Shown here: positions 1 through 57,430 of the stretch, piece after piece
How the letters are laid out: every line of letters starts with the position of its first letter
Numbering within the stretch: position 1 is the first letter of the stretch
Assembly: GCA_022844565.1 (NCBI GenBank)
Contig: JALHLK010000033.1
Coordinates: forward strand, 1-57,430
Direction of reading: 5' to 3'
DNA: 57,430 bases
From: Saprospiraceae bacterium
GTDB lineage: Bacteria > Bacteroidota > Bacteroidia > Chitinophagales > Saprospiraceae
The notes under the pieces: model-generated
The model's database searches: none
Told to the model about the DNA's origin: nothing
Seen by the model: only the letters and a program-made list of their open reading frames with translations
Made by a program: the position numbers and the translations under genes

Positions 1-109
1 TCTTTCAGATTCTCAATTACTCGAGACACCCTTGCATTAAGCTAATGATTCCCGTTGGCTGGCTCATTGAGGACTTTCACCTCTTAGGTTTTAGACATGC
101 ATGGCACAC
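1..109 (-). mobile_element. Probable 5' part of a group II intron (cut by window edge)
   Basis: Read on the minus strand, the sequence begins GTGTGCC at about position 109, which fits the GUGYG 5' end of group II introns. It continues with AGGTGAAAGTCCTC and later GCAAGGGTGTC and AATCTGAAAGA, phrases I associate from memory with bacterial intron RNA domain I. It lies only a few bases after the T-tract of the susD terminator and in the same orientation, which is the insertion habit of class C group II introns. No reverse transcriptase is visible because the element runs off the window. The alternative is an unrelated structured RNA. Confidence 0.55.
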
Positions 110-114
110 ATAAA

Positions 115-142
115 AAAGGGAGCCAATATTTTGACTCCCTTT
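115..142 (-). terminator. Rho-independent terminator of the susC-susD operon
   Basis: AAAGGGAG (115-122) pairs with CTCCCTTT (135-142), and CAA/TTG pairs inside the loop. On the minus strand the stem is followed by a run of six T. It lies 25 bases past the susD stop codon. Confidence 0.85.
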
Positions 143-167
143 CTTATCTTATATAATCATGCAAAAA

Positions 168-1649
168 TTAGTACCCAGGATTCTGGACACAAGCTTTATT
201 TACGATTAATTCTCCAGCAGGTATAGGCCAAATATATCCTGACGAATTAGACGGTACTGCACCTACATTAGATTTACCCGGAAGTGGTCTCAATAATCTC
301 ATTAAATCAGGTGCTCTAAATCCTTCACCTAAAAATTCGATTTCTCTTTCTTTTAAAATCGCTTCGACCAATTCATTTTGTGTGCCAAATGCAGGGTAAG
401 CAGGTCCTTTTGACCTTACCCGTACTGCATTTAATATTGCCAATCCTCTTGCTGTGTTACCAGTTCTAGCAGATGCTTCAGCTAAATTCAATAAGACTTC
501 TGCATATCTTAGCACAGGTACATAATCAAGATGTTGTGGTCCTGAAGCAAACTTATTCCAATAATTTTTATTGTTCGCTGTATTTCTAAAGATGAAGGCT
601 CTTCTGTCATCTGTTGACTTCCAGTTTGTGGTGTCTGAGATGATACCCGTGTTCATTAGTGAAAAATCACCAATACCTCTAGGTCCAGGATTATAATAAG
701 AACCTAAACCATTTTGACCACCAGGAAGATCATTTTCAGTAAATGGAAAGCTGAAAATTCTCTCGACATGGGTCCAAGGTGATCTAAAAACTTCTCCTAC
801 CGTAGGTGCCAATGTATGCGCTACACCACTAGCTGCTACAAATGGTGCATTAGCAGATACTAGTTTGTTTGCTTCAGTCACTACATCAGCATATCTTTGC
901 ATATGAAGTAATACTCTTGTTTTCAAAGCAATAGATGCACTTTTAATAGCTCTTGTAGAACTAGTTAAAGCAGTTGTTCTTGAAGCTGGTAGATTTGCTT
1001 CTGCAAAGTTTAAGTCTTCAAGTATCTGAGCATAGACTTGCGCTACCGTAGATCTAGCTAAACTGTTTTCACCTGATGCAACATTTGCGCTTAATTGTAA
1101 AGGAACACCTGGCTTGGCACCTGCACCATCTGCAAAAGGACTTGCATACAATGTCAACAATGAATTGTATACCAAAGCTCTTAAAAATCTTGCTTCGCCT
1201 CTAAATTCATTAAGTTGAGCATCTGTTAGACCACTGTCCTTTAACTTTTGTAAGTTAGCATCAATCCCAGCTAAGAATACATTTGCCCTATTTATAGCCA
1301 AATAAGCAGTATTCCAAAGATTCGTTACGTCGTTAACATTTGAAGGCTGCGTTGAGTGATTCCAAACAGATAGACCTGTAACGTTGTTGTTTGTTTCGTT
1401 AAAAAAGTTTTCAGCTCTTACATCATTGTATACAAAAAATCTACCTCCAAGTAAATTTCCATTTTTTACAGAAGCATATAGACCATTGACTTGCTGCTGC
1501 ACTCTTGCAGGTGTATCAAATACGGTAAGGTCCGAAAAACTAGTCAACGGAGCAGTATTTAGTCTGTCTTCAATATCACAAGACTGAACGAAAAGTGCCG
1601 CGACTAGTAATAATGATGATATTTTATATTTATAGTTCATATTTTTCAA
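168..1649 (-). CDS. SusD/RagB-family outer-membrane nutrient-binding lipoprotein
   Basis: This is the surface lipoprotein partner of the SusC transporter encoded just upstream. SusD proteins form a lid over the SusC barrel and bind glycans or other oligomers. The 493-residue protein starts with a lipoprotein signal whose lipobox ends at Cys24 (FVQSC). The body has the helical SusD pattern: RGEARFLRALVYN in the first half, then YAEVLLNLAEASARTG, LNAVRVRSKG and KEREIEFLGEGFRAPDLMR near the C-terminus. A second Met at residue 4 could be the real start. The gap to susC is 24 bases and a terminator follows. No glycoside hydrolase is nearby, so the substrate cannot be inferred. Confidence 0.95.
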   Translation of the reverse strand: MKNMNYKYKISSLLLVAALFVQSCDIEDRLNTAPLTSFSDLTVFDTPARVQQQVNGLYASVKNGNLLGGRFFVYNDVRAENFFNETNNNVTGLSVWNHSTQPSNVNDVTNLWNTAYLAINRANVFLAGIDANLQKLKDSGLTDAQLNEFRGEARFLRALVYNSLLTLYASPFADGAGAKPGVPLQLSANVASGENSLARSTVAQVYAQILEDLNFAEANLPASRTTALTSSTRAIKSASIALKTRVLLHMQRYADVVTEANKLVSANAPFVAASGVAHTLAPTVGEVFRSPWTHVERIFSFPFTENDLPGGQNGLGSYYNPGPRGIGDFSLMNTGIISDTTNWKSTDDRRAFIFRNTANNKNYWNKFASGPQHLDYVPVLRYAEVLLNLAEASARTGNTARGLAILNAVRVRSKGPAYPAFGTQNELVEAILKEREIEFLGEGFRAPDLMRLLRPLPGKSNVGAVPSNSSGYIWPIPAGELIVNKACVQNPGY

Positions 1650-1673
1650 TTTTTATAATTTAAACCTTAATGA

Positions 1674-4600
1674 TTAGAATCCTATTTGTAAGCCAAAAGT
1701 CATTGATCTACCTTGACCAACTGAGTTTCTATCTACACCTGGAGCGATATTGGTATCACCATTTGATGATATTTCTGGATCTGCACCTTGGTACTTTGTA
1801 AATAACAATGCATTTAAGACTTGTCCATATAATCTTACACTTGAGATACCTGCTTTAGTAACTATAGAAGAAGGTAGTTTATAACCTAAATTTAAGTCTC
1901 TTAGTCTTACGAAATCACCTTTTTCTACATTTTCAGATATTGGAAAAGAAGATCCATTAGATACGTTATCCGTCCAAACAACTCTTGGAATACTTCCCTC
2001 TGTATTGGTAGGTGTCCATCTATCCAACACATCAGTGTGATTATTCCATACTCTCATGTCTCTTAATCCAGCCTTTGTACCATTATACAAGTAATTACCG
2101 CCTGAGAATTGGAACATAAAGTTTACATCAAATGACTTATACCTGATATTATTACTTAAGCCACCAAAAAAAGTAGGTAAAGTTGGACCATATAATACAC
2201 CACTATTTGCTACAGATACACCACCTGTGACTGAGCCATCAGATACGTTTGTCCATCTTGATGCTGGAGGTGCAGAGTGATCATATTGTACCTCTACGAA
2301 GTTATTTGGGTTGTCAGTTGCTCTTTTCAAAAATATTCTTCGTCCATTTGCAGGGTTAACACCATTGGTATTTACCACATAAAGACTACCTATAGATTCT
2401 CCTACACGTGTTAAGTTAGCAACTTCTAATCCTGATGTAGCACCTGCTATTTCTGCTCCATCTCCACTTAATGCGTTAACAACATTCTTCTGTGTTGTAT
2501 AGTTAAGACTTACTGACCAACTAAAGTCTGTTTTATTGATCACATTATAGGTGATGGTTGCTTCAATACCTGAGTTAGTCATGGCACCGACATTAGCCAA
2601 AACACTGTTGCCAGGGATACCCTTTGAAGGTGATTGTGGAACTGGTAAGATCAACCCATCAATGTCATTTTTGTAATAAGCAAATTCTGTTTGAATTTTA
2701 TCATTCAAGAATCCCGCAGTAAAACCAATATCTGTTTTCTTGCTACTTTCCCAAGTAAGGTTAGGATTACCCGCTTGCCCATACAATAATGTTGGATCAG
2801 TACCATAAAGACCAGAACCAAAAAGAGACAAGGATGCAAAGTCATTCACACCACTATTTCCTACTACTCCATAACTTCCTTTTAGCTTAAAGTAGTTGAT
2901 TGTACTACCCAAAGATTTTTTCCAAAATTCTTCTTCACTTATTGTATATCCTACGGAAGCACCGTAGAAATTACCATATTTATTGCCTGGGGCAAATGCA
3001 GAATAACCATCTCTCCTTAAGTTAAATGTTGCATAATATTTGTTGGCATACGAGTAATTTAATCTTGTAAACATGGAAGTCAAAAAGTTTTCTGACAATG
3101 CATTACCAGCTGGGTTTATTACAGTAAAATTACCTTGAAATGTTGTGAAAAATCTGTCAGAAATCTGAGTTCTAGTAGCTCCCCAACTTTCTCTATTGGT
3201 GTATTGCTGCTCTGTTCCTAACAATACGCCTATATCGTGATTACCAAATTGCTTAAGATAGTTTAATGTATTTTGGAAATTCCATCTTTGTAACTTATCA
3301 TAAGAATTGAAAGCTGAACCATTTGTCCCATTACCATCACCGTGTCTAGCGTCTTGAAAAGATCTGTTTTCAATAGCCAAGTTATCAATACCGTAAAGCG
3401 TTTTAAAATTTAATCCATCAAGTAACTGAAAATCTGCATAAACATTACCGATGGCATGGTTATTTATAGAGTTAAATGTATTATTTTCAAGAATAAAATT
3501 TGGATTGTAAAATGCCAAAGCTACGGTATTACCCATAAATCCAATGGTATTAGCCCCACTGATGTTGTAGTCAAATCCTGGATCAAGTGTTTGAGATCCT
3601 TGTCCTTGTGCATTGACATATGGTGATACGATTGGTGCTAATACTAATGGTAGTCTACCTAACCCTGCGATACTAAAACCACCTCCAGCAATACCAGAGT
3701 TAGGGCCCGCATTATCGGTATTGGTGTATGAGAAATTAGTTCCTATTTTCAAGAATTTAGTTAATTTATGATCTAAATTAATTCTTGCTGTTAACCTGTC
3801 AAAAGTATTTCCTTTTAAGAACCCTTCTTGCTGGCTATAACCTAATGACATGTAATAACTTGTTTGTTCAGATGCACCTGATATATTTAGTGCATGACTG
3901 TGTGAGTAACCTGTCTGGTGTGTGTGATCATACCAATTTGTACTGATATCATTGCCATTTACATCTTTACCAGCCACAAATCTTGCTGGGTTATTTGCAT
4001 TAGCTAAAGCTTCGTTCTTTACAGCCAAAAATTCCGGTCCGCTTAACATATCAAATAATCTAAATGGCGTAGATTGACCAACCCATCCGTCATAATTTAC
4101 TTTTGTTGAGCCTTTTTTACCTTTTTTGGTAGTAATTAAGATTACACCTGCTGCAGCTCTTGATCCGTAGATAGCACTAGCAGAGGCATCTTTAAGCACC
4201 TCATAGCTTTCTATATCATTTGGATTGATATTAGCTAATGGGTTATTCGCAGCATTCGTTTGTGATACGTTACCCGTAAATGTAGGTACCCCATCTATAA
4301 CGATTAATGGCTGAGAGCTTAAGTTGATAGAGTTTGTACCTCTAATTCTGATTACTGGCGGGTTATTTAATACCCCATTTGGTGTAGTAATTTGTACACC
4401 CGCAGCTCTACCTTGTAACCCTTGGTCAAAACTTTGAATTGGTGCAGAGGCAATATCTGCTCCCTTTATCGATGCAATCGATCCAGTTAAATTGGACTTC
4501 CGTTGAGTACCGTATCCTACTACGACAACCTCATCCAATAGTTTACCAACTTCAAGAGTTATGTCAAATTTTGTCCCATTAGACACATTTACCTCTTTAG

Positions 4601-4835
4601 TATTGTATCCTGTGTAACTTACAATTAGCACAGAAGTCTGTGAGCCAACCTGAAGACTATAGTTTCCATCAATGTCTGTGATGGTACCAACCGCAGCATT
4701 ATCTTTGGTGGTAATATTGGCTCCAATTAGAGGTTCATTGGTTGTTGAGGTGATTTTTCCAGTTAATGTCCGCTGAGCAAAACTCAGGACAACAACCATC
4801 AAACTCATCGAAAAAGTAATTAAAAGTCTTTTCAT
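1674..4835 (-). CDS. SusC/RagA-family TonB-linked outer-membrane transporter
   Basis: This is a TonB-dependent outer-membrane transporter that imports the ligand captured by the SusD-like partner. The 1053 residues show a signal peptide (about 1-20, ending SFAQ), a carboxypeptidase-like regulatory domain (about 22-100), the linker VVVGYGTQ, and a plug domain with the family signature KDASASAIYGSRAAAGVI. A long beta-barrel follows and ends in an aromatic residue (GLQIGF), as expected for a porin-type strand. Length is normal for the family. It is the first gene of a two-gene operon and is transcribed away from ruvX. I could not find a clear TAnnTTTG promoter in front of it. Confidence 0.96.
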   Translation of the reverse strand: MKRLLITFSMSLMVVVLSFAQRTLTGKITSTTNEPLIGANITTKDNAAVGTITDIDGNYSLQVGSQTSVLIVSYTGYNTKEVNVSNGTKFDITLEVGKLLDEVVVVGYGTQRKSNLTGSIASIKGADIASAPIQSFDQGLQGRAAGVQITTPNGVLNNPPVIRIRGTNSINLSSQPLIVIDGVPTFTGNVSQTNAANNPLANINPNDIESYEVLKDASASAIYGSRAAAGVILITTKKGKKGSTKVNYDGWVGQSTPFRLFDMLSGPEFLAVKNEALANANNPARFVAGKDVNGNDISTNWYDHTHQTGYSHSHALNISGASEQTSYYMSLGYSQQEGFLKGNTFDRLTARINLDHKLTKFLKIGTNFSYTNTDNAGPNSGIAGGGFSIAGLGRLPLVLAPIVSPYVNAQGQGSQTLDPGFDYNISGANTIGFMGNTVALAFYNPNFILENNTFNSINNHAIGNVYADFQLLDGLNFKTLYGIDNLAIENRSFQDARHGDGNGTNGSAFNSYDKLQRWNFQNTLNYLKQFGNHDIGVLLGTEQQYTNRESWGATRTQISDRFFTTFQGNFTVINPAGNALSENFLTSMFTRLNYSYANKYYATFNLRRDGYSAFAPGNKYGNFYGASVGYTISEEEFWKKSLGSTINYFKLKGSYGVVGNSGVNDFASLSLFGSGLYGTDPTLLYGQAGNPNLTWESSKKTDIGFTAGFLNDKIQTEFAYYKNDIDGLILPVPQSPSKGIPGNSVLANVGAMTNSGIEATITYNVINKTDFSWSVSLNYTTQKNVVNALSGDGAEIAGATSGLEVANLTRVGESIGSLYVVNTNGVNPANGRRIFLKRATDNPNNFVEVQYDHSAPPASRWTNVSDGSVTGGVSVANSGVLYGPTLPTFFGGLSNNIRYKSFDVNFMFQFSGGNYLYNGTKAGLRDMRVWNNHTDVLDRWTPTNTEGSIPRVVWTDNVSNGSSFPISENVEKGDFVRLRDLNLGYKLPSSIVTKAGISSVRLYGQVLNALLFTKYQGADPEISSNGDTNIAPGVDRNSVGQGRSMTFGLQIGF

Positions 4836-5050
4836 GCTTTTATAATAGTTTAGTTAATAATAAAATCTTAACGATTAGTAAACAATAATGGCCCTATGCA
4901 TGTCATAAATTAAGATATCTTTAACACCTCAATGAAATTATCGGTTTTTTTTTAATTGTCATTTAAGTAAACTATAACAATTAGAAATATTGCTCAAACA
5001 ATATCTATCAAAATAATTTGATAAATATCTCACATCATTTGAAAAAGTAC

Positions 5051-5058
5051 TAATTTTG
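5051..5058 (+). promoter_or_regulatory. Bacteroidota -7 element before ruvX
   Basis: TAATTTTG fits the TAnnTTTG consensus and lies 16 bases before the ruvX ATG, implying a very short leader. No well-spaced TTTG -33 box is seen: upstream candidates sit 9 or 30 bases away. Confidence 0.5.
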
Positions 5059-5074
5059 CCCTCGCAAAAATACA

Positions 5075-5485
5075 ATGGCAAGAATAGTAGGTATTGATTT
5101 TGGTGGTAAAAGGACAGGTATCTCTGCGACGGATAGTTTGCAAATTATTGTTTCTCCTCTTCCAACAGTCGAAACTAAAAATTTAATCACATTTTTAACA
5201 GAATATACCTTAAAGGAAAAAGTCGAAAAAATAGTGGTTGGATTACCTACCCATAAAGATGGAAATTATACCCATCTTAAGACTGACATTGACAAATTTG
5301 TGGCAGAATTTAGTAAAGTGAGACCAGAAATTGTATTTGATTTTACAGACGAATCTTTTTCTTCCGTCGAAGCCAAGGCAATTATTTTTCAATCGGGGGT
5401 CAACAAGAAAAAAAGACAAGACAAAAGTTTGGTAGATAAAGTAAGCGCTGTATTAATTTTGCAAAGATATTTGAATCATATATAA
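5075..5485 (+). CDS. ruvX: Putative Holliday junction resolvase / pre-16S rRNA nuclease YqgF
   Basis: This is an RNase H-fold nuclease of the YqgF/RuvX family, implicated in 16S rRNA 5' end maturation and proposed as a Holliday junction resolvase. The 136 residues carry the N-terminal GIDFGGKRTGI, the strand IVVGLPTHKDG, DESFSSVEA (usually DERxTTxEA), and the C-terminal DKVSAVLILQRYL with the catalytic Asp. Length is normal. It is the first gene of a tight plus-strand operon with def, 10 bases downstream. In this family both names describe the same protein. Confidence 0.93.
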   Translation: MARIVGIDFGGKRTGISATDSLQIIVSPLPTVETKNLITFLTEYTLKEKVEKIVVGLPTHKDGNYTHLKTDIDKFVAEFSKVRPEIVFDFTDESFSSVEAKAIIFQSGVNKKKRQDKSLVDKVSAVLILQRYLNHI

Positions 5486-5495
5486 AACGAGATAA

Positions 5496-6059
5496 ATGAT
5501 TTTACCTATTTATGCCTATGGTCATCCGATATTAAAAACAAAAGGAGTGGAAATAGGTCAGGAGTATGAAGCACTACCTGAATTAATATCAAACATGTGG
5601 GAAACCATGTATAACGCCAAAGGTATTGGCTTGGCAGCTCAGCAAATTGGATTGGCTGTAAGGATATTTATAGTTGATACGGTTCAAATACAGGAAGAAG
5701 GTCAAGAAGATAAGGGTATCAAAAAAGTTTTTATCAATCCGCAGATCGTCCAAGAAGACGGTAAAATGTGGCCTTATGAGGAAGGGTGTCTTAGTATTCC
5801 TAATATTCATGCCGATGTAGACCGACAAGAGATCGTACAAATCAGATATGTGGACGAAAATTTTGTAGAAGTTATTGAAACTTACGATGGTATGAATGCT
5901 AGGGTCATACAGCATGAATATGATCATATTGAGGGCAACTTGTTTATTGAAAAAATTAATCCTTTAAAAAAGAGACTACTCAATAGACGTTTAGAAAATA
6001 TTAAAAAAGGACAATCCAATGCTTCTTACAAAATGAAGTTTTTACCAATAAAAAGATAA
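5496..6059 (+). CDS. def: Peptide deformylase
   Basis: The enzyme removes the formyl group from the initiator methionine of new proteins, using a metal ion (usually Fe2+). All three family motifs are present in the 187-residue protein: GIGLAAQQIG, EGCLSIP with the metal-binding Cys, and QHEYDH with two metal-binding His and the catalytic Glu. Length is typical of type I enzymes. It sits 10 bases after ruvX and 11 bases before the next gene, so translation of the three is probably coupled. Confidence 0.97.
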   Translation: MILPIYAYGHPILKTKGVEIGQEYEALPELISNMWETMYNAKGIGLAAQQIGLAVRIFIVDTVQIQEEGQEDKGIKKVFINPQIVQEDGKMWPYEEGCLSIPNIHADVDRQEIVQIRYVDENFVEVIETYDGMNARVIQHEYDHIEGNLFIEKINPLKKRLLNRRLENIKKGQSNASYKMKFLPIKR

Positions 6060-6070
6060 TATAGTATAAA

Positions 6071-7387
6071 ATGAGACTTTTAATTGCACTTTTAATAACA
6101 CTTGTTTATGTTGGCTGTAATGATCCTGTTGATTATTCAAAGCTAAAAGACAATACCGAATTTTGCCATGAAGCAATAAAAAAAGTGACAGACGTGATTA
6201 TCCATGATATATTTTCTCCACCAGTGGCAAGTAGGATATATATGTATAGTTCGATTTCTGCATACGAAGTAGCTAGACATGCGGATCCTAAATTTTTAAC
6301 ATTGAGTGGGCAAATAGCTCACATGCCGACCTTAAGCCAACCTGAAAAGGATCAAGAATATTGCTGGCCTTTGGCAAGCTATGTGGCTTTTAACAATACG
6401 GCCAAGCAATTGATCTTTTCTGAGGATAGCATTACAAAGTTTAATACCGAGGTAATAGAATATTTTAAGTCTAATGGTCTTCCAAAGGCGGTTTTGCAAA
6501 GATCTGTAGATTTTGGAATGAAAGTTAGTGAAGAAATAAAAATTTGGATAAAAAACGACAATTATGCACAAACGAGGTCTTTTCCAAAGTTTAATGTGAC
6601 GGATGAAGAAGGACGATGGTTCCCTACACCTCCCGCTTACATGGATGCCATTGAGCCCAGTTGGAATAAAATTAGGCCTTTATTATTACAAACAGCAGAT
6701 CAATTTAAACCAGTTCCCCCTACCCCATTTGATATGTCTAAATCGAGCAAATTTTATAAAGAAGTCACGGAGGTCTACGAAATAGGCAAAAATCTATCAG
6801 AAGAGCAGAGGCTTATAGCCAACTTTTGGGATTGTAACCCATACAAATTAAATGTGATTGGCCACGTCATGCATGCATCTAAAAAAATCACCCCAGGTGG
6901 GCATTGGATGGGTATAACTGGAATTAGTGCAAAAAATAAAAAATACTCCAATGCTGAAACATGGATGGCATATACATTTACTTCTATTGGGCTCTTCGAT
7001 GGTTTTATTTCTTGCTGGGATGAAAAATACCGATCCAACCTTGTAAGACCAGAGTCGGTAATCAATAAACACATTGATGAAAACTGGGCACCTTTGCTTC
7101 AAACACCACCATTTCCTGAATACACAAGTGGACATAGTGTTGTTTCAGGTGCTTCTTCAGTGATTTTAACACACATTTTTGGTGATAACTTTGCATTTAC
7201 TGATGATACAGAAGTCATGTATGGTCTACCTGAGCGCGACTTTACATCTTTCAATCAAGCAGCTGAAGAAGCCTCAATTTCAAGAGTTTATGGGGGTATA
7301 CATTATCGTCCGGCAGTTGAACTGGGGTTAACGCAAGGCAAATCAATTGGTAAATTTGTCATTGAAAAAATAAAATTTATCAAATAA
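6071..7387 (+). CDS. Vanadium haloperoxidase-like / PAP2-superfamily lipoprotein
   Basis: A predicted lipoprotein (lipobox VYVGC, Cys16) of 438 residues with the vanadate/phosphate-binding motifs of the haloperoxidase-acid phosphatase superfamily: K319 followed six residues later by R326-P327, YTSGH with His355, and SRVYGGIH with Arg405 and His411. These correspond to KX6RP, PSGH and SRX5H. The Asp that usually follows the last motif is replaced by Pro. It could be a secreted haloperoxidase or a phosphatase; the sequence does not decide. It sits between def and pyrD with gaps of 11 and 2 bases, so it is co-transcribed with housekeeping genes although its role looks unrelated. Confidence 0.85.
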   Translation: MRLLIALLITLVYVGCNDPVDYSKLKDNTEFCHEAIKKVTDVIIHDIFSPPVASRIYMYSSISAYEVARHADPKFLTLSGQIAHMPTLSQPEKDQEYCWPLASYVAFNNTAKQLIFSEDSITKFNTEVIEYFKSNGLPKAVLQRSVDFGMKVSEEIKIWIKNDNYAQTRSFPKFNVTDEEGRWFPTPPAYMDAIEPSWNKIRPLLLQTADQFKPVPPTPFDMSKSSKFYKEVTEVYEIGKNLSEEQRLIANFWDCNPYKLNVIGHVMHASKKITPGGHWMGITGISAKNKKYSNAETWMAYTFTSIGLFDGFISCWDEKYRSNLVRPESVINKHIDENWAPLLQTPPFPEYTSGHSVVSGASSVILTHIFGDNFAFTDDTEVMYGLPERDFTSFNQAAEEASISRVYGGIHYRPAVELGLTQGKSIGKFVIEKIKFIK

Positions 7388-7389
7388 GG

Positions 7390-8415
7390 ATGATTTATAA
7401 GCATCTAATCAAGCCTTTTTTCTTCGCTATTGATCCAGAGAGCGCACATTATCTAGCAATGGATGCTTTTGCACTTATTCACAAGTTACCCTTTGGAGAA
7501 AAGGTAATAAGGCTCCTTTTTAAACCAGAAAACAAAAAACCTTTCCAATATTTAGGCTTAACTTTTCCAAATGCCGTAGGACTTGCCGCAGGTTTTGATA
7601 AAAATGCAAAATATATTAGGGAATTAACATCGCTGGGTTTTGGTTTTATAGAAATAGGCACTGTCACCCCAAAGCCTCAACAAGGCAATGATAAGCCCCG
7701 TCTTTTTAGACTACCCAAAGATGAAGCGTTGATAAATAGGATGGGATTTAACAATGATGGAGTCGATGAAGTGGTCAAAAGATTAAAAAAAATAAACAAA
7801 AGTGAGGTAATCATTGGGGGAAATATTGGTAAAAACAAGGATACACCTAATGAAAAGGCAGTGGACGATTACATTATTTGTTTAGAAAAATTACACGCAT
7901 ATGTTGACTATTTCGTTGTAAATGTCAGTTCCCCAAATACACCAGGATTACGAGCACTCCAAGACAAAGAACCACTAACCAATATTTTAAATCAGCTGCA
8001 AAGTCTAAACCTTAGTTTCACTAATCCGAAACCAATTCTTTTAAAAATTGCACCAGATTTAAACTTAGAGCAATTGGATGATGTGATTGATATTGTACAA
8101 ATCACGGGTATTGCAGGGCTCATTGCTAATAATACAACCATCTCTAGAGACGGACTTCAAACAGACAAACAAGAACTAGAAAATATTGGAAACGGTGGCC
8201 TCAGCGGAAAACCGTTAGTAGAAAAATCGTCCGAAATTTTACAATACATCAAGAAAAAATCTCCTAACACATTTGTGATTTCAGTGGGTGGCATTCACAA
8301 TACCGAAATAGCAAAATCGCGGATGGATTCTGGTGCAGAACTCATTCAAATATATACCAGTTTTATTTATAATGGACCCTTATTTGTAAAGCGACTCGTC
8401 GAAAGACTGTCTTAG
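7390..8415 (+). CDS. pyrD: Dihydroorotate dehydrogenase (quinone), class 2
   Basis: This membrane-associated FMN enzyme oxidises dihydroorotate to orotate in pyrimidine synthesis and passes electrons to the quinone pool. The 341-residue protein has the class 2 N-terminal helical extension (starting MIYKHLIKPFFFAIDPE), GLAAGFDKNA, the catalytic-Ser segment NVSSPNTPGLR, the FMN-binding IANNTT, GGLSGKPL and SVGGI. The long N-terminus and catalytic Ser (not Cys) separate it from class 1. It starts 2 bases after the preceding stop and ends the operon. No terminator hairpin is evident behind it. Confidence 0.96.
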   Translation: MIYKHLIKPFFFAIDPESAHYLAMDAFALIHKLPFGEKVIRLLFKPENKKPFQYLGLTFPNAVGLAAGFDKNAKYIRELTSLGFGFIEIGTVTPKPQQGNDKPRLFRLPKDEALINRMGFNNDGVDEVVKRLKKINKSEVIIGGNIGKNKDTPNEKAVDDYIICLEKLHAYVDYFVVNVSSPNTPGLRALQDKEPLTNILNQLQSLNLSFTNPKPILLKIAPDLNLEQLDDVIDIVQITGIAGLIANNTTISRDGLQTDKQELENIGNGGLSGKPLVEKSSEILQYIKKKSPNTFVISVGGIHNTEIAKSRMDSGAELIQIYTSFIYNGPLFVKRLVERLS

Positions 8416-8701
8416 GGGATGTAAATTAATACCATATACATTTTGATTCTTTTTTGGTTTTATAGAGTAAACTTTTATTAATTCTATATTGTTAAATTTA
8501 ACTATTTGATATCCAAAATATTAAATATTTTATGTATATGTGGTTACGTTGAGATTGAGTTGATTATTCTTTGTTTTTAGGAACGGTAATCAAAAAAAGG
8601 ACTTTTTAATAAACACAAAATCTAATTTTTATGAAATTTTTCGGTTCGCCTCCGAGGGCGACCTGCATGCACATATCATTGATTATCAATTACATTTTAA
8701 A

Positions 8702-9415
8702 TTGACTACCACAAATCTCTTTGAAAAAGCATATCAATATTTAAAAGACTTGTTCTGTAGAGAACGGACTAATAGAAATATTGAACGGATGACAAAAAAG
8801 ACCAATTCTGATTATCAGTCCAATCAGCATTTTATTACTGACTCTCTTTGGGTCGCAAAAGCATTGATGAAAAACTTAGCAAGAAAGGTTAACCGAGACT
8901 TGGGTGATTTCAAATTACAGAGTTTGAATATTGATGAAAATAGCACACGAAAGTTAGGAAAAAACTCAGTGGGTGTTTCAAATCAATATAATGGCAACTT
9001 AGGCAAATTCGAAAATTCGCAAACAGGTGTATTTGCTACCTTGTGTAAAGTCGAGTTAGTGTGTCAGGTAAATGGAAAGCTTTATTTACCAAAGGTATAG
9101 GTTGAAGATGAGCAAAGGTGCAAAAAGGCAGGAATTCCCAAAAGCGAAATGGTGTTTAAAACTAAGCAAGACTTAGCTATTGAATTAATAAAAGAAATAT
9201 ATAGTTGCGGTGTTGAATATGTTTGGATCGGGGCAGATTTACTATATGGACAAAGTTACCAATTTGCTGGTCAAATTGAAAATTTGGGTAAAAAATTTGT
9301 TTTAGATGTAAAGAAGGATCAGCACGTTTATACGGAAAAACCTATCATTTTAACAGAACAAAAAAGAAAAAAGATATCCTACAAAATCATAAATGATGTC
9401 CTATCCTTAAAGTGA
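8702..9415 (+). pseudogene. Broken IS701-type DDE transposase (internal amber, 3' truncated)
   Basis: Two stretches in the same frame, 8702-9100 and 9101-9415, together read as the N-terminal and central part of an IS701-like transposase. Seen are the IDE segment around NIDENSTRKLGK, the motif SVGVSNQYNGNLGK, then KLYLPK and, after the break, DEQRCKKAGIP and FKTKQDLA. The frame is broken only by TAG at 9098-9100, where family members usually have Trp in LPKxW, so a single TGG to TAG change explains it. The C-terminal third is absent after the TGA at 9415. The open frame continues upstream of the nominal TTG, so the true N-terminus may lie near 8630. A hairpin with GC-rich arms sits at 8643-8663. 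Confidence 0.8.
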
Positions 9416-9688
9416 CTTTTTGAGCCAATATCAATTCAACAGGCATTTGGATTTACAATTTTCAACTCGATTTTTTTTCATCTTTGATAATTTAACTTTG
9501 AATAAATAAATAACCGAGAAGAGAATGTATCTTTAAAATCTGAAATTATTCATACGGGATTCTGATTATTTAGACCACCAGTGATTTCTACAAGAGCCCT
9601 GTAATCGAGGGCCTTTTACATTCCAACCAAAATCCAAGAGGGGATTTATTCTCACCATTTTACGCATAGGCTTTCATCTCGCCATATA

Positions 9689-9749
9689 AAGTTAGCTAAA
9701 CTTTTCTTTATTCGCCTACATTTTTGTGCATGAATCCAAATTCGGGTTT
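9689..9749 (+). repeat. Direct repeat, left copy
   Basis: Begins AAGTTAGC, then CTTTAT, and ends with AATCCAAATTCGGGTT. It matches 10097-10148 imperfectly, with a gap of several bases in the middle. It abuts the palindromic element, and the junction ATTCGGGTTTAAACCCAGAT is itself a near palindrome. Confidence 0.55.
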
Positions 9750-10042
9750 AAACCCAGATTAAGCATTAGAAATGAACTGCAAGAAAATATATACTACCTA
9801 ACTTAAGGTTGTAATAGCTGTGACGGGGCGCCACAGTTCAAGACTAAATTGACTTGCGGTCAATTTTTAACGTCTTTCATGTCCTCTATGCAGCTAAGGC
9901 TGCAAAAAAATAGGAGAAGCTAAAATCCAGTTGGTTTTAGTTCACAGCTAAATTGATATTTCGGATATCAATTTTTTACGCTGCTCATGTGCTTCACTAC
10001 TATTTTGCCAAATTTCCTTTCGAATAAAGTCTAATGCTTAAT
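9750..10042 (+). repeat. MITE-like dispersed repeat, copy 1 (long form)
   Basis: The left end AACCCAGATTAAGCATTAGA (9751-9770) is inverted at the right end as TCTAATGCTTAAT (10030-10042). The interior has several hairpins, including CTGTG/CACAG, GCAGC/GCTGC at TGCAGCTAAGGCTGCA, AAATTGAC/GTCAATTT and AAATTGATAT/ATATCAATTT. The right-hand part is nearly identical over about 45 bases to the copy at 38654-38831, including TTTCCTTTCGAATAAAGTCT. No coding capacity. The outer right end (CTGGGTT) is displaced to about 10148, as if the terminus was interrupted. Confidence 0.7.
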
Positions 10043-10096
10043 TCCATCTAACTTAATGTAATTAGTTGATATTCAATAGCAAAAATTTCAACGTAC

Positions 10097-10148
10097 AAGT
10101 TAGCAATAGCCTTCTTTATGAGCTTGCCCATAAATCCAAATCTGGGTT
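10097..10148 (+). repeat. Direct repeat, right copy
   Basis: Begins AAGTTAGC, contains CTTCTTTAT, and ends AATCCAAATCTGGGTT. Imperfect copy of 9689-9749. Its last bases overlap the 3' end of the fhs gene. Confidence 0.55.
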
Positions 10149-11820
10149 AAAAAAGACCTGAAATCAATCCTTCTGAATTAATATCTATTTTCTCAGCACT
10201 TGGAATGGATGGCAAACCAGGCATCCTCATCACATCTCCTAATAAAGGTATAACAAAACCCGCCCCTGCCGCATACTCAAATTCTCTTACCGTAACAGTA
10301 AACCCGCTCGGCCTACCAATTTTCTTCTCATCATCAGAAAAACTCATTGGGGTCTTTGCTATACAAATGGGATATTTATCAAATCCCAATTTTTTCATTT
10401 GCAACAATTGTGCTTTGGCCTTACTCGAATATTCTATTACTTCTGCACCGTATATTTTTTGAGTAATCGTTTTTACCTTATGCTCTATGGTGTCCTTTGG
10501 TTCATACAACAAATGAAATTTATTGTTATTTTTGTTTATATCATTTACAATTGTTTCTGCTATCTCAACTGATCCTTTTCCTCCATCTCTAAAAGAAGTA
10601 CTGACCAAAGCCTTAATTCCCATCTGACCACAAAGATCTTCTACAATCTTAATTTCTTCTTTGCTATCTGTTGGAAACGAATTTATGACAACCAAGGGCT
10701 TTATTCCAAACTGCAAAATGTTTTCAATATGCTTTTCTAGGTTGCAGAATCCCTTTCTCACCAAGTCTGGGCTAGGAATCTGTATCTTTTCCTTGTCAAC
10801 CCCCCCGTGGTGTTTTAACGCTCTTATGGTTGCTACGATTACAATTGCATCAGGCTTTAGACCAGATTTCTGACATTTGATATGGAAGAATTTCTCAGCT
10901 CCTAAATCGGCTCCAAACCCAGCTTCTGTTACTACATAATCAGCAATAGACAACCCAGTGCGTGTAGCTATTACTGAGTTGGTTCCTTGTGCTATACTTG
11001 CAAATGGGCCTCCATGTAGGATTGCAGGATTACCTTCTAGGGTTTGAACCAAATTCGGTTTTATAGCGTCTTTTAACAAAGCCGTCATGGCACCTACAGC
11101 ATTTAAATCCCTTGCAAAAATAGGCTTACCTTCATAAGTTTGGCCGATATAAATATTACTTATTTTATCCTTCAAATCCTCTAAATCGGTTGCCAAACAC
11201 AAAATAGCCATAATTTCAGAAGCAGGAGTTATGTTAAAACCTTCTTCTCTTACCACCCCATCATTTTTACCCCCTAGACCGACAACAATTTGCCTTAGTG
11301 CCCGATCATTCATATCCATCACGCGTTTCCACAGAATGGTTCTTGGGTCAATATTGAGCTCACTTCGTTTATTAAAGAGTGCATTATCTATAAGTGCTGA
11401 CAAGAGATTATTTGCCTTTTCAATAGCTGAAAAATCTCCTGTAAAGTGTAGATTAATATCCTCCATAGGTATCACTTGTGAATATCCACCTCCTGCGGCA
11501 CCACCCTTTACTCCAAATACAGGTCCAAGTGATGGCTCCCTTAATACTGCTATTGCTTTCTTTCCAATATAGTTTAAACTATCTACTATACTAATAACAG
11601 TGGTAGTTTTTCCTTCGCCAAATTTTGTAGGTGACATAGCCGTTACAAGGATTAATTTACCATTCGGGTTTGACCGTTGTAATGAAAGAGGCAATTTCGC
11701 CTTATATTTACCATAATATTCTAAATCATCCTCACCTATGTTAAGCTTAGCAGCGATTTCTCTAATATGCCGTAAAGGTGTTGACTGTGCGATTTCAATA
11801 TCACTTGGAAATGTTGTCAT
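10147..11820 (-). CDS. fhs: Formate--tetrahydrofolate ligase
   Basis: The enzyme makes 10-formyltetrahydrofolate from formate, ATP and tetrahydrofolate, feeding purine and formyl-Met synthesis. The 557-residue protein has the ATP loop SPTKFGEGKTTT (63-74), EPSLGPVFGVKGGAAGGGY, MEDINLHFTGDF, and the late segments TEAGFGADLGAEKF and IVIVATIRALKHHGG. Length matches the family. It ends in the repeat-rich region and is separated by 128 bases from gpsA, so it probably has its own promoter, although I did not find a clear TAnnTTTG box. Confidence 0.97.
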   Translation of the reverse strand: MTTFPSDIEIAQSTPLRHIREIAAKLNIGEDDLEYYGKYKAKLPLSLQRSNPNGKLILVTAMSPTKFGEGKTTTVISIVDSLNYIGKKAIAVLREPSLGPVFGVKGGAAGGGYSQVIPMEDINLHFTGDFSAIEKANNLLSALIDNALFNKRSELNIDPRTILWKRVMDMNDRALRQIVVGLGGKNDGVVREEGFNITPASEIMAILCLATDLEDLKDKISNIYIGQTYEGKPIFARDLNAVGAMTALLKDAIKPNLVQTLEGNPAILHGGPFASIAQGTNSVIATRTGLSIADYVVTEAGFGADLGAEKFFHIKCQKSGLKPDAIVIVATIRALKHHGGVDKEKIQIPSPDLVRKGFCNLEKHIENILQFGIKPLVVINSFPTDSKEEIKIVEDLCGQMGIKALVSTSFRDGGKGSVEIAETIVNDINKNNNKFHLLYEPKDTIEHKVKTITQKIYGAEVIEYSSKAKAQLLQMKKLGFDKYPICIAKTPMSFSDDEKKIGRPSGFTVTVREFEYAAGAGFVIPLLGDVMRMPGLPSIPSAEKIDINSEGLISGLF

Positions 11821-11948
11821 TATTTAATTTTTTGCAAACTTGACAAACTATTTCGACATTATAGAAGAATATAACAACATTTTTTTACAACTTTAAGTTT
11901 AGATAGATTTAAAGCTAATTAGAAGTATAAAATTTTCTTCCCTTTAAC

Positions 11949-12998
11949 TTATATAATCTTCGTGATAGCAAAATCAACATCTTTGGCATAATTATAACTC
12001 ATTAGTTGCATAATAGCATCTTGCTTATCCATGTCTTCAAAAATAGTTTTATATAGTGTAAATACAATTGGAAGGAAAACTTTCATCTTCCGAGATAAAT
12101 GATAAATAACTTTCAGAGTAGCTACACCTTCAATGGTATCGTTTGAATTTTTTAGGATCTCCTCAACACTTTCACCTTTTCCAAATTTATACCCAAAGCT
12201 AAAATTTCTACTATGAACACTTGTCGCTGTGGCAATCATATCACCCATTCCTGCAGCTCCTAAAAAAGCTTCTCCACTATATCCCAAAGCAAATCCAAAT
12301 TCAATCAACTCCTTTAACCCCCTTGTGATTAATAAAGCCTGAATGTTTTTGCCTAACCCTAGTCCTTCGCTAATCCCAGAACCTAAAGCAATTATATTCT
12401 TGAAAGCACCTGCTAGTTCTACACCTTTTAAATCGTGACTACCAAATACGGCAAAATTCTTTCCCTTCAACGCATCTTGTCCTACTTTGATGACTTCATC
12501 AAATTCTGAAGCTATGACACATGCTGCTGGAAGACCTGCTAATATTTCGTTTGCTAAGTTAGGCCCAGACATACTTCCAATCCTTAAAACACTTGTTTCT
12601 TGTGAAATGACTTCGGACATGGTATTGACTTTATGCCTATCGATAGTAGCTCTCGACAAATCCTCGTTTCCAATTAGATCAATATCTAACCCTTTTGTGC
12701 CATGTATCAAAATATGATAAGGAAACAAATGTGGACTCAATAATTTCATTGTTTCTCTAAATCCAGTAGAAGGAATAATAGGAAATATCAATGAGCACTT
12801 TTCACATACCTCTTGATAATTGTGTGTACCTTTTACCCTTTCATTTAAAGCTGCTCCTGATAATGTTCGATTCTTATTGAGCTCTTCTATCACGTCGTTT
12901 CTTCGAGTATAGACAAGCACATCATTCTTCTCTGACAATAGTTTAGCAACTGTGGCACCAAAACTTCCTCCTCCAATTACACCTATTATCTCACTCAT
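11949..12998 (-). CDS. gpsA: NAD(P)H-dependent glycerol-3-phosphate dehydrogenase
   Basis: The enzyme reduces dihydroxyacetone phosphate to sn-glycerol 3-phosphate for phospholipid synthesis. The 349 residues start with the Rossmann loop IGVIGGGSFGAT and contain IHGTKGLD, GPNLANEI, the catalytic-Lys region ELAGAFKNIIALGSGI, and the C-terminal substrate segment GAAGMGDMIATATS. Length is normal. It is 52 bases downstream of the next feature's end on the other side (yidC starts further right), and TATGTTTG (minus strand, 13016-13023) just upstream could be its -7 promoter element. Confidence 0.96.
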   Translation of the reverse strand: MSEIIGVIGGGSFGATVAKLLSEKNDVLVYTRRNDVIEELNKNRTLSGAALNERVKGTHNYQEVCEKCSLIFPIIPSTGFRETMKLLSPHLFPYHILIHGTKGLDIDLIGNEDLSRATIDRHKVNTMSEVISQETSVLRIGSMSGPNLANEILAGLPAACVIASEFDEVIKVGQDALKGKNFAVFGSHDLKGVELAGAFKNIIALGSGISEGLGLGKNIQALLITRGLKELIEFGFALGYSGEAFLGAAGMGDMIATATSVHSRNFSFGYKFGKGESVEEILKNSNDTIEGVATLKVIYHLSRKMKVFLPIVFTLYKTIFEDMDKQDAIMQLMSYNYAKDVDFAITKII

Positions 12999-13050
12999 CT
13001 ATATTATATATCCTACAAACATATGAAAAAAGTCATGAAAGTCTTGAATA

Positions 13051-14841
13051 CTAGCCTTTTTTTCGATTAGCAGCTACTTCTTGCTGCTGCTTCATGGCTT
13101 CCTCAAGTCTTGACTGAAAAGCACTTTTTTTCTTGGGTTTAGACTTGGCTACCTCCAATTCCTTTCTTATCTTATCATTATCAAATACAAAATTCTTAGT
13201 AATAACAATTTGTAGAATATTAATCAAATTACTGAAAAACATATAAGCCGTCAACCCCGATGCATAACTATTAAAAAATCCTAAGAACATAATGGGCATA
13301 ATGTATTGCACATATTTCATAGCTGGGTTTGCAGACATATCTACATTCTTAGTGGAATAGTAAGTGTATATTACTGTACTGACCGCCCAAAGGATAGTAA
13401 ACAAGCTTATGTGCGCACCAAAAAAAGGTATTTCAAAAGGAAGATTAGCAATATTATCATAGGTCGATAAATCGTCTGCCCATAGAAACGGTTCTTTTCT
13501 AAAAGTGATGGATGCAGGGAAGAATCGATATAATGCTATCCAAATTGGCATCTGCAGTAACATGGGCAGACAGCCAGATAACGGACTCACACCATATTCT
13601 TGATACAACTTCATGCTTTCCATCTGTTGCTTTTGTGCATCGTCTTTATTCTTTTCCTTCAATTTATCAACCTCAGGTTTCAAAGCTGCCATTTTAGCTT
13701 GACCGTACAACATCTTATATAACAAAGGATATAACAACATTTTAATGATAAAAATCAAAACTATTATTACGATCCCTTTACTACTTATAAAGGTGGAAAG
13801 GAAATCAAAAGAAGGTCTAACAATGTACCTATTTATCGTTCCGAAAATACTAATTCCAAAAGGAATAATTTGCTCCAAACCATTGTCATAGGCCTTGAGA
13901 CGATCAAACTCATTTGGACCTATGTAATAGTCAAATTCATAGCTTGACTGACCTTTTGGTAACCCTACCACAGAGCTCAAAACTTTCAAATCCTTGTCGT
14001 TGGTTTTGATGTCCACCATTTGTGTAGCAAAATCCCCGCCTTGAAATTTAAAATTCTTCGGCATCAATGAAGCATTAAAAAACTGCGTGCTGTGCGATAT
14101 CCAGTCAAAGGCCTTATCTTTCATTGATGTATTGTCATCAGCTGTGCAACTACAGTAATCTATCGTCTTTTCTGTAGATTCTTTATAATAAACGGTGCTT
14201 AACCTTTGTTCATTTATTTCACTTCTTTCTAATTGCGGCATTACATCATACCATGTTAAGCTGGGGTTTTCATTTAGACTCATATTGTGTACAATTTTAA
14301 ATCCCAAATTGTAACCTTCCCCTAATTCGTAAACATAATCAATCTTTTTACCTCCGCTTACAACCGTAGAAAATTCAATCTTTTTACCACTTTGTGTTGA
14401 TGAAAAGTATAAATTACCGGTATTGACACTTGTGTTTTGTCCACTGAGCTGTATTCCAAACTTATTATTCGGGCTATTCAATATAGTAATTGCTTCACCA
14501 TCATTCTTTTTATTAGATCTAAAATGCTTCTTTAAAGTTGCAGAAACTATTTTAGCACCTTTATTTGAAAAATTAATTTTGATCAAGTCATTTTCCAAAG
14601 TGAAGACTTCTTCCTTTACAACCTGAACTGCCGTATCTCCTTCTACATTTGAAGGGATAATTTCAGCACTTGATACTTCTACATCCTTTTTAAAAGTATC
14701 AACTACTATTTTTGATCTTTCTATCGAATCTCTTTTCGCTTTGGCCATTGCCAATTCTGCATCAGAAGGCTTACTCAAAATAGACCAACCCAAAAGAATA
14801 GCAAAAATTAATATAAAACCAATTATTTGATTACGTTCCAT
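13051..14841 (-). CDS. yidC: Membrane protein insertase YidC
   Basis: YidC inserts and folds inner-membrane proteins, alone or with the Sec translocon. The 596 residues show an N-terminal membrane segment (about 5-22), a large periplasmic beta-domain (about 60-340), and then the conserved five-helix core with MLYKMLYGQAKMAALKPE, YGVSPLSGCLPMLLQMP and MKYVQYIMPIMF. The tail is rich in Lys/Arg (KSKPKKKSAF), fitting ribosome contact. Domain order and length match Bacteroidota YidC. Nearby respiratory subunits are likely clients, but that is inference. A well-formed promoter lies just upstream. Confidence 0.97.
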   Translation of the reverse strand: MERNQIIGFILIFAILLGWSILSKPSDAELAMAKAKRDSIERSKIVVDTFKKDVEVSSAEIIPSNVEGDTAVQVVKEEVFTLENDLIKINFSNKGAKIVSATLKKHFRSNKKNDGEAITILNSPNNKFGIQLSGQNTSVNTGNLYFSSTQSGKKIEFSTVVSGGKKIDYVYELGEGYNLGFKIVHNMSLNENPSLTWYDVMPQLERSEINEQRLSTVYYKESTEKTIDYCSCTADDNTSMKDKAFDWISHSTQFFNASLMPKNFKFQGGDFATQMVDIKTNDKDLKVLSSVVGLPKGQSSYEFDYYIGPNEFDRLKAYDNGLEQIIPFGISIFGTINRYIVRPSFDFLSTFISSKGIVIIVLIFIIKMLLYPLLYKMLYGQAKMAALKPEVDKLKEKNKDDAQKQQMESMKLYQEYGVSPLSGCLPMLLQMPIWIALYRFFPASITFRKEPFLWADDLSTYDNIANLPFEIPFFGAHISLFTILWAVSTVIYTYYSTKNVDMSANPAMKYVQYIMPIMFLGFFNSYASGLTAYMFFSNLINILQIVITKNFVFDNDKIRKELEVAKSKPKKKSAFQSRLEEAMKQQQEVAANRKKG

Positions 14842-14871
14842 TTATGTTTAATATTCAAATTATAAGAGGCG

Positions 14872-14899
14872 CAAAGGTACATTTTTTTGTTATTACCAA
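14872..14899 (-). promoter_or_regulatory. Bacteroidota-type promoter of yidC
   Basis: On the minus strand TTG (14897-14899) is followed after 17 bases by TACCTTTG (14872-14879), a match to the -33/-7 consensus. The yidC ATG is about 31 bases downstream. Confidence 0.6.
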
Positions 14900-15002
14900 G
14901 TTATGGATATATCCATTGATTTATAGGATTCGTAGAATATTTTTGCTAAAGCATAAAGTTGATGTAAAGATCTTACAAGCTCCATAATGGTTAGAGCAAA
15001 AA

Positions 15003-15026
15003 AAAAAGCGAGTCACCTCGCTTTTT
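15003..15026 (-). terminator. Strong Rho-independent terminator of the act-cox operon
   Basis: AAAAAGCGAG and CTCGCTTTTT form a perfect 10-bp stem with a 4-base loop. On the minus strand it runs into a tract of about 12 T. It lies four bases past the stop codon of the last cox gene. Confidence 0.93.
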
Positions 15027-15029
15027 AGT

Positions 15030-15398
15030 TTATTTATTTTTATCACCTAACACCTGAATCTCCGTTCCATTGGGTGCAGCCCTTCGTTTATTCCAATAAG
15101 TACCTTCCATTCCAAATGCAATAATCGCCCAAACTAAAAGCAAAGTTGGTAAAAGAACGGTCTTTACTAAGCCCGGTACTTCGTATTTCATGTGCATGAA
15201 CTCATAAATTATTAGGTAAGCTTTGTAAATACTCGCTCCTATCATTGCGACACCCATAATAAGTGGCGGAAAATGTAGACCATCAATTATATAACCCTTT
15301 CCCAATAAAGCAAAGGCTACCTCTACTATTGTAATGATACCAAGTATAGTAATTATTCTATTTGCTGTTTTTTTTGATTCTTCGTATGTATGACCCAT
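15030..15398 (-). CDS. Cytochrome c oxidase subunit IV (bacterial CoxD-like)
   Basis: A small inner-membrane subunit of the haem-copper oxidase, 122 residues with three predicted membrane helices (about 15-34, 41-62, 76-98). The segment PPLIMGVAMIGASIYKAYLIIYEFMHM matches the pattern of the prokaryotic subunit IV family, which stabilises assembly and is not catalytic; I quote only part of it as KAYLIIYEFMHM. It is the last gene of the respiratory operon, 37 bases after coxC and directly before the terminator. The family call rests on context plus the three-helix pattern. Confidence 0.85.
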   Translation of the reverse strand: MGHTYEESKKTANRIITILGIITIVEVAFALLGKGYIIDGLHFPPLIMGVAMIGASIYKAYLIIYEFMHMKYEVPGLVKTVLLPTLLLVWAIIAFGMEGTYWNKRRAAPNGTEIQVLGDKNK

Positions 15399-15435
15399 TG
15401 CCTAAATTTTTAATAATTTTAAAAAATGATATTAA

Positions 15436-16281
15436 TTAAAGAAGATAAAATAGTAAAAACACAAATACCCAAACTAAGTCTACAAAGTGCCAATATAAGC
15501 CTATCTTCTCTACCATTTCATATTTGTTCTTCCTCTTTTCATATAAACCTGTCGCACTATTTAACATAATTATCAATAGAAAAGCAACACCTGATAAAAC
15601 GTGAAAACCATGGAATCCTGTAATAAAAAAGAATAAAGCGCCAAATGCTTTAGGACCAAATTTTTGTTCCTTTACAACATCAGTCTCTTTACCACCTTCA
15701 ATTACATTATATTTGAGCGGTGCCCATTCTCCATCGTGTTTGTGTATAATGTATGAGTCACCAGCTTCGAAGGTTGTTCCTTTTACAATATCATGGCCAT
15801 CACCTTCTTGATATACCCCAGCTTCTGTGTGGGTTCCGAAAGGATTTATCCTGATAGTCATATTCTCACCATTAATTAGTGTATTCCACTCCCAAGCTTG
15901 ACATCCTAAGAATATTAATCCTCCAATGATTGTAAAAAACATCCATTTTACAACACCATTTTTGTTTTCTTGCTGACCTTCTTGTACTGCTCTTACCATA
16001 GTGTACGAACTTGCTAAAAGTACAAAAGTCATAATTGTTACAAAAATCAATGGTTTATGGTGAATCCCTCCTGGTAAAGAACTAAATACAAAGTCAGGAA
16101 CTGGCCACGTTGGTACACTAAATCTTAAAGCACCATATGCAATCAAAAATCCAGCAAATGTAAATGCATCTGACACCAAAAAGTACCACATCATTAATTT
16201 TCCATAACTCGCCTTAAAAGGCTCACTAGCACCTTGCCAATCAATCTTTTGTTCCTCTCCCGTTGTTGTCGTTGAAGCCAT
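15436..16281 (-). CDS. coxC: Cytochrome c oxidase subunit III
   Basis: Integral membrane subunit III of the aa3/caa3-type oxidase. The 281 residues contain the family motifs FLGCQAWEW and FFITGFHGFHVLSG, and end in the conserved YWHFVDLVWVFVFLLFYLL-type helix (YWHFVDLVWVFVF). Between the third and fourth helices is a hydrophilic stretch of about 65 residues (about 130-195) facing the periplasm, longer than in classical subunit III. The N-terminus is also extended. It lies 18 bases after a second, shorter subunit III gene, and both would be made together. Confidence 0.92.
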   Translation of the reverse strand: MASTTTTGEEQKIDWQGASEPFKASYGKLMMWYFLVSDAFTFAGFLIAYGALRFSVPTWPVPDFVFSSLPGGIHHKPLIFVTIMTFVLLASSYTMVRAVQEGQQENKNGVVKWMFFTIIGGLIFLGCQAWEWNTLINGENMTIRINPFGTHTEAGVYQEGDGHDIVKGTTFEAGDSYIIHKHDGEWAPLKYNVIEGGKETDVVKEQKFGPKAFGALFFFITGFHGFHVLSGVAFLLIIMLNSATGLYEKRKNKYEMVEKIGLYWHFVDLVWVFVFLLFYLL

Positions 16282-16299
16282 ATCTTCCGTTGTTGTTTT

Positions 16300-16878
16300 C
16301 TATTTTATAAAAAGTATAAATCCTAATAGGTATATCCATAATATACCCATAAAATGCCAATAATGTACGAGCATCTCTAATCTTGTTTTCCTCTTATCAT
16401 CATTTCCAAATCGAAGTACAAATGCATTTATTATAGTAGCTACTAATGCTCCCATCCCCCCAAACAAGTGTAAGGCATGTGCACCAGTAATTAAGTAAAA
16501 AAATGAACCAGCAACATTTGACTTTAAATCTACCCCACTTTCAAAAAGCATGTTCCACCCTTTGTATTGAAGAACAAAAAATACCAAACCCAATATAAAT
16601 GTAGCTCCCAGTAAAATTTTATAGATACTTTCTAAACTTTTTGTATATGAAACACTTGCAAAGTGCAAAGTGATACTACTTACAATTATTATCCCAGTAC
16701 TAATATAAAAAATTGACGGTACTTTAATATTAAACCAATTTGACGCACCTTGTTTTACGATATATGCGCTAGTCAAAGCTCCAAACAGCATAACAATACT
16801 TGCCATACCAATCCATAATCCGAACAACTGAGGATTGAATTTTAGTGTGTCTTTGCTATTTACTGTCAAAATTTCCAT
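16300..16878 (-). CDS. Second cytochrome c oxidase subunit III-like protein
   Basis: A 192-residue, five-helix subunit III-family membrane protein. It has LITGAHALHLFGG, equivalent to the GFHGFHV motif of the longer subunit, and the C-terminal HYWHFMGILWIYLLGFILF. The long hydrophilic insertion of the neighbour is missing. Paired subunit III genes in one operon are usual in Bacteroidota oxidase loci, so this is probably a paralogous structural subunit and not a remnant. It lies 15 bases after cyoE. Confidence 0.88.
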   Translation of the reverse strand: MEILTVNSKDTLKFNPQLFGLWIGMASIVMLFGALTSAYIVKQGASNWFNIKVPSIFYISTGIIIVSSITLHFASVSYTKSLESIYKILLGATFILGLVFFVLQYKGWNMLFESGVDLKSNVAGSFFYLITGAHALHLFGGMGALVATIINAFVLRFGNDDKRKTRLEMLVHYWHFMGILWIYLLGFILFIK

Positions 16879-16893
16879 CTATTTATTAACAAT

Positions 16894-17790
16894 TTAAGAT
16901 ATTAAAAAAGTTACCAATAAAATTGGCATATAAATAAACGAATAAAACATTACTGCTAATGCCGATTTTCGATCAAATTGATTTCTAAATCTCCAAGACA
17001 TATAGGCAAAACCGATTGTGAGTAATAGACCTACAATAAACATAGCCAAATTTAAATATCCAGCTGTAAAAAGAAAATATAAAATTGGTAAGATAGCTAA
17101 TGTGTACATAAACCCATTTAAAGCAACACTTCTTTCTATTTCACCACCTTCCTCTGGAATAAATTTATATTCGGCCTTTTTATAGTCACCAAAACCCAAA
17201 AAAGCTATTGACCAAAAATGAGGAAACTGCCAAAAAAATTGAATAAAGAAAAGTGAAACTGCTAAAATACTCAAGCTTCCTTCAGCAGCTGTGCAACCAA
17301 TGAGAACTGGTAATGCACCAGGTATCGCACCAACTGCTACAGCAATAGGTGAGTATCTTTTTAGAGGTGTATAAACAAATGAATATACAACCAATGATAA
17401 CATCCCTAGTACAGCGGTCAATGGGTTAAACATTGCCAACATAGACACTCCTATTGCACACGAAAGCCCAGCAAATAACACTGCATCAGATACAGTCATT
17501 CTTCCAGCAGCTAATGGTCTATCTGCAGTACGAGACATCATTTTGTCGAAGTCCTTTTCTAAGACTTGATTTAAAGTATTGGCTGAAGCCGTTACTAAAA
17601 ATCCACCAGCAAATAACAAGGCTACTTCTGTCGGATTGATTGTCGAGCCAGCAGAAGCAATGAAAAACCCTAAAAGCGAAGTCATCACCACCGTCAACGA
17701 TAATCTAAGCTTTGTCAAAGCCACATATTCAGCAAAAATACTTCTCTGCTGAATTGAAATCCCAACTGCCAAATTTTTATCCTCTTTCAA
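16894..17790 (-). CDS. cyoE: Protoheme IX farnesyltransferase (haem O synthase)
   Basis: An inner-membrane prenyltransferase that adds a farnesyl group to haem B to make haem O, the precursor of haem A for this oxidase. The 298-residue protein has about eight helices and the conserved substrate-binding loop NQVLEKDFDKMMSRTADRP, whose Asn and two Asp bind the diphosphate. A second loop carries YTPLKRYSPIAV. It lies between coxA and the subunit III genes with gaps of 23 and 15 bases, so cofactor synthesis and subunits share one transcript. Haem A synthase is not in the window. Confidence 0.95.
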   Translation of the reverse strand: MKEDKNLAVGISIQQRSIFAEYVALTKLRLSLTVVMTSLLGFFIASAGSTINPTEVALLFAGGFLVTASANTLNQVLEKDFDKMMSRTADRPLAAGRMTVSDAVLFAGLSCAIGVSMLAMFNPLTAVLGMLSLVVYSFVYTPLKRYSPIAVAVGAIPGALPVLIGCTAAEGSLSILAVSLFFIQFFWQFPHFWSIAFLGFGDYKKAEYKFIPEEGGEIERSVALNGFMYTLAILPILYFLFTAGYLNLAMFIVGLLLTIGFAYMSWRFRNQFDRKSALAVMFYSFIYMPILLVTFLIS

Positions 17791-17813
17791 GTTTTACTAG
17801 CTTCTTATATTTA

Positions 17814-19655
17814 TTAATGATCTACTACTTCTCCCTCTTTTGCAGGCTCTACTTGTGTTACAAACTCTCTTTCGTCTTTGTTGTAATCATAAGCCCATCT
17901 ATGTACTGTAGGTAGATTACCTGGCCAGTTACCATGAATAGGCTCTATAGGTGTAGTCCACTCTAATGTCGTCGCACCATAAGGATTTTGCGTGGTCATT
18001 TTCTTACCTTTCCAAATGCTGTAGAAGAAGTTAACTACAAAAATTAACTGACCGATGAATACTATGATTGCAGCTATTGTTATAAACTTATTCAATGTAT
18101 CAAAATGCTTGAACGCATCAAAAGTATCAAAAGAATAATATCTCCTCGGTACACCTGCCATTCCGATATAATGCATTGGCCAAAAAACGAGGTATGCACC
18201 TACCATAGTCAACCAAAAATGCACTTTACCTAATGTCTCATCCATAAATCTAGAATACATTTTAGGATACCAATGGTAAATTCCAGCAAACATACCAAAG
18301 AACGCTGCCACACCCATCACAATATGAAAGTGAGCAACTACAAAATAAGTATCGTGTAATTGAATATCGATTGCAGAGTTTCCTAAGAAAATACCTGTTA
18401 AACCTCCTGATATAAACATAGATATAAAACCAATAGCATACAACATTGCGGTATTCAATCGTATATTTCCACCGTAAAGCGTAGTAATCCAGTTAAACAC
18501 TTTAATTGCCGAGGGCACTGCAATGATCAACGTAAATACAACGAAGAAATTAGATATAAATGGATTTACTCCAGACATAAACATATGGTGAGCCCACACG
18601 ATAAATGATAAAAATGCAATTGCTAGAATTGATAATATCATCGCAGTATATCCAAATATTGGCTTCCTTGCATGAACTGAAAGTACTTCAGATACGATTC
18701 CCATTGCTGGCAATATAATAATGTAAACCTCAGGGTGACCCAAAAACCAAAATAAATGCTGATATAAAATAGCAGAACCACCAACTCTGTCTAAAGCCTG
18801 TCCACCAATAAAAATCTCATTCAAAAAGAAACTTGTTCCTAGACTTCGATCAAAAATCAACATAAAAAATCCTGAAGCTAAAACTGGGAATGATAAAACC
18901 CCAATAACAGCTGTAACAAAGAATGCCCAAATAGTTAACGGCATTCTGAAAAGTGACATACCCTTTGTTCTTAAATTTAAAACAGTTGTGATGTAATTGA
19001 TACCTCCAAGAAGTACAGATACTACAAATAATGTCAGACTCACTAACCACAATGTCATACCTGAACCTGACCCTTGTGAAGCCTGAGGCAATGCACTTAA
19101 TGGTGGGTAAGCAGTCCAACCTCCTGAGAACGGACCCGTACTAATAAATAAGGAGTAAAGCATAACCATACCAGCCATAAAAAAGAACCAGTAAGATAAC
19201 ATGTTTAAAAAAGGAGAAGCCATATCTCTTGCACCCAATTGTAATGGAATAAGTAAGTTACTAAAAGTACCACTTAAACCAGCCGTTAGTACAAAAAATA
19301 CCAATATCGTACCATGCATCGTAACGAGTGCATAATAAAATTCGGGAGATAACTTACCTACACCGTCTGTAACTTCTATCCATTTGCCCAAAAGCGGTTT
19401 TAACCAAGCCATACTTTCTTCTGGAAAGCCTAATTGCAAACGGAAAATAATAGACATAGCAGCTCCAACTACAGCCCAAAATATACCCGTAATCAAAAAT
19501 TGCCTTGCTATTACTTTATGATCCATCGAAAACACATAATGACCTAAGAACCCAGTTTGGTATTTGTCACCATGGTGGTGATCATGAAAATGATCGTTGA
19601 ATCCTTGCTCTTTTATGAGCACATCTTCTCTGGTTAATGTTTCAACACTTGCCAT
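17814..19655 (-). CDS. coxA: Cytochrome c oxidase subunit I
   Basis: The catalytic subunit that reduces O2 and pumps protons. The 613 residues form 12 or more membrane helices. The active-site segment GHPEVYIIILPAMGIVSE contains the CuB His307 and cross-linked Tyr311, with Glu309 of an A1-type D-channel. VWAHHMFMSG carries the other two CuB His, and LHDTYFVVAHFHIVMG carries the haem a3 and haem a ligands. The N-terminus has an unusual His-rich patch (HFHDHHHGDKY, near residues 22-32). It lies 10 bases after coxB. Confidence 0.97.
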   Translation of the reverse strand: MASVETLTREDVLIKEQGFNDHFHDHHHGDKYQTGFLGHYVFSMDHKVIARQFLITGIFWAVVGAAMSIIFRLQLGFPEESMAWLKPLLGKWIEVTDGVGKLSPEFYYALVTMHGTILVFFVLTAGLSGTFSNLLIPLQLGARDMASPFLNMLSYWFFFMAGMVMLYSLFISTGPFSGGWTAYPPLSALPQASQGSGSGMTLWLVSLTLFVVSVLLGGINYITTVLNLRTKGMSLFRMPLTIWAFFVTAVIGVLSFPVLASGFFMLIFDRSLGTSFFLNEIFIGGQALDRVGGSAILYQHLFWFLGHPEVYIIILPAMGIVSEVLSVHARKPIFGYTAMILSILAIAFLSFIVWAHHMFMSGVNPFISNFFVVFTLIIAVPSAIKVFNWITTLYGGNIRLNTAMLYAIGFISMFISGGLTGIFLGNSAIDIQLHDTYFVVAHFHIVMGVAAFFGMFAGIYHWYPKMYSRFMDETLGKVHFWLTMVGAYLVFWPMHYIGMAGVPRRYYSFDTFDAFKHFDTLNKFITIAAIIVFIGQLIFVVNFFYSIWKGKKMTTQNPYGATTLEWTTPIEPIHGNWPGNLPTVHRWAYDYNKDEREFVTQVEPAKEGEVVDH

Positions 19656-19665
19656 CTTTTTTTTT

Positions 19666-21189
19666 TTAACTTTTTGAAATAACCCTTAGTTCTGTTCTTC
19701 GATTCGTTGCTCTTCCTTCTTCTGTATCGTTTGTTTCTGCAGGTCTAGAATCACCATAACCTACTACTACCATTCTATCAGCACTTATACCTTTCTGAAC
19801 TAATCTATTCACCACAGATTGAGCTCTCTGTCTTGACAATTCTCTATTAGCAGCTGAATCTCCCACATTATCCGTATGGCCACTCACTTCTACTTTTACA
19901 TTGCTATACTTGTTTAACAATCCTGCCATGTGGTCTAACTCAAAGTAAGAATCAGATTCTAACCCCGCAGAACCAGTTTCATAATACACATTCTTAAACC
20001 TGATCGTTGTTGCTGTTGAAGCACTATCATTCACCGCATTTACAGCGTCGTAAACTAGTTTGTTTAACTCCGTGTTTCGCATTTTAATTTCAGAAGGTAA
20101 TAACCTTTTATCCTTGAGTGGATCTAGATCAGTCCCTCTAATATTTGTTAGATAAAATGGTTGCTTTTCAGCTATCCACGCCTTGTAAGTATCTCTGTCT
20201 ACGATTTCAATAACCCTTCTCATACTGTAATGACCCTTGCCACATAATTCAGCACAAGCTAGCTCATATTCAAAAGCTTCCCATCTTTTCGGGCCCTCAG
20301 GATCCTTTGGATCATATGGCTCATTCCACTCAGGATATTTACTCAATTCTTTACGCATTTGCTGCGTAGTTTTAGTAGGTTTAAAGCTAAAATAAGTAGG
20401 TAAACCTGGTACAGCATCCATTTTAACTCTGAAATGAGGTAAGTAAAAGTTATGCAAAACATCTTTAGACGTTATAGCTACTCTTACCATCGTATCTACT
20501 GGTAATACAATTTTGTCCGAACCACCCAACAAGATGTCATCTTGACTAAGCGTGTCAGTAAAATCAATACCTAAGGAATTTGAAGCCAAGTCAATTAACC
20601 TGAAGTCCTTATTTCCTACCCTTCCATCTTTACCACCATATCTTACATCCCAAGCAAATTGATATCCAGTAGCTTCTATTTCAACATAATTTTCCGTTGG
20701 GTCCAAATCTGTCATTACATTATTCCAAACTACTAAACCCTTTGCTACTAAGAATGCCATAGCTACTGCAGGAATCGCTGTCCAAATCAGCTCTAATTTT
20801 GTATCATGAGCTAAGAAAATTGGCTTATTTCCTTTGGCTTGACGGTACTTATAAGAATACCAAAAAGTAAGAATATGCGTTATTATAAATACAATTCCCG
20901 TAAGAATCAATGTAATATTAAACATACTATCAATCTCCGATCCGTGTTCAGAAGAAGATGCCCAAGGCCCATATCCTAACATTGAATCTTTGTAGTAATA
21001 AGCAGAAAATACGGTGCCTAATAAGAATACTATCATAAACACCATCATCCAAAAAGCTGTATTGTTGTTGCGCTGCATTGCAACTTCTTCCTCTCCCCTT
21101 ATCTTCGCTGCAACTTGAGAAATCTTACTAACTTGAAGCAAGATTACTATGATTAGCGTAAAAATTAATAAACCTATTAAATAATTCAT
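19666..21189 (-). CDS. coxB: Cytochrome c oxidase subunit II fused to an OmpA-like domain
   Basis: Subunit II takes electrons from cytochrome c through its CuA centre. The 507 residues have an extra N-terminal helix (3-20), further helices near 47-65, 88-110 and 132-150, and a periplasmic cupredoxin domain. CuA ligands are intact: Cys312, Cys316, His320 and Met323 in CAELCGKGHYSM. A linker (about 340-392) leads to a complete OmpA-like domain (about 396-505) with SGHTDNVGD, SRQRAQSV and the C-terminal NRRTELRV. Asp440 and Arg455 are 15 apart, as are the peptidoglycan-binding Asp271 and Arg286 of Acinetobacter OmpA. This fusion suggests the oxidase is anchored to the cell wall. Gaps: 45 bases after actF, 10 before coxA. 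Confidence 0.95.
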   Translation of the reverse strand: MNYLIGLLIFTLIIVILLQVSKISQVAAKIRGEEEVAMQRNNNTAFWMMVFMIVFLLGTVFSAYYYKDSMLGYGPWASSSEHGSEIDSMFNITLILTGIVFIITHILTFWYSYKYRQAKGNKPIFLAHDTKLELIWTAIPAVAMAFLVAKGLVVWNNVMTDLDPTENYVEIEATGYQFAWDVRYGGKDGRVGNKDFRLIDLASNSLGIDFTDTLSQDDILLGGSDKIVLPVDTMVRVAITSKDVLHNFYLPHFRVKMDAVPGLPTYFSFKPTKTTQQMRKELSKYPEWNEPYDPKDPEGPKRWEAFEYELACAELCGKGHYSMRRVIEIVDRDTYKAWIAEKQPFYLTNIRGTDLDPLKDKRLLPSEIKMRNTELNKLVYDAVNAVNDSASTATTIRFKNVYYETGSAGLESDSYFELDHMAGLLNKYSNVKVEVSGHTDNVGDSAANRELSRQRAQSVVNRLVQKGISADRMVVVGYGDSRPAETNDTEEGRATNRRTELRVISKS

Positions 21190-21234
21190 TTTAACTTATT
21201 ATCTTTTATTATAACAATTATTTCCTACCTATGT

Positions 21235-22518
21235 TTACACATGGTGGTGTAAACTTTCCTCTAAATATGGATCATTTTTAGGCGTTAAGGCATGCTTACC
21301 TAATGCGTTGAAAACGATCAAGCAAAAGAATCCTAGAAAACCTAACATGGTGCCCAATTCCAATAAACCTGGAAAGGTAAATCCACTAACTATACTGGAA
21401 ACATGTTCTGCAGCATGAGCATGATCATGAGATGCGTCAGCAGCACCATGATCCGCATGTCCTAATGCTTCATGCGCAGTATGTAAAACTCCTGGCTTAA
21501 TCATTAAGAAGAAATCTACCCAATGGAAAATGAAAACTACTATAGCAACAAAAGAAAGCGTTCCCACCTTTCTTTTTGTATCATTTCTTAATAGGACAAT
21601 AAAAGGCAAAACAAAGTTTACAGCAATATTTGCAAAAAATAGAACTGGATAGTTATCATATCTTTCTTTGAAATAGATGGTTTCTTCTCCAACGTTTGCA
21701 TACCAAATCAACATAAACTGAGAAAACCACAAGTAAGTCCAAAATACAGAAAAAGCAAATAATAACTTACCCATATCATGAATATGATGTTGATTGAGGT
21801 TTTGGTAATATCCGTTACTTCTCAAATATAGCAATGTCAAAATTATAAAACACACTACTGAAACAAACCAAGAAGCCAAAGTATACCATGCGAACATAGT
21901 ACTATACCAATGTGCATCGATACTCATTATCCATTGCCATATTAATATAACACTAGTAAAACCTATTACTGGTAATAAGATTGCAGCCCAATATCTTTGT
22001 TTTGAATTAAGTGAAAAAGTACTATCAAAACCCGCAGAATCTTCAGCGACTGATAAAGATTTGATCTTATTGATTAAAAATACATATGCCCCACCAAATA
22101 CTACCGTAAGAATCATAAACATATTACTATTTAAAAATCCAGATTTTCCTAACAAAATAGGATCTTCCGCTACAGCTTTGGCATCGGTCCAATGATATAA
22201 ATGATGTAGATGTAAATAATTTCCAATGCCTATTATTGCAATAAGCCCCAATCCATAGGGTAAAAAAGCTGTTACTGCTTCAAAAACTCTTTTGAATGCC
22301 ACATACCAACCTCCATAAGCCAATAAAGCTGCGGCAATAAAAAATGAAGCCATTATTGCCATCCCTGTAAAAAATACGGAGTTGTGCAACATATTGGACC
22401 AAAATCTACTGTGCAATGCATCATCAGTCATAAAAGTTATACCTAGACATAAGACACCTATTCCTATCATGACTAGAAATACTGTTCGAAGACCTGATGA
22501 TAAATTAAATATATTCAT
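21235..22518 (-). CDS. actF: Alternative complex III subunit ActF
   Basis: A polytopic inner-membrane subunit of alternative complex III, which oxidises quinol and reduces cytochrome c or passes electrons directly to the oxidase. The 427 residues form about ten helices, with typical segments such as ILIWQWIMSIDAHWYSTMFAWY and FSQFMLIWYANVGEET (quoted in part). A His-rich stretch (HADHGAADASHDHAHAAEH) lies before the last helix. ActF is a paralogue of ActC and is not known to hold haem. It is the last act gene, 26 bases after actE and 45 before coxB. Confidence 0.92.
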   Translation of the reverse strand: MNIFNLSSGLRTVFLVMIGIGVLCLGITFMTDDALHSRFWSNMLHNSVFFTGMAIMASFFIAAALLAYGGWYVAFKRVFEAVTAFLPYGLGLIAIIGIGNYLHLHHLYHWTDAKAVAEDPILLGKSGFLNSNMFMILTVVFGGAYVFLINKIKSLSVAEDSAGFDSTFSLNSKQRYWAAILLPVIGFTSVILIWQWIMSIDAHWYSTMFAWYTLASWFVSVVCFIILTLLYLRSNGYYQNLNQHHIHDMGKLLFAFSVFWTYLWFSQFMLIWYANVGEETIYFKERYDNYPVLFFANIAVNFVLPFIVLLRNDTKRKVGTLSFVAIVVFIFHWVDFFLMIKPGVLHTAHEALGHADHGAADASHDHAHAAEHVSSIVSGFTFPGLLELGTMLGFLGFFCLIVFNALGKHALTPKNDPYLEESLHHHV

Positions 22519-22544
22519 AGCTAAATGCTTTATAAAATTTACAA

Positions 22545-23348
22545 TTATTGATTTTCTTTGGTAGTTACTGCAGATATCGCCTTTTCACTTTCTGCTTTTG
22601 CTTTTAATACTTCAGCAGGTATTTCCACTGTTCTAAAAGTATTTTCCTTTTCGGAATAAACTAAATTTTTTGATCCAGCTTGTAGTGACCTAATGTAATG
22701 AATTACTTGCCACCTTTCTTCATAAGAAAGCTTATCTTTATAATTTCCCATTAAGTTTCTACCATGAAAAATTGCATGATAATATCTACCATTTGTAGCT
22801 TGTACATGCTCATCTAATAGAAAATTAGCTGGTTGAACGGGATATTTACCTCCATCTCTAACTAAATAACCTGCACCATCTGCCTTTTCACCATGACAAA
22901 TACCACAAAATATGTCATACAACTCTTTTCCTTTAGCCAAACCTGCTGTCGTAATAGGGTATGGATTATTTATGATTTCTGCCATTGCTCTCAATCTATC
23001 TTCTTCTGTATTTGCATAATAATAAGGAACAGACCCATTCACTGGAATAGATATACCTTGGTGAGAAGACATCCCTTTATTTGCCATTGCTAGTGCATCC
23101 GTAGCTTGACTTCTCGGTCTAGAACCATTTACCGGCATTCTTGGAGAAGACATTTTATGTTTTTCGCTTTCAGTGCCCCATGTGTTTTGGTAGTAATAGC
23201 TGTATAAATTAGCTTCAAAAGCTACCCCATGAGCCATATCAGGTATGTATTCACTTCCTGTTGAATTCTTACCAGCCTGTTGACAGGCAGATAAAGAAAT
23301 TATTAAACCAATAATTAAAGGAAATACTATTTGATTATATTTTTTCAT
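22545..23348 (-). CDS. actE: Alternative complex III mono-haem cytochrome c, ActE
   Basis: A lipoprotein (lipobox LSAC, Cys22) with one c-type haem site, FCGICHGEKADG, in the second half of the 267 residues. It presumably takes electrons from the ActB/ActA core and hands them to the soluble carrier or the oxidase. The axial Met is likely in the segment GRNLMGNYKDKLSYEERW, typical of class I cytochromes c. The order after actD matches known act clusters. It lies 23 bases after actD. Confidence 0.92.
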   Translation of the reverse strand: MKKYNQIVFPLIIGLIISLSACQQAGKNSTGSEYIPDMAHGVAFEANLYSYYYQNTWGTESEKHKMSSPRMPVNGSRPRSQATDALAMANKGMSSHQGISIPVNGSVPYYYANTEEDRLRAMAEIINNPYPITTAGLAKGKELYDIFCGICHGEKADGAGYLVRDGGKYPVQPANFLLDEHVQATNGRYYHAIFHGRNLMGNYKDKLSYEERWQVIHYIRSLQAGSKNLVYSEKENTFRTVEIPAEVLKAKAESEKAISAVTTKENQ

Positions 23349-23371
23349 TTAGTCTTTTTTTTAAACTCTTA

Positions 23372-23896
23372 CTAAATTATCTTATGACTTACTTCCGAAG
23401 CACCAGATGATTTAAAAAATGCTTCCGCTGCACTTTCACTCACTTCAGCCTTGTTAAAGGCAATACAAAACTTATCATCTGTAATTCTATCATCAAGATA
23501 AGCATTTGTAACACCAGGACCTAGCCCACATACAATGTAAAATGAAACAACCATACCTATTGCTGCAAATAAAACTGTCATTTCAAACACAATTGGAATA
23601 AAAGCAGGTACAGACCAATATGGCTTACCTCCAAAAATTATAGGCCAATCCTTTGTAAATACCCAAGACATACCAAGAAATGCTGTCAAAAAACCAATCA
23701 TACCGTACACAAAACCTGCAATATGTAATCTAGATTCTTCTAAACCTAAAAGTGGATCTAAACCATGAACTGGAAATGGAGAATATACATCCATTATGTC
23801 GAGATGTGATTCATTAGCCTTTTTTACCGCTTTAAGTAAATCTTGCTCATCGTCGTACAACCCATAAATTATTTCTTTGTGTGATGCTACTGCCAT
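23372..23896 (-). CDS. actD: Alternative complex III subunit ActD (DUF3341)
   Basis: A 174-residue membrane subunit with two central helices (about 60-80 and 97-120). Recognisable DUF3341 segments are IYGLYDDEQDLLKAVK at the start and MDVYSPFPVHGLD. In structures of alternative complex III this small subunit packs against ActC/ActF. No cofactor motif is seen. It lies 35 bases after actC. Confidence 0.92.
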   Translation of the reverse strand: MAVASHKEIIYGLYDDEQDLLKAVKKANESHLDIMDVYSPFPVHGLDPLLGLEESRLHIAGFVYGMIGFLTAFLGMSWVFTKDWPIIFGGKPYWSVPAFIPIVFEMTVLFAAIGMVVSFYIVCGLGPGVTNAYLDDRITDDKFCIAFNKAEVSESAAEAFFKSSGASEVSHKII

Positions 23897-23931
23897 CTTT
23901 ATACTATTTTCTTTACTTACAAATTTATAAA

Positions 23932-25356
23932 TTAATGTGAAGCTTCTACTTCTTCGTGCTTACCACCATGATCGTGATGATGAATAGCATTCTTGCCTAC
24001 ATATTGATCACCAGATGTTTTTAATATTGATTTAATTTCAGCTACTGCTACTACTGGAGCAACTCTACTGAATATTAAATAACATGTAAAGAACAGTCCA
24101 ATAGATCCTATGAAAATACCTATTTCTACCCAAGAAGGTGAATAATAACTCCAAGATGAAGGTATATAGTCTCTTGCCAATGTAGTCGCAATGATAACAA
24201 ATCTCTCAAACCACATTCCAATATTAATTACAATTGATAAAAAGAATGTTAATTTTAGATTTCGTCTCCAAGATTTTTTCCAATACAATTGGGGAGACAA
24301 AACATTACAAAACATCATTCCGAAATATGACCACCAATATGGACCAAATACTCTATTGAAAAATGCATATTGCTCATAAACATATCCAGAATACCATGCA
24401 ATAAATAATTCTGTAATATAAGCTACCCCTACTATTGTTCCTGTCAATAGGATTACTTTGTTCATAGATTCGATATGCTCTATTGTGATATAATCTTCTA
24501 GTTTAAGCAATTTCCTAGTTACGAGCATCAATGTTTGCACCATAGCAAAACCAGAGAAAATCGCTCCAGCTACGAAATAAGGAGGAAAGATGGTGGTGTG
24601 CCAACCTGGAATGATTGAAGTAGCAAAGTCAAAAGATACGATCGTGTGAACTGAAAGAACTAATGGAGTAGATAAACCTGCTAAGATAAGGGATAAAGAC
24701 TCCCATCTTTGCCAATGTTTTGCCGAGCCTGTCCATCCAAATGATAAGAAATTATATATCTTTTTTCTGAGACCTTTAGCTCTGTCTCTCACTGTAGCAA
24801 AATCGGGTACCAGACCTGTGTACCAAAATAATAAAGATACTGTGAAATAAGTACTAATCGCAAAAACGTCCCATAAAAGTGGTGAATTAAAGTTTGGCCA
24901 AAGAGGACCTCTTGTATTCACGTATGGGAAAATGAAGAAAGCCATCCAAATTCTACCCATGTGAATTAGAGGAAACTGCCCCGCACAAATTACCGCAAAT
25001 ATGGTCATGGCCTCAGCCGCTCGGTTTACCCCTGTTCTCCATTTTTGTCTGAAGATTAATAAGATAGCTGAGATAAGCGTACCCGCGTGACCAATACCAA
25101 CCCACCAAACGAAGTTGGTAATATCCCAACCCCATCCAATTGTTCTGTTTAAGTTCCAAGTACCTGTACCCATATAGATCGTCCATCCCACTGTGAATAC
25201 AAATACCCCTAGTAATGTAGCTGAGATGATAAACCCTATTACCCATGCTAACGGTGGCGTCTTTTCAGTAGGTGAAATTAGATCTTCCGTGATCTGATGA
25301 TAAGTCTTATGCCCTGTTACTAAGACATGTCTCATTGGACTTACTGGTGCACTCAT
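23932..25356 (-). CDS. actC: Alternative complex III quinol-oxidising subunit ActC (NrfD-like)
   Basis: A polytopic membrane protein of the NrfD/PsrC family that binds and oxidises menaquinol and passes electrons to the Fe-S domain of ActB. The 474 residues form about ten helices. Typical segments are TNFVWWVGIGHAGTLISA, HMGRIWMAFFIFPY and FDFATSIIPGWHTTIFPPY (each part of a longer conserved stretch). The C-terminus is His-rich (HHHDHGGKHEE). It lies 40 bases after actB. Confidence 0.94.
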   Translation of the reverse strand: MSAPVSPMRHVLVTGHKTYHQITEDLISPTEKTPPLAWVIGFIISATLLGVFVFTVGWTIYMGTGTWNLNRTIGWGWDITNFVWWVGIGHAGTLISAILLIFRQKWRTGVNRAAEAMTIFAVICAGQFPLIHMGRIWMAFFIFPYVNTRGPLWPNFNSPLLWDVFAISTYFTVSLLFWYTGLVPDFATVRDRAKGLRKKIYNFLSFGWTGSAKHWQRWESLSLILAGLSTPLVLSVHTIVSFDFATSIIPGWHTTIFPPYFVAGAIFSGFAMVQTLMLVTRKLLKLEDYITIEHIESMNKVILLTGTIVGVAYITELFIAWYSGYVYEQYAFFNRVFGPYWWSYFGMMFCNVLSPQLYWKKSWRRNLKLTFFLSIVINIGMWFERFVIIATTLARDYIPSSWSYYSPSWVEIGIFIGSIGLFFTCYLIFSRVAPVVAVAEIKSILKTSGDQYVGKNAIHHHDHGGKHEEVEASH

Positions 25357-25396
25357 TTATTTATCTTTTTCTTCTTTCTCAAAAATATTTTAACAA

Positions 25397-28300
25397 TTAA
25401 GCATCTAAGCTTTTATCTCTATTATTTACCTTCATTGTATAGTTCACTGAAGATCTAACGTTGATTTCTTCGAGAGATATAAAGTTTAATGGTAGTTCTA
25501 GTTTCGCATGCAATGCTCCTTCTTTATTATTAGAGTCTCCAAAAGTAATCGCTCCAGTTGGACAAGAAGTTTGGCATGCCGTTTTTACATCTGAATCTCT
25601 AAGAACTCTCTGCTCTTTTTTGGCTGTTAATTTTCCTTCTTGTATTCTCTGTACACAGAAACTACATTTTTCGATAACTCCTTTTGATCTTACTGTGACA
25701 TCTGGATTTAATACCATTCTTGTCAAATTTTCAGCTCCGAAAGTAAGTTCTTCACCAAATTTCTTATATTGGTTAGCTGGAAAACTATCAGCGGTAGTAT
25801 AGTCAAACCAATTGAATCTTCTTACTTTGTAAGGACAGTTATTTGCACAATATCTTGTACCAATACATCTGTTGTATGTCATTTGGTTTAATCCTTCAGA
25901 AGAGTGGTTAGTGGCATTCACTGGACAAACATTCTCGCATGGTGCATTATCACAATGTTGACACATCATAGGTTGATACACCGTATTTGGATTTTCTACA
26001 TCACCATAATAATATCTGTCTATTCTCAACCAAGTCATCTCGTGATGTCTTGAAACTTCTTTCTTACCTACGATCGGTACATTGTTTTCTGACATACAAG
26101 CTACAGTACAAGCACCACATCCAATACAAGCATTAAGATCGATGTGCATTCCCCAGTGATGACCATTGTTGTATAAATCATCATGTCCACCATATATCTG
26201 TTTGCTATTCAGGTATTGTGCATGCTTCCTTTTCTTGTCTAACTCTGCCGCATTGGCTTTTATGTCAGCAAGATTAGATGTATACATTACAGACCTATCC
26301 GTCAATGAACCCTGAAATCCTTTGATTCCAGTAAAATAATCAAAGAATACTGTTGCCGCTTCATCAGCGTTGATCATTTGTCCAGTATCATTGTCTTTAC
26401 CTTTTACACCGTAAGTATGATGGTACTGTACACAAGAAAACTCTTCTTCTTTACCAATTTTGTTAGATACTTGCACTTTAGAACTGAAGTTTTGTGCGTA
26501 TCCATTATTATCCGTCAAAAAAGGAATCAAACTGATACCTAAACCTGTACCGCAAGCTCCAGCTTCTGTTCTACCATAACCTAGATTAATGCTCACAGTT
26601 CCAGGCATTTGACCAAATTGTTGAATAACAGGTACTGTAAACTCTTTTCCATTAATGGTAAGTTTAGCCAAGTCTCCATCTTTCAATCCATTAAGGCCTA
26701 CCATGCTTGAGTCACCGTCAAAATTCACAGGTACTGCAAGATAATTACCCCAAGATGTTCTATCTATTGGATTTGGCATTTCTTGTAACCAAGGGTTGGT
26801 AGCATATTGTCCGTTGCCTAGGCTTATAGACTCTTTGAAGCTAATTTCCAACGGGGCATTTGATACCTTTGTTACAGCGCTGAAATCAATAGTGCCGCCA
26901 CCAAAAGATGCTGCTGCACCTCCAATTGTAGACATAACACCTAGCTGTAAAGCATTATCCCAAAATGCATCAACAGTAGCAAAATCAGTCTGCGCTTTAA
27001 ATGCTGTCTCTGCCCATGTAGCCTTTATATATTCAAAAATATCTGTAGACGGACTTTCTGACCAAGTCAAATAAGATGATTCTACTTGTCTACTATTAAA
27101 TAATGGTGCTATTGTAGGTTGTACTAAACTCAAAGTAGTTGATGTAGGCTGTGCATCACCCCAGCTTTCTAAGAAGTGAGGTTTTGTGGCTATGAAATCA
27201 CAAAGTATATTAGTTTCATCTTTTGAAAGCCCAAAAGCTACTTTTGTCTTAACTTTTTTCAAAGCTTCTGCAAATTGTAAACCTTTTGCATGGCTATATA
27301 CTGGATTAGCACCATCTATAATCAATACATCTACAGCACCAGATTTCATCTCATTTAATAATGCATCAAAATCTTTTTCACTGCCTTGCTTGGTTAATAT
27401 TGCATTTGATGTGTCGATTGTAGTACCATAGTTACCTAGTGTATTATTGATCGCATTGACCATTTGTTGTTCAGCTGGAATATTAGATCCAGAAACAACA
27501 ATAGATTTTCCGGAAGCATTCTTTAATTGGCTTGCAACTTTTGCTAAAGATGCTTTTGCTTTATCATTGAGACCAGTGACAGGAGCTCCTCCACCTACTA
27601 TCAAGTTATATAAATGACCTACTGCTACACCTTGCTCAGAAGGTTTTACAAGTATTCTATTATCAGCATTTGAGCCTGATAATGACATTCCTGCCTCAAC
27701 TTGTATATGTCTAGACATTTTTGCCTTACTAAGGTCTGTGATTTTACGCATTTGAGCGTAATCAGAAGCAAATTTGGTGGGCATAACCCATGTACCTAAA
27801 AAGTCCGCGTCAAAACTTACAATTACCTCAGCTTTATCAAAATGATATGAAGGAATCATTCTTGAGCCAAAGTCTGCCAAATTCGCATCCAAAATTCCTG
27901 AGTAATTTGAATGATCTACATTTACTACTTTAGCAGAAGGATATTTTGCAATGAACTCAGCTTGTGCTTTCTTAGCTGTTGGGCTAGTATTACTGATTTG
28001 TAAGATTCTGATACCTGATGCAGTGGCAAGAGCTGATTTTACTTTAGTGTCAAGATCTTTCCAAGTCGTAAGACTTAAATTACCAGCTTCAGATTTTTGT
28101 GGACCCGTAAGTCTATTCGTATCATACAAACTAATAACTGACGCTTGGACTCTTGCCGAGGTAGTACCCCAACCCGAAGGAGCTAAATCATTACCTTCTA
28201 TCTTGATTGGTCTTCCATCTCTAGTTTTTACTAAAATTGATGCAAATTCACCTCCATCGATATAAGAAGAAGCATAATAATTGGCAATCCCAGGTACAAT

Positions 28301-28555
28301 CGTATCTGGTTTAATCACATAAGGTAGCGCTCTTTTGACTGGGATATCGCAACCTGCCGCAATAGTAGCTGCACCTAAACCAAAGCCTAAAAATTTAAGA
28401 AAATCTCTCCTGTTTGAGGCAAAAACTTCTTCATTTTTCGAATCAGCTATTTGCTCAATTAGTGATGTCTCTAAACCAGATTCTTCTATAAAACTTGGGT
28501 CTTGCTCTAAATCTTTGATTCCAACCCAGATATTATTGTTTTGCATCTTATCCAT
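25397..28555 (-). CDS. actB: Alternative complex III Fe-S / molybdopterin-like subunit ActB
   Basis: A 1052-residue fusion of a molybdopterin-oxidoreductase-like domain that holds no cofactor in this family with a ferredoxin-like domain. A variant Tat-like signal, NRRDFLKFLGFG (49-60), is followed by Cys69. The C-terminal 300 residues carry Cys clusters CIGCGACTVAC, CQHCDNAPCENVCP, CIGTRYCANNCP and CSFC...CQTSCP. One group has only three Cys, fitting the three [4Fe-4S] plus one [3Fe-4S] known for ActB. It moves electrons from quinol at ActC to the haems. It lies 43 bases after actA. Confidence 0.95.
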   Translation of the reverse strand: MDKMQNNNIWVGIKDLEQDPSFIEESGLETSLIEQIADSKNEEVFASNRRDFLKFLGFGLGAATIAAGCDIPVKRALPYVIKPDTIVPGIANYYASSYIDGGEFASILVKTRDGRPIKIEGNDLAPSGWGTTSARVQASVISLYDTNRLTGPQKSEAGNLSLTTWKDLDTKVKSALATASGIRILQISNTSPTAKKAQAEFIAKYPSAKVVNVDHSNYSGILDANLADFGSRMIPSYHFDKAEVIVSFDADFLGTWVMPTKFASDYAQMRKITDLSKAKMSRHIQVEAGMSLSGSNADNRILVKPSEQGVAVGHLYNLIVGGGAPVTGLNDKAKASLAKVASQLKNASGKSIVVSGSNIPAEQQMVNAINNTLGNYGTTIDTSNAILTKQGSEKDFDALLNEMKSGAVDVLIIDGANPVYSHAKGLQFAEALKKVKTKVAFGLSKDETNILCDFIATKPHFLESWGDAQPTSTTLSLVQPTIAPLFNSRQVESSYLTWSESPSTDIFEYIKATWAETAFKAQTDFATVDAFWDNALQLGVMSTIGGAAASFGGGTIDFSAVTKVSNAPLEISFKESISLGNGQYATNPWLQEMPNPIDRTSWGNYLAVPVNFDGDSSMVGLNGLKDGDLAKLTINGKEFTVPVIQQFGQMPGTVSINLGYGRTEAGACGTGLGISLIPFLTDNNGYAQNFSSKVQVSNKIGKEEEFSCVQYHHTYGVKGKDNDTGQMINADEAATVFFDYFTGIKGFQGSLTDRSVMYTSNLADIKANAAELDKKRKHAQYLNSKQIYGGHDDLYNNGHHWGMHIDLNACIGCGACTVACMSENNVPIVGKKEVSRHHEMTWLRIDRYYYGDVENPNTVYQPMMCQHCDNAPCENVCPVNATNHSSEGLNQMTYNRCIGTRYCANNCPYKVRRFNWFDYTTADSFPANQYKKFGEELTFGAENLTRMVLNPDVTVRSKGVIEKCSFCVQRIQEGKLTAKKEQRVLRDSDVKTACQTSCPTGAITFGDSNNKEGALHAKLELPLNFISLEEINVRSSVNYTMKVNNRDKSLDA

Positions 28556-28598
28556 TATGCTTGTTATTCCTTTATTCTTAAATAAATTCCTTTATCGA

Positions 28599-30041
28599 TT
28601 AGTAATGACATTTTTGACATTCTAATCCTCCTATATCGGCTACAGTTACTTTAGTACGTTTACCTTCTTTGATCTCTGTATGAAATTGTTCATAACTCTT
28701 ATAGTAATCATTTTCAGAAAACTTAACTTCCGTCTCTCTATGACAGTTTATACACCAACCCATAGACAACGGAGAGTATTGTTTTACTACCTCCATTTTC
28801 TCTACAGCTCCGTGACATGTTTGACATGCTACTTTTCCTACAGCTACATGTTGAGCGTGATTGAAATAAGCATGATCAGGTAGATTGTGGATTTTCACCC
28901 ATTCAATTGGACCCGGTATAGTTTTCTTTTGTTCGTTGGTCAAAGATTTTTTTATATCACGCCATTGGTTATCCACCAATTCCTCACCATCAGCATCAAT
29001 AGCGGCAATACCTTTATCTGTAACATAAGCATCTGTCATCCATGCTGTGAAAATTGCCTTAATCGAATCTTCAGGCATTTTTTCATAATTTTCGATATAC
29101 TTATTATTCAATGGATCGTAACCTATAGAAGCAAATATCTTTGTAATTTCAGCTGTACCATATTGAGATCCCACTTTTATAGCACTATGGCAATTCATAC
29201 ATGTATTAGTTGCAGGAATGACACTGTGTTTTGATCTTCTAGCACCATCATGACAATACTGACAATCTATTTTATTTAAGCCCGCATGTGTGACGTGTGA
29301 GAATTTGATCGGTTGATCAGGCTCATATCCTTGCTGTCTTCCAAGGTTTATTGCTCTGTTTACTGTGGTGTAACCCCCGAAAATAACAAGACAAAATAAC
29401 AAGAAAGTAACAAGGCCTTTAGAAGTCAACACTTTCATTAAAGAAGGTTTATCATAATCTACTCCATCTTTGGCAGCTGATAATTGATTTAAATTGCCTA
29501 AAATTCTAAATAATATATACGATAATCCAGCAAGGAATAAAATTATAAGACCATACGACCATAAATTTGATCCTTTTGGCTCATCAACTACAGCTCCGGC
29601 TCCTGCTGGAGCACCTGCAGCCTTAGGAGGATATGTTCCTGCATAAACACCATCTATATATAACAGCATTGATGCAATTTCATCATCTGTAAGATCAGGA
29701 AAACCGGTCATAACTGTAGGCTTGTACTTATTCCACAACTCTACTGCTCTCGGATGACCCTGTTGGATCATTCCTTGGGAGTTTCTTATCCAAGCATACA
29801 AGTTTTCTTTTGTATCCCAATTAGCTTCAGCGCCTCCAAGTGCTGGACCTGTCAAAGCTGACTTCATGTCTTTAGCATGACAAGAAGCACAATTGGCTGT
29901 GAACAATACTTTACCTGCATCAGGAGATGGCTGTGCGTAAACATTAGTTATTCCTAAAAGAAATAATCCTAAAATAATTAAAACTGGTAACTTCCTAAAT
30001 CTGGATATCATCCTATTTATTTTTAATAATCTGATTATCAA
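28599..30041 (-). CDS. actA: Alternative complex III multihaem cytochrome c, ActA
   Basis: First gene of the respiratory operon, 480 residues with six CxxCH haem sites: CASCH near residue 54, then CQYCH, CMNCH, CQTCH, CINCH and CQKCH near the end. An N-terminal signal (about 10-37) precedes a class I cytochrome domain, then a membrane helix (about 165-180), a second helix (about 210-230) and a pentahaem domain. Rhodothermus ActA has five haems, so the N-terminal mono-haem domain is an extra fused unit. The N-terminus could start at the internal Met at residue 12. Confidence 0.93.
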   Translation of the reverse strand: MIIRLLKINRMISRFRKLPVLIILGLFLLGITNVYAQPSPDAGKVLFTANCASCHAKDMKSALTGPALGGAEANWDTKENLYAWIRNSQGMIQQGHPRAVELWNKYKPTVMTGFPDLTDDEIASMLLYIDGVYAGTYPPKAAGAPAGAGAVVDEPKGSNLWSYGLIILFLAGLSYILFRILGNLNQLSAAKDGVDYDKPSLMKVLTSKGLVTFLLFCLVIFGGYTTVNRAINLGRQQGYEPDQPIKFSHVTHAGLNKIDCQYCHDGARRSKHSVIPATNTCMNCHSAIKVGSQYGTAEITKIFASIGYDPLNNKYIENYEKMPEDSIKAIFTAWMTDAYVTDKGIAAIDADGEELVDNQWRDIKKSLTNEQKKTIPGPIEWVKIHNLPDHAYFNHAQHVAVGKVACQTCHGAVEKMEVVKQYSPLSMGWCINCHRETEVKFSENDYYKSYEQFHTEIKEGKRTKVTVADIGGLECQKCHY

Positions 30042-30083
30042 TATATTCTAAAATTCAATTTAAATCCTAAGTGGTTTTGAGGA

Positions 30084-30112
30084 CAAAAATATATAATTTA
30101 AACAGTTTTCAA
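30084..30112 (-). promoter_or_regulatory. Promoter of the act-cox operon
   Basis: On the minus strand TTG (30110-30112) is followed after 18 bases by TATTTTTG (30084-30091), matching the Bacteroidota -33/-7 consensus. The actA start is about 43 bases downstream. The rest of the 374-base gap to rpiB is AT-rich with no gene. Confidence 0.6.
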
Positions 30113-30340
30113 CTATAACTGATTAAGATTTAAAATTATTTAGATGATGTCTAAATAACATGAATTAAGTTAATAACTAGGTAGATGGCAAAGATGGCAT
30201 TTTACATATGAAATCAACTATCTCACACGAACTACTTTAAATAATGAAAATCAGTAATTTAGCATTTCGTAAAAAATTTCATATTTCCAAAAAAATCCAA
30301 TATCTATAACCTATCGCTTAAAACCTAACCTTATTAATCT

Positions 30341-30348
30341 TACCTTTG
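30341..30348 (+). promoter_or_regulatory. Possible -7 element of the rpiB-nadC operon
   Basis: TACCTTTG fits TAnnTTTG and lies about 68 bases before the rpiB start. No convincing TTTG box was found 17-22 bases upstream. Confidence 0.4.
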
Positions 30349-30415
30349 CAAAAAAATCAAGGAAGTTGAGGTTTTTTTATTTAATTTTACATAACTAATC
30401 ACAAATAAAGCAAAC

Positions 30416-30847
30416 TTGAAGACAATAGCCATAGGATGTGACCATGCAGGAGTAGACCATAAAAACTACTTAGTCAAAAAAATAAAAAAGTTGGGATATC
30501 TTGTTGATGACAAGGGTACCGATTCTACAACTTCAGTTGATTATCCAGATTTTGCTCATCCAGTGTCCACTGATGTAGAAACGGGTAAGGCAATTTTTGG
30601 GGTATTGATCTGTGGCAGTGCCAATGGGGTCTGTATGACAGCCAATAAGCATCAAGGTATCAGAGCAGCACTGTGTTGGAATGTAGAAGTAGCTGAGGTG
30701 GTGAGGCTGCACAATGATGCGAATATCATCTGTATACCCGCTCGATTTGCAAGTAAGATATTGGCTGGAAGAATGTTAGAAAAGTTTTTGAGTACATCTT
30801 TTGAGGGAGGTAGACATCAAAAAAGAATTGATAAAATAAGTTGTTAA
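30416..30847 (+). CDS. rpiB: Ribose-5-phosphate isomerase B
   Basis: The enzyme interconverts ribose 5-phosphate and ribulose 5-phosphate in the pentose phosphate pathway. The 143 residues have AIGCDHAGVDHKNYL, DYPDFAHPV, the active-site loop ICGSANGVCMTANKH with the catalytic Cys, and RAALCWNVEVAEVVRLHNDAN. The proposed start is TTG at 30416, since no ATG lies in a suitable place. It overlaps the longest possible nadC frame, so the two are an operon. Confidence 0.94.
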   Translation: MKTIAIGCDHAGVDHKNYLVKKIKKLGYLVDDKGTDSTTSVDYPDFAHPVSTDVETGKAIFGVLICGSANGVCMTANKHQGIRAALCWNVEVAEVVRLHNDANIICIPARFASKILAGRMLEKFLSTSFEGGRHQKRIDKISC

Positions 30848-30858
30848 ACAATAAAGTA

Positions 30859-31713
30859 ATGATAGGAATAGACGATAAAATATTGGACAAATTTATAGAG
30901 GATGCACTATATGAAGATGTGAGAGAGGGTGACCATACCTCTTTAGCATGTGTAGATGCTTCGATTGTGAAAAAAGCACTTTTGAAGGTCAAGGATGTGG
31001 GTGTGATCGCGGGAGTAGAGTTTGCTGAAAGGGTTTTTAAAAAATTGGATCCCAATACTCAATTTACTACATTTATAAAAGATGGTGAAGATATTGGTGA
31101 AGGTGATATTGCTTTTGAGGTGATAGCCAATGCTCAAGCTCTATTAAAAGGTGAGAGATTAGTGCTTAATATGATGCAAAGAATGAGTGGAATTGCTACC
31201 ATAAGTAGTAGATATGCCACAGAGCTTGAAGATTTACCAACAAAAATTTTGGACACACGAAAGACAACTCCCTTATTGCGATTTATGGAAAAATGGGCAG
31301 TAAGAATAGGTGGTTGTCAAAACTATAGAGATGGGCTATATGACTGGATTATGATCAAAGATAATCATGTAGATGCTTGTGGTAGTATCAAAAAAGCCAT
31401 AGCTAAAGTACATAAATATTTACAAAAAAACAAATTAGATCTTGGCATCACAGTGGAAGTGAGAAATTTGGTAGAAGTACATGAAGTAATGGAAGCAGGC
31501 GGAATTACTCGGATTATGTTTGATAATTTTGAATTGCCACTTTTAAGAGAAGCTGTAGCTATTGTAAATAATAGATTTGAAACAGAAGCTTCAGGTGGGG
31601 TAACGCTCCACTCTATTCGTAAAATAGCTGAAACAGGCGTACAATTTATCTCTGTTGGTGCTTTGACACATAGCGCAGGTAGTCTAGATCTTAGTCTTAA
31701 AATTCAAAAGTAG
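30859..31713 (+). CDS. nadC: Nicotinate-nucleotide pyrophosphorylase (carboxylating)
   Basis: The enzyme converts quinolinate and PRPP to nicotinate mononucleotide in NAD synthesis. It has LNMMQRMSGIAT, the phosphate-binding TRKTTPLLR, DWIMIKDNH, EVRNLVEVHEVMEAG, and the C-terminal ISVGALTHSAGSLDLSL. I chose ATG at 30859 (285 residues). An in-frame TTG at 30841 would overlap rpiB by seven bases and add six residues. Length is normal either way. Confidence 0.95.
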   Translation: MIGIDDKILDKFIEDALYEDVREGDHTSLACVDASIVKKALLKVKDVGVIAGVEFAERVFKKLDPNTQFTTFIKDGEDIGEGDIAFEVIANAQALLKGERLVLNMMQRMSGIATISSRYATELEDLPTKILDTRKTTPLLRFMEKWAVRIGGCQNYRDGLYDWIMIKDNHVDACGSIKKAIAKVHKYLQKNKLDLGITVEVRNLVEVHEVMEAGGITRIMFDNFELPLLREAVAIVNNRFETEASGGVTLHSIRKIAETGVQFISVGALTHSAGSLDLSLKIQK

Positions 31714-31785
31714 TTTTTTAGCTGTGAGCTATTAGCTTTTTAATGGATATGAATTATATTACTTAAATATCTAAATTATTACTTT

Positions 31786-32904
31786 TTGCGAAGACAAGAC
31801 TCGACATTATTTGAAGAATTTATATACAAGCTGAGTAAATCAAAAGTTACTTTGGTGAGTTTATTCTTTATTATCTTAATGAGTTTTCTATCTCTTTTTG
31901 CTTATCTCTTCATCTCAGACAATTCTCCCGATGCCAACAATCAGCTACCTGATCTAGCCTTACTAAAAGCAGGAGAATCTAGCCAAATACTGAGGATGCC
32001 AAATGATGTAGGCGAAGACGCAACCTCTTCATGGTGGTCAGGTTATCCCAAAAAGTATATCGAACAACCCTTTGACAGCATCTATTTTGAAAGTGATCAA
32101 GCCCTTATTGTCATCAATGGAAGGAATAAAGTCATACCCTTTACGCAGATACTAGATTCTGCTTCTTCATCTGCAAATGAAACTGAAAATATTGCAAAAA
32201 TCAAGAAAGATCATATTTACACAAAGACATTTTGGTTGGGTAGTGATCGCTATGGTAGGTCGATCAGTAGCCGATTGATATTAGGTATTAGGGTATCTAT
32301 GATGGCTGGGCTGTTGGCTGTGTTGGTATCATTACTTATAGGTGTCACGATAGGAGCTTTAGGCGGATATTATGGCGGATGGATAGATAGTGTAGTGATG
32401 TATTTTGTCAATGTGACTTGGGCTATACCTACACTTTTGTTGGTGTTTGCCATCGTATTGGCATTAGGACGAGGTATGCACATCATTTTTTTGGCCATTG
32501 GTCTTACCATGTGGGTAGATGTAGCCCGTTTGGTGCGTGGACAAGTCAAAGAAACGAAAGAAATGCTTTACATCTCTGCCGCCAAAGCATTAGGTCAAAC
32601 AGAAAATAAAATTATTCTAAAACACATTTTACCCAATATAATAGGACCTATCTTAGTCATTACCGCTGCTAACTTTGCTTCAGCCATACTAATCGAGGCT
32701 GGGTTGAGTTATTTAGGCTTTGGCATTAATCCTCCTACCCCATCTTTGGGAAATATGCTTAATGAAAATTATGGTTATGCCTTGAGTGGTAACATCGTCA
32801 TCGCTGTGGCACCTGCTGTTATGGTTTCATTACTTGTGTTGGCATTTAATTTATTAGGGTCGGGGCTGAGGGATGTTTTTGATGTGAAGGAGGAAAAGAA
32901 TTAA
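31786..32904 (+). CDS. Orphan OppC/DppC-type ABC transporter permease
   Basis: A permease subunit of a dipeptide/oligopeptide ABC importer, 372 residues. It has an N-terminal helix (about 20-44), a periplasmic loop of about 100 residues, then a five-helix core. The permease-ATPase contact motif (EAA loop) is seen in YISAAKALGQTENKIILKHILPN, quoted in part, and GLSYLGFGINPPTPSLGNML is typical of OppC. The start is TTG at 31786 and is uncertain. No partner permease, ATPase or binding protein is nearby. A copy of its last 21 codons lies 570 bases downstream. Confidence 0.88.
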   Translation: MRRQDSTLFEEFIYKLSKSKVTLVSLFFIILMSFLSLFAYLFISDNSPDANNQLPDLALLKAGESSQILRMPNDVGEDATSSWWSGYPKKYIEQPFDSIYFESDQALIVINGRNKVIPFTQILDSASSSANETENIAKIKKDHIYTKTFWLGSDRYGRSISSRLILGIRVSMMAGLLAVLVSLLIGVTIGALGGYYGGWIDSVVMYFVNVTWAIPTLLLVFAIVLALGRGMHIIFLAIGLTMWVDVARLVRGQVKETKEMLYISAAKALGQTENKIILKHILPNIIGPILVITAANFASAILIEAGLSYLGFGINPPTPSLGNMLNENYGYALSGNIVIAVAPAVMVSLLVLAFNLLGSGLRDVFDVKEEKN

Positions 32905-32917
32905 AGTTCTTTTATGT

Positions 32918-33304
32918 TCATTTTAAATACGAATAAACTAATTTCTTGTATTTTTCAGACTCAAATAAATTCTTATATTTATTTCGGATTTGTGTTCGAA
33001 TTATGTCTTCTTTACAAACTAAACAAATATTCCTTTCTATGTCTTTTAATTCCAAAGGAACTAATTCAGTGTACTTATTACAGAAAGTTGATTGATCATC
33101 ATAAAAAATCATTCTTTTTGCTATTATAGCTGTTGTAGAAACGTGAGAAAATTCATTGATTTTTTGTAGAGAATCTTTTAGAAAGTCAATTCTTTTATAT
33201 TCTAAGACTAAAGGATCTCTTTTAAATTTTATATATTCAATATCTATGTTCTGCTATTGAGTATGTAAAATAAAAATTAATAAAATATTACAAGCTATTT
33301 TCAT
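32918..33304 (-). pseudogene. Small secreted protein gene interrupted by an amber codon
   Basis: On the minus strand an ATG at 33304 opens a signal-peptide-like stretch MKIACNILLIFILHTQ, followed by TAG (33254-33256), and then the same frame continues open for 111 codons to TGA at 32918. The rest is hydrophilic, with FKRDPLVLEYKRIDFLKD and CLVCKEDIIRTQIRNKYK. A signal peptide in frame with a long downstream frame points to one gene with a nonsense change, possibly CAG to TAG. I do not recognise the family. Confidence 0.5.
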
Positions 33305-33468
33305 TAACAATTGTCATAGTTTTCCAGTATTTTATCTCTTCTTCTTTCTCTTTGCGTCTATCTGTTTTTTAACGATTGTATTTCTGATATATTGTTAATA
33401 ATTAATTAACTCACTTATAAGAATTAAAAATTAATGTGATAGTATTGGTCGCTGCGCTCTCCATTGGT

Positions 33469-33535
33469 TTTTGCATTTATTCTTTTAGGGTCAGGGCTGA
33501 GGGATGTTTTTGATGTTAAAGAGGAGAAGAATTAA
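33469..33535 (+). pseudogene. Remnant of the 3' end of an OppC-type permease gene
   Basis: This stretch encodes FAFILLGSGLRDVFDVKEEK, nearly the same as the end of the permease at 31786-32904. Several differences are synonymous (GTG/GTT, AAG/AAA, GAA/GAG), so the two copies diverged while coding. Upstream of about 33460 the similarity ends. It may be the tail of a lost second copy. Confidence 0.7.
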
Positions 33536-33603
33536 AAAAGAGGAACATTATGTTTTAACTAGATTTGTGTTACTTTTATCGAAATGTTCAAACTAAATCA
33601 TAA

Positions 33604-34503
33604 ATGAATTTCTATAAATATCAACTTATTCTACTCTTTATCGCAGCAGGTTTTGTTTTTTCTTGTAAAAATGAAGCGACAGAAAAAGTAGCTGAAAGAG
33701 AATCCGTTGACCAAGCTTTAATTCAAGAAGCAAATCAATCAAATGCCAAAAAATACAGCTATGTTGCCGCTTTATCTGGGATGAATATGAGATCAACACC
33801 TGACTTAAAAGGCGATATCATCCAATTGGTAAAATACAATGACAAGGTAGAGATACAAGAAAAAACAGGCATCAAACTGGAGGTAGAAGGCATAGAAGGT
33901 GAATGGGTAAAAGTAAAAAATCAAACGCAGGAGGGATATGTATTTGGCGGGTTTTTACTGGATTTCGAGCTTCCAACCTTAGATCCTTCTGTTGGTATTG
34001 AAAATTACTTGTCTACGTATTATAAAGCAATGGAACCTAAAAAAGCATTTGCGGTGAGAATGGACACGAATACAAGTGAAGCGATCTATAGCCCTGTTGC
34101 TTTGGAAAATGTAAAAATTAATGAAGATAATGAATCATTTGAGTTGATTCAAAAATATGAAGGTGGACGCACATACAAAGAACTGATAGGCTATGAAAGT
34201 AGCAATAAGACCATCTTTATACCCAATATTGGGATGCGAGAAGGATTTTTGCTGTTGAAAGCCATACTGCCTTATCACACGGTGTATGATGAGCTGTGCG
34301 GATTGGAACTTAAGAAAGTTGTATTCCCTAAGAAATCATTTAAACTAAAGGTAAAAGAAAATTGTGTTTTTGAGATCACTGTTGATAGAGAAAATGGGGC
34401 AGTGACTTTTATTCAGATATTAAATGAAGAGTATGCTTATACAGGTCTTTCGGTGCAAAAAGTGGATGGAGGGGTTGTGATTGGTCAATTTTTGTCATTG
34501 TAG
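33604..34503 (+). CDS. SH3-domain lipoprotein of unknown function
   Basis: A predicted lipoprotein (lipobox FVFSC, Cys21) of 299 residues. A bacterial SH3 domain lies at about 53-118, with GMNMRSTPDLKGDIIQLVKY, GEWVKVKNQTQEGYVFGGFL; such domains often bind cell-wall peptides. The C-terminal 170 residues show no motif I recognise. It stands alone between the permease remnants and dnaB. It could be an envelope-stress or wall-sensing protein, but nothing in the sequence proves it. Confidence 0.8.
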   Translation: MNFYKYQLILLFIAAGFVFSCKNEATEKVAERESVDQALIQEANQSNAKKYSYVAALSGMNMRSTPDLKGDIIQLVKYNDKVEIQEKTGIKLEVEGIEGEWVKVKNQTQEGYVFGGFLLDFELPTLDPSVGIENYLSTYYKAMEPKKAFAVRMDTNTSEAIYSPVALENVKINEDNESFELIQKYEGGRTYKELIGYESSNKTIFIPNIGMREGFLLLKAILPYHTVYDELCGLELKKVVFPKKSFKLKVKENCVFEITVDRENGAVTFIQILNEEYAYTGLSVQKVDGGVVIGQFLSL

Positions 34504-34818
34504 ATTTTCTCTTACAAATTAATTAGTACAATATTCTTATCTATATTTTTTTCAACAACGTATGATGATTAGTTTGAAATTATGATTTTCTTTAATTTAA
34601 CAATAATTGGCATATATTTAATGATAAATACATTGCAGATAATTCACATATATTTTTAATTTAATATGTATATCTTTGTTTCATGTTAATATAAAATCTT
34701 TACACACACTTTCAACACTCAAATGTTAAAAACAATGGTTTTGAAAATACTTTGGAACTATTAGCTTTGTGACGCTTGTTATTATATTATAAATTACTTT
34801 TATATTTTTTATTTAAAT
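34504..34818 (+). other. 315-base gap before dnaB with two promoter-like sites
   Basis: No gene is seen. Besides the promoter at 34740-34769, TATCTTTG at 34671-34678 is a second -7 match without a clear -33 partner. The DNA is very AT-rich. Confidence 0.5.
34740..34769 (+). promoter_or_regulatory. Promoter of dnaB
   Basis: TTTG (34740-34743), 18 bases, then TAGCTTTG (34762-34769). The dnaB ATG is 50 bases further. Confidence 0.55.
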
Positions 34819-36405
34819 ATGTCAGACGGACCTACAAGGCTAAAATCAATCACAGGAGGAGCTTTATCAGCAGTAAGGGGAGATTATGATCTCGACAAAT
34901 TACTTACTGGTAAAGTGCAGCCCCAAGCTGTGGAATTGGAAGAAGCCATACTTGGAGCAATTTTAATAGATAAGGATGCTATGCCGTCTGTTATTGAAAT
35001 ATTACGTACAAAGAGTTTTTATCTTGATAAGCATCAAAAACTGTATGGTTTGATGGAGGAGCTTTTTGCAAAGTCACAAGCTATAGATTTATTGACAGTG
35101 CATGAAGCACTTAAGAAAAATGGTATTCTAGAGGAGATAGGTGGTGTATCTTACCTTGTGGATTTGTCGAATAAAGTTTCGAGTTCTGCAAATATTGAGT
35201 TTCATGCGCGCATTATCGCTCAAAAATTTATTCAAAGAGAATTGATAAAAGTGTCAACACAAGTCATCAAAAACTCTTACGAGGATACGATGGATGTGCT
35301 TGAAATATTGGACGAGGCAGAAAAGGGCCTTTACAGTATAACTGATGAAAACTTAAACACTGGGTACGAATCTCTCCAAACCTTGGTAATAAAAGCTCAA
35401 AAAGAGATCGAAGCAATTAGTCAACGAGGTGGAGAACTAACAGGAGTACCAACTGGATTTAGAGATCTTGATAAAATGACCAATGGATGGCAATCATCAG
35501 ATTTGATCATCATTGCGGCTCGTCCTGCGATGGGTAAAACCGCTTTTACGTTGAGTATGGCCAAAAATGCAGCAAAGGCTGGCAAGGCAGTAGTTATCTT
35601 TTCTTTAGAAATGGCTTCTACCCAAATAGCACAAAGGATTATGTCTGGAGAATCTGAAGTCAATAGTACCAAACTTCGTAATGGGCAATTGGACGATTCG
35701 GAGTGGAAAAGATTGCATGCTGCGACAGATGTATTGAGTAACTTACCAATATATATAGACGACACTCCTGCCATCAATATCTTTGAACTTCGTGCAAAAT
35801 GTAGAAGATTAAAACAAAATGCCGGCATTGAGCTCATCATCATCGACTACTTGCAGTTGATGACAGGTGCTCCCAATGATAAAAGAGGAAATAGAGAACA
35901 AGAAATTTCGAGCATCTCTCGAGCTCTTAAAGGTTTGGCAAAGGAACTACATGTACCAGTTATTGCCTTATCACAGTTGTCAAGAGCAGTAGAAACCAGA
36001 GGGGGAGAGAAAAGACCTCAGCTTTCGGATTTGAGGGAGTCGGGAGCTATCGAACAAGATGCGGATATTGTTACTTTCTTGTATCGTCCTGCATATTATG
36101 CCTTGGAAGAGGGCGGAGACTATGACGGGCCACGGGATCTAGCAGAGGTGATCGTATCTAAACATAGAAATGGTGGCCTTGGTACAGTCAATCTAAAATT
36201 CATAGGAGAATACGTTAAGTTTGATAATAGGGATGATGATGGATTCTTCAATAGCGGTATAGGTGGATTTAAAGATCCTGCAGAAAACTTGTTCAATCCG
36301 GATCCTTTTAGTTCAGGTGCAATTATTACGCGTCCGTCTAAAATCAATACTGGTGAGATTGATATGAGTGGTATTGTTGGAGAAGAAGATCCTTTTGATC
36401 TTTGA
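34819..36405 (+). CDS. dnaB: Replicative DNA helicase DnaB
   Basis: The hexameric helicase that unwinds DNA at the replication fork. The 528 residues comprise an N-terminal primase-interaction domain (about 35-140, with PQAVELEEAILGAIL and the YLVDLSNKV region), a linker, and a RecA-like motor domain. Walker A is AARPAMGKTAFT with Lys240, followed by FSLEMASTQIAQRIMS, the Walker B region LIIIDYLQLM, and DLRESGAIEQDADIV with the arginine-finger region. The final 60 residues (after the KHRNGG motif) are a Gly/Asp-rich extension typical of Bacteroidota. No intein is present. Confidence 0.97.
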   Translation: MSDGPTRLKSITGGALSAVRGDYDLDKLLTGKVQPQAVELEEAILGAILIDKDAMPSVIEILRTKSFYLDKHQKLYGLMEELFAKSQAIDLLTVHEALKKNGILEEIGGVSYLVDLSNKVSSSANIEFHARIIAQKFIQRELIKVSTQVIKNSYEDTMDVLEILDEAEKGLYSITDENLNTGYESLQTLVIKAQKEIEAISQRGGELTGVPTGFRDLDKMTNGWQSSDLIIIAARPAMGKTAFTLSMAKNAAKAGKAVVIFSLEMASTQIAQRIMSGESEVNSTKLRNGQLDDSEWKRLHAATDVLSNLPIYIDDTPAINIFELRAKCRRLKQNAGIELIIIDYLQLMTGAPNDKRGNREQEISSISRALKGLAKELHVPVIALSQLSRAVETRGGEKRPQLSDLRESGAIEQDADIVTFLYRPAYYALEEGGDYDGPRDLAEVIVSKHRNGGLGTVNLKFIGEYVKFDNRDDDGFFNSGIGGFKDPAENLFNPDPFSSGAIITRPSKINTGEIDMSGIVGEEDPFDL

Positions 36406-36407
36406 TC

Positions 36408-36505
36408 CAATGAGTTCAATTGGCTGAAGCCGCAATCAATTCAATTGGCAAAGCCGCAATGAGTTCAATTGACTGAAGCAACAATGAGTTCAATTAGCAA
36501 AGGGG
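36408..36505 (+). repeat. Tandem repeat, four units of 24-25 bases (A-B-A-B order)
   Basis: Units start at 36408, 36433, 36457 and 36482, each CAATgAgTTCAATT plus a tail. Units 1 and 3 end in the GACTGAAGC / GGCTGAAGC type, units 2 and 4 in GGCAAAG / AGCAAAG, giving a 49-base higher-order repeat. It starts only three bases after the dnaB stop codon. Just downstream, AAAGGGGTAGTGCCCT (36500s) and AAAGGGGCGTAGCCCT (about 36550) are another related pair, the second able to form a short hairpin next to the end of the amidohydrolase gene. Confidence 0.85.
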
Positions 36506-36572
36506 TAGTGCCCTGCTTCTGCATAAAAAGGCAAAACAAAATCCCAGATAAAGGGGCGTAGCCCTGATAAAA

Positions 36573-37754
36573 TTAGATCACTTGAACATTAGAAGATTTC
36601 AATACATATTTATCGGCTCTTTTCTCAACGTCAATATTTACAAGACCTGGTTGTTTACCGATGGTGATACTTCCAAGAAAATCATCGTAACTTAATGCTT
36701 CTGCACCATTGATAGTAGCCCATTGGAGACACACTTCTAAAGGGACGTAACTACAATATTTTTGGATAGCTAAGACTTCATCAATGATGGACAATTGCCA
36801 ATTGGAGGTCAAGCTGTCTGTTCCCAAAGTGACTTTAGCATTGGAGTCTAAAAATGACTGATAATTGGGAAGTCTATTTTCAATATATAAATTAGCATTT
36901 GGACAACTGGCCCAATATACTTTAGGATTCCATATTTGAGCAGCCTCAATATCTGCTTTTGTAGTCGTGGTATTGTGTACAAAGAGCACTTTATTATTTC
37001 GATTGAGATTCTGTAGTAGGTAGTGGATCGCGGTTTGTCCCATTGGCTCAAATGTATCCATAGAAAATCCAAACCTTTTGTAGAAATCAATAAATTGTCC
37101 AGTTTTAGCCATAAAGAGCATGTTTTCTTCAGGCGTCTCTTGGTTGTGCACACTGATGGTACATTGATCAGGATTGAAGGATTTTATTTTTTCAAATAAC
37201 GATTTACTTACGGTATATGGAGCATGAGGCACCATGGATTTTTTATTATGCCCAATATCACTTTGTTGGTCAAAAACATCTTTGTACTGAGTAAAAGTTG
37301 ATTCTGCCATCGTATCTTGTAAAAAGTCAAAATTTTCCACAAAAGTATAGTAAGCTATTTTACTCTTAGATTTTACCATCGCTGTATCTGCCTTATTAGA
37401 GATATCACCAACGGCCATAATACCATTTTTATACATTTCTAAATCACCATCAATAATGGCTTGATTAATGATATCTTGATCAATATTCCTAAAAGAAACT
37501 ACATTATTCAAAAAAGGTAAAAGGGAGGTACCCGTATCAACCTTTCCTTTCATGTGTGATAACTCCAGATGGCAGTGTGTATTGATCAATCCAGGGATAA
37601 TGGCACCTTTCAACCTAATAACTTGTGAATCTTCTACTGCATTCGAGGGAATGATGTCGACTATTTTACCAAAAGTATCTTTGACTATGACTTGATCTGT
37701 AACAAACTTTTTGTCTATAAAAAGGTAATCAGCTGTGTAGAGTTTATTGGTCAT
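36573..37754 (-). CDS. Amidohydrolase-family deaminase
   Basis: A metal-dependent hydrolase of the cytosine-deaminase/chlorohydrolase type, 393 residues. Metal ligands are visible in NTHCHLELSHMKG (HxH), VPHAPYTVS, VHNQETPEE and LGTDSLTSN. It deaminates or hydrolyses an unknown, probably nucleoside-like substrate. The Cys-His-Leu-Glu spacing recalls aminofutalosine deaminases of the menaquinone pathway, but that is only a suggestion and no other pathway gene is near. It is transcribed toward dnaB. Confidence 0.85.
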   Translation of the reverse strand: MTNKLYTADYLFIDKKFVTDQVIVKDTFGKIVDIIPSNAVEDSQVIRLKGAIIPGLINTHCHLELSHMKGKVDTGTSLLPFLNNVVSFRNIDQDIINQAIIDGDLEMYKNGIMAVGDISNKADTAMVKSKSKIAYYTFVENFDFLQDTMAESTFTQYKDVFDQQSDIGHNKKSMVPHAPYTVSKSLFEKIKSFNPDQCTISVHNQETPEENMLFMAKTGQFIDFYKRFGFSMDTFEPMGQTAIHYLLQNLNRNNKVLFVHNTTTTKADIEAAQIWNPKVYWASCPNANLYIENRLPNYQSFLDSNAKVTLGTDSLTSNWQLSIIDEVLAIQKYCSYVPLEVCLQWATINGAEALSYDDFLGSITIGKQPGLVNIDVEKRADKYVLKSSNVQVI

Positions 37755-37789
37755 TACTATTTAATTAACTAACAATTTTTACATTTATG

Positions 37790-37797
37790 CAAAGATA
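37790..37797 (-). promoter_or_regulatory. Possible -7 element of the amidohydrolase gene
   Basis: TATCTTTG on the minus strand, 36 bases before the ATG. The nearest TTG upstream is 24 bases away, slightly longer than usual. Confidence 0.45.
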
Positions 37798-37912
37798 ATT
37801 CAATTCTTTAATTTGTTACAGCAAGATACCCGTCAAATTATTTTTTGTGTTTAGTTTAAATAATTTTATATTTGTTAATTGATGTTCAGTTTATTTTGGT
37901 TAAGCATTAAAA

Positions 37913-38413
37913 ATGAAGGGAATAAAATCCGTTTTATTAATAATTATTCTAGTTATAGGATTTCACTTAGGTTCCTTTGCTCAAGCCTCCAAAGCATCTT
38001 TACAACCTAATATAGGAATAGCCGCTCCAATACTTGATGGGGGTATTGGTATCAGTTTGTCATTAAATGGACATCAGCCCTTGAACTCATATTTCGGCCT
38101 AGAGGGTCAAATTGCCTACATTTATTCAAGAATTAAAGGATCATTTATTTCTGGAAGACAAGGATCAATTAATTCGATAAGTGCTTTGGCAGGATTAAGG
38201 CTATATTTCAATCCAAAAGATGATATCCGTTTTTATATCAATGGATTAGTTGGTTATACTGCCTATAATGAGACCTTAGATGGTACTGAGTTTAAGGAAA
38301 GAGACCCTGGCATGTCGTTAGGTGCATTTCTGGACTTTAATAGGAAATATGTGGTTGGTTTGTCTTTGGAAGCACCGAAGTTTGTTGTTTTGAGGTTTGG
38401 GTATGTTTTGTAA
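37913..38413 (+). CDS. Small outer-membrane beta-barrel protein
   Basis: A 166-residue protein with a clear signal peptide (1-24, ending GSFAQA) and alternating strands: GGIGISLSLNGHQ, YFGLEGQIAYIYS, SINSISALAGLRLYF, FYINGLVGYTAYN, SLGAFLDFNRKYVVGLSLEAPKFVVLRFGYVL (quoted only as FVVLRFGYVL at the end). This fits a small eight-stranded barrel of the outer-membrane porin-like type. Function unknown. It is a single gene transcribed away from the amidohydrolase. Confidence 0.75.
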   Translation: MKGIKSVLLIIILVIGFHLGSFAQASKASLQPNIGIAAPILDGGIGISLSLNGHQPLNSYFGLEGQIAYIYSRIKGSFISGRQGSINSISALAGLRLYFNPKDDIRFYINGLVGYTAYNETLDGTEFKERDPGMSLGAFLDFNRKYVVGLSLEAPKFVVLRFGYVL

Positions 38414-38924
38414 TACCGTATCTTGGAACCATGAAGTACCTAATGTTGGCTTTTTATCATTTAAGGAAAAAATGTAAAAAGCCAATATCTTCATTTTACC
38501 ACTTGCTCATTCAAAGTGACCAAATAATAGGTGGAAATCATCAATTAATCAATTCATTAAATATTTTTTGATGAACAAATTAACTTTGAAATGATATTTA
38601 TTAGAATTTTTGATACAGATGTTAATAGGCAACGTATCTGTGAAATGGAGATTAAACCCAGACTACGTATTAGAAATTAACTGCAAGTAAATTACGCTTC
38701 ATATTAGTTTCAGTACTCAATTTTCCGTCCTCTATGCAACTTAGGCTGCATCTGCGGATGAAAATTTTCGTGCTTCACTAATATTTTGCCTAATTTCCTT
38801 TCGAATAAAGTCTAATGCGTATTCTGGGTTAAAAGAGCCTACAGCAAAAGATAAATTCATTGGCTTGTAAATCTAAAAAGCATTCTTAATAAAAATGTTT
38901 TACACATAAAAATTATTATCAAAT
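38414..38924. other. 511-base gene-free region with a MITE-like element
   Basis: Contains the element at 38654-38831. The rest is AT-rich. No coding frame or terminator stands out. Confidence 0.7.
38654..38831 (+). repeat. MITE-like dispersed repeat, copy 2 (178 bases)
   Basis: Terminal inverted repeats of about 20 bases: AACCCAGACTACGTATTAGA (38655-38674) against TCTAATGCGTATTCTGGGTT (38811-38830), two mismatches. The interior matches copy 1 at 9750-10042 at both ends (ATTAACTGCAAG and TTTCCTTTCGAATAAAGTCT). No coding capacity. The middle of copy 1, with extra hairpins, is absent. Confidence 0.8.
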
Positions 38925-39632
38925 ATGGAAAAAGCTCTTCAAAACCGTCTTCTCTACTTTTTTGTAGCCATTTTCATTATTACAAATTTGGGTTTTTACA
39001 AAACCTATCTCATTCATTTTCCAACTTTTGAGAATTTTGGGTGGGTGTATCATGTACATGGAATGTTGTCTATGGCTTGGATATTGATGCTTGTTGGCCA
39101 GGCATATTTGATAAGGGTTAAAAAATACGAACTACACAGATTCATTGGAAAGCTTTCGTATATCATTTTTCCATTGTTTTTAGCTTCTTTGTTCTTTGTG
39201 GCCAAAGAAAGTTATTTTAGAAATATCAAAAAAATGTCTCAGGCTGACGCATTTGCTCAGATGCCTTTAGGAGGGACAATTGATATCATCTTTCTTGGAT
39301 TAACTTTTGCATTTGCTATGATTTATAGAAAAAATGTGGGGTTTCATATGCGTTTTATGGCATGTACTGGTTTTGCCATCCTGGGACCAGGTTTAGGTAG
39401 ATTTTTGTTTGCTTTTCTTGGCTTGCCAGGTCCAGTTGGTGGTATTACTATGTTGATTTGTACGACTATTGTCCCCATCATTTGGTTGGTAATGGATATT
39501 AAAAATAAAAAATCAGCCTTTCCTTTAGGCTTTTATGTTGTGGTTGCTTTGTCGATGACTGCGGCTGGTATTGGTAGCCATTCATCTTGGTGGCAAGGTT
39601 TTGCGAAGTGGTGGGTAGAAACATTGTATTAA
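38925..39632 (+). CDS. Seven-helix membrane protein, paralogue 1
   Basis: A 235-residue integral membrane protein with about seven helices. Conserved His motifs are HVHGMLSMAWILMLVGQAYL and HRFIGKLSYIIFPL, each also present in the next gene, and RKNVGFHMRFMA. The layout recalls the DUF2306-like family of predicted membrane proteins with possible redox or haem links, but I cannot confirm it. It is 15 bases before its paralogue and the two are an operon. Confidence 0.75.
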   Translation: MEKALQNRLLYFFVAIFIITNLGFYKTYLIHFPTFENFGWVYHVHGMLSMAWILMLVGQAYLIRVKKYELHRFIGKLSYIIFPLFLASLFFVAKESYFRNIKKMSQADAFAQMPLGGTIDIIFLGLTFAFAMIYRKNVGFHMRFMACTGFAILGPGLGRFLFAFLGLPGPVGGITMLICTTIVPIIWLVMDIKNKKSAFPLGFYVVVALSMTAAGIGSHSSWWQGFAKWWVETLY

Positions 39633-39647
39633 ACTTTAAAACAAATC

Positions 39648-40322
39648 ATGGAAAAAACATACAAATACTTCCCCTATTTCTTCATTGCCGTTGCTGTGTT
39701 AATAATCTATTGCTTTAACCAAAGCTATTTCAGTCATATTCCTAATTTTGAGAATGTTATTAGTCCAATTGGCAATGTACCTATCACTATTACCAATATA
39801 ACTCATTTTCATACATTTATGATGATGCTTTGGTTATTGATGCTAGTCATCCAGCCAATTTTGATTGTAAAAAAGAAGATTAAATGGCATCGTTTTATTG
39901 GCAAAGCTTCTTACTTGGTGGTGGCGTTCTTGTTTATTTCTTTATTGATGATAATTAATCAAGACCAAAGCCGAGCAAAGAACTTACCCGTTTTTGCAGC
40001 AAATTTATTTGACGTGCCTTCTTTTATAGTGCTTTACGGTTTGGCTATGTATTTTCGAAAAAAAACAGCCTATCATGCTCGATTTATGGTGATGAGCGTC
40101 ATTCCGTTTTTAGACCCTGCATTTGCTAGGCTCAACCTACCTGGTGTTTTTGTGGGATTAGGTTTGTGGATTATACTTTTTGTTGTTGAGTTTTTCACTC
40201 AAAAAACCTATAAACCATATTTGATTGGTTTGGTCTTTTACTTATTCAATTTGGCAATCGTCGCTTATTTAGGATTTGCCAACCAAGCTTTATTAGATAA
40301 AATTTGGAATGTTTTCTTTTAA
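39648..40322 (+). CDS. Seven-helix membrane protein, paralogue 2
   Basis: A 224-residue membrane protein similar to the gene before it. Shared landmarks are HFHTFMMMLWLLMLVIQPIL, WHRFIGKASYLVV, and RKKTAYHARFMVMS. The pair divergently evolved after an old duplication: helices align but the residues between motifs differ. Function unknown. It lies 34 bases before the PLP-enzyme gene, so all three may be co-transcribed. Confidence 0.75.
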   Translation: MEKTYKYFPYFFIAVAVLIIYCFNQSYFSHIPNFENVISPIGNVPITITNITHFHTFMMMLWLLMLVIQPILIVKKKIKWHRFIGKASYLVVAFLFISLLMIINQDQSRAKNLPVFAANLFDVPSFIVLYGLAMYFRKKTAYHARFMVMSVIPFLDPAFARLNLPGVFVGLGLWIILFVVEFFTQKTYKPYLIGLVFYLFNLAIVAYLGFANQALLDKIWNVFF

Positions 40323-40356
40323 TTTAATAATCAAATTATATCTTTGAAGGAAGTAA

Positions 40357-40962
40357 ATGAATACCATGTTTGTAGAAAGTATTCGAATCCTAAAGGGTAA
40401 ACCACGATTGATAAATTACCATAATTCAAGACTAAACACAACGTGCAATGCACATTATGTTAAATTTAAGAACATAGACTTAAAGAAGGTCATCGAGCCC
40501 AATCATCTTGATCTTGATAAAGAATATAAATGTAGAGTAATGTACAATGAAAGTATCATTTCTATAGATTATCAACCTTACCATCGAAGGGATATTCGTT
40601 CACTTAAGATCGTTTATTCTAAAAATCCAATCAATTATACCTACAAAAAGGTGGAGAGACCAGAAATAGATGTTCTTTTTGCACAAATGGATACTGCTGA
40701 TGAAATCATCATCGTCAATCCTAATGGTCATATCACAGACGCCTATTACTACAATATCATTTTAGAAAAAGATGGTTTGCTGTTTACGCCAGATAGTAAC
40801 CTATTAAATGGAGTGATGAGAAGTCATTTACTTACAAAAGGAAAAATTCAAGAAAAAACGATCCATATTGATCAACTTCATGAATATGACAAAATCCATT
40901 TGGTCAATGCGCTTAATCCGCTGGGGATGGTAAAAGTTGATATAGAAGATGTAATCTGGTAG
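40357..40962 (+). CDS. Class IV aminotransferase-like PLP protein (PabC-like, short)
   Basis: A 201-residue protein with the fold-type IV PLP pattern. It begins FVESIRILKGKPRLINYHNSRL, in which the family has its E(T)I...G.....H..RL signature, followed by Lys in NYTYKKVERPEID as the likely PLP Lys, ADEIIIVNPNGHITDAYYYN, and the phosphate-loop region TPDSNLLNGVMRSHLL. Members such as aminodeoxychorismate lyase usually have about 270 residues, so this one is short. It may make p-aminobenzoate; other folate genes are not near. ATG at 40366 is an alternative start. Confidence 0.75.
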   Translation: MNTMFVESIRILKGKPRLINYHNSRLNTTCNAHYVKFKNIDLKKVIEPNHLDLDKEYKCRVMYNESIISIDYQPYHRRDIRSLKIVYSKNPINYTYKKVERPEIDVLFAQMDTADEIIIVNPNGHITDAYYYNIILEKDGLLFTPDSNLLNGVMRSHLLTKGKIQEKTIHIDQLHEYDKIHLVNALNPLGMVKVDIEDVIW

Positions 40963-40984
40963 ATAAATATTTATATCAGAAGTT

Positions 40985-41172
40985 AATGCTAATTTTATTA
41001 GCTTACTGCAGCACTATTTGGTTCTTTTGCTGAGATAATGCTATAAATATTATACTTTTACAGCATTATAATTAATAAATATGAATTTAATGCTATAAAT
41101 ATTCCAAAATACACAGCATTAAACTACATAAATAGTGAATTAATGCTTAATAATAAATATATTTACAGCATT
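40985..41172 (+). repeat. Array of eight alternating half-sites AATGCT / AGCATT, about 26 bases apart
   Basis: AATGCT starts at 40985, 41037, 41089 and 41142; the inverted AGCATT (once degenerate, AGCACT) starts at 41010, 41062, 41115 and 41167. Successive intervals are 25, 27, 25, 27, 26, 27 and 25 bases, close to 2.5 turns of helix. Units of 52-53 bases are therefore repeated, each with an inverted pair. The wider half-site reads TAATGCTRTAAATAT. The array fills the gap before the ATPase gene at 41218 and ends 46 bases before it. Confidence 0.85.
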
Positions 41173-41217
41173 AAAATAGAATTAATGTAACTTTGTAACT
41201 ATTCTTGAAGGAAAAGT

Positions 41218-42636
41218 ATGGAGATAATTGGGAGAAAGAATCAAAAAAAGAGACTAAAACACTTAGTCGAATCTCAAAATTCGGAGTTTGTTGCTGTATA
41301 TGGTAGAAGAAGAACAGGGAAAACATTCCTTATAAGATCGTATTTCAAAGGCGAATTTAGTTTTTACACTTCGGGGCTTAATGATGACCGATTGATTGTT
41401 CAATTGGCAGGCTTTCACTCTTCATTGCGTCAAAGTCCTTATTATGAGGAAAGTGACATGCCTAAATCATGGATCGAGGCATTTGACCAACTCAAATCAC
41501 TTTTAGAAAAGGACGAAAGGGAAAAGAAAATTGTGTTTATCGATGAATTACCGTGGATGGACACCCAAGCTTCAGATTTGACAGCTGCTTTAGATTTATT
41601 TTGGAATAAATGGGCAAGTGCTAGAAACGATATTAAGTTAATAGTATGTGGATCAGCTGCATCTTGGATGATTAAAACCTTTATAAATAATGCTGGTGGA
41701 TTTTACAATCGTGTAACGGAAATTATCAAATTAGCTCCTTTTAACCTTGCCGAAACAAAGTTATTCTTAGAATCAAAAAGTATATATTTTGATGATTATC
41801 AAATTGTACAATGTTATATGGCATTAGGAGGAATCCCTTATTATCTCAATAAGATAGAAAAGGGGCTTAGTGCTTCACAAAATATCGACAAAATATTTTT
41901 TGGAAAGCAAGCTTTGGTAAAAAATGAATACCAACTTCTTTTTCGATCTCTATTCAAAAAGTATCAACGTCATATGGAAGTTATAGATGTGCTTTTTAAA
42001 AAGAAAAAAGGCATGTTTAGAGCTGAAATTACAAAATCTTTAGGCATTCGTGATGGAGGAAGTTTTTCTAATTTGTTAGAAGAATTGATAGCATCTGACT
42101 TTGTTAGTATCCACTATCTACCAGGAAAGACCAAGCGAAATGTAATTTACAAGATTTGTGATCATTATATTTTATTTCACAAAACCTTTGTAGAAAAAAA
42201 TCTTAGTTCAGCTAATTTTTGGATAAATAATATCAATACCCCTCTTTGGTATGCTTGGGCTGGTCTAGCATTTGAACAAACTTGTTTTCAACATATACAA
42301 CAGATAAAAGCCGGGTTAGGCATACAAGCCGTACAATCCAACATTTATGCGTGGTCCAATACAAAAGCTCAAATTGACCTTATTATAGACCGTAAAGATC
42401 AAGTGATAAATCTAATAGAAATAAAATTTAGTGATAAAGAGTTTCTGATGACAAGTGATTATGAAATCAATTTATTAAACAAAAAAGCAGAATATCAGCT
42501 GACAAATGATACCAAAAAGTCAGTATGGATGGTCTTAATGACAACATATGGACTAAAAGCCCAAAAATATGGAGGTCTATTTGAAAAAGTGTTAACGATG
42601 GACATACTTTTCGAAGAAATAGAAAGTAATGAGTGA
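41218..42636 (+). CDS. AAA ATPase with C-terminal nuclease-like domain (DUF234 type)
   Basis: A 472-residue protein of the archaeal-type ATPase_2/DUF234 group. Walker A is GRRRTGKT (29-36) and Walker B VFIDELPWM (Glu110 catalytic). After the ATPase and a winged-helix region (about 250-300) the C-terminal domain has Asp387 in AQIDLII and Glu401-x-Lys403 in LIEIKF, the pattern of a PD-(D/E)xK nuclease. Such genes are scattered and mobile in Bacteroidota and their function is unknown. ATG at 41218 is placed behind AAGGAAAAGT. An ordered half-site array lies directly upstream. Confidence 0.85.
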   Translation: MEIIGRKNQKKRLKHLVESQNSEFVAVYGRRRTGKTFLIRSYFKGEFSFYTSGLNDDRLIVQLAGFHSSLRQSPYYEESDMPKSWIEAFDQLKSLLEKDEREKKIVFIDELPWMDTQASDLTAALDLFWNKWASARNDIKLIVCGSAASWMIKTFINNAGGFYNRVTEIIKLAPFNLAETKLFLESKSIYFDDYQIVQCYMALGGIPYYLNKIEKGLSASQNIDKIFFGKQALVKNEYQLLFRSLFKKYQRHMEVIDVLFKKKKGMFRAEITKSLGIRDGGSFSNLLEELIASDFVSIHYLPGKTKRNVIYKICDHYILFHKTFVEKNLSSANFWINNINTPLWYAWAGLAFEQTCFQHIQQIKAGLGIQAVQSNIYAWSNTKAQIDLIIDRKDQVINLIEIKFSDKEFLMTSDYEINLLNKKAEYQLTNDTKKSVWMVLMTTYGLKAQKYGGLFEKVLTMDILFEEIESNE

Positions 42637-42748
42637 ATAGGGTAGATTTTCAAAAATAAGATTACCACAAATTTTCATATTAATAATTCAATATCTATAA
42701 CATTAAGACAGTCTTTTTAAATTATATTAAAGAAATATTGCATAAAGA

Positions 42749-42779
42749 TTGCTTATTTTATAAGGAGTTTCTACATTTG
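42749..42779 (+). promoter_or_regulatory. Promoter of the HU gene
   Basis: TTG (42749-42751), 20 bases, then TACATTTG (42772-42779). This is the best consensus match in the window. The HU ATG is 45 bases further. Confidence 0.75.
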
Positions 42780-42823
42780 TGCGTTATAAAAAAAATTTCA
42801 TTTAAATCTTTAAATTAAGTAAC

Positions 42824-43099
42824 ATGAACAAAGGAGATTTGATCAATGCAGTAGCTGAGAAAGCTGGTATCACTAAAGGACAAGCTGGCGATGCTGTTTC
42901 AGCTGTTTTTGACTCAATAATTGGATCTGTACAAGGTGGTGATAAAGCTGCTTTTGTTGGATTTGGAACATTTTCTTCAAGTGTAAGACCTGCAAGAGAA
43001 GGTAGAAACCCATTAACTGGCAAAACTATTAGTATCGCTGCAAAAACAGCCGTTAAATTCAAAGCTGGACAAGGTTTTGTTGACGCTGTAAACAAATAA
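42824..43099 (+). CDS. DNA-binding protein HU
   Basis: A histone-like architectural protein that bends DNA, 91 residues. It starts MNKGDLINAVAEKAGITK and contains GFGTFSS and the arm and signature residues RPAREGRNPLTGK. Length is typical for HU homodimers. The strong promoter and terminator fit a highly expressed single gene. Confidence 0.97.
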   Translation: MNKGDLINAVAEKAGITKGQAGDAVSAVFDSIIGSVQGGDKAAFVGFGTFSSSVRPAREGRNPLTGKTISIAAKTAVKFKAGQGFVDAVNK

Positions 43100-43140
43100 T
43101 CGTAAGACTTTTCACAAGTTAAAAGATATTTGAATAAAAA

Positions 43141-43181
43141 TGAAGGCAATCTTTGTAATCAAAGGTTGCCTTCACTATTTT
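43141..43181 (+). terminator. Rho-independent terminator of the HU gene
   Basis: TGAAGGCAA (43141-43149) and TTGCCTTCA (43166-43174) pair, with CTTTG/CAAAG inside and loop TAAT, about 15 bp in all with one T-G pair. It is followed by a T-rich tail CTATTTTTG. Confidence 0.9.
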
Positions 43182-43237
43182 TGTCCTCAACTTATCTAAA
43201 GATCTAGATTCCTTTATCAATATTAAAACTTTAATTT

Positions 43238-44083
43238 ATGCCAGAAATTACATATTTAGAAAATGTTGCTTCACAAGTAAGGCGGGATGTTTTACGACAA
43301 GTACATGCATGTGCTTCAGGTCACCCGGGTGCCTCATTAGGATGTGCAGAGTTTTTTGTAGCATTATATTTTGAAATCATGCACCACGACAGAGCCTTTA
43401 ACATGAAAGGAGCTGGCGAAGACGTTTTCTTTTTATCCAATGGGCATATATCACCTGTATTCTATAGTACTTTGGCTAGAAGTGGCTACTTTGAAGTGGC
43501 AGAATTGGCTACTTTCAGAAAATTAAACTCTCGCTTACAAGGACACCCCGCTACGCATGAAGGATTACCAGGTATCAGAATAGCTTCAGGTTCTTTAGGA
43601 CAAGGTATGTCAGTTGCCATTGGTGTGGCTTTGGGTAAAAAGCTTGATGGAGATGACAAAACTGTTTTTGTACTTACAGGTGATGGCGAGCTACAAGAAG
43701 GTCAAGTGTGGGAAGCGGCAATGTTTGCTCCTCATAATAAGTTAGACAATATGATCGTAACAGTAGATCTCAACGGTAGACAAATAGACGGTGACACAAA
43801 AGATGTACTAAGTTTAGGTGATGTAGAAGGAAAATGGAGAACATTTGGTTGGGATGTGATGACCATAGAAAATGGAAATGACATGGCAGCAGTGGTCAGC
43901 GGTCTTAAAGAAGCAAAATCAAGATTAGGTAAAGGAAAACCAGTATGCGTATTACTTAAAACAGAAATGGGCTTCCCAATAGACTTTATGGTTGGCACCC
44001 ACAAATGGCATGGTGCTGCACCAAACGACGAACAATTAGCCAATGCATTGGGCCAATTGGAAGAAACACTTGGTGACTACTAA
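43238..44083 (+). CDS. Transketolase, N-terminal (TPP) subunit
   Basis: The thiamine-diphosphate half of a split transketolase, 281 residues. It has [38 protein letters not shown] and the TPP motif [15 protein letters not shown]...DLNGRQIDG. The partner follows after 44 bases with its own start. Together they would transfer two-carbon units between sugar phosphates in the non-oxidative pentose phosphate pathway. Two-gene transketolases are an established variant, so this is no frameshift. Confidence 0.95.
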
Positions 44084-44127
44084 ATCGTTTTCAAACCATT
44101 TATCAAAAACTTATCAAATTAAAAATA

Positions 44128-45081
44128 ATGTTACAAGACTATATATCCACTGGAAAGAAAGCAACAAGAGACGGATTTGGAGAAGGATTACACGAATTAG
44201 GAAAGCAAAATCCCAATGTAGTAGCGCTCTGTGCTGACTTAGTAGCCTCTCTTAAAATGGCAGATTTCATCAAAGCTAATCCCGAAAGATTTATACAAGT
44301 AGGTATTGCAGAAGCGAATATGATGGGTATTGCAGCAGGGCTGGCTATCGGTGGTAAAATACCTTACACGGGTACTTTTGCTAATTTCTCTACAGGTCGA
44401 GTCTATGATCAGATTAGACAAAGTATTGCTTATTCTCATAAAAATGTAAAAATATGTGCTTCGCATGCCGGTTTGACGCTTGGTGAGGATGGAGCCACGC
44501 ACCAAATATTAGAAGATATAGGCATGATGCGCATGCTGCCGGGAATGACTGTGATAAATCCATGCGATTTTAATCAAACAAAAGCTGCAACGATTGCAAT
44601 AGCAGAGCATTATGGCCCAGTTTACTTAAGATTTGGTAGACCCAATTGGCCAAACATCATGCCTGAATACAAATTTGAAATAGGCAAGGCTATCCATATG
44701 AATGAGGGTAGCGATGTCACCATCATCGCTACAGGTCACTTGGTATGGAATGCCTTAGAAGCTGCAAGAGCACTTGAGGCAGAAGGTATCTCTGTCTATT
44801 TATTAAATATACATACGATCAAGCCATTGGACGAGGAAGCTATACTTGATGCAGTATCAAAGACTAAATGTGTCGTAACATGTGAAGAGCATCAAATCAA
44901 CGGTGGTCTGGGCGATGCTGTTGCCAATGTACTTGCAAGAAACTTCCCCGCTCCTCAAGAATATGTTGCCGTAAAAGATTCTTTTGGTGAGTCTGGTACG
45001 CCTGATCAACTATTGGTAAAATATGGTCTTGGTACAGATGATGTGATAGCTGCTGCTAAAAAAGTATTATCTAGAAAGTAG
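44128..45081 (+). CDS. Transketolase, C-terminal subunit
   Basis: The pyrimidine-binding and C-terminal half of the split transketolase, 317 residues. Motifs are [29 protein letters not shown] (Glu for TPP activation), [18 protein letters not shown] and [41 protein letters not shown]. Length fits the separate-subunit form. It follows the N-terminal gene by 44 bases. Confidence 0.95.
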
Positions 45082-45135
45082 AAAACAGGAACTTTTACTG
45101 CTGCATTGTGGTTTTAAGTTTTATTAAATAAGGAT

Positions 45136-45513
45136 ATGTCAATAATTAAAACACCATTACTTTTTGCAGGTTCTTTGGGTGAAAAATACTTATATGCCCT
45201 TTATGATTCCTGTGCTAATCTATCATGTATTCATCCAGATGCATTGGAAAATTTAGAAACCCCTGTTTCTCTTGGTAGAACAAGAATGATAGGAACCGCA
45301 GCTGAAGGTCACTTTATTGAGGTAAATGAGGCTGTGAGATTAGATTTTTACATAGACGATATCTTGCTTTCAGATGAATTTCTGGTAATACCAGGATTGA
45401 GTGAAGAAGCAATCATTGGTGCAGCTACCATGCAAAAGTGGCGAATTAAACTGGACTTTGAGACTGATCAAGCAATTGTAGATCCCAAAGTGGCTAAAAT
45501 GCAGTTGGTTTAA
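45136..45513 (+). CDS. Retropepsin-like protein, copy 1 (active site DSC)
   Basis: A 125-residue protein with the single-domain retroviral-type aspartic protease fold. The active-site loop reads LYALYDSCANLSC, where family members usually have Asp-Ser/Thr-Gly-Ala. Here Gly is Cys26. A second conserved strand, DEFLVIPGLSEEAIIGAATMQKW, is quoted in part; FLVIPGLSEEAIIGA matches the hydrophobic-hydrophobic-Gly motif. No signal peptide is seen. Nearly identical to the next gene. It could be a protease, a degenerate one, or a peptide-binding protein. Confidence 0.7.
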   Translation: MSIIKTPLLFAGSLGEKYLYALYDSCANLSCIHPDALENLETPVSLGRTRMIGTAAEGHFIEVNEAVRLDFYIDDILLSDEFLVIPGLSEEAIIGAATMQKWRIKLDFETDQAIVDPKVAKMQLV

Positions 45514-45532
45514 TCAATAATTACGATAATAC

Positions 45533-45910
45533 ATGTCAATAATAAAAACACCGTTGCTTTTTGCTGGTTCACTTGGTGAAAAATACTTGTGTGCCCTTTA
45601 TGATTCGGAGGCCAATCTATCTTGTATTCATCCAGATGCATTAGAAAATTTAGAAACCCCTGTTTCTCTTGGAAGAACAAGAATGATAGGAACCGCAGCT
45701 GAAGGTCACTTTATTGAGGTAAATGAGGCTGTGAGATTAGATTTTTACATAGACGATATCTTGCTTTCTGATGAATTTCTGGTAATACCAGGATTGAGTG
45801 AAGAAGCAATTATTGGTGCAGCTACCATGCAAAAGTGGCGAATCAAATTGGACTTTGAGACTGATCAAGCAATTGTAGATCCCAAAGTGGCTAAAATGCA
45901 GTTGGTTTAA
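45533..45910 (+). CDS. Retropepsin-like protein, copy 2 (active site DSE)
   Basis: A tandem duplicate of the previous gene, 125 residues and 123 identical. The two differences are both at the active site: Tyr20 to Cys and Cys26 to Glu, giving YDSEANLSC. The coding bases differ further at about 15 mostly synonymous sites, so the copies have been separate for some time while most of the protein stayed fixed. It lies 19 bases after copy 1. Whether Asp24 still works without the Gly is unknown. Confidence 0.7.
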   Translation: MSIIKTPLLFAGSLGEKYLCALYDSEANLSCIHPDALENLETPVSLGRTRMIGTAAEGHFIEVNEAVRLDFYIDDILLSDEFLVIPGLSEEAIIGAATMQKWRIKLDFETDQAIVDPKVAKMQLV

Positions 45911-45977
45911 TCAATAATACTGTTACCAGAAAACTTATTAAGTAATTACTTCGTTTAAATTTTAAAATATAAAAATA

Positions 45978-46298
45978 ATGAAAAATATCTTATTAATTTT
46001 TGTTCTTAGCTTAGGTCTGTCTACCATGTATGGACAAACTTCGAGTATTGATACCAAATCCGAAACCACAAATACTACAATGAAAACTGTAAAAATAAAA
46101 GTTGATGGAATGTCCTGTCAGCAGATGTGTGCAAACGGTATTGATAAAAAATTGAAATCCACCGATGGAATCAAGTCAAGCAAAACTACTTTAGAATCAG
46201 GTATGAGTATTGTTACCTTTGATGCTTCAAAAATATCTTCTAAAGAAATTGTTACCATGATAGAAGAAAGAAAATACAAAGCTAAGGTAATAAAGTAA
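45978..46298 (+). CDS. Heavy-metal-associated domain protein, exported
   Basis: A 106-residue protein with a signal peptide (1-20, ending MYGQ) and an HMA-type fold (about 36-106). The metal-binding motif is GMSCQQMCANGI, where Cys47 and Cys51 are separated by three residues, not the usual two. A CX3C form is found in some Bacteroidota HMA proteins (I recall CEIGCA-type motifs), so this is a variant. It may bind copper or another soft metal in the periplasm. It follows the retropepsin-like pair by 67 bases but no partner ATPase is near. Confidence 0.75.
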   Translation: MKNILLIFVLSLGLSTMYGQTSSIDTKSETTNTTMKTVKIKVDGMSCQQMCANGIDKKLKSTDGIKSSKTTLESGMSIVTFDASKISSKEIVTMIEERKYKAKVIK

Positions 46299-46526
46299 CT
46301 GAAGTATCGGAGATGTTTTCAATATTCAAATTTTCACATGTTGGAAATTTTCAAATGTTGAGAATCATAACAATAAAAAAAGAAATATCCCTTGTTTTAA
46401 AAGGGCCTAGCATTATGATTAGGGCTGTTGCACATTAATATTATGTGTTTCATGTGTTTAAGATTACAGAACAACGTCAGAAAACATTTGGGCTGTATCA
46501 CATGGTTACGAAGAAATCAGTTTTTA

Positions 46527-47864
46527 TTATCCTTGAAATCCCTTCATATTTTGCATCATTTGGCCCATACCTTTGCCTGTGCTCATCATGTGCATCATCT
46601 TTTTCATCTGATCAAACTGCTTTACAAACATATTAATTTCATGGATAGACTTGCCACTTCCCGTTGCGATTCTCTTTTTGCGGCTCATATTTAGCAATTC
46701 TGGATTACCTCTTTCATCGGGTGTCATACTTTGAATAATGGCCTCAACTTTTGAAAAAGCAGAATCATCAATGTCTACATCCTTTGTGAGTTTACTCATT
46801 CCTGGAATCATACCCATCAAAGACTTGATATCTCCCATCTTCTTGATTTGTTGAAGTTGGCTATAGAAATCGTTAAAGTCAAACTTATTTTTCTTGATTT
46901 TTTTCTCAAGTTTTTTAGCCTCTACTTCATCAAACTGTTCTTGAGCTTTTTCTACAAAAGAAACGATATCGCCCATTCCCAAGATACGTTGAGCCATACG
47001 CTCAGGATGGAATACGTCGAGTGCATCCATTTTCTCACCAGTACTGATGAATTTTATAGGTTTACCAACCGTATATTTTACAGAAAGCGCTGCACCACCC
47101 CTCGTGTCACCATCGAGTTTGGTTAGTACTACCCCATCAAAATTTAATCTATCATTAAATGCTTTAGCTGTATTTACAGCATCTTGCCCCGTCATAGCAT
47201 CTACAACGAATAATGTTTCATTAGGCAGAATGGCATTCTTTACAGCTTCGATTTCTTTCATCATTGATTCGTCAATGGCCAAACGACCAGCTGTATCGAC
47301 GATTACCACATCATATTTTTCAGCTTGACCTTGGGCCACCGCTCTTAAAGCTATATCAACAGGATTTTTACTTTCTATATCTTTGAAGATTCCTGCACCT
47401 ACTGACTCTGCTAAAACAGTAAGTTGGTCTATTGCCGCTGGTCTATATACATCACAAGCAGCAAGTAATACTTTAAGGTTTTTCTTTTCTTTAAGATACT
47501 TTGCTAATTTTCCAGTAAAAGTTGTCTTACCTGACCCTTGAAGTCCAGCTATTAACACTACACCAGGATTGCCTTTGATATTGATACCTGCAGCCTGACC
47601 ACCCATCAAGGCAATCATTTCATCCTGTACGATTTTGACCATCAATTCACCTGGCTTGACAGCTTTTAGGATGTTCTCCGTACCAAGTGCTTTATCTTTT
47701 ACCTTATCTGTAAATTCTTTAGCTATCGTATAGTTGACGTCAGCTGCAACTAAAGCACGTCTTATTTCTTTAACAGTTGAGGCAATATTAATTTCTGTTA
47801 ATCGAGCATTCCCTGATAACGACCTTAGAGCACCATCCAGTTTTTCACTTAAACTTTCAAACAT
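46527..47864 (-). CDS. ffh: Signal recognition particle protein Ffh
   Basis: The GTPase that recognises signal sequences and targets ribosomes to the membrane. The 445 residues have the N domain, then GTPase motifs GLQGSGKTTFTGKLA, DTAGRLAIDESMM and TKLDGDTRGGA, and a Met-rich M domain with SRKKRIATGSG and the C-terminal MMHMMSTGKGMGQMMQNM. Length is normal. TAAATTTG (minus strand, 47881-47888) just upstream could be its -7 element. Confidence 0.97.
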   Translation of the reverse strand: MFESLSEKLDGALRSLSGNARLTEINIASTVKEIRRALVAADVNYTIAKEFTDKVKDKALGTENILKAVKPGELMVKIVQDEMIALMGGQAAGINIKGNPGVVLIAGLQGSGKTTFTGKLAKYLKEKKNLKVLLAACDVYRPAAIDQLTVLAESVGAGIFKDIESKNPVDIALRAVAQGQAEKYDVVIVDTAGRLAIDESMMKEIEAVKNAILPNETLFVVDAMTGQDAVNTAKAFNDRLNFDGVVLTKLDGDTRGGAALSVKYTVGKPIKFISTGEKMDALDVFHPERMAQRILGMGDIVSFVEKAQEQFDEVEAKKLEKKIKKNKFDFNDFYSQLQQIKKMGDIKSLMGMIPGMSKLTKDVDIDDSAFSKVEAIIQSMTPDERGNPELLNMSRKKRIATGSGKSIHEINMFVKQFDQMKKMMHMMSTGKGMGQMMQNMKGFQG

Positions 47865-48064
47865 CTTTTACAATTTTGCGCAAATTTAATCAAAGATCAA
47901 GCAAATCATTAATTATTTTAGAAGGTATTTGAATTAAATAACAATTTTCATCAAAATTTTTTCTTTTATCTCAACTAAATTTCTGCTTAAATGATTAAAA
48001 AACAGTCAATAAAATCGCATATTTTTTAGTCAAACAATGTTTTGAATAATCATTTGAACGTTTT

Positions 48065-48108
48065 GTATTGACGAAGGTTGGGGCGATAGCCCCAATTTCC
48101 GTCAATAC
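48065..48108. repeat. Large interrupted hairpin between ffh and the unknown gene
   Basis: GTATTGACG (48065-48073) pairs with CGTCAATAC (48100-48108), and TGGGGC/GCCCCA pair inside around loop GATA, with an internal loop of 5 and 5 bases. No T-run follows on either strand, so it is not a simple terminator. It lies just beyond the stop of the 195-residue gene. Confidence 0.75.
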
Positions 48109-48125
48109 TGTGTTGAGCGTTCGCT

Positions 48126-48713
48126 TTACTCTTTATCAAGAGGATTCCAAGTTATTCCAATATACTCGTAAAAAGGAAGTATATGCTCAATAGGGTATTC
48201 AATTAGTTCTTTTTCAGTACCAACTACTTTAGTCTTTTTTCCATTTTTCTCAGCTTCAAATTCGTAATAATTATTTCCGCCAATAAGTGTGTTTTGTAGT
48301 GTTTGAATATTGGTATAATTATCAATGATAAGTTTGTTTATAACTTCAATTTCAGTTTTCCCAACTTGTGAATCATCATAATCTTTCGAATTAATAGTTG
48401 CAAATTCAATATGCCATCCGCAATATGTTTCATATAAACTATCAATCGACATTTTAGAAAAATCAATGCCAATGAAACACCATGTAATTGGTCCTGTAAA
48501 TCCGATATATTCATCGTCATCTACTCTAAATTTAACTAAAGCACATCTTTCAGGCTGTTTTGTTGGCCATGACAAATCTCTTTCATCAAAAATTTCTATT
48601 GAGTCTGGTTTTTTATTAAACTCCATTGGATGTTCAATCCAATCTAACATTTTTGTTATTAGAGGATTTTGATTAGACTCTTCCTTCTTTTTAAATAAGT
48701 CAAATACTCCCAT
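48126..48713 (-). CDS. Hypothetical protein, 195 residues
   Basis: I do not recognise this family. The soluble protein has no signal peptide. It starts MGVFDLFKKKEE, has an acidic middle, DDDEYIGFTGPITWCFIG, and CGWHIEFATINSKD, and ends HILPFYEYIGITWNPLDKE. The N-terminal DLFKKKE stretch is typical of small bacterial proteins with short linkers, including immunity-type proteins, but no toxin is near. It is flanked by the perfect 10-bp inverted repeat TGTTGAGCGT at 48111-48120 and 48732-48741, which suggests an inserted cassette. Confidence 0.6.
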   Translation of the reverse strand: MGVFDLFKKKEESNQNPLITKMLDWIEHPMEFNKKPDSIEIFDERDLSWPTKQPERCALVKFRVDDDEYIGFTGPITWCFIGIDFSKMSIDSLYETYCGWHIEFATINSKDYDDSQVGKTEIEVINKLIIDNYTNIQTLQNTLIGGNNYYEFEAEKNGKKTKVVGTEKELIEYPIEHILPFYEYIGITWNPLDKE

Positions 48714-48881
48714 ATATGTTTTTTTTAAGTGACGCTCAACATCTTTCTATACACCATTATGACGCATATTTCATAAGTAAAACTAAGACTCTTTCTTCAA
48801 ATATCAAAATCATTCAAAAGACTTTTTGTATCTTTTTTCATTTGGTCTGTTATAGGCGTGTAGATTTGGGTAGTTTCTAAC

Positions 48882-49031
48882 TTAAAGAGTAGACTTAGAT
48901 ACTCCCTGTCGAATCCAACGGGCTAAAAGACTTAAGGTATGAACAATTGTATTCTCATCATCACTCGATGTTCTAACGGCTGCCTTTAATACATTTTGTA
49001 CACTTCTATTAGTAATCGCTTCATGTCTCAT
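48882..49031 (-). CDS. Small hypothetical protein, 49 residues
   Basis: ATG at 49031 to TAA at 48882. Composition is balanced and includes RHEAITNRSVQNVLKAAV and LSLLARWIRQG, which look like an amphipathic helical fragment. It may be the C-terminal remnant of a larger gene. No neighbour on this strand supports it. Confidence 0.35.
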   Translation of the reverse strand: MRHEAITNRSVQNVLKAAVRTSSDDENTIVHTLSLLARWIRQGVSKSTL

Positions 49032-49097
49032 TTACATAAAAATCAATAAGTTATAAATATTTAGCATGCCTTTTTCGGATTAATGTTGGAGACAATG

Positions 49098-49256
49098 CTA
49101 CATCTTCGTTTGTAATTTCAAACTATTTATTTTCAAATATTCTAAAATTTGTTTATTTGTTTTTCCTATTAAATCTTTAGAAATCTTTTCTTTGATTTCT
49201 CTAAATGTCTTGACAGTGTCAAATTCCTTTTCTGTTATTTGCTCTTTAATTTTCAT
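49098..49256 (-). CDS. Small hypothetical protein, 52 residues
   Basis: ATG at 49256, TAG at 49098. The protein is highly charged and helical (KEQITEKEFDTVKTFREI, then KQILEYLKINSLKLQ), similar in style to small antitoxin-like proteins, which is inference. Its start overlaps the end of the frame at 49246-49389 by 11 bases, as in a translationally coupled pair. Confidence 0.45.
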   Translation of the reverse strand: MKIKEQITEKEFDTVKTFREIKEKISKDLIGKTNKQILEYLKINSLKLQTKM

Positions 49257-49389
49257 ATTCTATAATTTCTTTTGGTGACCTAATTTCCAATGATATATAA
49301 TTCATTTTCAAATTTACAGAAAGTAAAATGTTTGTTTCATCGATATCTGTTTGCCTATGCAGCAAATTTACACAATTTATTCCTTTCAT
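49246..49389 (-). CDS. Small hypothetical protein, 47 residues
   Basis: ATG at 49389 to TAA at 49246, with the open frame extending about 20 codons further upstream. It includes CVNLLHRQTDIDETNILL and SLEIRSPKEIIEYEN. No family recognised. Overlap with the next frame suggests an operon of two small genes or decayed remains. Confidence 0.35.
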   Translation of the reverse strand: MKGINCVNLLHRQTDIDETNILLSVNLKMNYISLEIRSPKEIIEYEN

Positions 49390-49555
49390 GCAATAAATAT
49401 TACTTATCAAATCCAACGGGCCTTCTAAAATAGAATACTCTTTGCTTTTTTACACATTTGCTCTGAATCTCTGTCAAATTAAACAAATTGACCTCTTGTA
49501 GAATTTAATAATCCTAAGAAATCATTTTTTAGGTAAAATCAATTTTTAAAAAATA

Positions 49556-49589
49556 TTTGCCTAATTCGTTTGACCAATTCATATCTTTG
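49556..49589 (+). promoter_or_regulatory. Promoter of metH, abutting the start codon
   Basis: TTTG (49556-49559), 22 bases, then TATCTTTG (49582-49589), and the ATG at 49594. The leader would be very short or absent. This rules out the in-frame TTG at 49570 as start, because it would lie upstream of the transcription start. Confidence 0.6.
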
Positions 49590-49593
49590 CAAG

Positions 49594-52500
49594 ATGATAA
49601 AAAGTACTATATATAAAGCTTTAGAGAAAAGAATCCTAGTATTAGACGGTGCTATGGGTACTATGATTCAAAGGTACAATCTTCAGGACGCAGATTACAG
49701 GGGTGAACGGTTCAGGTTGTGGCCTCATGATATAAAAGGAAATAACGACTTACTTTCGATCACAAAGCCCGAAGTTATTTTTGACATACATTGTCAATAC
49801 CTTGAGGCGGGTGCTGACATTATAGAGACCAATACATTTAGTGGTACATCGATAGCAATGACTGACTACCATATGGAAGACTTGGTGTATGAACTCAATT
49901 TAGAGAGCGCAAAAATTGCAAAGCGTGCATGTGAAAAATACAATCAATTAACACCTGAAAAGCCGAGATTTGTAGCAGGATCTCTGGGCCCCACGAATAG
50001 ATTAGCATCCATGTCTCCAGATGTAAATAATCCAGGATTTAGAGCAATAAATTTTGATCAATTGGTCGAAGCTTACACAGAACAAACCAGAGGACTTTTA
50101 GATGGAGGAGTAGACTTACTATTGATAGAAACTGTAACGGATACGCTAAATTGCAAAGCAGCAATCTACGCTATCAAAGAAGAAATTAGAAAAAGAGAAA
50201 AAGCTGGTACATTGACAGTAGAAGTCCCACTCATGGTCTCTGGTACTATCACTGACCAATCTGGTAGAACTTTGACTGGGCAGACCGCTGAAGCCTTTTT
50301 TATATCCGTAGCCCACGGAGATTTACTATCGATAGGTATCAATTGTGCTCTTGGTGCACGAGCGATGAAGCCTTATATTGGTGAATTATCGAGAAAAGCG
50401 GATTGCTTTGTGAGTGTCTATCCGAATGCAGGTTTACCTAATGAAATGGGGCAATATGACGAAGATGCCAAATTTATGGGTGAGCAATTACGTGAATTTT
50501 TGGAAGAAGGATACGTCAATATCTTAGGAGGATGTTGTGGCACAACTCCTGATCATATAAGAGAATTTGCCAGAATAGCAGCTGAATACTCACCTAGAAT
50601 AGTACCTGAGATCACAAAAAATCTTAGATTATCAGGTTTAGAACCTATAGAGTTGACTCAAGAAGTGGGTTTTATCAATGTAGGTGAACGAACAAATGTG
50701 ACAGGCTCAGCAAAGTTTTTGAAACTTATAAAAAACGACCAATTTGACGAAGCGATAAGCATAGCTTTAGATCAAGTAGAAGGAGGTGCCAATGTCATCG
50801 ATATCAATATGGACGAAGGCATGTTAGACGGAGCAGAAAGCATGACTCGTTTTTTAAACTTGATAGCTTCAGAGCCTGATATTGCAAAAATACCTGTGAT
50901 GGTTGACTCGTCAAAATGGGAAATCATATTGGCAGGATTAAAATGTCTGCAAGGCAAAGGGGTAGTAAATTCCATTAGTTTAAAAAGTGGTGAGGCAGAA
51001 TTTATCGAACAAGCTAGAATCGTGAGAGATTTTGGAGCAGCTGTGATCGTCATGGCGTTTGATGAATTAGGGCAAGCAGACAATACAGCAAGAAGAATCG
51101 AAATTGTAAAGAGAAGTTATGACATTTTAGTTGATGTTGTTGGATTCCCACCTCAGGATATAATTTTTGATTTAAATATTTTCCCGATAGCGACAGGTAT
51201 GGAAGAGCATAGAATAAATGCTGTTTCTTTCTTTGAAGCAACGACGTGGGTTAAAGAAAATCTGCCTCACGCACATATCAGTGGTGGGGTTAGTAATGTT
51301 TCTTTTTCTTTTAGAGGTAATAATATGGTGAGAGAGGCGATACACTCAGCCTTTTTGTACCATGGCAGGAAAGCAGGTATGGATATGGGAATTGTAAACC
51401 CAACAATGCTTGAAGTATATGACAATATTCCTAAAGACCTCCTTGAAAAGGTAGAAGATGTATTACTAAATAGAACAGATGATGCTACCGAAGTAATGAT
51501 AGATTATGCTGAACAACTCAAGGGTACCAGCAAAATTCAAACCCAAGAAATTGCAGAATGGAGATCGTGGCCAGTCAACAAAAGGATCGAACATGCTTTG
51601 GTAAAAGGTATCGTAGAATTTGTAAACGAAGATATTGAAGAAGCAAGACAAGTATTGATAAGACCCCTAAAAGTGATCGAAGGTCCTTTGATGGATGGAA
51701 TGAATGTGGTAGGTGACTTATTTGGCTCTGGCAAAATGTTCCTCCCTCAAGTTGTAAAATCTGCTAGGGTGATGAAAAGTGCAGTTGCATACTTACTACC
51801 CTATTTAGATGCAGAAAAACTAGCTACTGGAGACACATCAACTAACCAAGGAAAAATCCTTCTTGCAACGGTAAAAGGTGATGTTCACGATATTGGCAAA
51901 AACATTGTGGGAGTAGTTCTTGCTTGCAATAATTTTGAAATTATTGACCTAGGTGTGATGGTACCTGCAGAAAAAATCATAGCTGCAGCAATAGAACATA
52001 ATGTCGACATCATAGGTCTGAGTGGACTGATCACACCATCTTTAGACGAAATGGTGTATTTTGCCAAAGAAATGGAAAAACGTAAAATGACCATTCCTTT
52101 ACTCATCGGAGGGGCTACTACATCTAGAGTCCATACTGCAGTTAAAATCGACCCCTACTACTCAGGTCCTGTTGTTCATGTGTTGGATGCCTCTAAATCT
52201 GTGCCCGTAGCTTCCAATCTGTTAAGTGTAGATCTTAAGGAGGATTATGTAAGTTCGGTAAAAGAAGACTACGCAAAATTTCGTGAAGAATATGCCAATA
52301 GACAAACTGACAAATCGTATATAAAAATAGACGAAGCCAGAAAGAACAAGTTTGCCATTGACTGGCAAAATGAGACGCCTGCTGTACCAACCTTTTTGGG
52401 GACCAAAGTATTTGAAGATTATGACTTGGCAAAAGTAGCTGATTTTATAGATTGGACACCATTCTTTCAATCTTGGGACTTACACGGAAGATATCCAAAA

Positions 52501-53328
52501 ATATTGAAAGACGATATCGTTGGTGTTGAAGCCACTTCGCTCTTTAATGATGCACAAAACATGCTTAAAAAGCTCATCGATGAGAAACTTTTGACTCTTA
52601 AAGCAGTAGTTGGTTTCTGGCCGGCCAATACAATGAATGATGATACCATTGAAACCTATGAATTTGAATTTACAAATGGTACAGTAAATCAATATTCTGA
52701 AAAGAGAGGAAAAGTTCTTGCATCATTTCCACAATTAAGGCAGCAAGGTAAGAAAGGAGCAGGTGTGCCTAATATTTCATTGGCTGATTTTATTGCTCCA
52801 AAAGAATCCGGTAAAAATGATTATTTAGGTGGATTTGCAGTTACGGTATTTGGGGCAGAGGAGCTTGCAAAAAAATATGAAGAAGCACTTGACGATTATA
52901 ATTCGATCATGGTTAAAGCACTGGCAGATAGATTTGCAGAGGCTTTTACGGAACATTTACACAAAAGAGTTAGGACTGAATGGTGGGCATATGATGCGAA
53001 TGAAAATTTAGAGAACGAAGATTTAATCCGAGAGAAATACAAAGGTATCAGACCCGCACCTGGTTATCCTGCTTGTCCTGACCATACGCTGAAGATAGAG
53101 CTTTTTAAAATCCTTGATGCCACTAATAAAATTGATGTGGTACTCACTGAGAATTTAGCTATGTATCCCGCTTCTTCGGTAAGTGGCTTCTTTTTTGCAC
53201 ACCCTCAAAGCAAGTATTTTGGTTTAGGAAAAATAGAAAAAGATCAAGTAGAAGCTTTCTGTGAAGTGAAGAAAATGAATATTGAAGATGCAGAGCGATG
53301 GTTGTCGCCTGTGCTTAATTATGGGTAA
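49594..53328 (+). CDS. metH: Cobalamin-dependent methionine synthase
   Basis: The enzyme moves a methyl group from methyltetrahydrofolate via cobalamin to homocysteine. Starting at ATG 49594 it has 1244 residues. The homocysteine domain has Cys251 (NCALGA) and Cys313-Cys314 (GGCCGT) as zinc ligands. The pterin domain starts near 350 ([11 protein letters not shown]). The cobalamin domain carries GDVHDIGKN with His765 binding cobalt, followed by [14 protein letters not shown]. The C-terminal activation domain ends with [15 protein letters not shown]. Full length, no break. No cobalamin riboswitch was found upstream. It works with the one-carbon gene fhs of this window. Confidence 0.98.
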
Positions 53329-53373
53329 TAAACCATTCTCACAAATTATTTTTCACTTGCAATCAAAATAGCG

Positions 53374-53381
53374 TATATTTG
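53374..53381 (+). promoter_or_regulatory. Possible -7 element of the plug-domain gene
   Basis: TATATTTG fits TAnnTTTG, 78 bases before the ATG at 53459. The nearest upstream TTG is only 14 bases away. Confidence 0.4.
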
Positions 53382-53458
53382 TAGTAGGAGTATCTAAAGT
53401 TTACTTAACGGCAGTGCTCCAAAGGTGTACAAATGTTAAATTGAAAAAAACAAAGCAG

Positions 53459-54139
53459 ATGAAATTCAAATTATTGATTCTATTAAACTTTATAACTTTC
53501 GTTGTTTTTTGCCAAAGCAAAATAACAGGAGAAATTTTTGAAGCAGATTCTGAAAAACCAATCGCAGCTGCTTTTGTGGTACAAGTAGGTAAAAATACTA
53601 AGCCAGTCATGACCGACAAGAATGGTCGATTTAAGATTTCAAATCTTGATAAAAAAGACACCTTAATGTTTACAGCAATTGGATTTACACCAACGATGAT
53701 TGAAGTAGGGTCAGCAAAAAAAATGAAAGTGTTATTGTCAAGAGAAGATAAACAAGAAATTGTAGACATTGGGTATGGAACCCAGAATTCGAAATCATTA
53801 ACTTCTTCTGTGGTAGTAGTAGAATCAGAAGATTTTAACAAGGTAGTTGCAGCTGATATTTATAGTTATTTAAGAGGGAAAATACCAGGATTACGTGTAG
53901 AAACTAATGGGCATTTGACACCAAAAGTAAGTTTACGAGGTTCTGGAAATTTTTCTAATTATTACGAACCGCTGATAGTGATAGATGGAGTTCAAAGAGC
54001 TTCATTGACAACTTTAGACCCTAATGATGTTAAATCTGTCACTGTTTTGAAAGATGCTTCTGCAGCTGCGATATATGGTAGTCAAGCAAATGGAGGTGTG
54101 ATCATTATTAAAACTAAGGGTAGGAAGCCGGAGAATTAG
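53459..54139 (+). CDS. SusC-like protein with plug domain but no beta-barrel
   Basis: A 226-residue exported protein (start ATG 53459; signal ending VVFCQ). It has a carboxypeptidase-like regulatory domain (about 20-100) and a plug domain with SLRGSGNFSNYYEPLIVIDG, quoted in part, and KDASAAAIYGSQANGGVIII. It then ends cleanly at KTKGRKPEN. Full SusC proteins are about 1000 residues, as in the gene at 1674-4835, so the whole barrel is absent. Because the stop is clean it may be a true short form, possibly a regulator or an accessory subunit. Longer start codons upstream add 15 residues and look less natural. Confidence 0.85.
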   Translation: MKFKLLILLNFITFVVFCQSKITGEIFEADSEKPIAAAFVVQVGKNTKPVMTDKNGRFKISNLDKKDTLMFTAIGFTPTMIEVGSAKKMKVLLSREDKQEIVDIGYGTQNSKSLTSSVVVVESEDFNKVVAADIYSYLRGKIPGLRVETNGHLTPKVSLRGSGNFSNYYEPLIVIDGVQRASLTTLDPNDVKSVTVLKDASAAAIYGSQANGGVIIIKTKGRKPEN

Positions 54140-54142
54140 TTA

Positions 54143-54181
54143 ATTAGGTGTTAGGTTTTAGGGATTAGGTGTTAGGTTTTA
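54143..54181 (+). repeat. Direct repeat of 18 bases, period 21
   Basis: ATTAGGTGTTAGGTTTTA occurs at 54143-54160 and 54164-54181, just past the plug-domain gene stop. Confidence 0.85.
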
Positions 54182-54357
54182 ATTGAAGGTGAAGTTAACA
54201 ATTTTTCATTTTTAAATTCCAATGGGTTCATTCCAACTATCTTTTTAAAAGCTTAATAAAAAGCTGTTTTTGAATTAAATCCTGATTCATAGGCTAATGC
54301 TTTAATCCTTGATGACTTTTTATGGGTATTAGATAATTGCCATATAATAGGTTTAAA
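54172..54357 (-). pseudogene. Remnant of an AraC-family regulator (C-terminal HTH)
   Basis: The minus strand encodes RIKALAYESGFNSKTAFY, then TAA, then AFKKIVGMNPLEFKNEK, the end of an AraC DNA-binding domain. The internal stop is in the position of the usual Arg/Lys in FYxAFKK. No N-terminal part exists; a stop at 54358 closes the frame upstream. It resembles the intact AraC gene at 55691. The remaining gap to 54588 shows nothing else. Confidence 0.7.
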
Positions 54358-54587
54358 TCAAATTAGATGATATATTTTTTGTAAGATAAGTTTAATGGAG
54401 AAAAGTTTCTATTATTTACCTATTTTAAAAAGCATTGTTTTATAAAATCAAAGTTTTAAGTGACTTGCAATACACTTCATAAAGAAAATTATTACAAAAT
54501 TTTCACCAGACAAAAAAATAGAGTAAACCTTTATAATTATTTACTATAATTGGCTTTTTATACTTCAACTTTGTATTCATAAAAGCA

Positions 54588-55694
54588 ATGGAAATGAGTA
54601 ATGAACTAAAGTTTTCTCTTTTTTTGATCTGTGGTTTTTTAAATTTAAAAAGCCAGCATCTTTACATCAGCGATGCTGGAAATTTTCAGCAAGGACCTCA
54701 TCAAATAATTAAATCTGATTTAGATGGAGGCAATGCTAAATTATTTATTAAAGATAAACTGGCTTGGCCTCAGGATATTTTATTCCTACCAGATAAGAAG
54801 GAGGTATTGGTATCTAATTTATCTTCAGGAAAAATAGAAAAATATCATGCTGAAACGGGTGTACACATTTCAACATTTGCCAGTGGCATACAAGGTACTA
54901 CGAGAATGAAAATAGGAAAAGACAATCTAATATATGTTCTACAATGGGCTGGCAATGGAAAAGTAAAAAGATTTGATCAGACAGGAAAATTCATTGACGA
55001 TTTTACAACCACAGGTGTTGATCAAGCGATTGGGCTAGACTGGGATAAAAATGGAGACTTTTATGTTTCTTCGTATCGGGGCCTCTTTATAGAGCGATTT
55101 GATACGGAAGGTAAAAGTAAAGGAAAATTTATATCAACAGGCTTATTTGGACCAACCAATATTCATTTTAACGAAGCTGGTGAACTAATCGTTTTGGATT
55201 ACAACAGTGGCAGAATCCTGCTTTATACAAGTAATGGTACTCTAATCAAAACAATTGCCCAAGGAGCAGCACACTGTGAAGGTATTTCTTTTTCAAAAAA
55301 TGGAAATATGTTTATTGGTACAAAGTCACAGATAAATGTGTATAACATAGATGGAAGTTTTAATAAAATTATTACTCTACCATCTGATATAAAAATTCTC
55401 AATGTAAATGCAGTTGTAGAGTACGACATTACTGTTAACAATACAGAATTTGACATAACAAAAAATGATAGCATCCTTGTTCTTAAAGGACATCATAAAT
55501 ATGAACTAAATAATGAATTTTCAAATATATTTGAGATCTTTATTTATAATTCAAATGGAATGGAAGTTCACAAAGAAAAACTGGATAACAAAAAATCAAT
55601 CGATCTAAGTCATTTAAATAGTGGAATTTATGTTGTAAAAGCACGGACAGCAGAAGACAAAAAATACACACAAAAAATTGTCATTGTAAAATGA
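54588..55694 (+). CDS. Secreted beta-propeller protein with type IX sorting domain
   Basis: A 368-residue exported protein. After a signal peptide (about 1-22) come repeated blades of an NHL/SMP-30-like beta-propeller (about 25-285), for example DNLIYVLQWAGNGKVKRFD, NGDFYVSSYRGLFIERFD, AGELIVLDYNSGRILLY (each one blade). The last 75 residues form a type A C-terminal sorting domain (IFIYNSNGMEVHKEKLD, SIDLSHLNSGIYVVKA, TQKIVIVK) used by the type IX secretion system. It is probably displayed or released outside the cell. Its stop overlaps the next gene's ATG by four bases (ATGA), so the two are co-translated. Confidence 0.9.
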   Translation: MEMSNELKFSLFLICGFLNLKSQHLYISDAGNFQQGPHQIIKSDLDGGNAKLFIKDKLAWPQDILFLPDKKEVLVSNLSSGKIEKYHAETGVHISTFASGIQGTTRMKIGKDNLIYVLQWAGNGKVKRFDQTGKFIDDFTTTGVDQAIGLDWDKNGDFYVSSYRGLFIERFDTEGKSKGKFISTGLFGPTNIHFNEAGELIVLDYNSGRILLYTSNGTLIKTIAQGAAHCEGISFSKNGNMFIGTKSQINVYNIDGSFNKIITLPSDIKILNVNAVVEYDITVNNTEFDITKNDSILVLKGHHKYELNNEFSNIFEIFIYNSNGMEVHKEKLDNKKSIDLSHLNSGIYVVKARTAEDKKYTQKIVIVK

Positions 55695-57295
55695 AAATAA
55701 TCAAAAATTCAACCCTAATATTTGTATTTATTTTCTTTTCTACTGGTATAAACTGGGGAAATTCCATTTTAGATACCATCAATTGGCAAAATCAAATTAA
55801 AACAGGCTGCTTAGGTATAAAAGAAGTAATTATGAAGCCAACTGAAGTTAGGTCCTTAAATCCTAATATAATACTTAATTGTGGGATATGCGCATTAAAA
55901 TTGGGCGAACCACAATTGACTTTGGAGTATATTAAAACAGCAGAAGAATATGGGCTAGCTGAGATGGTAGCTACAAAAATCCTTAAACTCAGGGCATATT
56001 GTTCAATCAAAAATGATAAAAAAGCATTATCATTATTGTCAAATATTTCAGCATTGGGAGATATAAGGACAATTTATGAATTACCTGAAATTAAAGCCTT
56101 CATCAATAGAAACCCTCAAGCTATGAAAATGTATATGGCTTCAAAACCTTCTTTTGATTTATTTAGCTTTCTCATAGCTGTCATTTGTTTTGTTGGCTTT
56201 TTTGTTTCTATCTTATTTTTGATAAAGAACAGGGAGACACAATCCTATAAATGGCTAAGTTATTTCATCTTGAACTTTACCATCATAATGAGTTCCTATG
56301 TGATATATTGGACGAGATTTAGCTATGATTTTCCATATTTAAATGATTGGTGGCACTGTTTATATCTGCTTATCGGACCATTATTTTATTTTTATGTTGT
56401 GTCCATCTTCAAGTATAAAATTAAAATATTTCAATACCTTATTCATACAATTCCATTTTTCACTTGTCTTTTCTATCTCGGTTATTCTGGAAGGTTTTCT
56501 CAGAGTACTTTTCCAAATACCACTAATGAGGTTATTGGCCTGATTTTTTTAAGAATGCCCATCAAGATTATTAGTCTAATTTATTACTTTTTCATATCGT
56601 ATAAAATGACTATCGGTGATTGGCAAGTTGATATTAACATTAAAAAATGGACCAATAATCTTTTTGTTTTTTTTGGAATTTTCATTGCAGCAAATATTGT
56701 TTATTTCCTACTCCTTGGCTGGTCAGGTTTTAATGCAGATTGGGACTATTTTATTAGTGGAGTCATGGCTGTAGGAATAATTGGAGTAGCAAGTGTGGGT
56801 TTCTTAGATTCTAAGTATTTAGATTTTGGGAGTAACATCGTAGCAGAAAAAATTCATAAACGATCTGATATTATTCATGAATCGATATCAAACGTCAAAG
56901 AAATAAAATATAAAAGCTCCTCTTTAACAACTAAAACTTCCCAATCGATCAAGGGGAAGATAGAAGAAATGATGGAGATAGAAAATATATTTTTGAATGA
57001 AGAATTAAGACTACAAGATATTGCTGATAAACTAGGAATACACAGAAACCATATTTCTCAAGCTATTAATGAAAATTATAATATGAACTATTTTGACTGG
57101 GTAAATAAATACCGAGTGTATCATGCTGCAAAATTGCTGTCTATACCAAATTGTCCGTACACCATATCTCAAGTGGGTTTTGAGTCAGGATTTAATAATA
57201 AGGTGACTTTCTATAAAGTGTTTAGGGAGTATTTTAAATGTACACCATTAGAGTATATTACACGATTGGAAAATGAAAGAGCTAAAATGAGTTAA
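55691..57295 (+). CDS. Membrane-bound AraC-family transcriptional regulator
   Basis: A 534-residue regulator. An N-terminal signal-like segment (about 5-25) is followed by a periplasmic region with helical repeats (about 30-150). About seven membrane helices (about 158-375) precede a cytoplasmic AraC HTH domain (about 435-530) with RLQDIADKLGIHRNHISQAI and SQVGFESGFNNKVTFYKVFR. Such membrane AraC proteins sense signals outside the membrane. The four-base overlap with the secreted propeller suggests that it regulates, or is triggered by, that protein; this is inferred from layout. Confidence 0.88.
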   Translation: MKIIKNSTLIFVFIFFSTGINWGNSILDTINWQNQIKTGCLGIKEVIMKPTEVRSLNPNIILNCGICALKLGEPQLTLEYIKTAEEYGLAEMVATKILKLRAYCSIKNDKKALSLLSNISALGDIRTIYELPEIKAFINRNPQAMKMYMASKPSFDLFSFLIAVICFVGFFVSILFLIKNRETQSYKWLSYFILNFTIIMSSYVIYWTRFSYDFPYLNDWWHCLYLLIGPLFYFYVVSIFKYKIKIFQYLIHTIPFFTCLFYLGYSGRFSQSTFPNTTNEVIGLIFLRMPIKIISLIYYFFISYKMTIGDWQVDINIKKWTNNLFVFFGIFIAANIVYFLLLGWSGFNADWDYFISGVMAVGIIGVASVGFLDSKYLDFGSNIVAEKIHKRSDIIHESISNVKEIKYKSSSLTTKTSQSIKGKIEEMMEIENIFLNEELRLQDIADKLGIHRNHISQAINENYNMNYFDWVNKYRVYHAAKLLSIPNCPYTISQVGFESGFNNKVTFYKVFREYFKCTPLEYITRLENERAKMS

Positions 57296-57327
57296 CGAAG
57301 AATACAAATTATAAAATAGATAAAGTG

Positions 57328-57430
57328 ATGAAAAAATATTCCTTTTGGCTAAGAGCTGCTATAATTTCTCAAATTGTCACAGGTATATTCCATGTGCTAG
57401 GGATGATCTCTAAAACACAACCCAGTAATG
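57328..57430 (+). CDS. Membrane protein, partial (cut by window end)
   Basis: ATG at 57328 opens a frame running to the window end. It begins MKKYSFWLRAAIISQIVT and looks like a first membrane helix. It lies 32 bases after the AraC gene, possibly in the same operon. Identity cannot be judged from 34 residues. Confidence 0.55.
   Translation, partial: MKKYSFWLRAAIISQIVTGIFHVLGMISKTQPSN

Follow-up and report, generated by a model that had tools for sequence, protein, structure and literature searches.

An oxidase subunit II gene fused to an OmpA-like domain

The window analysed here, 57,430 nt from a Saprospiraceae bacterium (positions 1-57,430 of contig JALHLK010000033.1, assembly GCA_022844565.1; GTDB lineage Bacteroidota; Bacteroidia; Chitinophagales; Saprospiraceae, the family labelled f1 below), contains genes of alternative complex III and of a cytochrome c oxidase in the operon-like order ActA-ActB-ActC-ActD-ActE-ActF-COX2-COX1-CtaB-COX3-COX3-COX4, in which the gene for oxidase subunit II (COX2) runs on in frame into an OmpA-like domain. 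The features are as follows.

15030..17790, minus strand: CtaB-like gene, two COX3-type subunits and a COX4-type subunit (PF00510, PF03626)
17814..19655, minus strand: cytochrome c oxidase subunit I (PF00115, 486.5 bits)
19666..21189, minus strand: cytochrome c oxidase subunit II fused to an OmpA-like domain, 507 aa (translation, Pfam, AlphaFold)
19675..20004, minus strand: OmpA-like domain, residues 396-505 (PF00691 at 402-497)
19825-19827, minus strand: Arg455 of the OmpA-like domain
19870-19872, minus strand: Asp440 of the OmpA-like domain
20005..20163, minus strand: linker, residues 343-395, with a predicted helix at 365-385 (AlphaFold model)
20221..20256, minus strand: CuA loop, residues 312-323 (residue check; low-confidence model)
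20401..20679, minus strand: COX2 periplasmic domain, residues 171-263, with His246 (PF00116)
20749..20958, minus strand: COX2 transmembrane part, residues 78-147 (PF02790)
21235..22518, minus strand: ActF (name taken from its position, which is shared by related operons)
22545..23348, minus strand: ActE, a single-haem-type cytochrome c with a lipobox-like start (PF13442, PF00034; named by position)
23372..30041, minus strand: ActD, ActC, ActB and ActA of alternative complex III (PF11821 ActD, PF03916 NrfD, Fer4, cytochrome c7, cytochrome c)

The names ActA, ActB, ActE, ActF, CtaB and first COX3 were assigned from domains, order and likeness; for CtaB and the first COX3-like gene (16300-16878) the basis was sequence and gene order, without Pfam. 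The ActF of the window gave no Pfam or NCBIfam match, and the ActE of the window genome has no OmpA domain by Pfam. Subunit I (17814-19655) adjoins the subunit II fusion in the oxidase operon, and the link of the oxidase to alternative complex III that had been proposed for this locus is borne out, with act and cox genes in one cluster here and also in relatives.

Related operons (loci are numbered L, genomes G and families f) showed some further features. In L036 (19732-20529) and L048 (21077-21499) an extra OmpA-domain gene is encoded on the opposite strand, at a distance of about 8-10 kb from the subunit II fusion. ActF carries a long variable stretch before its last membrane part in L084, L087, L089 and L100, which is rich in His, Asp and Glu in several of them, and the window ActF has a shorter version of it. 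ActE precedes ActD in L162 (G290), where the ActE open frame runs on upstream of the ActE-like part for about 200 residues.

The original prediction gave the coordinates of the fusion correctly but left its minus strand unstated, the plus-strand frame being full of stops. The whole OmpA domain lies, as Pfam confirms, in one intact reading frame of 507 residues with a complete CuA motif, matching PF00691 over its full length (81.8 bits, cut-off 27.2), and the enzyme part passes the Pfam cut-offs for COX2 (51.4 vs 22 bits) and COX2_TM (30.2 vs 22.8 bits). The NCBIfam equivalog CoxB (TIGR02866) scored below its cut-off (133.2 vs 147.7 bits); because subunit I of the same operon likewise falls below the cut-off of its own NCBIfam model (608.8 vs 670.75 bits), the protein looks like a diverged COX2 form rather than a non-member. 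The CuA ligands had been listed as Cys312, Cys316, His320 and Met323, which is right as far as it goes and omits His246, also present. These five residues, which we take to be the ligands of the CuA site predicted here, were invariant in a 32-row alignment, and Glu314 is also present in the CuA loop. Asp440 and Arg455 were confirmed and are 15 residues apart, as are Asp271 and Arg286 of Acinetobacter baumannii OmpA, which bind diaminopimelate according to the part of a review available to us (PMC7573547). The source genome has a single COX2 match, which is the subunit II fusion, and 14 OmpA matches.

Two neighbouring genes joined by a frameshift or an assembly fault, the caveat attached to the original prediction, are ruled out by the recurrence of this open architecture across many separate assemblies, including those of the named isolates Portibacter marinus and P. 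lacus. No point in favour of an assembly or sequencing artefact was found in this analysis, and we reject it as having next to no probability.

Predicted structure of the fusion

AlphaFold was run on the 32-row alignment, giving five models with mean pLDDT of 74.5-85.5. In the best model (mean pLDDT 85.5) the OmpA part, residues 401-507, was predicted with pLDDT of 88-96 by ten-residue blocks, and block 311-320, which holds most of the CuA loop, with pLDDT of 61. Besides the predicted helix 365-385 in the linker, two further helices were predicted at the N-terminus (residues 2-31 and 33-65). Foldseek placed oxidase subunit II chains at the top ranks and OmpA-type matches at ranks 47 and 48. 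The OmpA fold expected from the sequence was thus recovered as a confidently modelled domain, matching the OmpA C-terminal domain of Capnocytophaga gingivalis (5wtp_B, TMt 0.86) and PA0833 (6jfw_A, TMt 0.76), an entry whose title names peptidoglycan.

Distribution of the subunit II fusion

A genome-collection scan retrieved 72 related loci, most of them from records titled Saprospiraceae, of which 62 had OmpA in the same frame as COX2; this set is biased to the query, as one of the six search peptides falls inside the OmpA domain. The ten loci without the fusion include one in which the domain has decayed (L059), two in which it is absent (L067 and L070), two whose contigs end inside the gene (L062 and L077), one with COX2 and OmpA in separate broken frames (L076), three distant oxidases (L078-L080) and an OmpA protein only (L081). 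Among named isolates, the fusion is present in Portibacter marinus and P. lacus (L044, L068) and is missing from Flavilitoribacter nigricans (L070), whose ActE is without the domain too.

The fusion was then surveyed in sampled genomes at four ranks (family, 61; order, 149; class, 149; phylum, 118), screened by open-frame length first and then by sequence retrieval. The retrieved set excludes the long subunit II frames in G125, G258, G263 and G294 and, for most genomes, G098 and G122 among them, ActE frames no longer than about 300. Among the matches listed, COX2 was found in 55 of the 61 genomes of family f1 (six had no COX2 match), and 40 of these 55, spanning 39 genera, carried the fusion. 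The other 15, again among the matches listed, comprised four with OmpA on ActE, one with a decayed domain and ten with the domain on neither subunit. The 40 include G043 despite its broken frames, and the ten include G027, whose contig starts inside COX2 and whose ActE gene was unseen. Three genomes flagged with stops inside the match (G002, G034 and G060) had retrieved sequences open through both domains.

In the order sample, COX2 was found in 140 of 149 genomes; the 19 f1 members all had subunit II frames of at least 499, and 5 of the 121 genomes outside f1 were fused, namely G078 (f19), G172 (f18), G083 and G096 (f4) and G112 (f8). Other members of f4, f8, f18 and f19 had shorter subunit II frames, and the three sequences read from these families (L140, L174 and L175) had no OmpA on subunit II. 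In the class sample COX2 was found in 135 of 149 genomes, and OmpA was on subunit II in none of the 32 genomes read outside the order, mostly long-frame ones; beyond the class, none of the 13 COX2 frames in the phylum sample of 118 genomes exceeded 368 residues.

Subunit II carries other additions elsewhere. A CxxCH haem motif lies upstream of the COX2 part in the subunit II frames of L102-L111, L113-L115, L123 and L128-L130, from nine other families of the class (f32, f38, f39, f59, f71, f74, f77, f79 and f80); act genes were unseen in the retrieved stretches of these loci and, judged from the frames, this is a different fusion to the same subunit. In subunit II of f14, f35, f74 and f81 (L113, L120, L121, L128, L131, L133 and L134) a long helical-looking insertion separates the beginning of the periplasmic domain from the CuA half. 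Within f1, three subunit II proteins without OmpA (L085, L087 and L088, from G021, G056 and G057) have other C-terminal extensions of 103-152 residues, which gave no Pfam match.

The OmpA domain on ActE in other lineages

ActE of alternative complex III is described, in the parts seen of two accounts, as a monohaem cytochrome lipoprotein (PMC8552683, PMC5928083). In L082, L083, L084 and L095, f1 loci whose subunit II is without OmpA, it is ActE that ends in an OmpA domain (126-151 bits). The families of the window's order with ActE-OmpA besides f1 are f12, f2 and f22: among the matches listed, 12 of the 16 f12 genomes with an ActE match were clear cases, two more were ActE-OmpA interrupted by N-runs and two were without, and single genomes of f2 (G061) and f22 (G111) also carried it. 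A weak ActE-OmpA (33.5 bits, with the key Asp aligned to Trp) was seen outside the order in L165 (5476-6549; G264, f74), located elsewhere in that genome than its subunit II.

When 179 loci were scanned together, 130 had an open reading frame for both genes and 49 were missing one or both. The domain was on subunit II only in 72 of the 130, on ActE only in 16, on neither in 42 and on both in none. The 42 include the decayed L059 and L086, L145 and L147 with N-runs, L062 and L077 at contig ends and L076 with broken frames; five genomes, present in two collections, are counted twice among the scanned loci, and the 80 subunit II fusions correspond to 76 distinct domains. A plain hypergeometric count within the family gave 0.004 for this exclusivity, and 0.07 when counted as two lineages. 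Statistical exclusivity of the two carriers was accordingly rejected as not significant once kinship is considered; with independent pairs on the tree, significance is out of reach.

Origins of the fused domains

Tree tests used an OmpA-domain alignment of about 110 columns, on which most forks are weak, with 78 rows (22 of the 71 f1 subunit II domains drawn at random, 5 other subunit II domains, 19 ActE domains and 32 paralogues); three long rows, L165 among them, were dropped. With groups named by architecture, all fused domains as one clade were rejected (p-AU 2.9e-6), as were all subunit II fusions as one clade (p-AU 2.9e-6), so that a single capture is rejected on both counts. Because one-clade trees were rejected for the subunit II fusions, the trees indicate at least two captures of an OmpA domain by subunit II. 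Groupings of f1 with f8/f18/f19 (p-AU 2.5e-5) and of f4 with f8/f18/f19 (p-AU 0.045) were also rejected, which bears on where the captures fell; these two rejections count for less, the groups having been named after the first tree.

The f1 subunit II domains are compatible with a single origin (p-AU 0.556). The ActE fusions as one group were not rejected (p-AU 0.158), nor were the four f1 ActE copies as one group (p-AU 0.406) or the f2 and f12 ActE copies together (p-AU 0.583). The ActE copies and the f1 subunit II copies may have a common origin, as joining the latter with two f1 ActE copies (p-AU 0.271), with f12 ActE (p-AU 0.16) or with f1, f12 and f22 ActE (p-AU 0.119) was not rejected. 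The backbone tree, with 107 operons (domain on subunit II in 60, on ActE in 12 and on neither in 35), requires at least 15 state changes, and still 15 with L147 relabelled.

Conservation and selection on the OmpA domain

The Asp and Arg of the pair were both kept in 80 of 80 subunit II fusions and in 18 of 19 ActE fusions, with the Asp lost in L165. Among 69 OmpA paralogues the Asp was kept in 67 and the Arg in 69; since the pair is no less conserved in these paralogues, its conservation was rejected as proof of a respiratory role and marks a working OmpA domain, nothing more.

Selection was estimated on 13 pairs, three of which had dS under 1. For these three the OmpA part gave dN and dS of 0.004 and 0.417, 0.026 and 0.911, and 0.028 and 0.677 (dN/dS about 0.01-0.04). 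Over all 13 pairs its pN/pS ranged from 0.012 to 0.333; it exceeded the value for the remaining protein in 10 pairs, matched it in 1 and fell below it in 2. By these estimates the OmpA domain is under purifying selection, which, given the higher pN/pS in 10 of 13 pairs, is as a rule weaker than on the enzyme part. In L059 and L086 the best stretch of the decayed domain scored 23 and 9 bits, both without the motif; these are natural loss cases in which remnants are still attached to subunit II.

A chance fusion persisting without function would fit the absence or decay of the domain in several lineages. Set against this are the low dN/dS of the OmpA part, more than one capture in the same operon and the 39 genera represented among the 40 fused genomes (among the matches listed), and we regard such an explanation as very improbable. 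A second alternative is that the OmpA fold serves as an assembly or docking module, joining subunit II and complex III or binding another periplasmic protein rather than peptidoglycan. In the loci read the domain is on just two subunits of one supercomplex, two subunit II copies retain a remnant without the motif and one ActE copy is without the Asp, all of which would suit docking; both pair residues are nevertheless kept in 98 of 99 fused domains, subunit II acquired the domain in separate captures, and the variable linkers, 55-95 residues after the CuA loop in the subunit II fusions and roughly 52-199 residues after the haem region in the ActE fusions (both measured by motif), suit a flexible tether better than an interface. 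We consider docking unlikely, though the least so of the alternatives.

A putative tether between the respiratory supercomplex and the cell wall

The explanation that we favour, and hold to be probable, is that a peptidoglycan-binding OmpA arm on a long linker keeps the alternative complex III-aa3 supercomplex attached to the wall. The OmpA-like domain would be a putative peptidoglycan anchor. Carried by subunit II or by ActE, the partners that meet at the electron-transfer contact, it would reach into the periplasm, and its flexible arm would tie the alternative complex III-oxidase supercomplex to the wall. As one anchor per supercomplex seems sufficient, some lineages would have come to carry the domain on subunit II and others on ActE. 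We infer both the binding of peptidoglycan by the domain and the holding of the whole supercomplex, and consequences of the tether for diffusion or placement may follow, among them the patches of respiratory chain envisaged in the original prediction; the candidate benefits are fixed placement, membrane-wall spacing and less diffusion. The original prediction, that the oxidase is pinned to the wall probably together with alternative complex III, is partly supported by the fold, the Asp/Arg pair, purifying selection, the act-cox operon and, above all, ActE-OmpA in relatives.

The proposed geometry draws on work on Rhodothermus marinus: on the periplasmic side, ActE sits atop ActA, and a map at 20 A places the periplasmic part of subunit II beside the complex III cytochromes, near ActE (PMC5928083). 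The same source, as far as seen, reports a different arrangement for the supercomplex of F. johnsoniae, and for this reason the nearness of ActE and subunit II may fail in the organism of the window. In F. johnsoniae ActE is dispensable for electron transfer to the oxidase and its loss slows growth, according to the parts seen of PMC8552683. The ten of 55 f1 genomes with the domain on neither subunit (among the matches listed), together with the two decayed copies, argue against a general need for it.

An anchor might instead place the oxidase beside wall-bound machines (type IX secretion, gliding motors or outer-membrane redox partners) rather than immobilise it. The NCBIfam model of PorE, a type IX secretion protein, does match the domain, by OmpA-domain likeness only, but none of the operon's genes was recognised as a secretion or gliding gene, and we judge this placement improbable. 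The presence of such a domain on the oxidase, or on a cytochrome of the complex that feeds it, suggests that in many Bacteroidota of one order the respiratory machinery may be tethered to the wall. For the broader proposition of a wall-anchored respirasome, in which quinol-oxidising and oxygen-reducing complexes would form one unit fixed to peptidoglycan in much of the order, we put the chances at about even. If it is true, respiration would be held in place in the membrane rather than diffusing, and the anchor would have been captured more than once, on different subunits near the same contact.

Comparison with known systems

To our knowledge, whether bacterial respiratory complexes move freely or have a fixed placement is an open question. 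One respiratory supercomplex appears to have gained a domain of wall-gripping type more than once in evolution, and its presence on subunit II, ActE or neither in related genomes makes the placement question testable. No description of an OmpA domain on a respiratory complex, or on two subunits of a supercomplex, was found in the open-licence literature searched; both building blocks are well known, and their union on a respiratory complex is new within that literature. If the tether is real, this would be, within the same literature, the first case of a wall anchor built into a complex of the respiratory chain. One paper (PMC12487129), as far as seen, combines Saprospiraceae, cytochrome c oxidase and OmpA but treats them apart, and in the parts seen of PMC8552683, which pairs ActE, OmpA and alternative complex III, the OmpA mentions refer to the ompA promoter used for expression.

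The closest systems, F. johnsoniae ACIII-aa3 and R. marinus ACIII-caa3, match it in their Act and oxidase genes, likewise gathered in one cluster, and their oxidases are fed directly by complex III (PMC8552683, PMC5928083, each seen in part). Physical association of ACIII and oxidase is reported for both of these bacteria; in the window the act and cox genes share one cluster, and such an association is putative. The parts seen of the two papers describe no OmpA domain on any subunit.

The fused domain shares its fold, motif and Asp/Arg pair with the OmpA C-terminal domain of PF00691. OmpA-like domains are usually found on outer-membrane porins, lipoproteins or MotB-type stators; the one described here differs from these usual carriers in lying on an inner-membrane redox enzyme. 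MotB is an inner-membrane stator driven by the proton motive force and anchored to peptidoglycan by an OmpA-like domain, and it offers an analogy of working, NCBIfam MotB models matching the OmpA part of the fusion; the likeness claimed is confined to that domain, with no motor function in the oxidase fusion. In caa3 oxidases, which also bear an extra periplasmic domain on subunit II (2yev_B is among the Foldseek matches), a cytochrome c is fused to that subunit. There the extra domain is a redox carrier, whereas the extra domain of the fusion described here is, by its sequence, of a putative wall-binding type.
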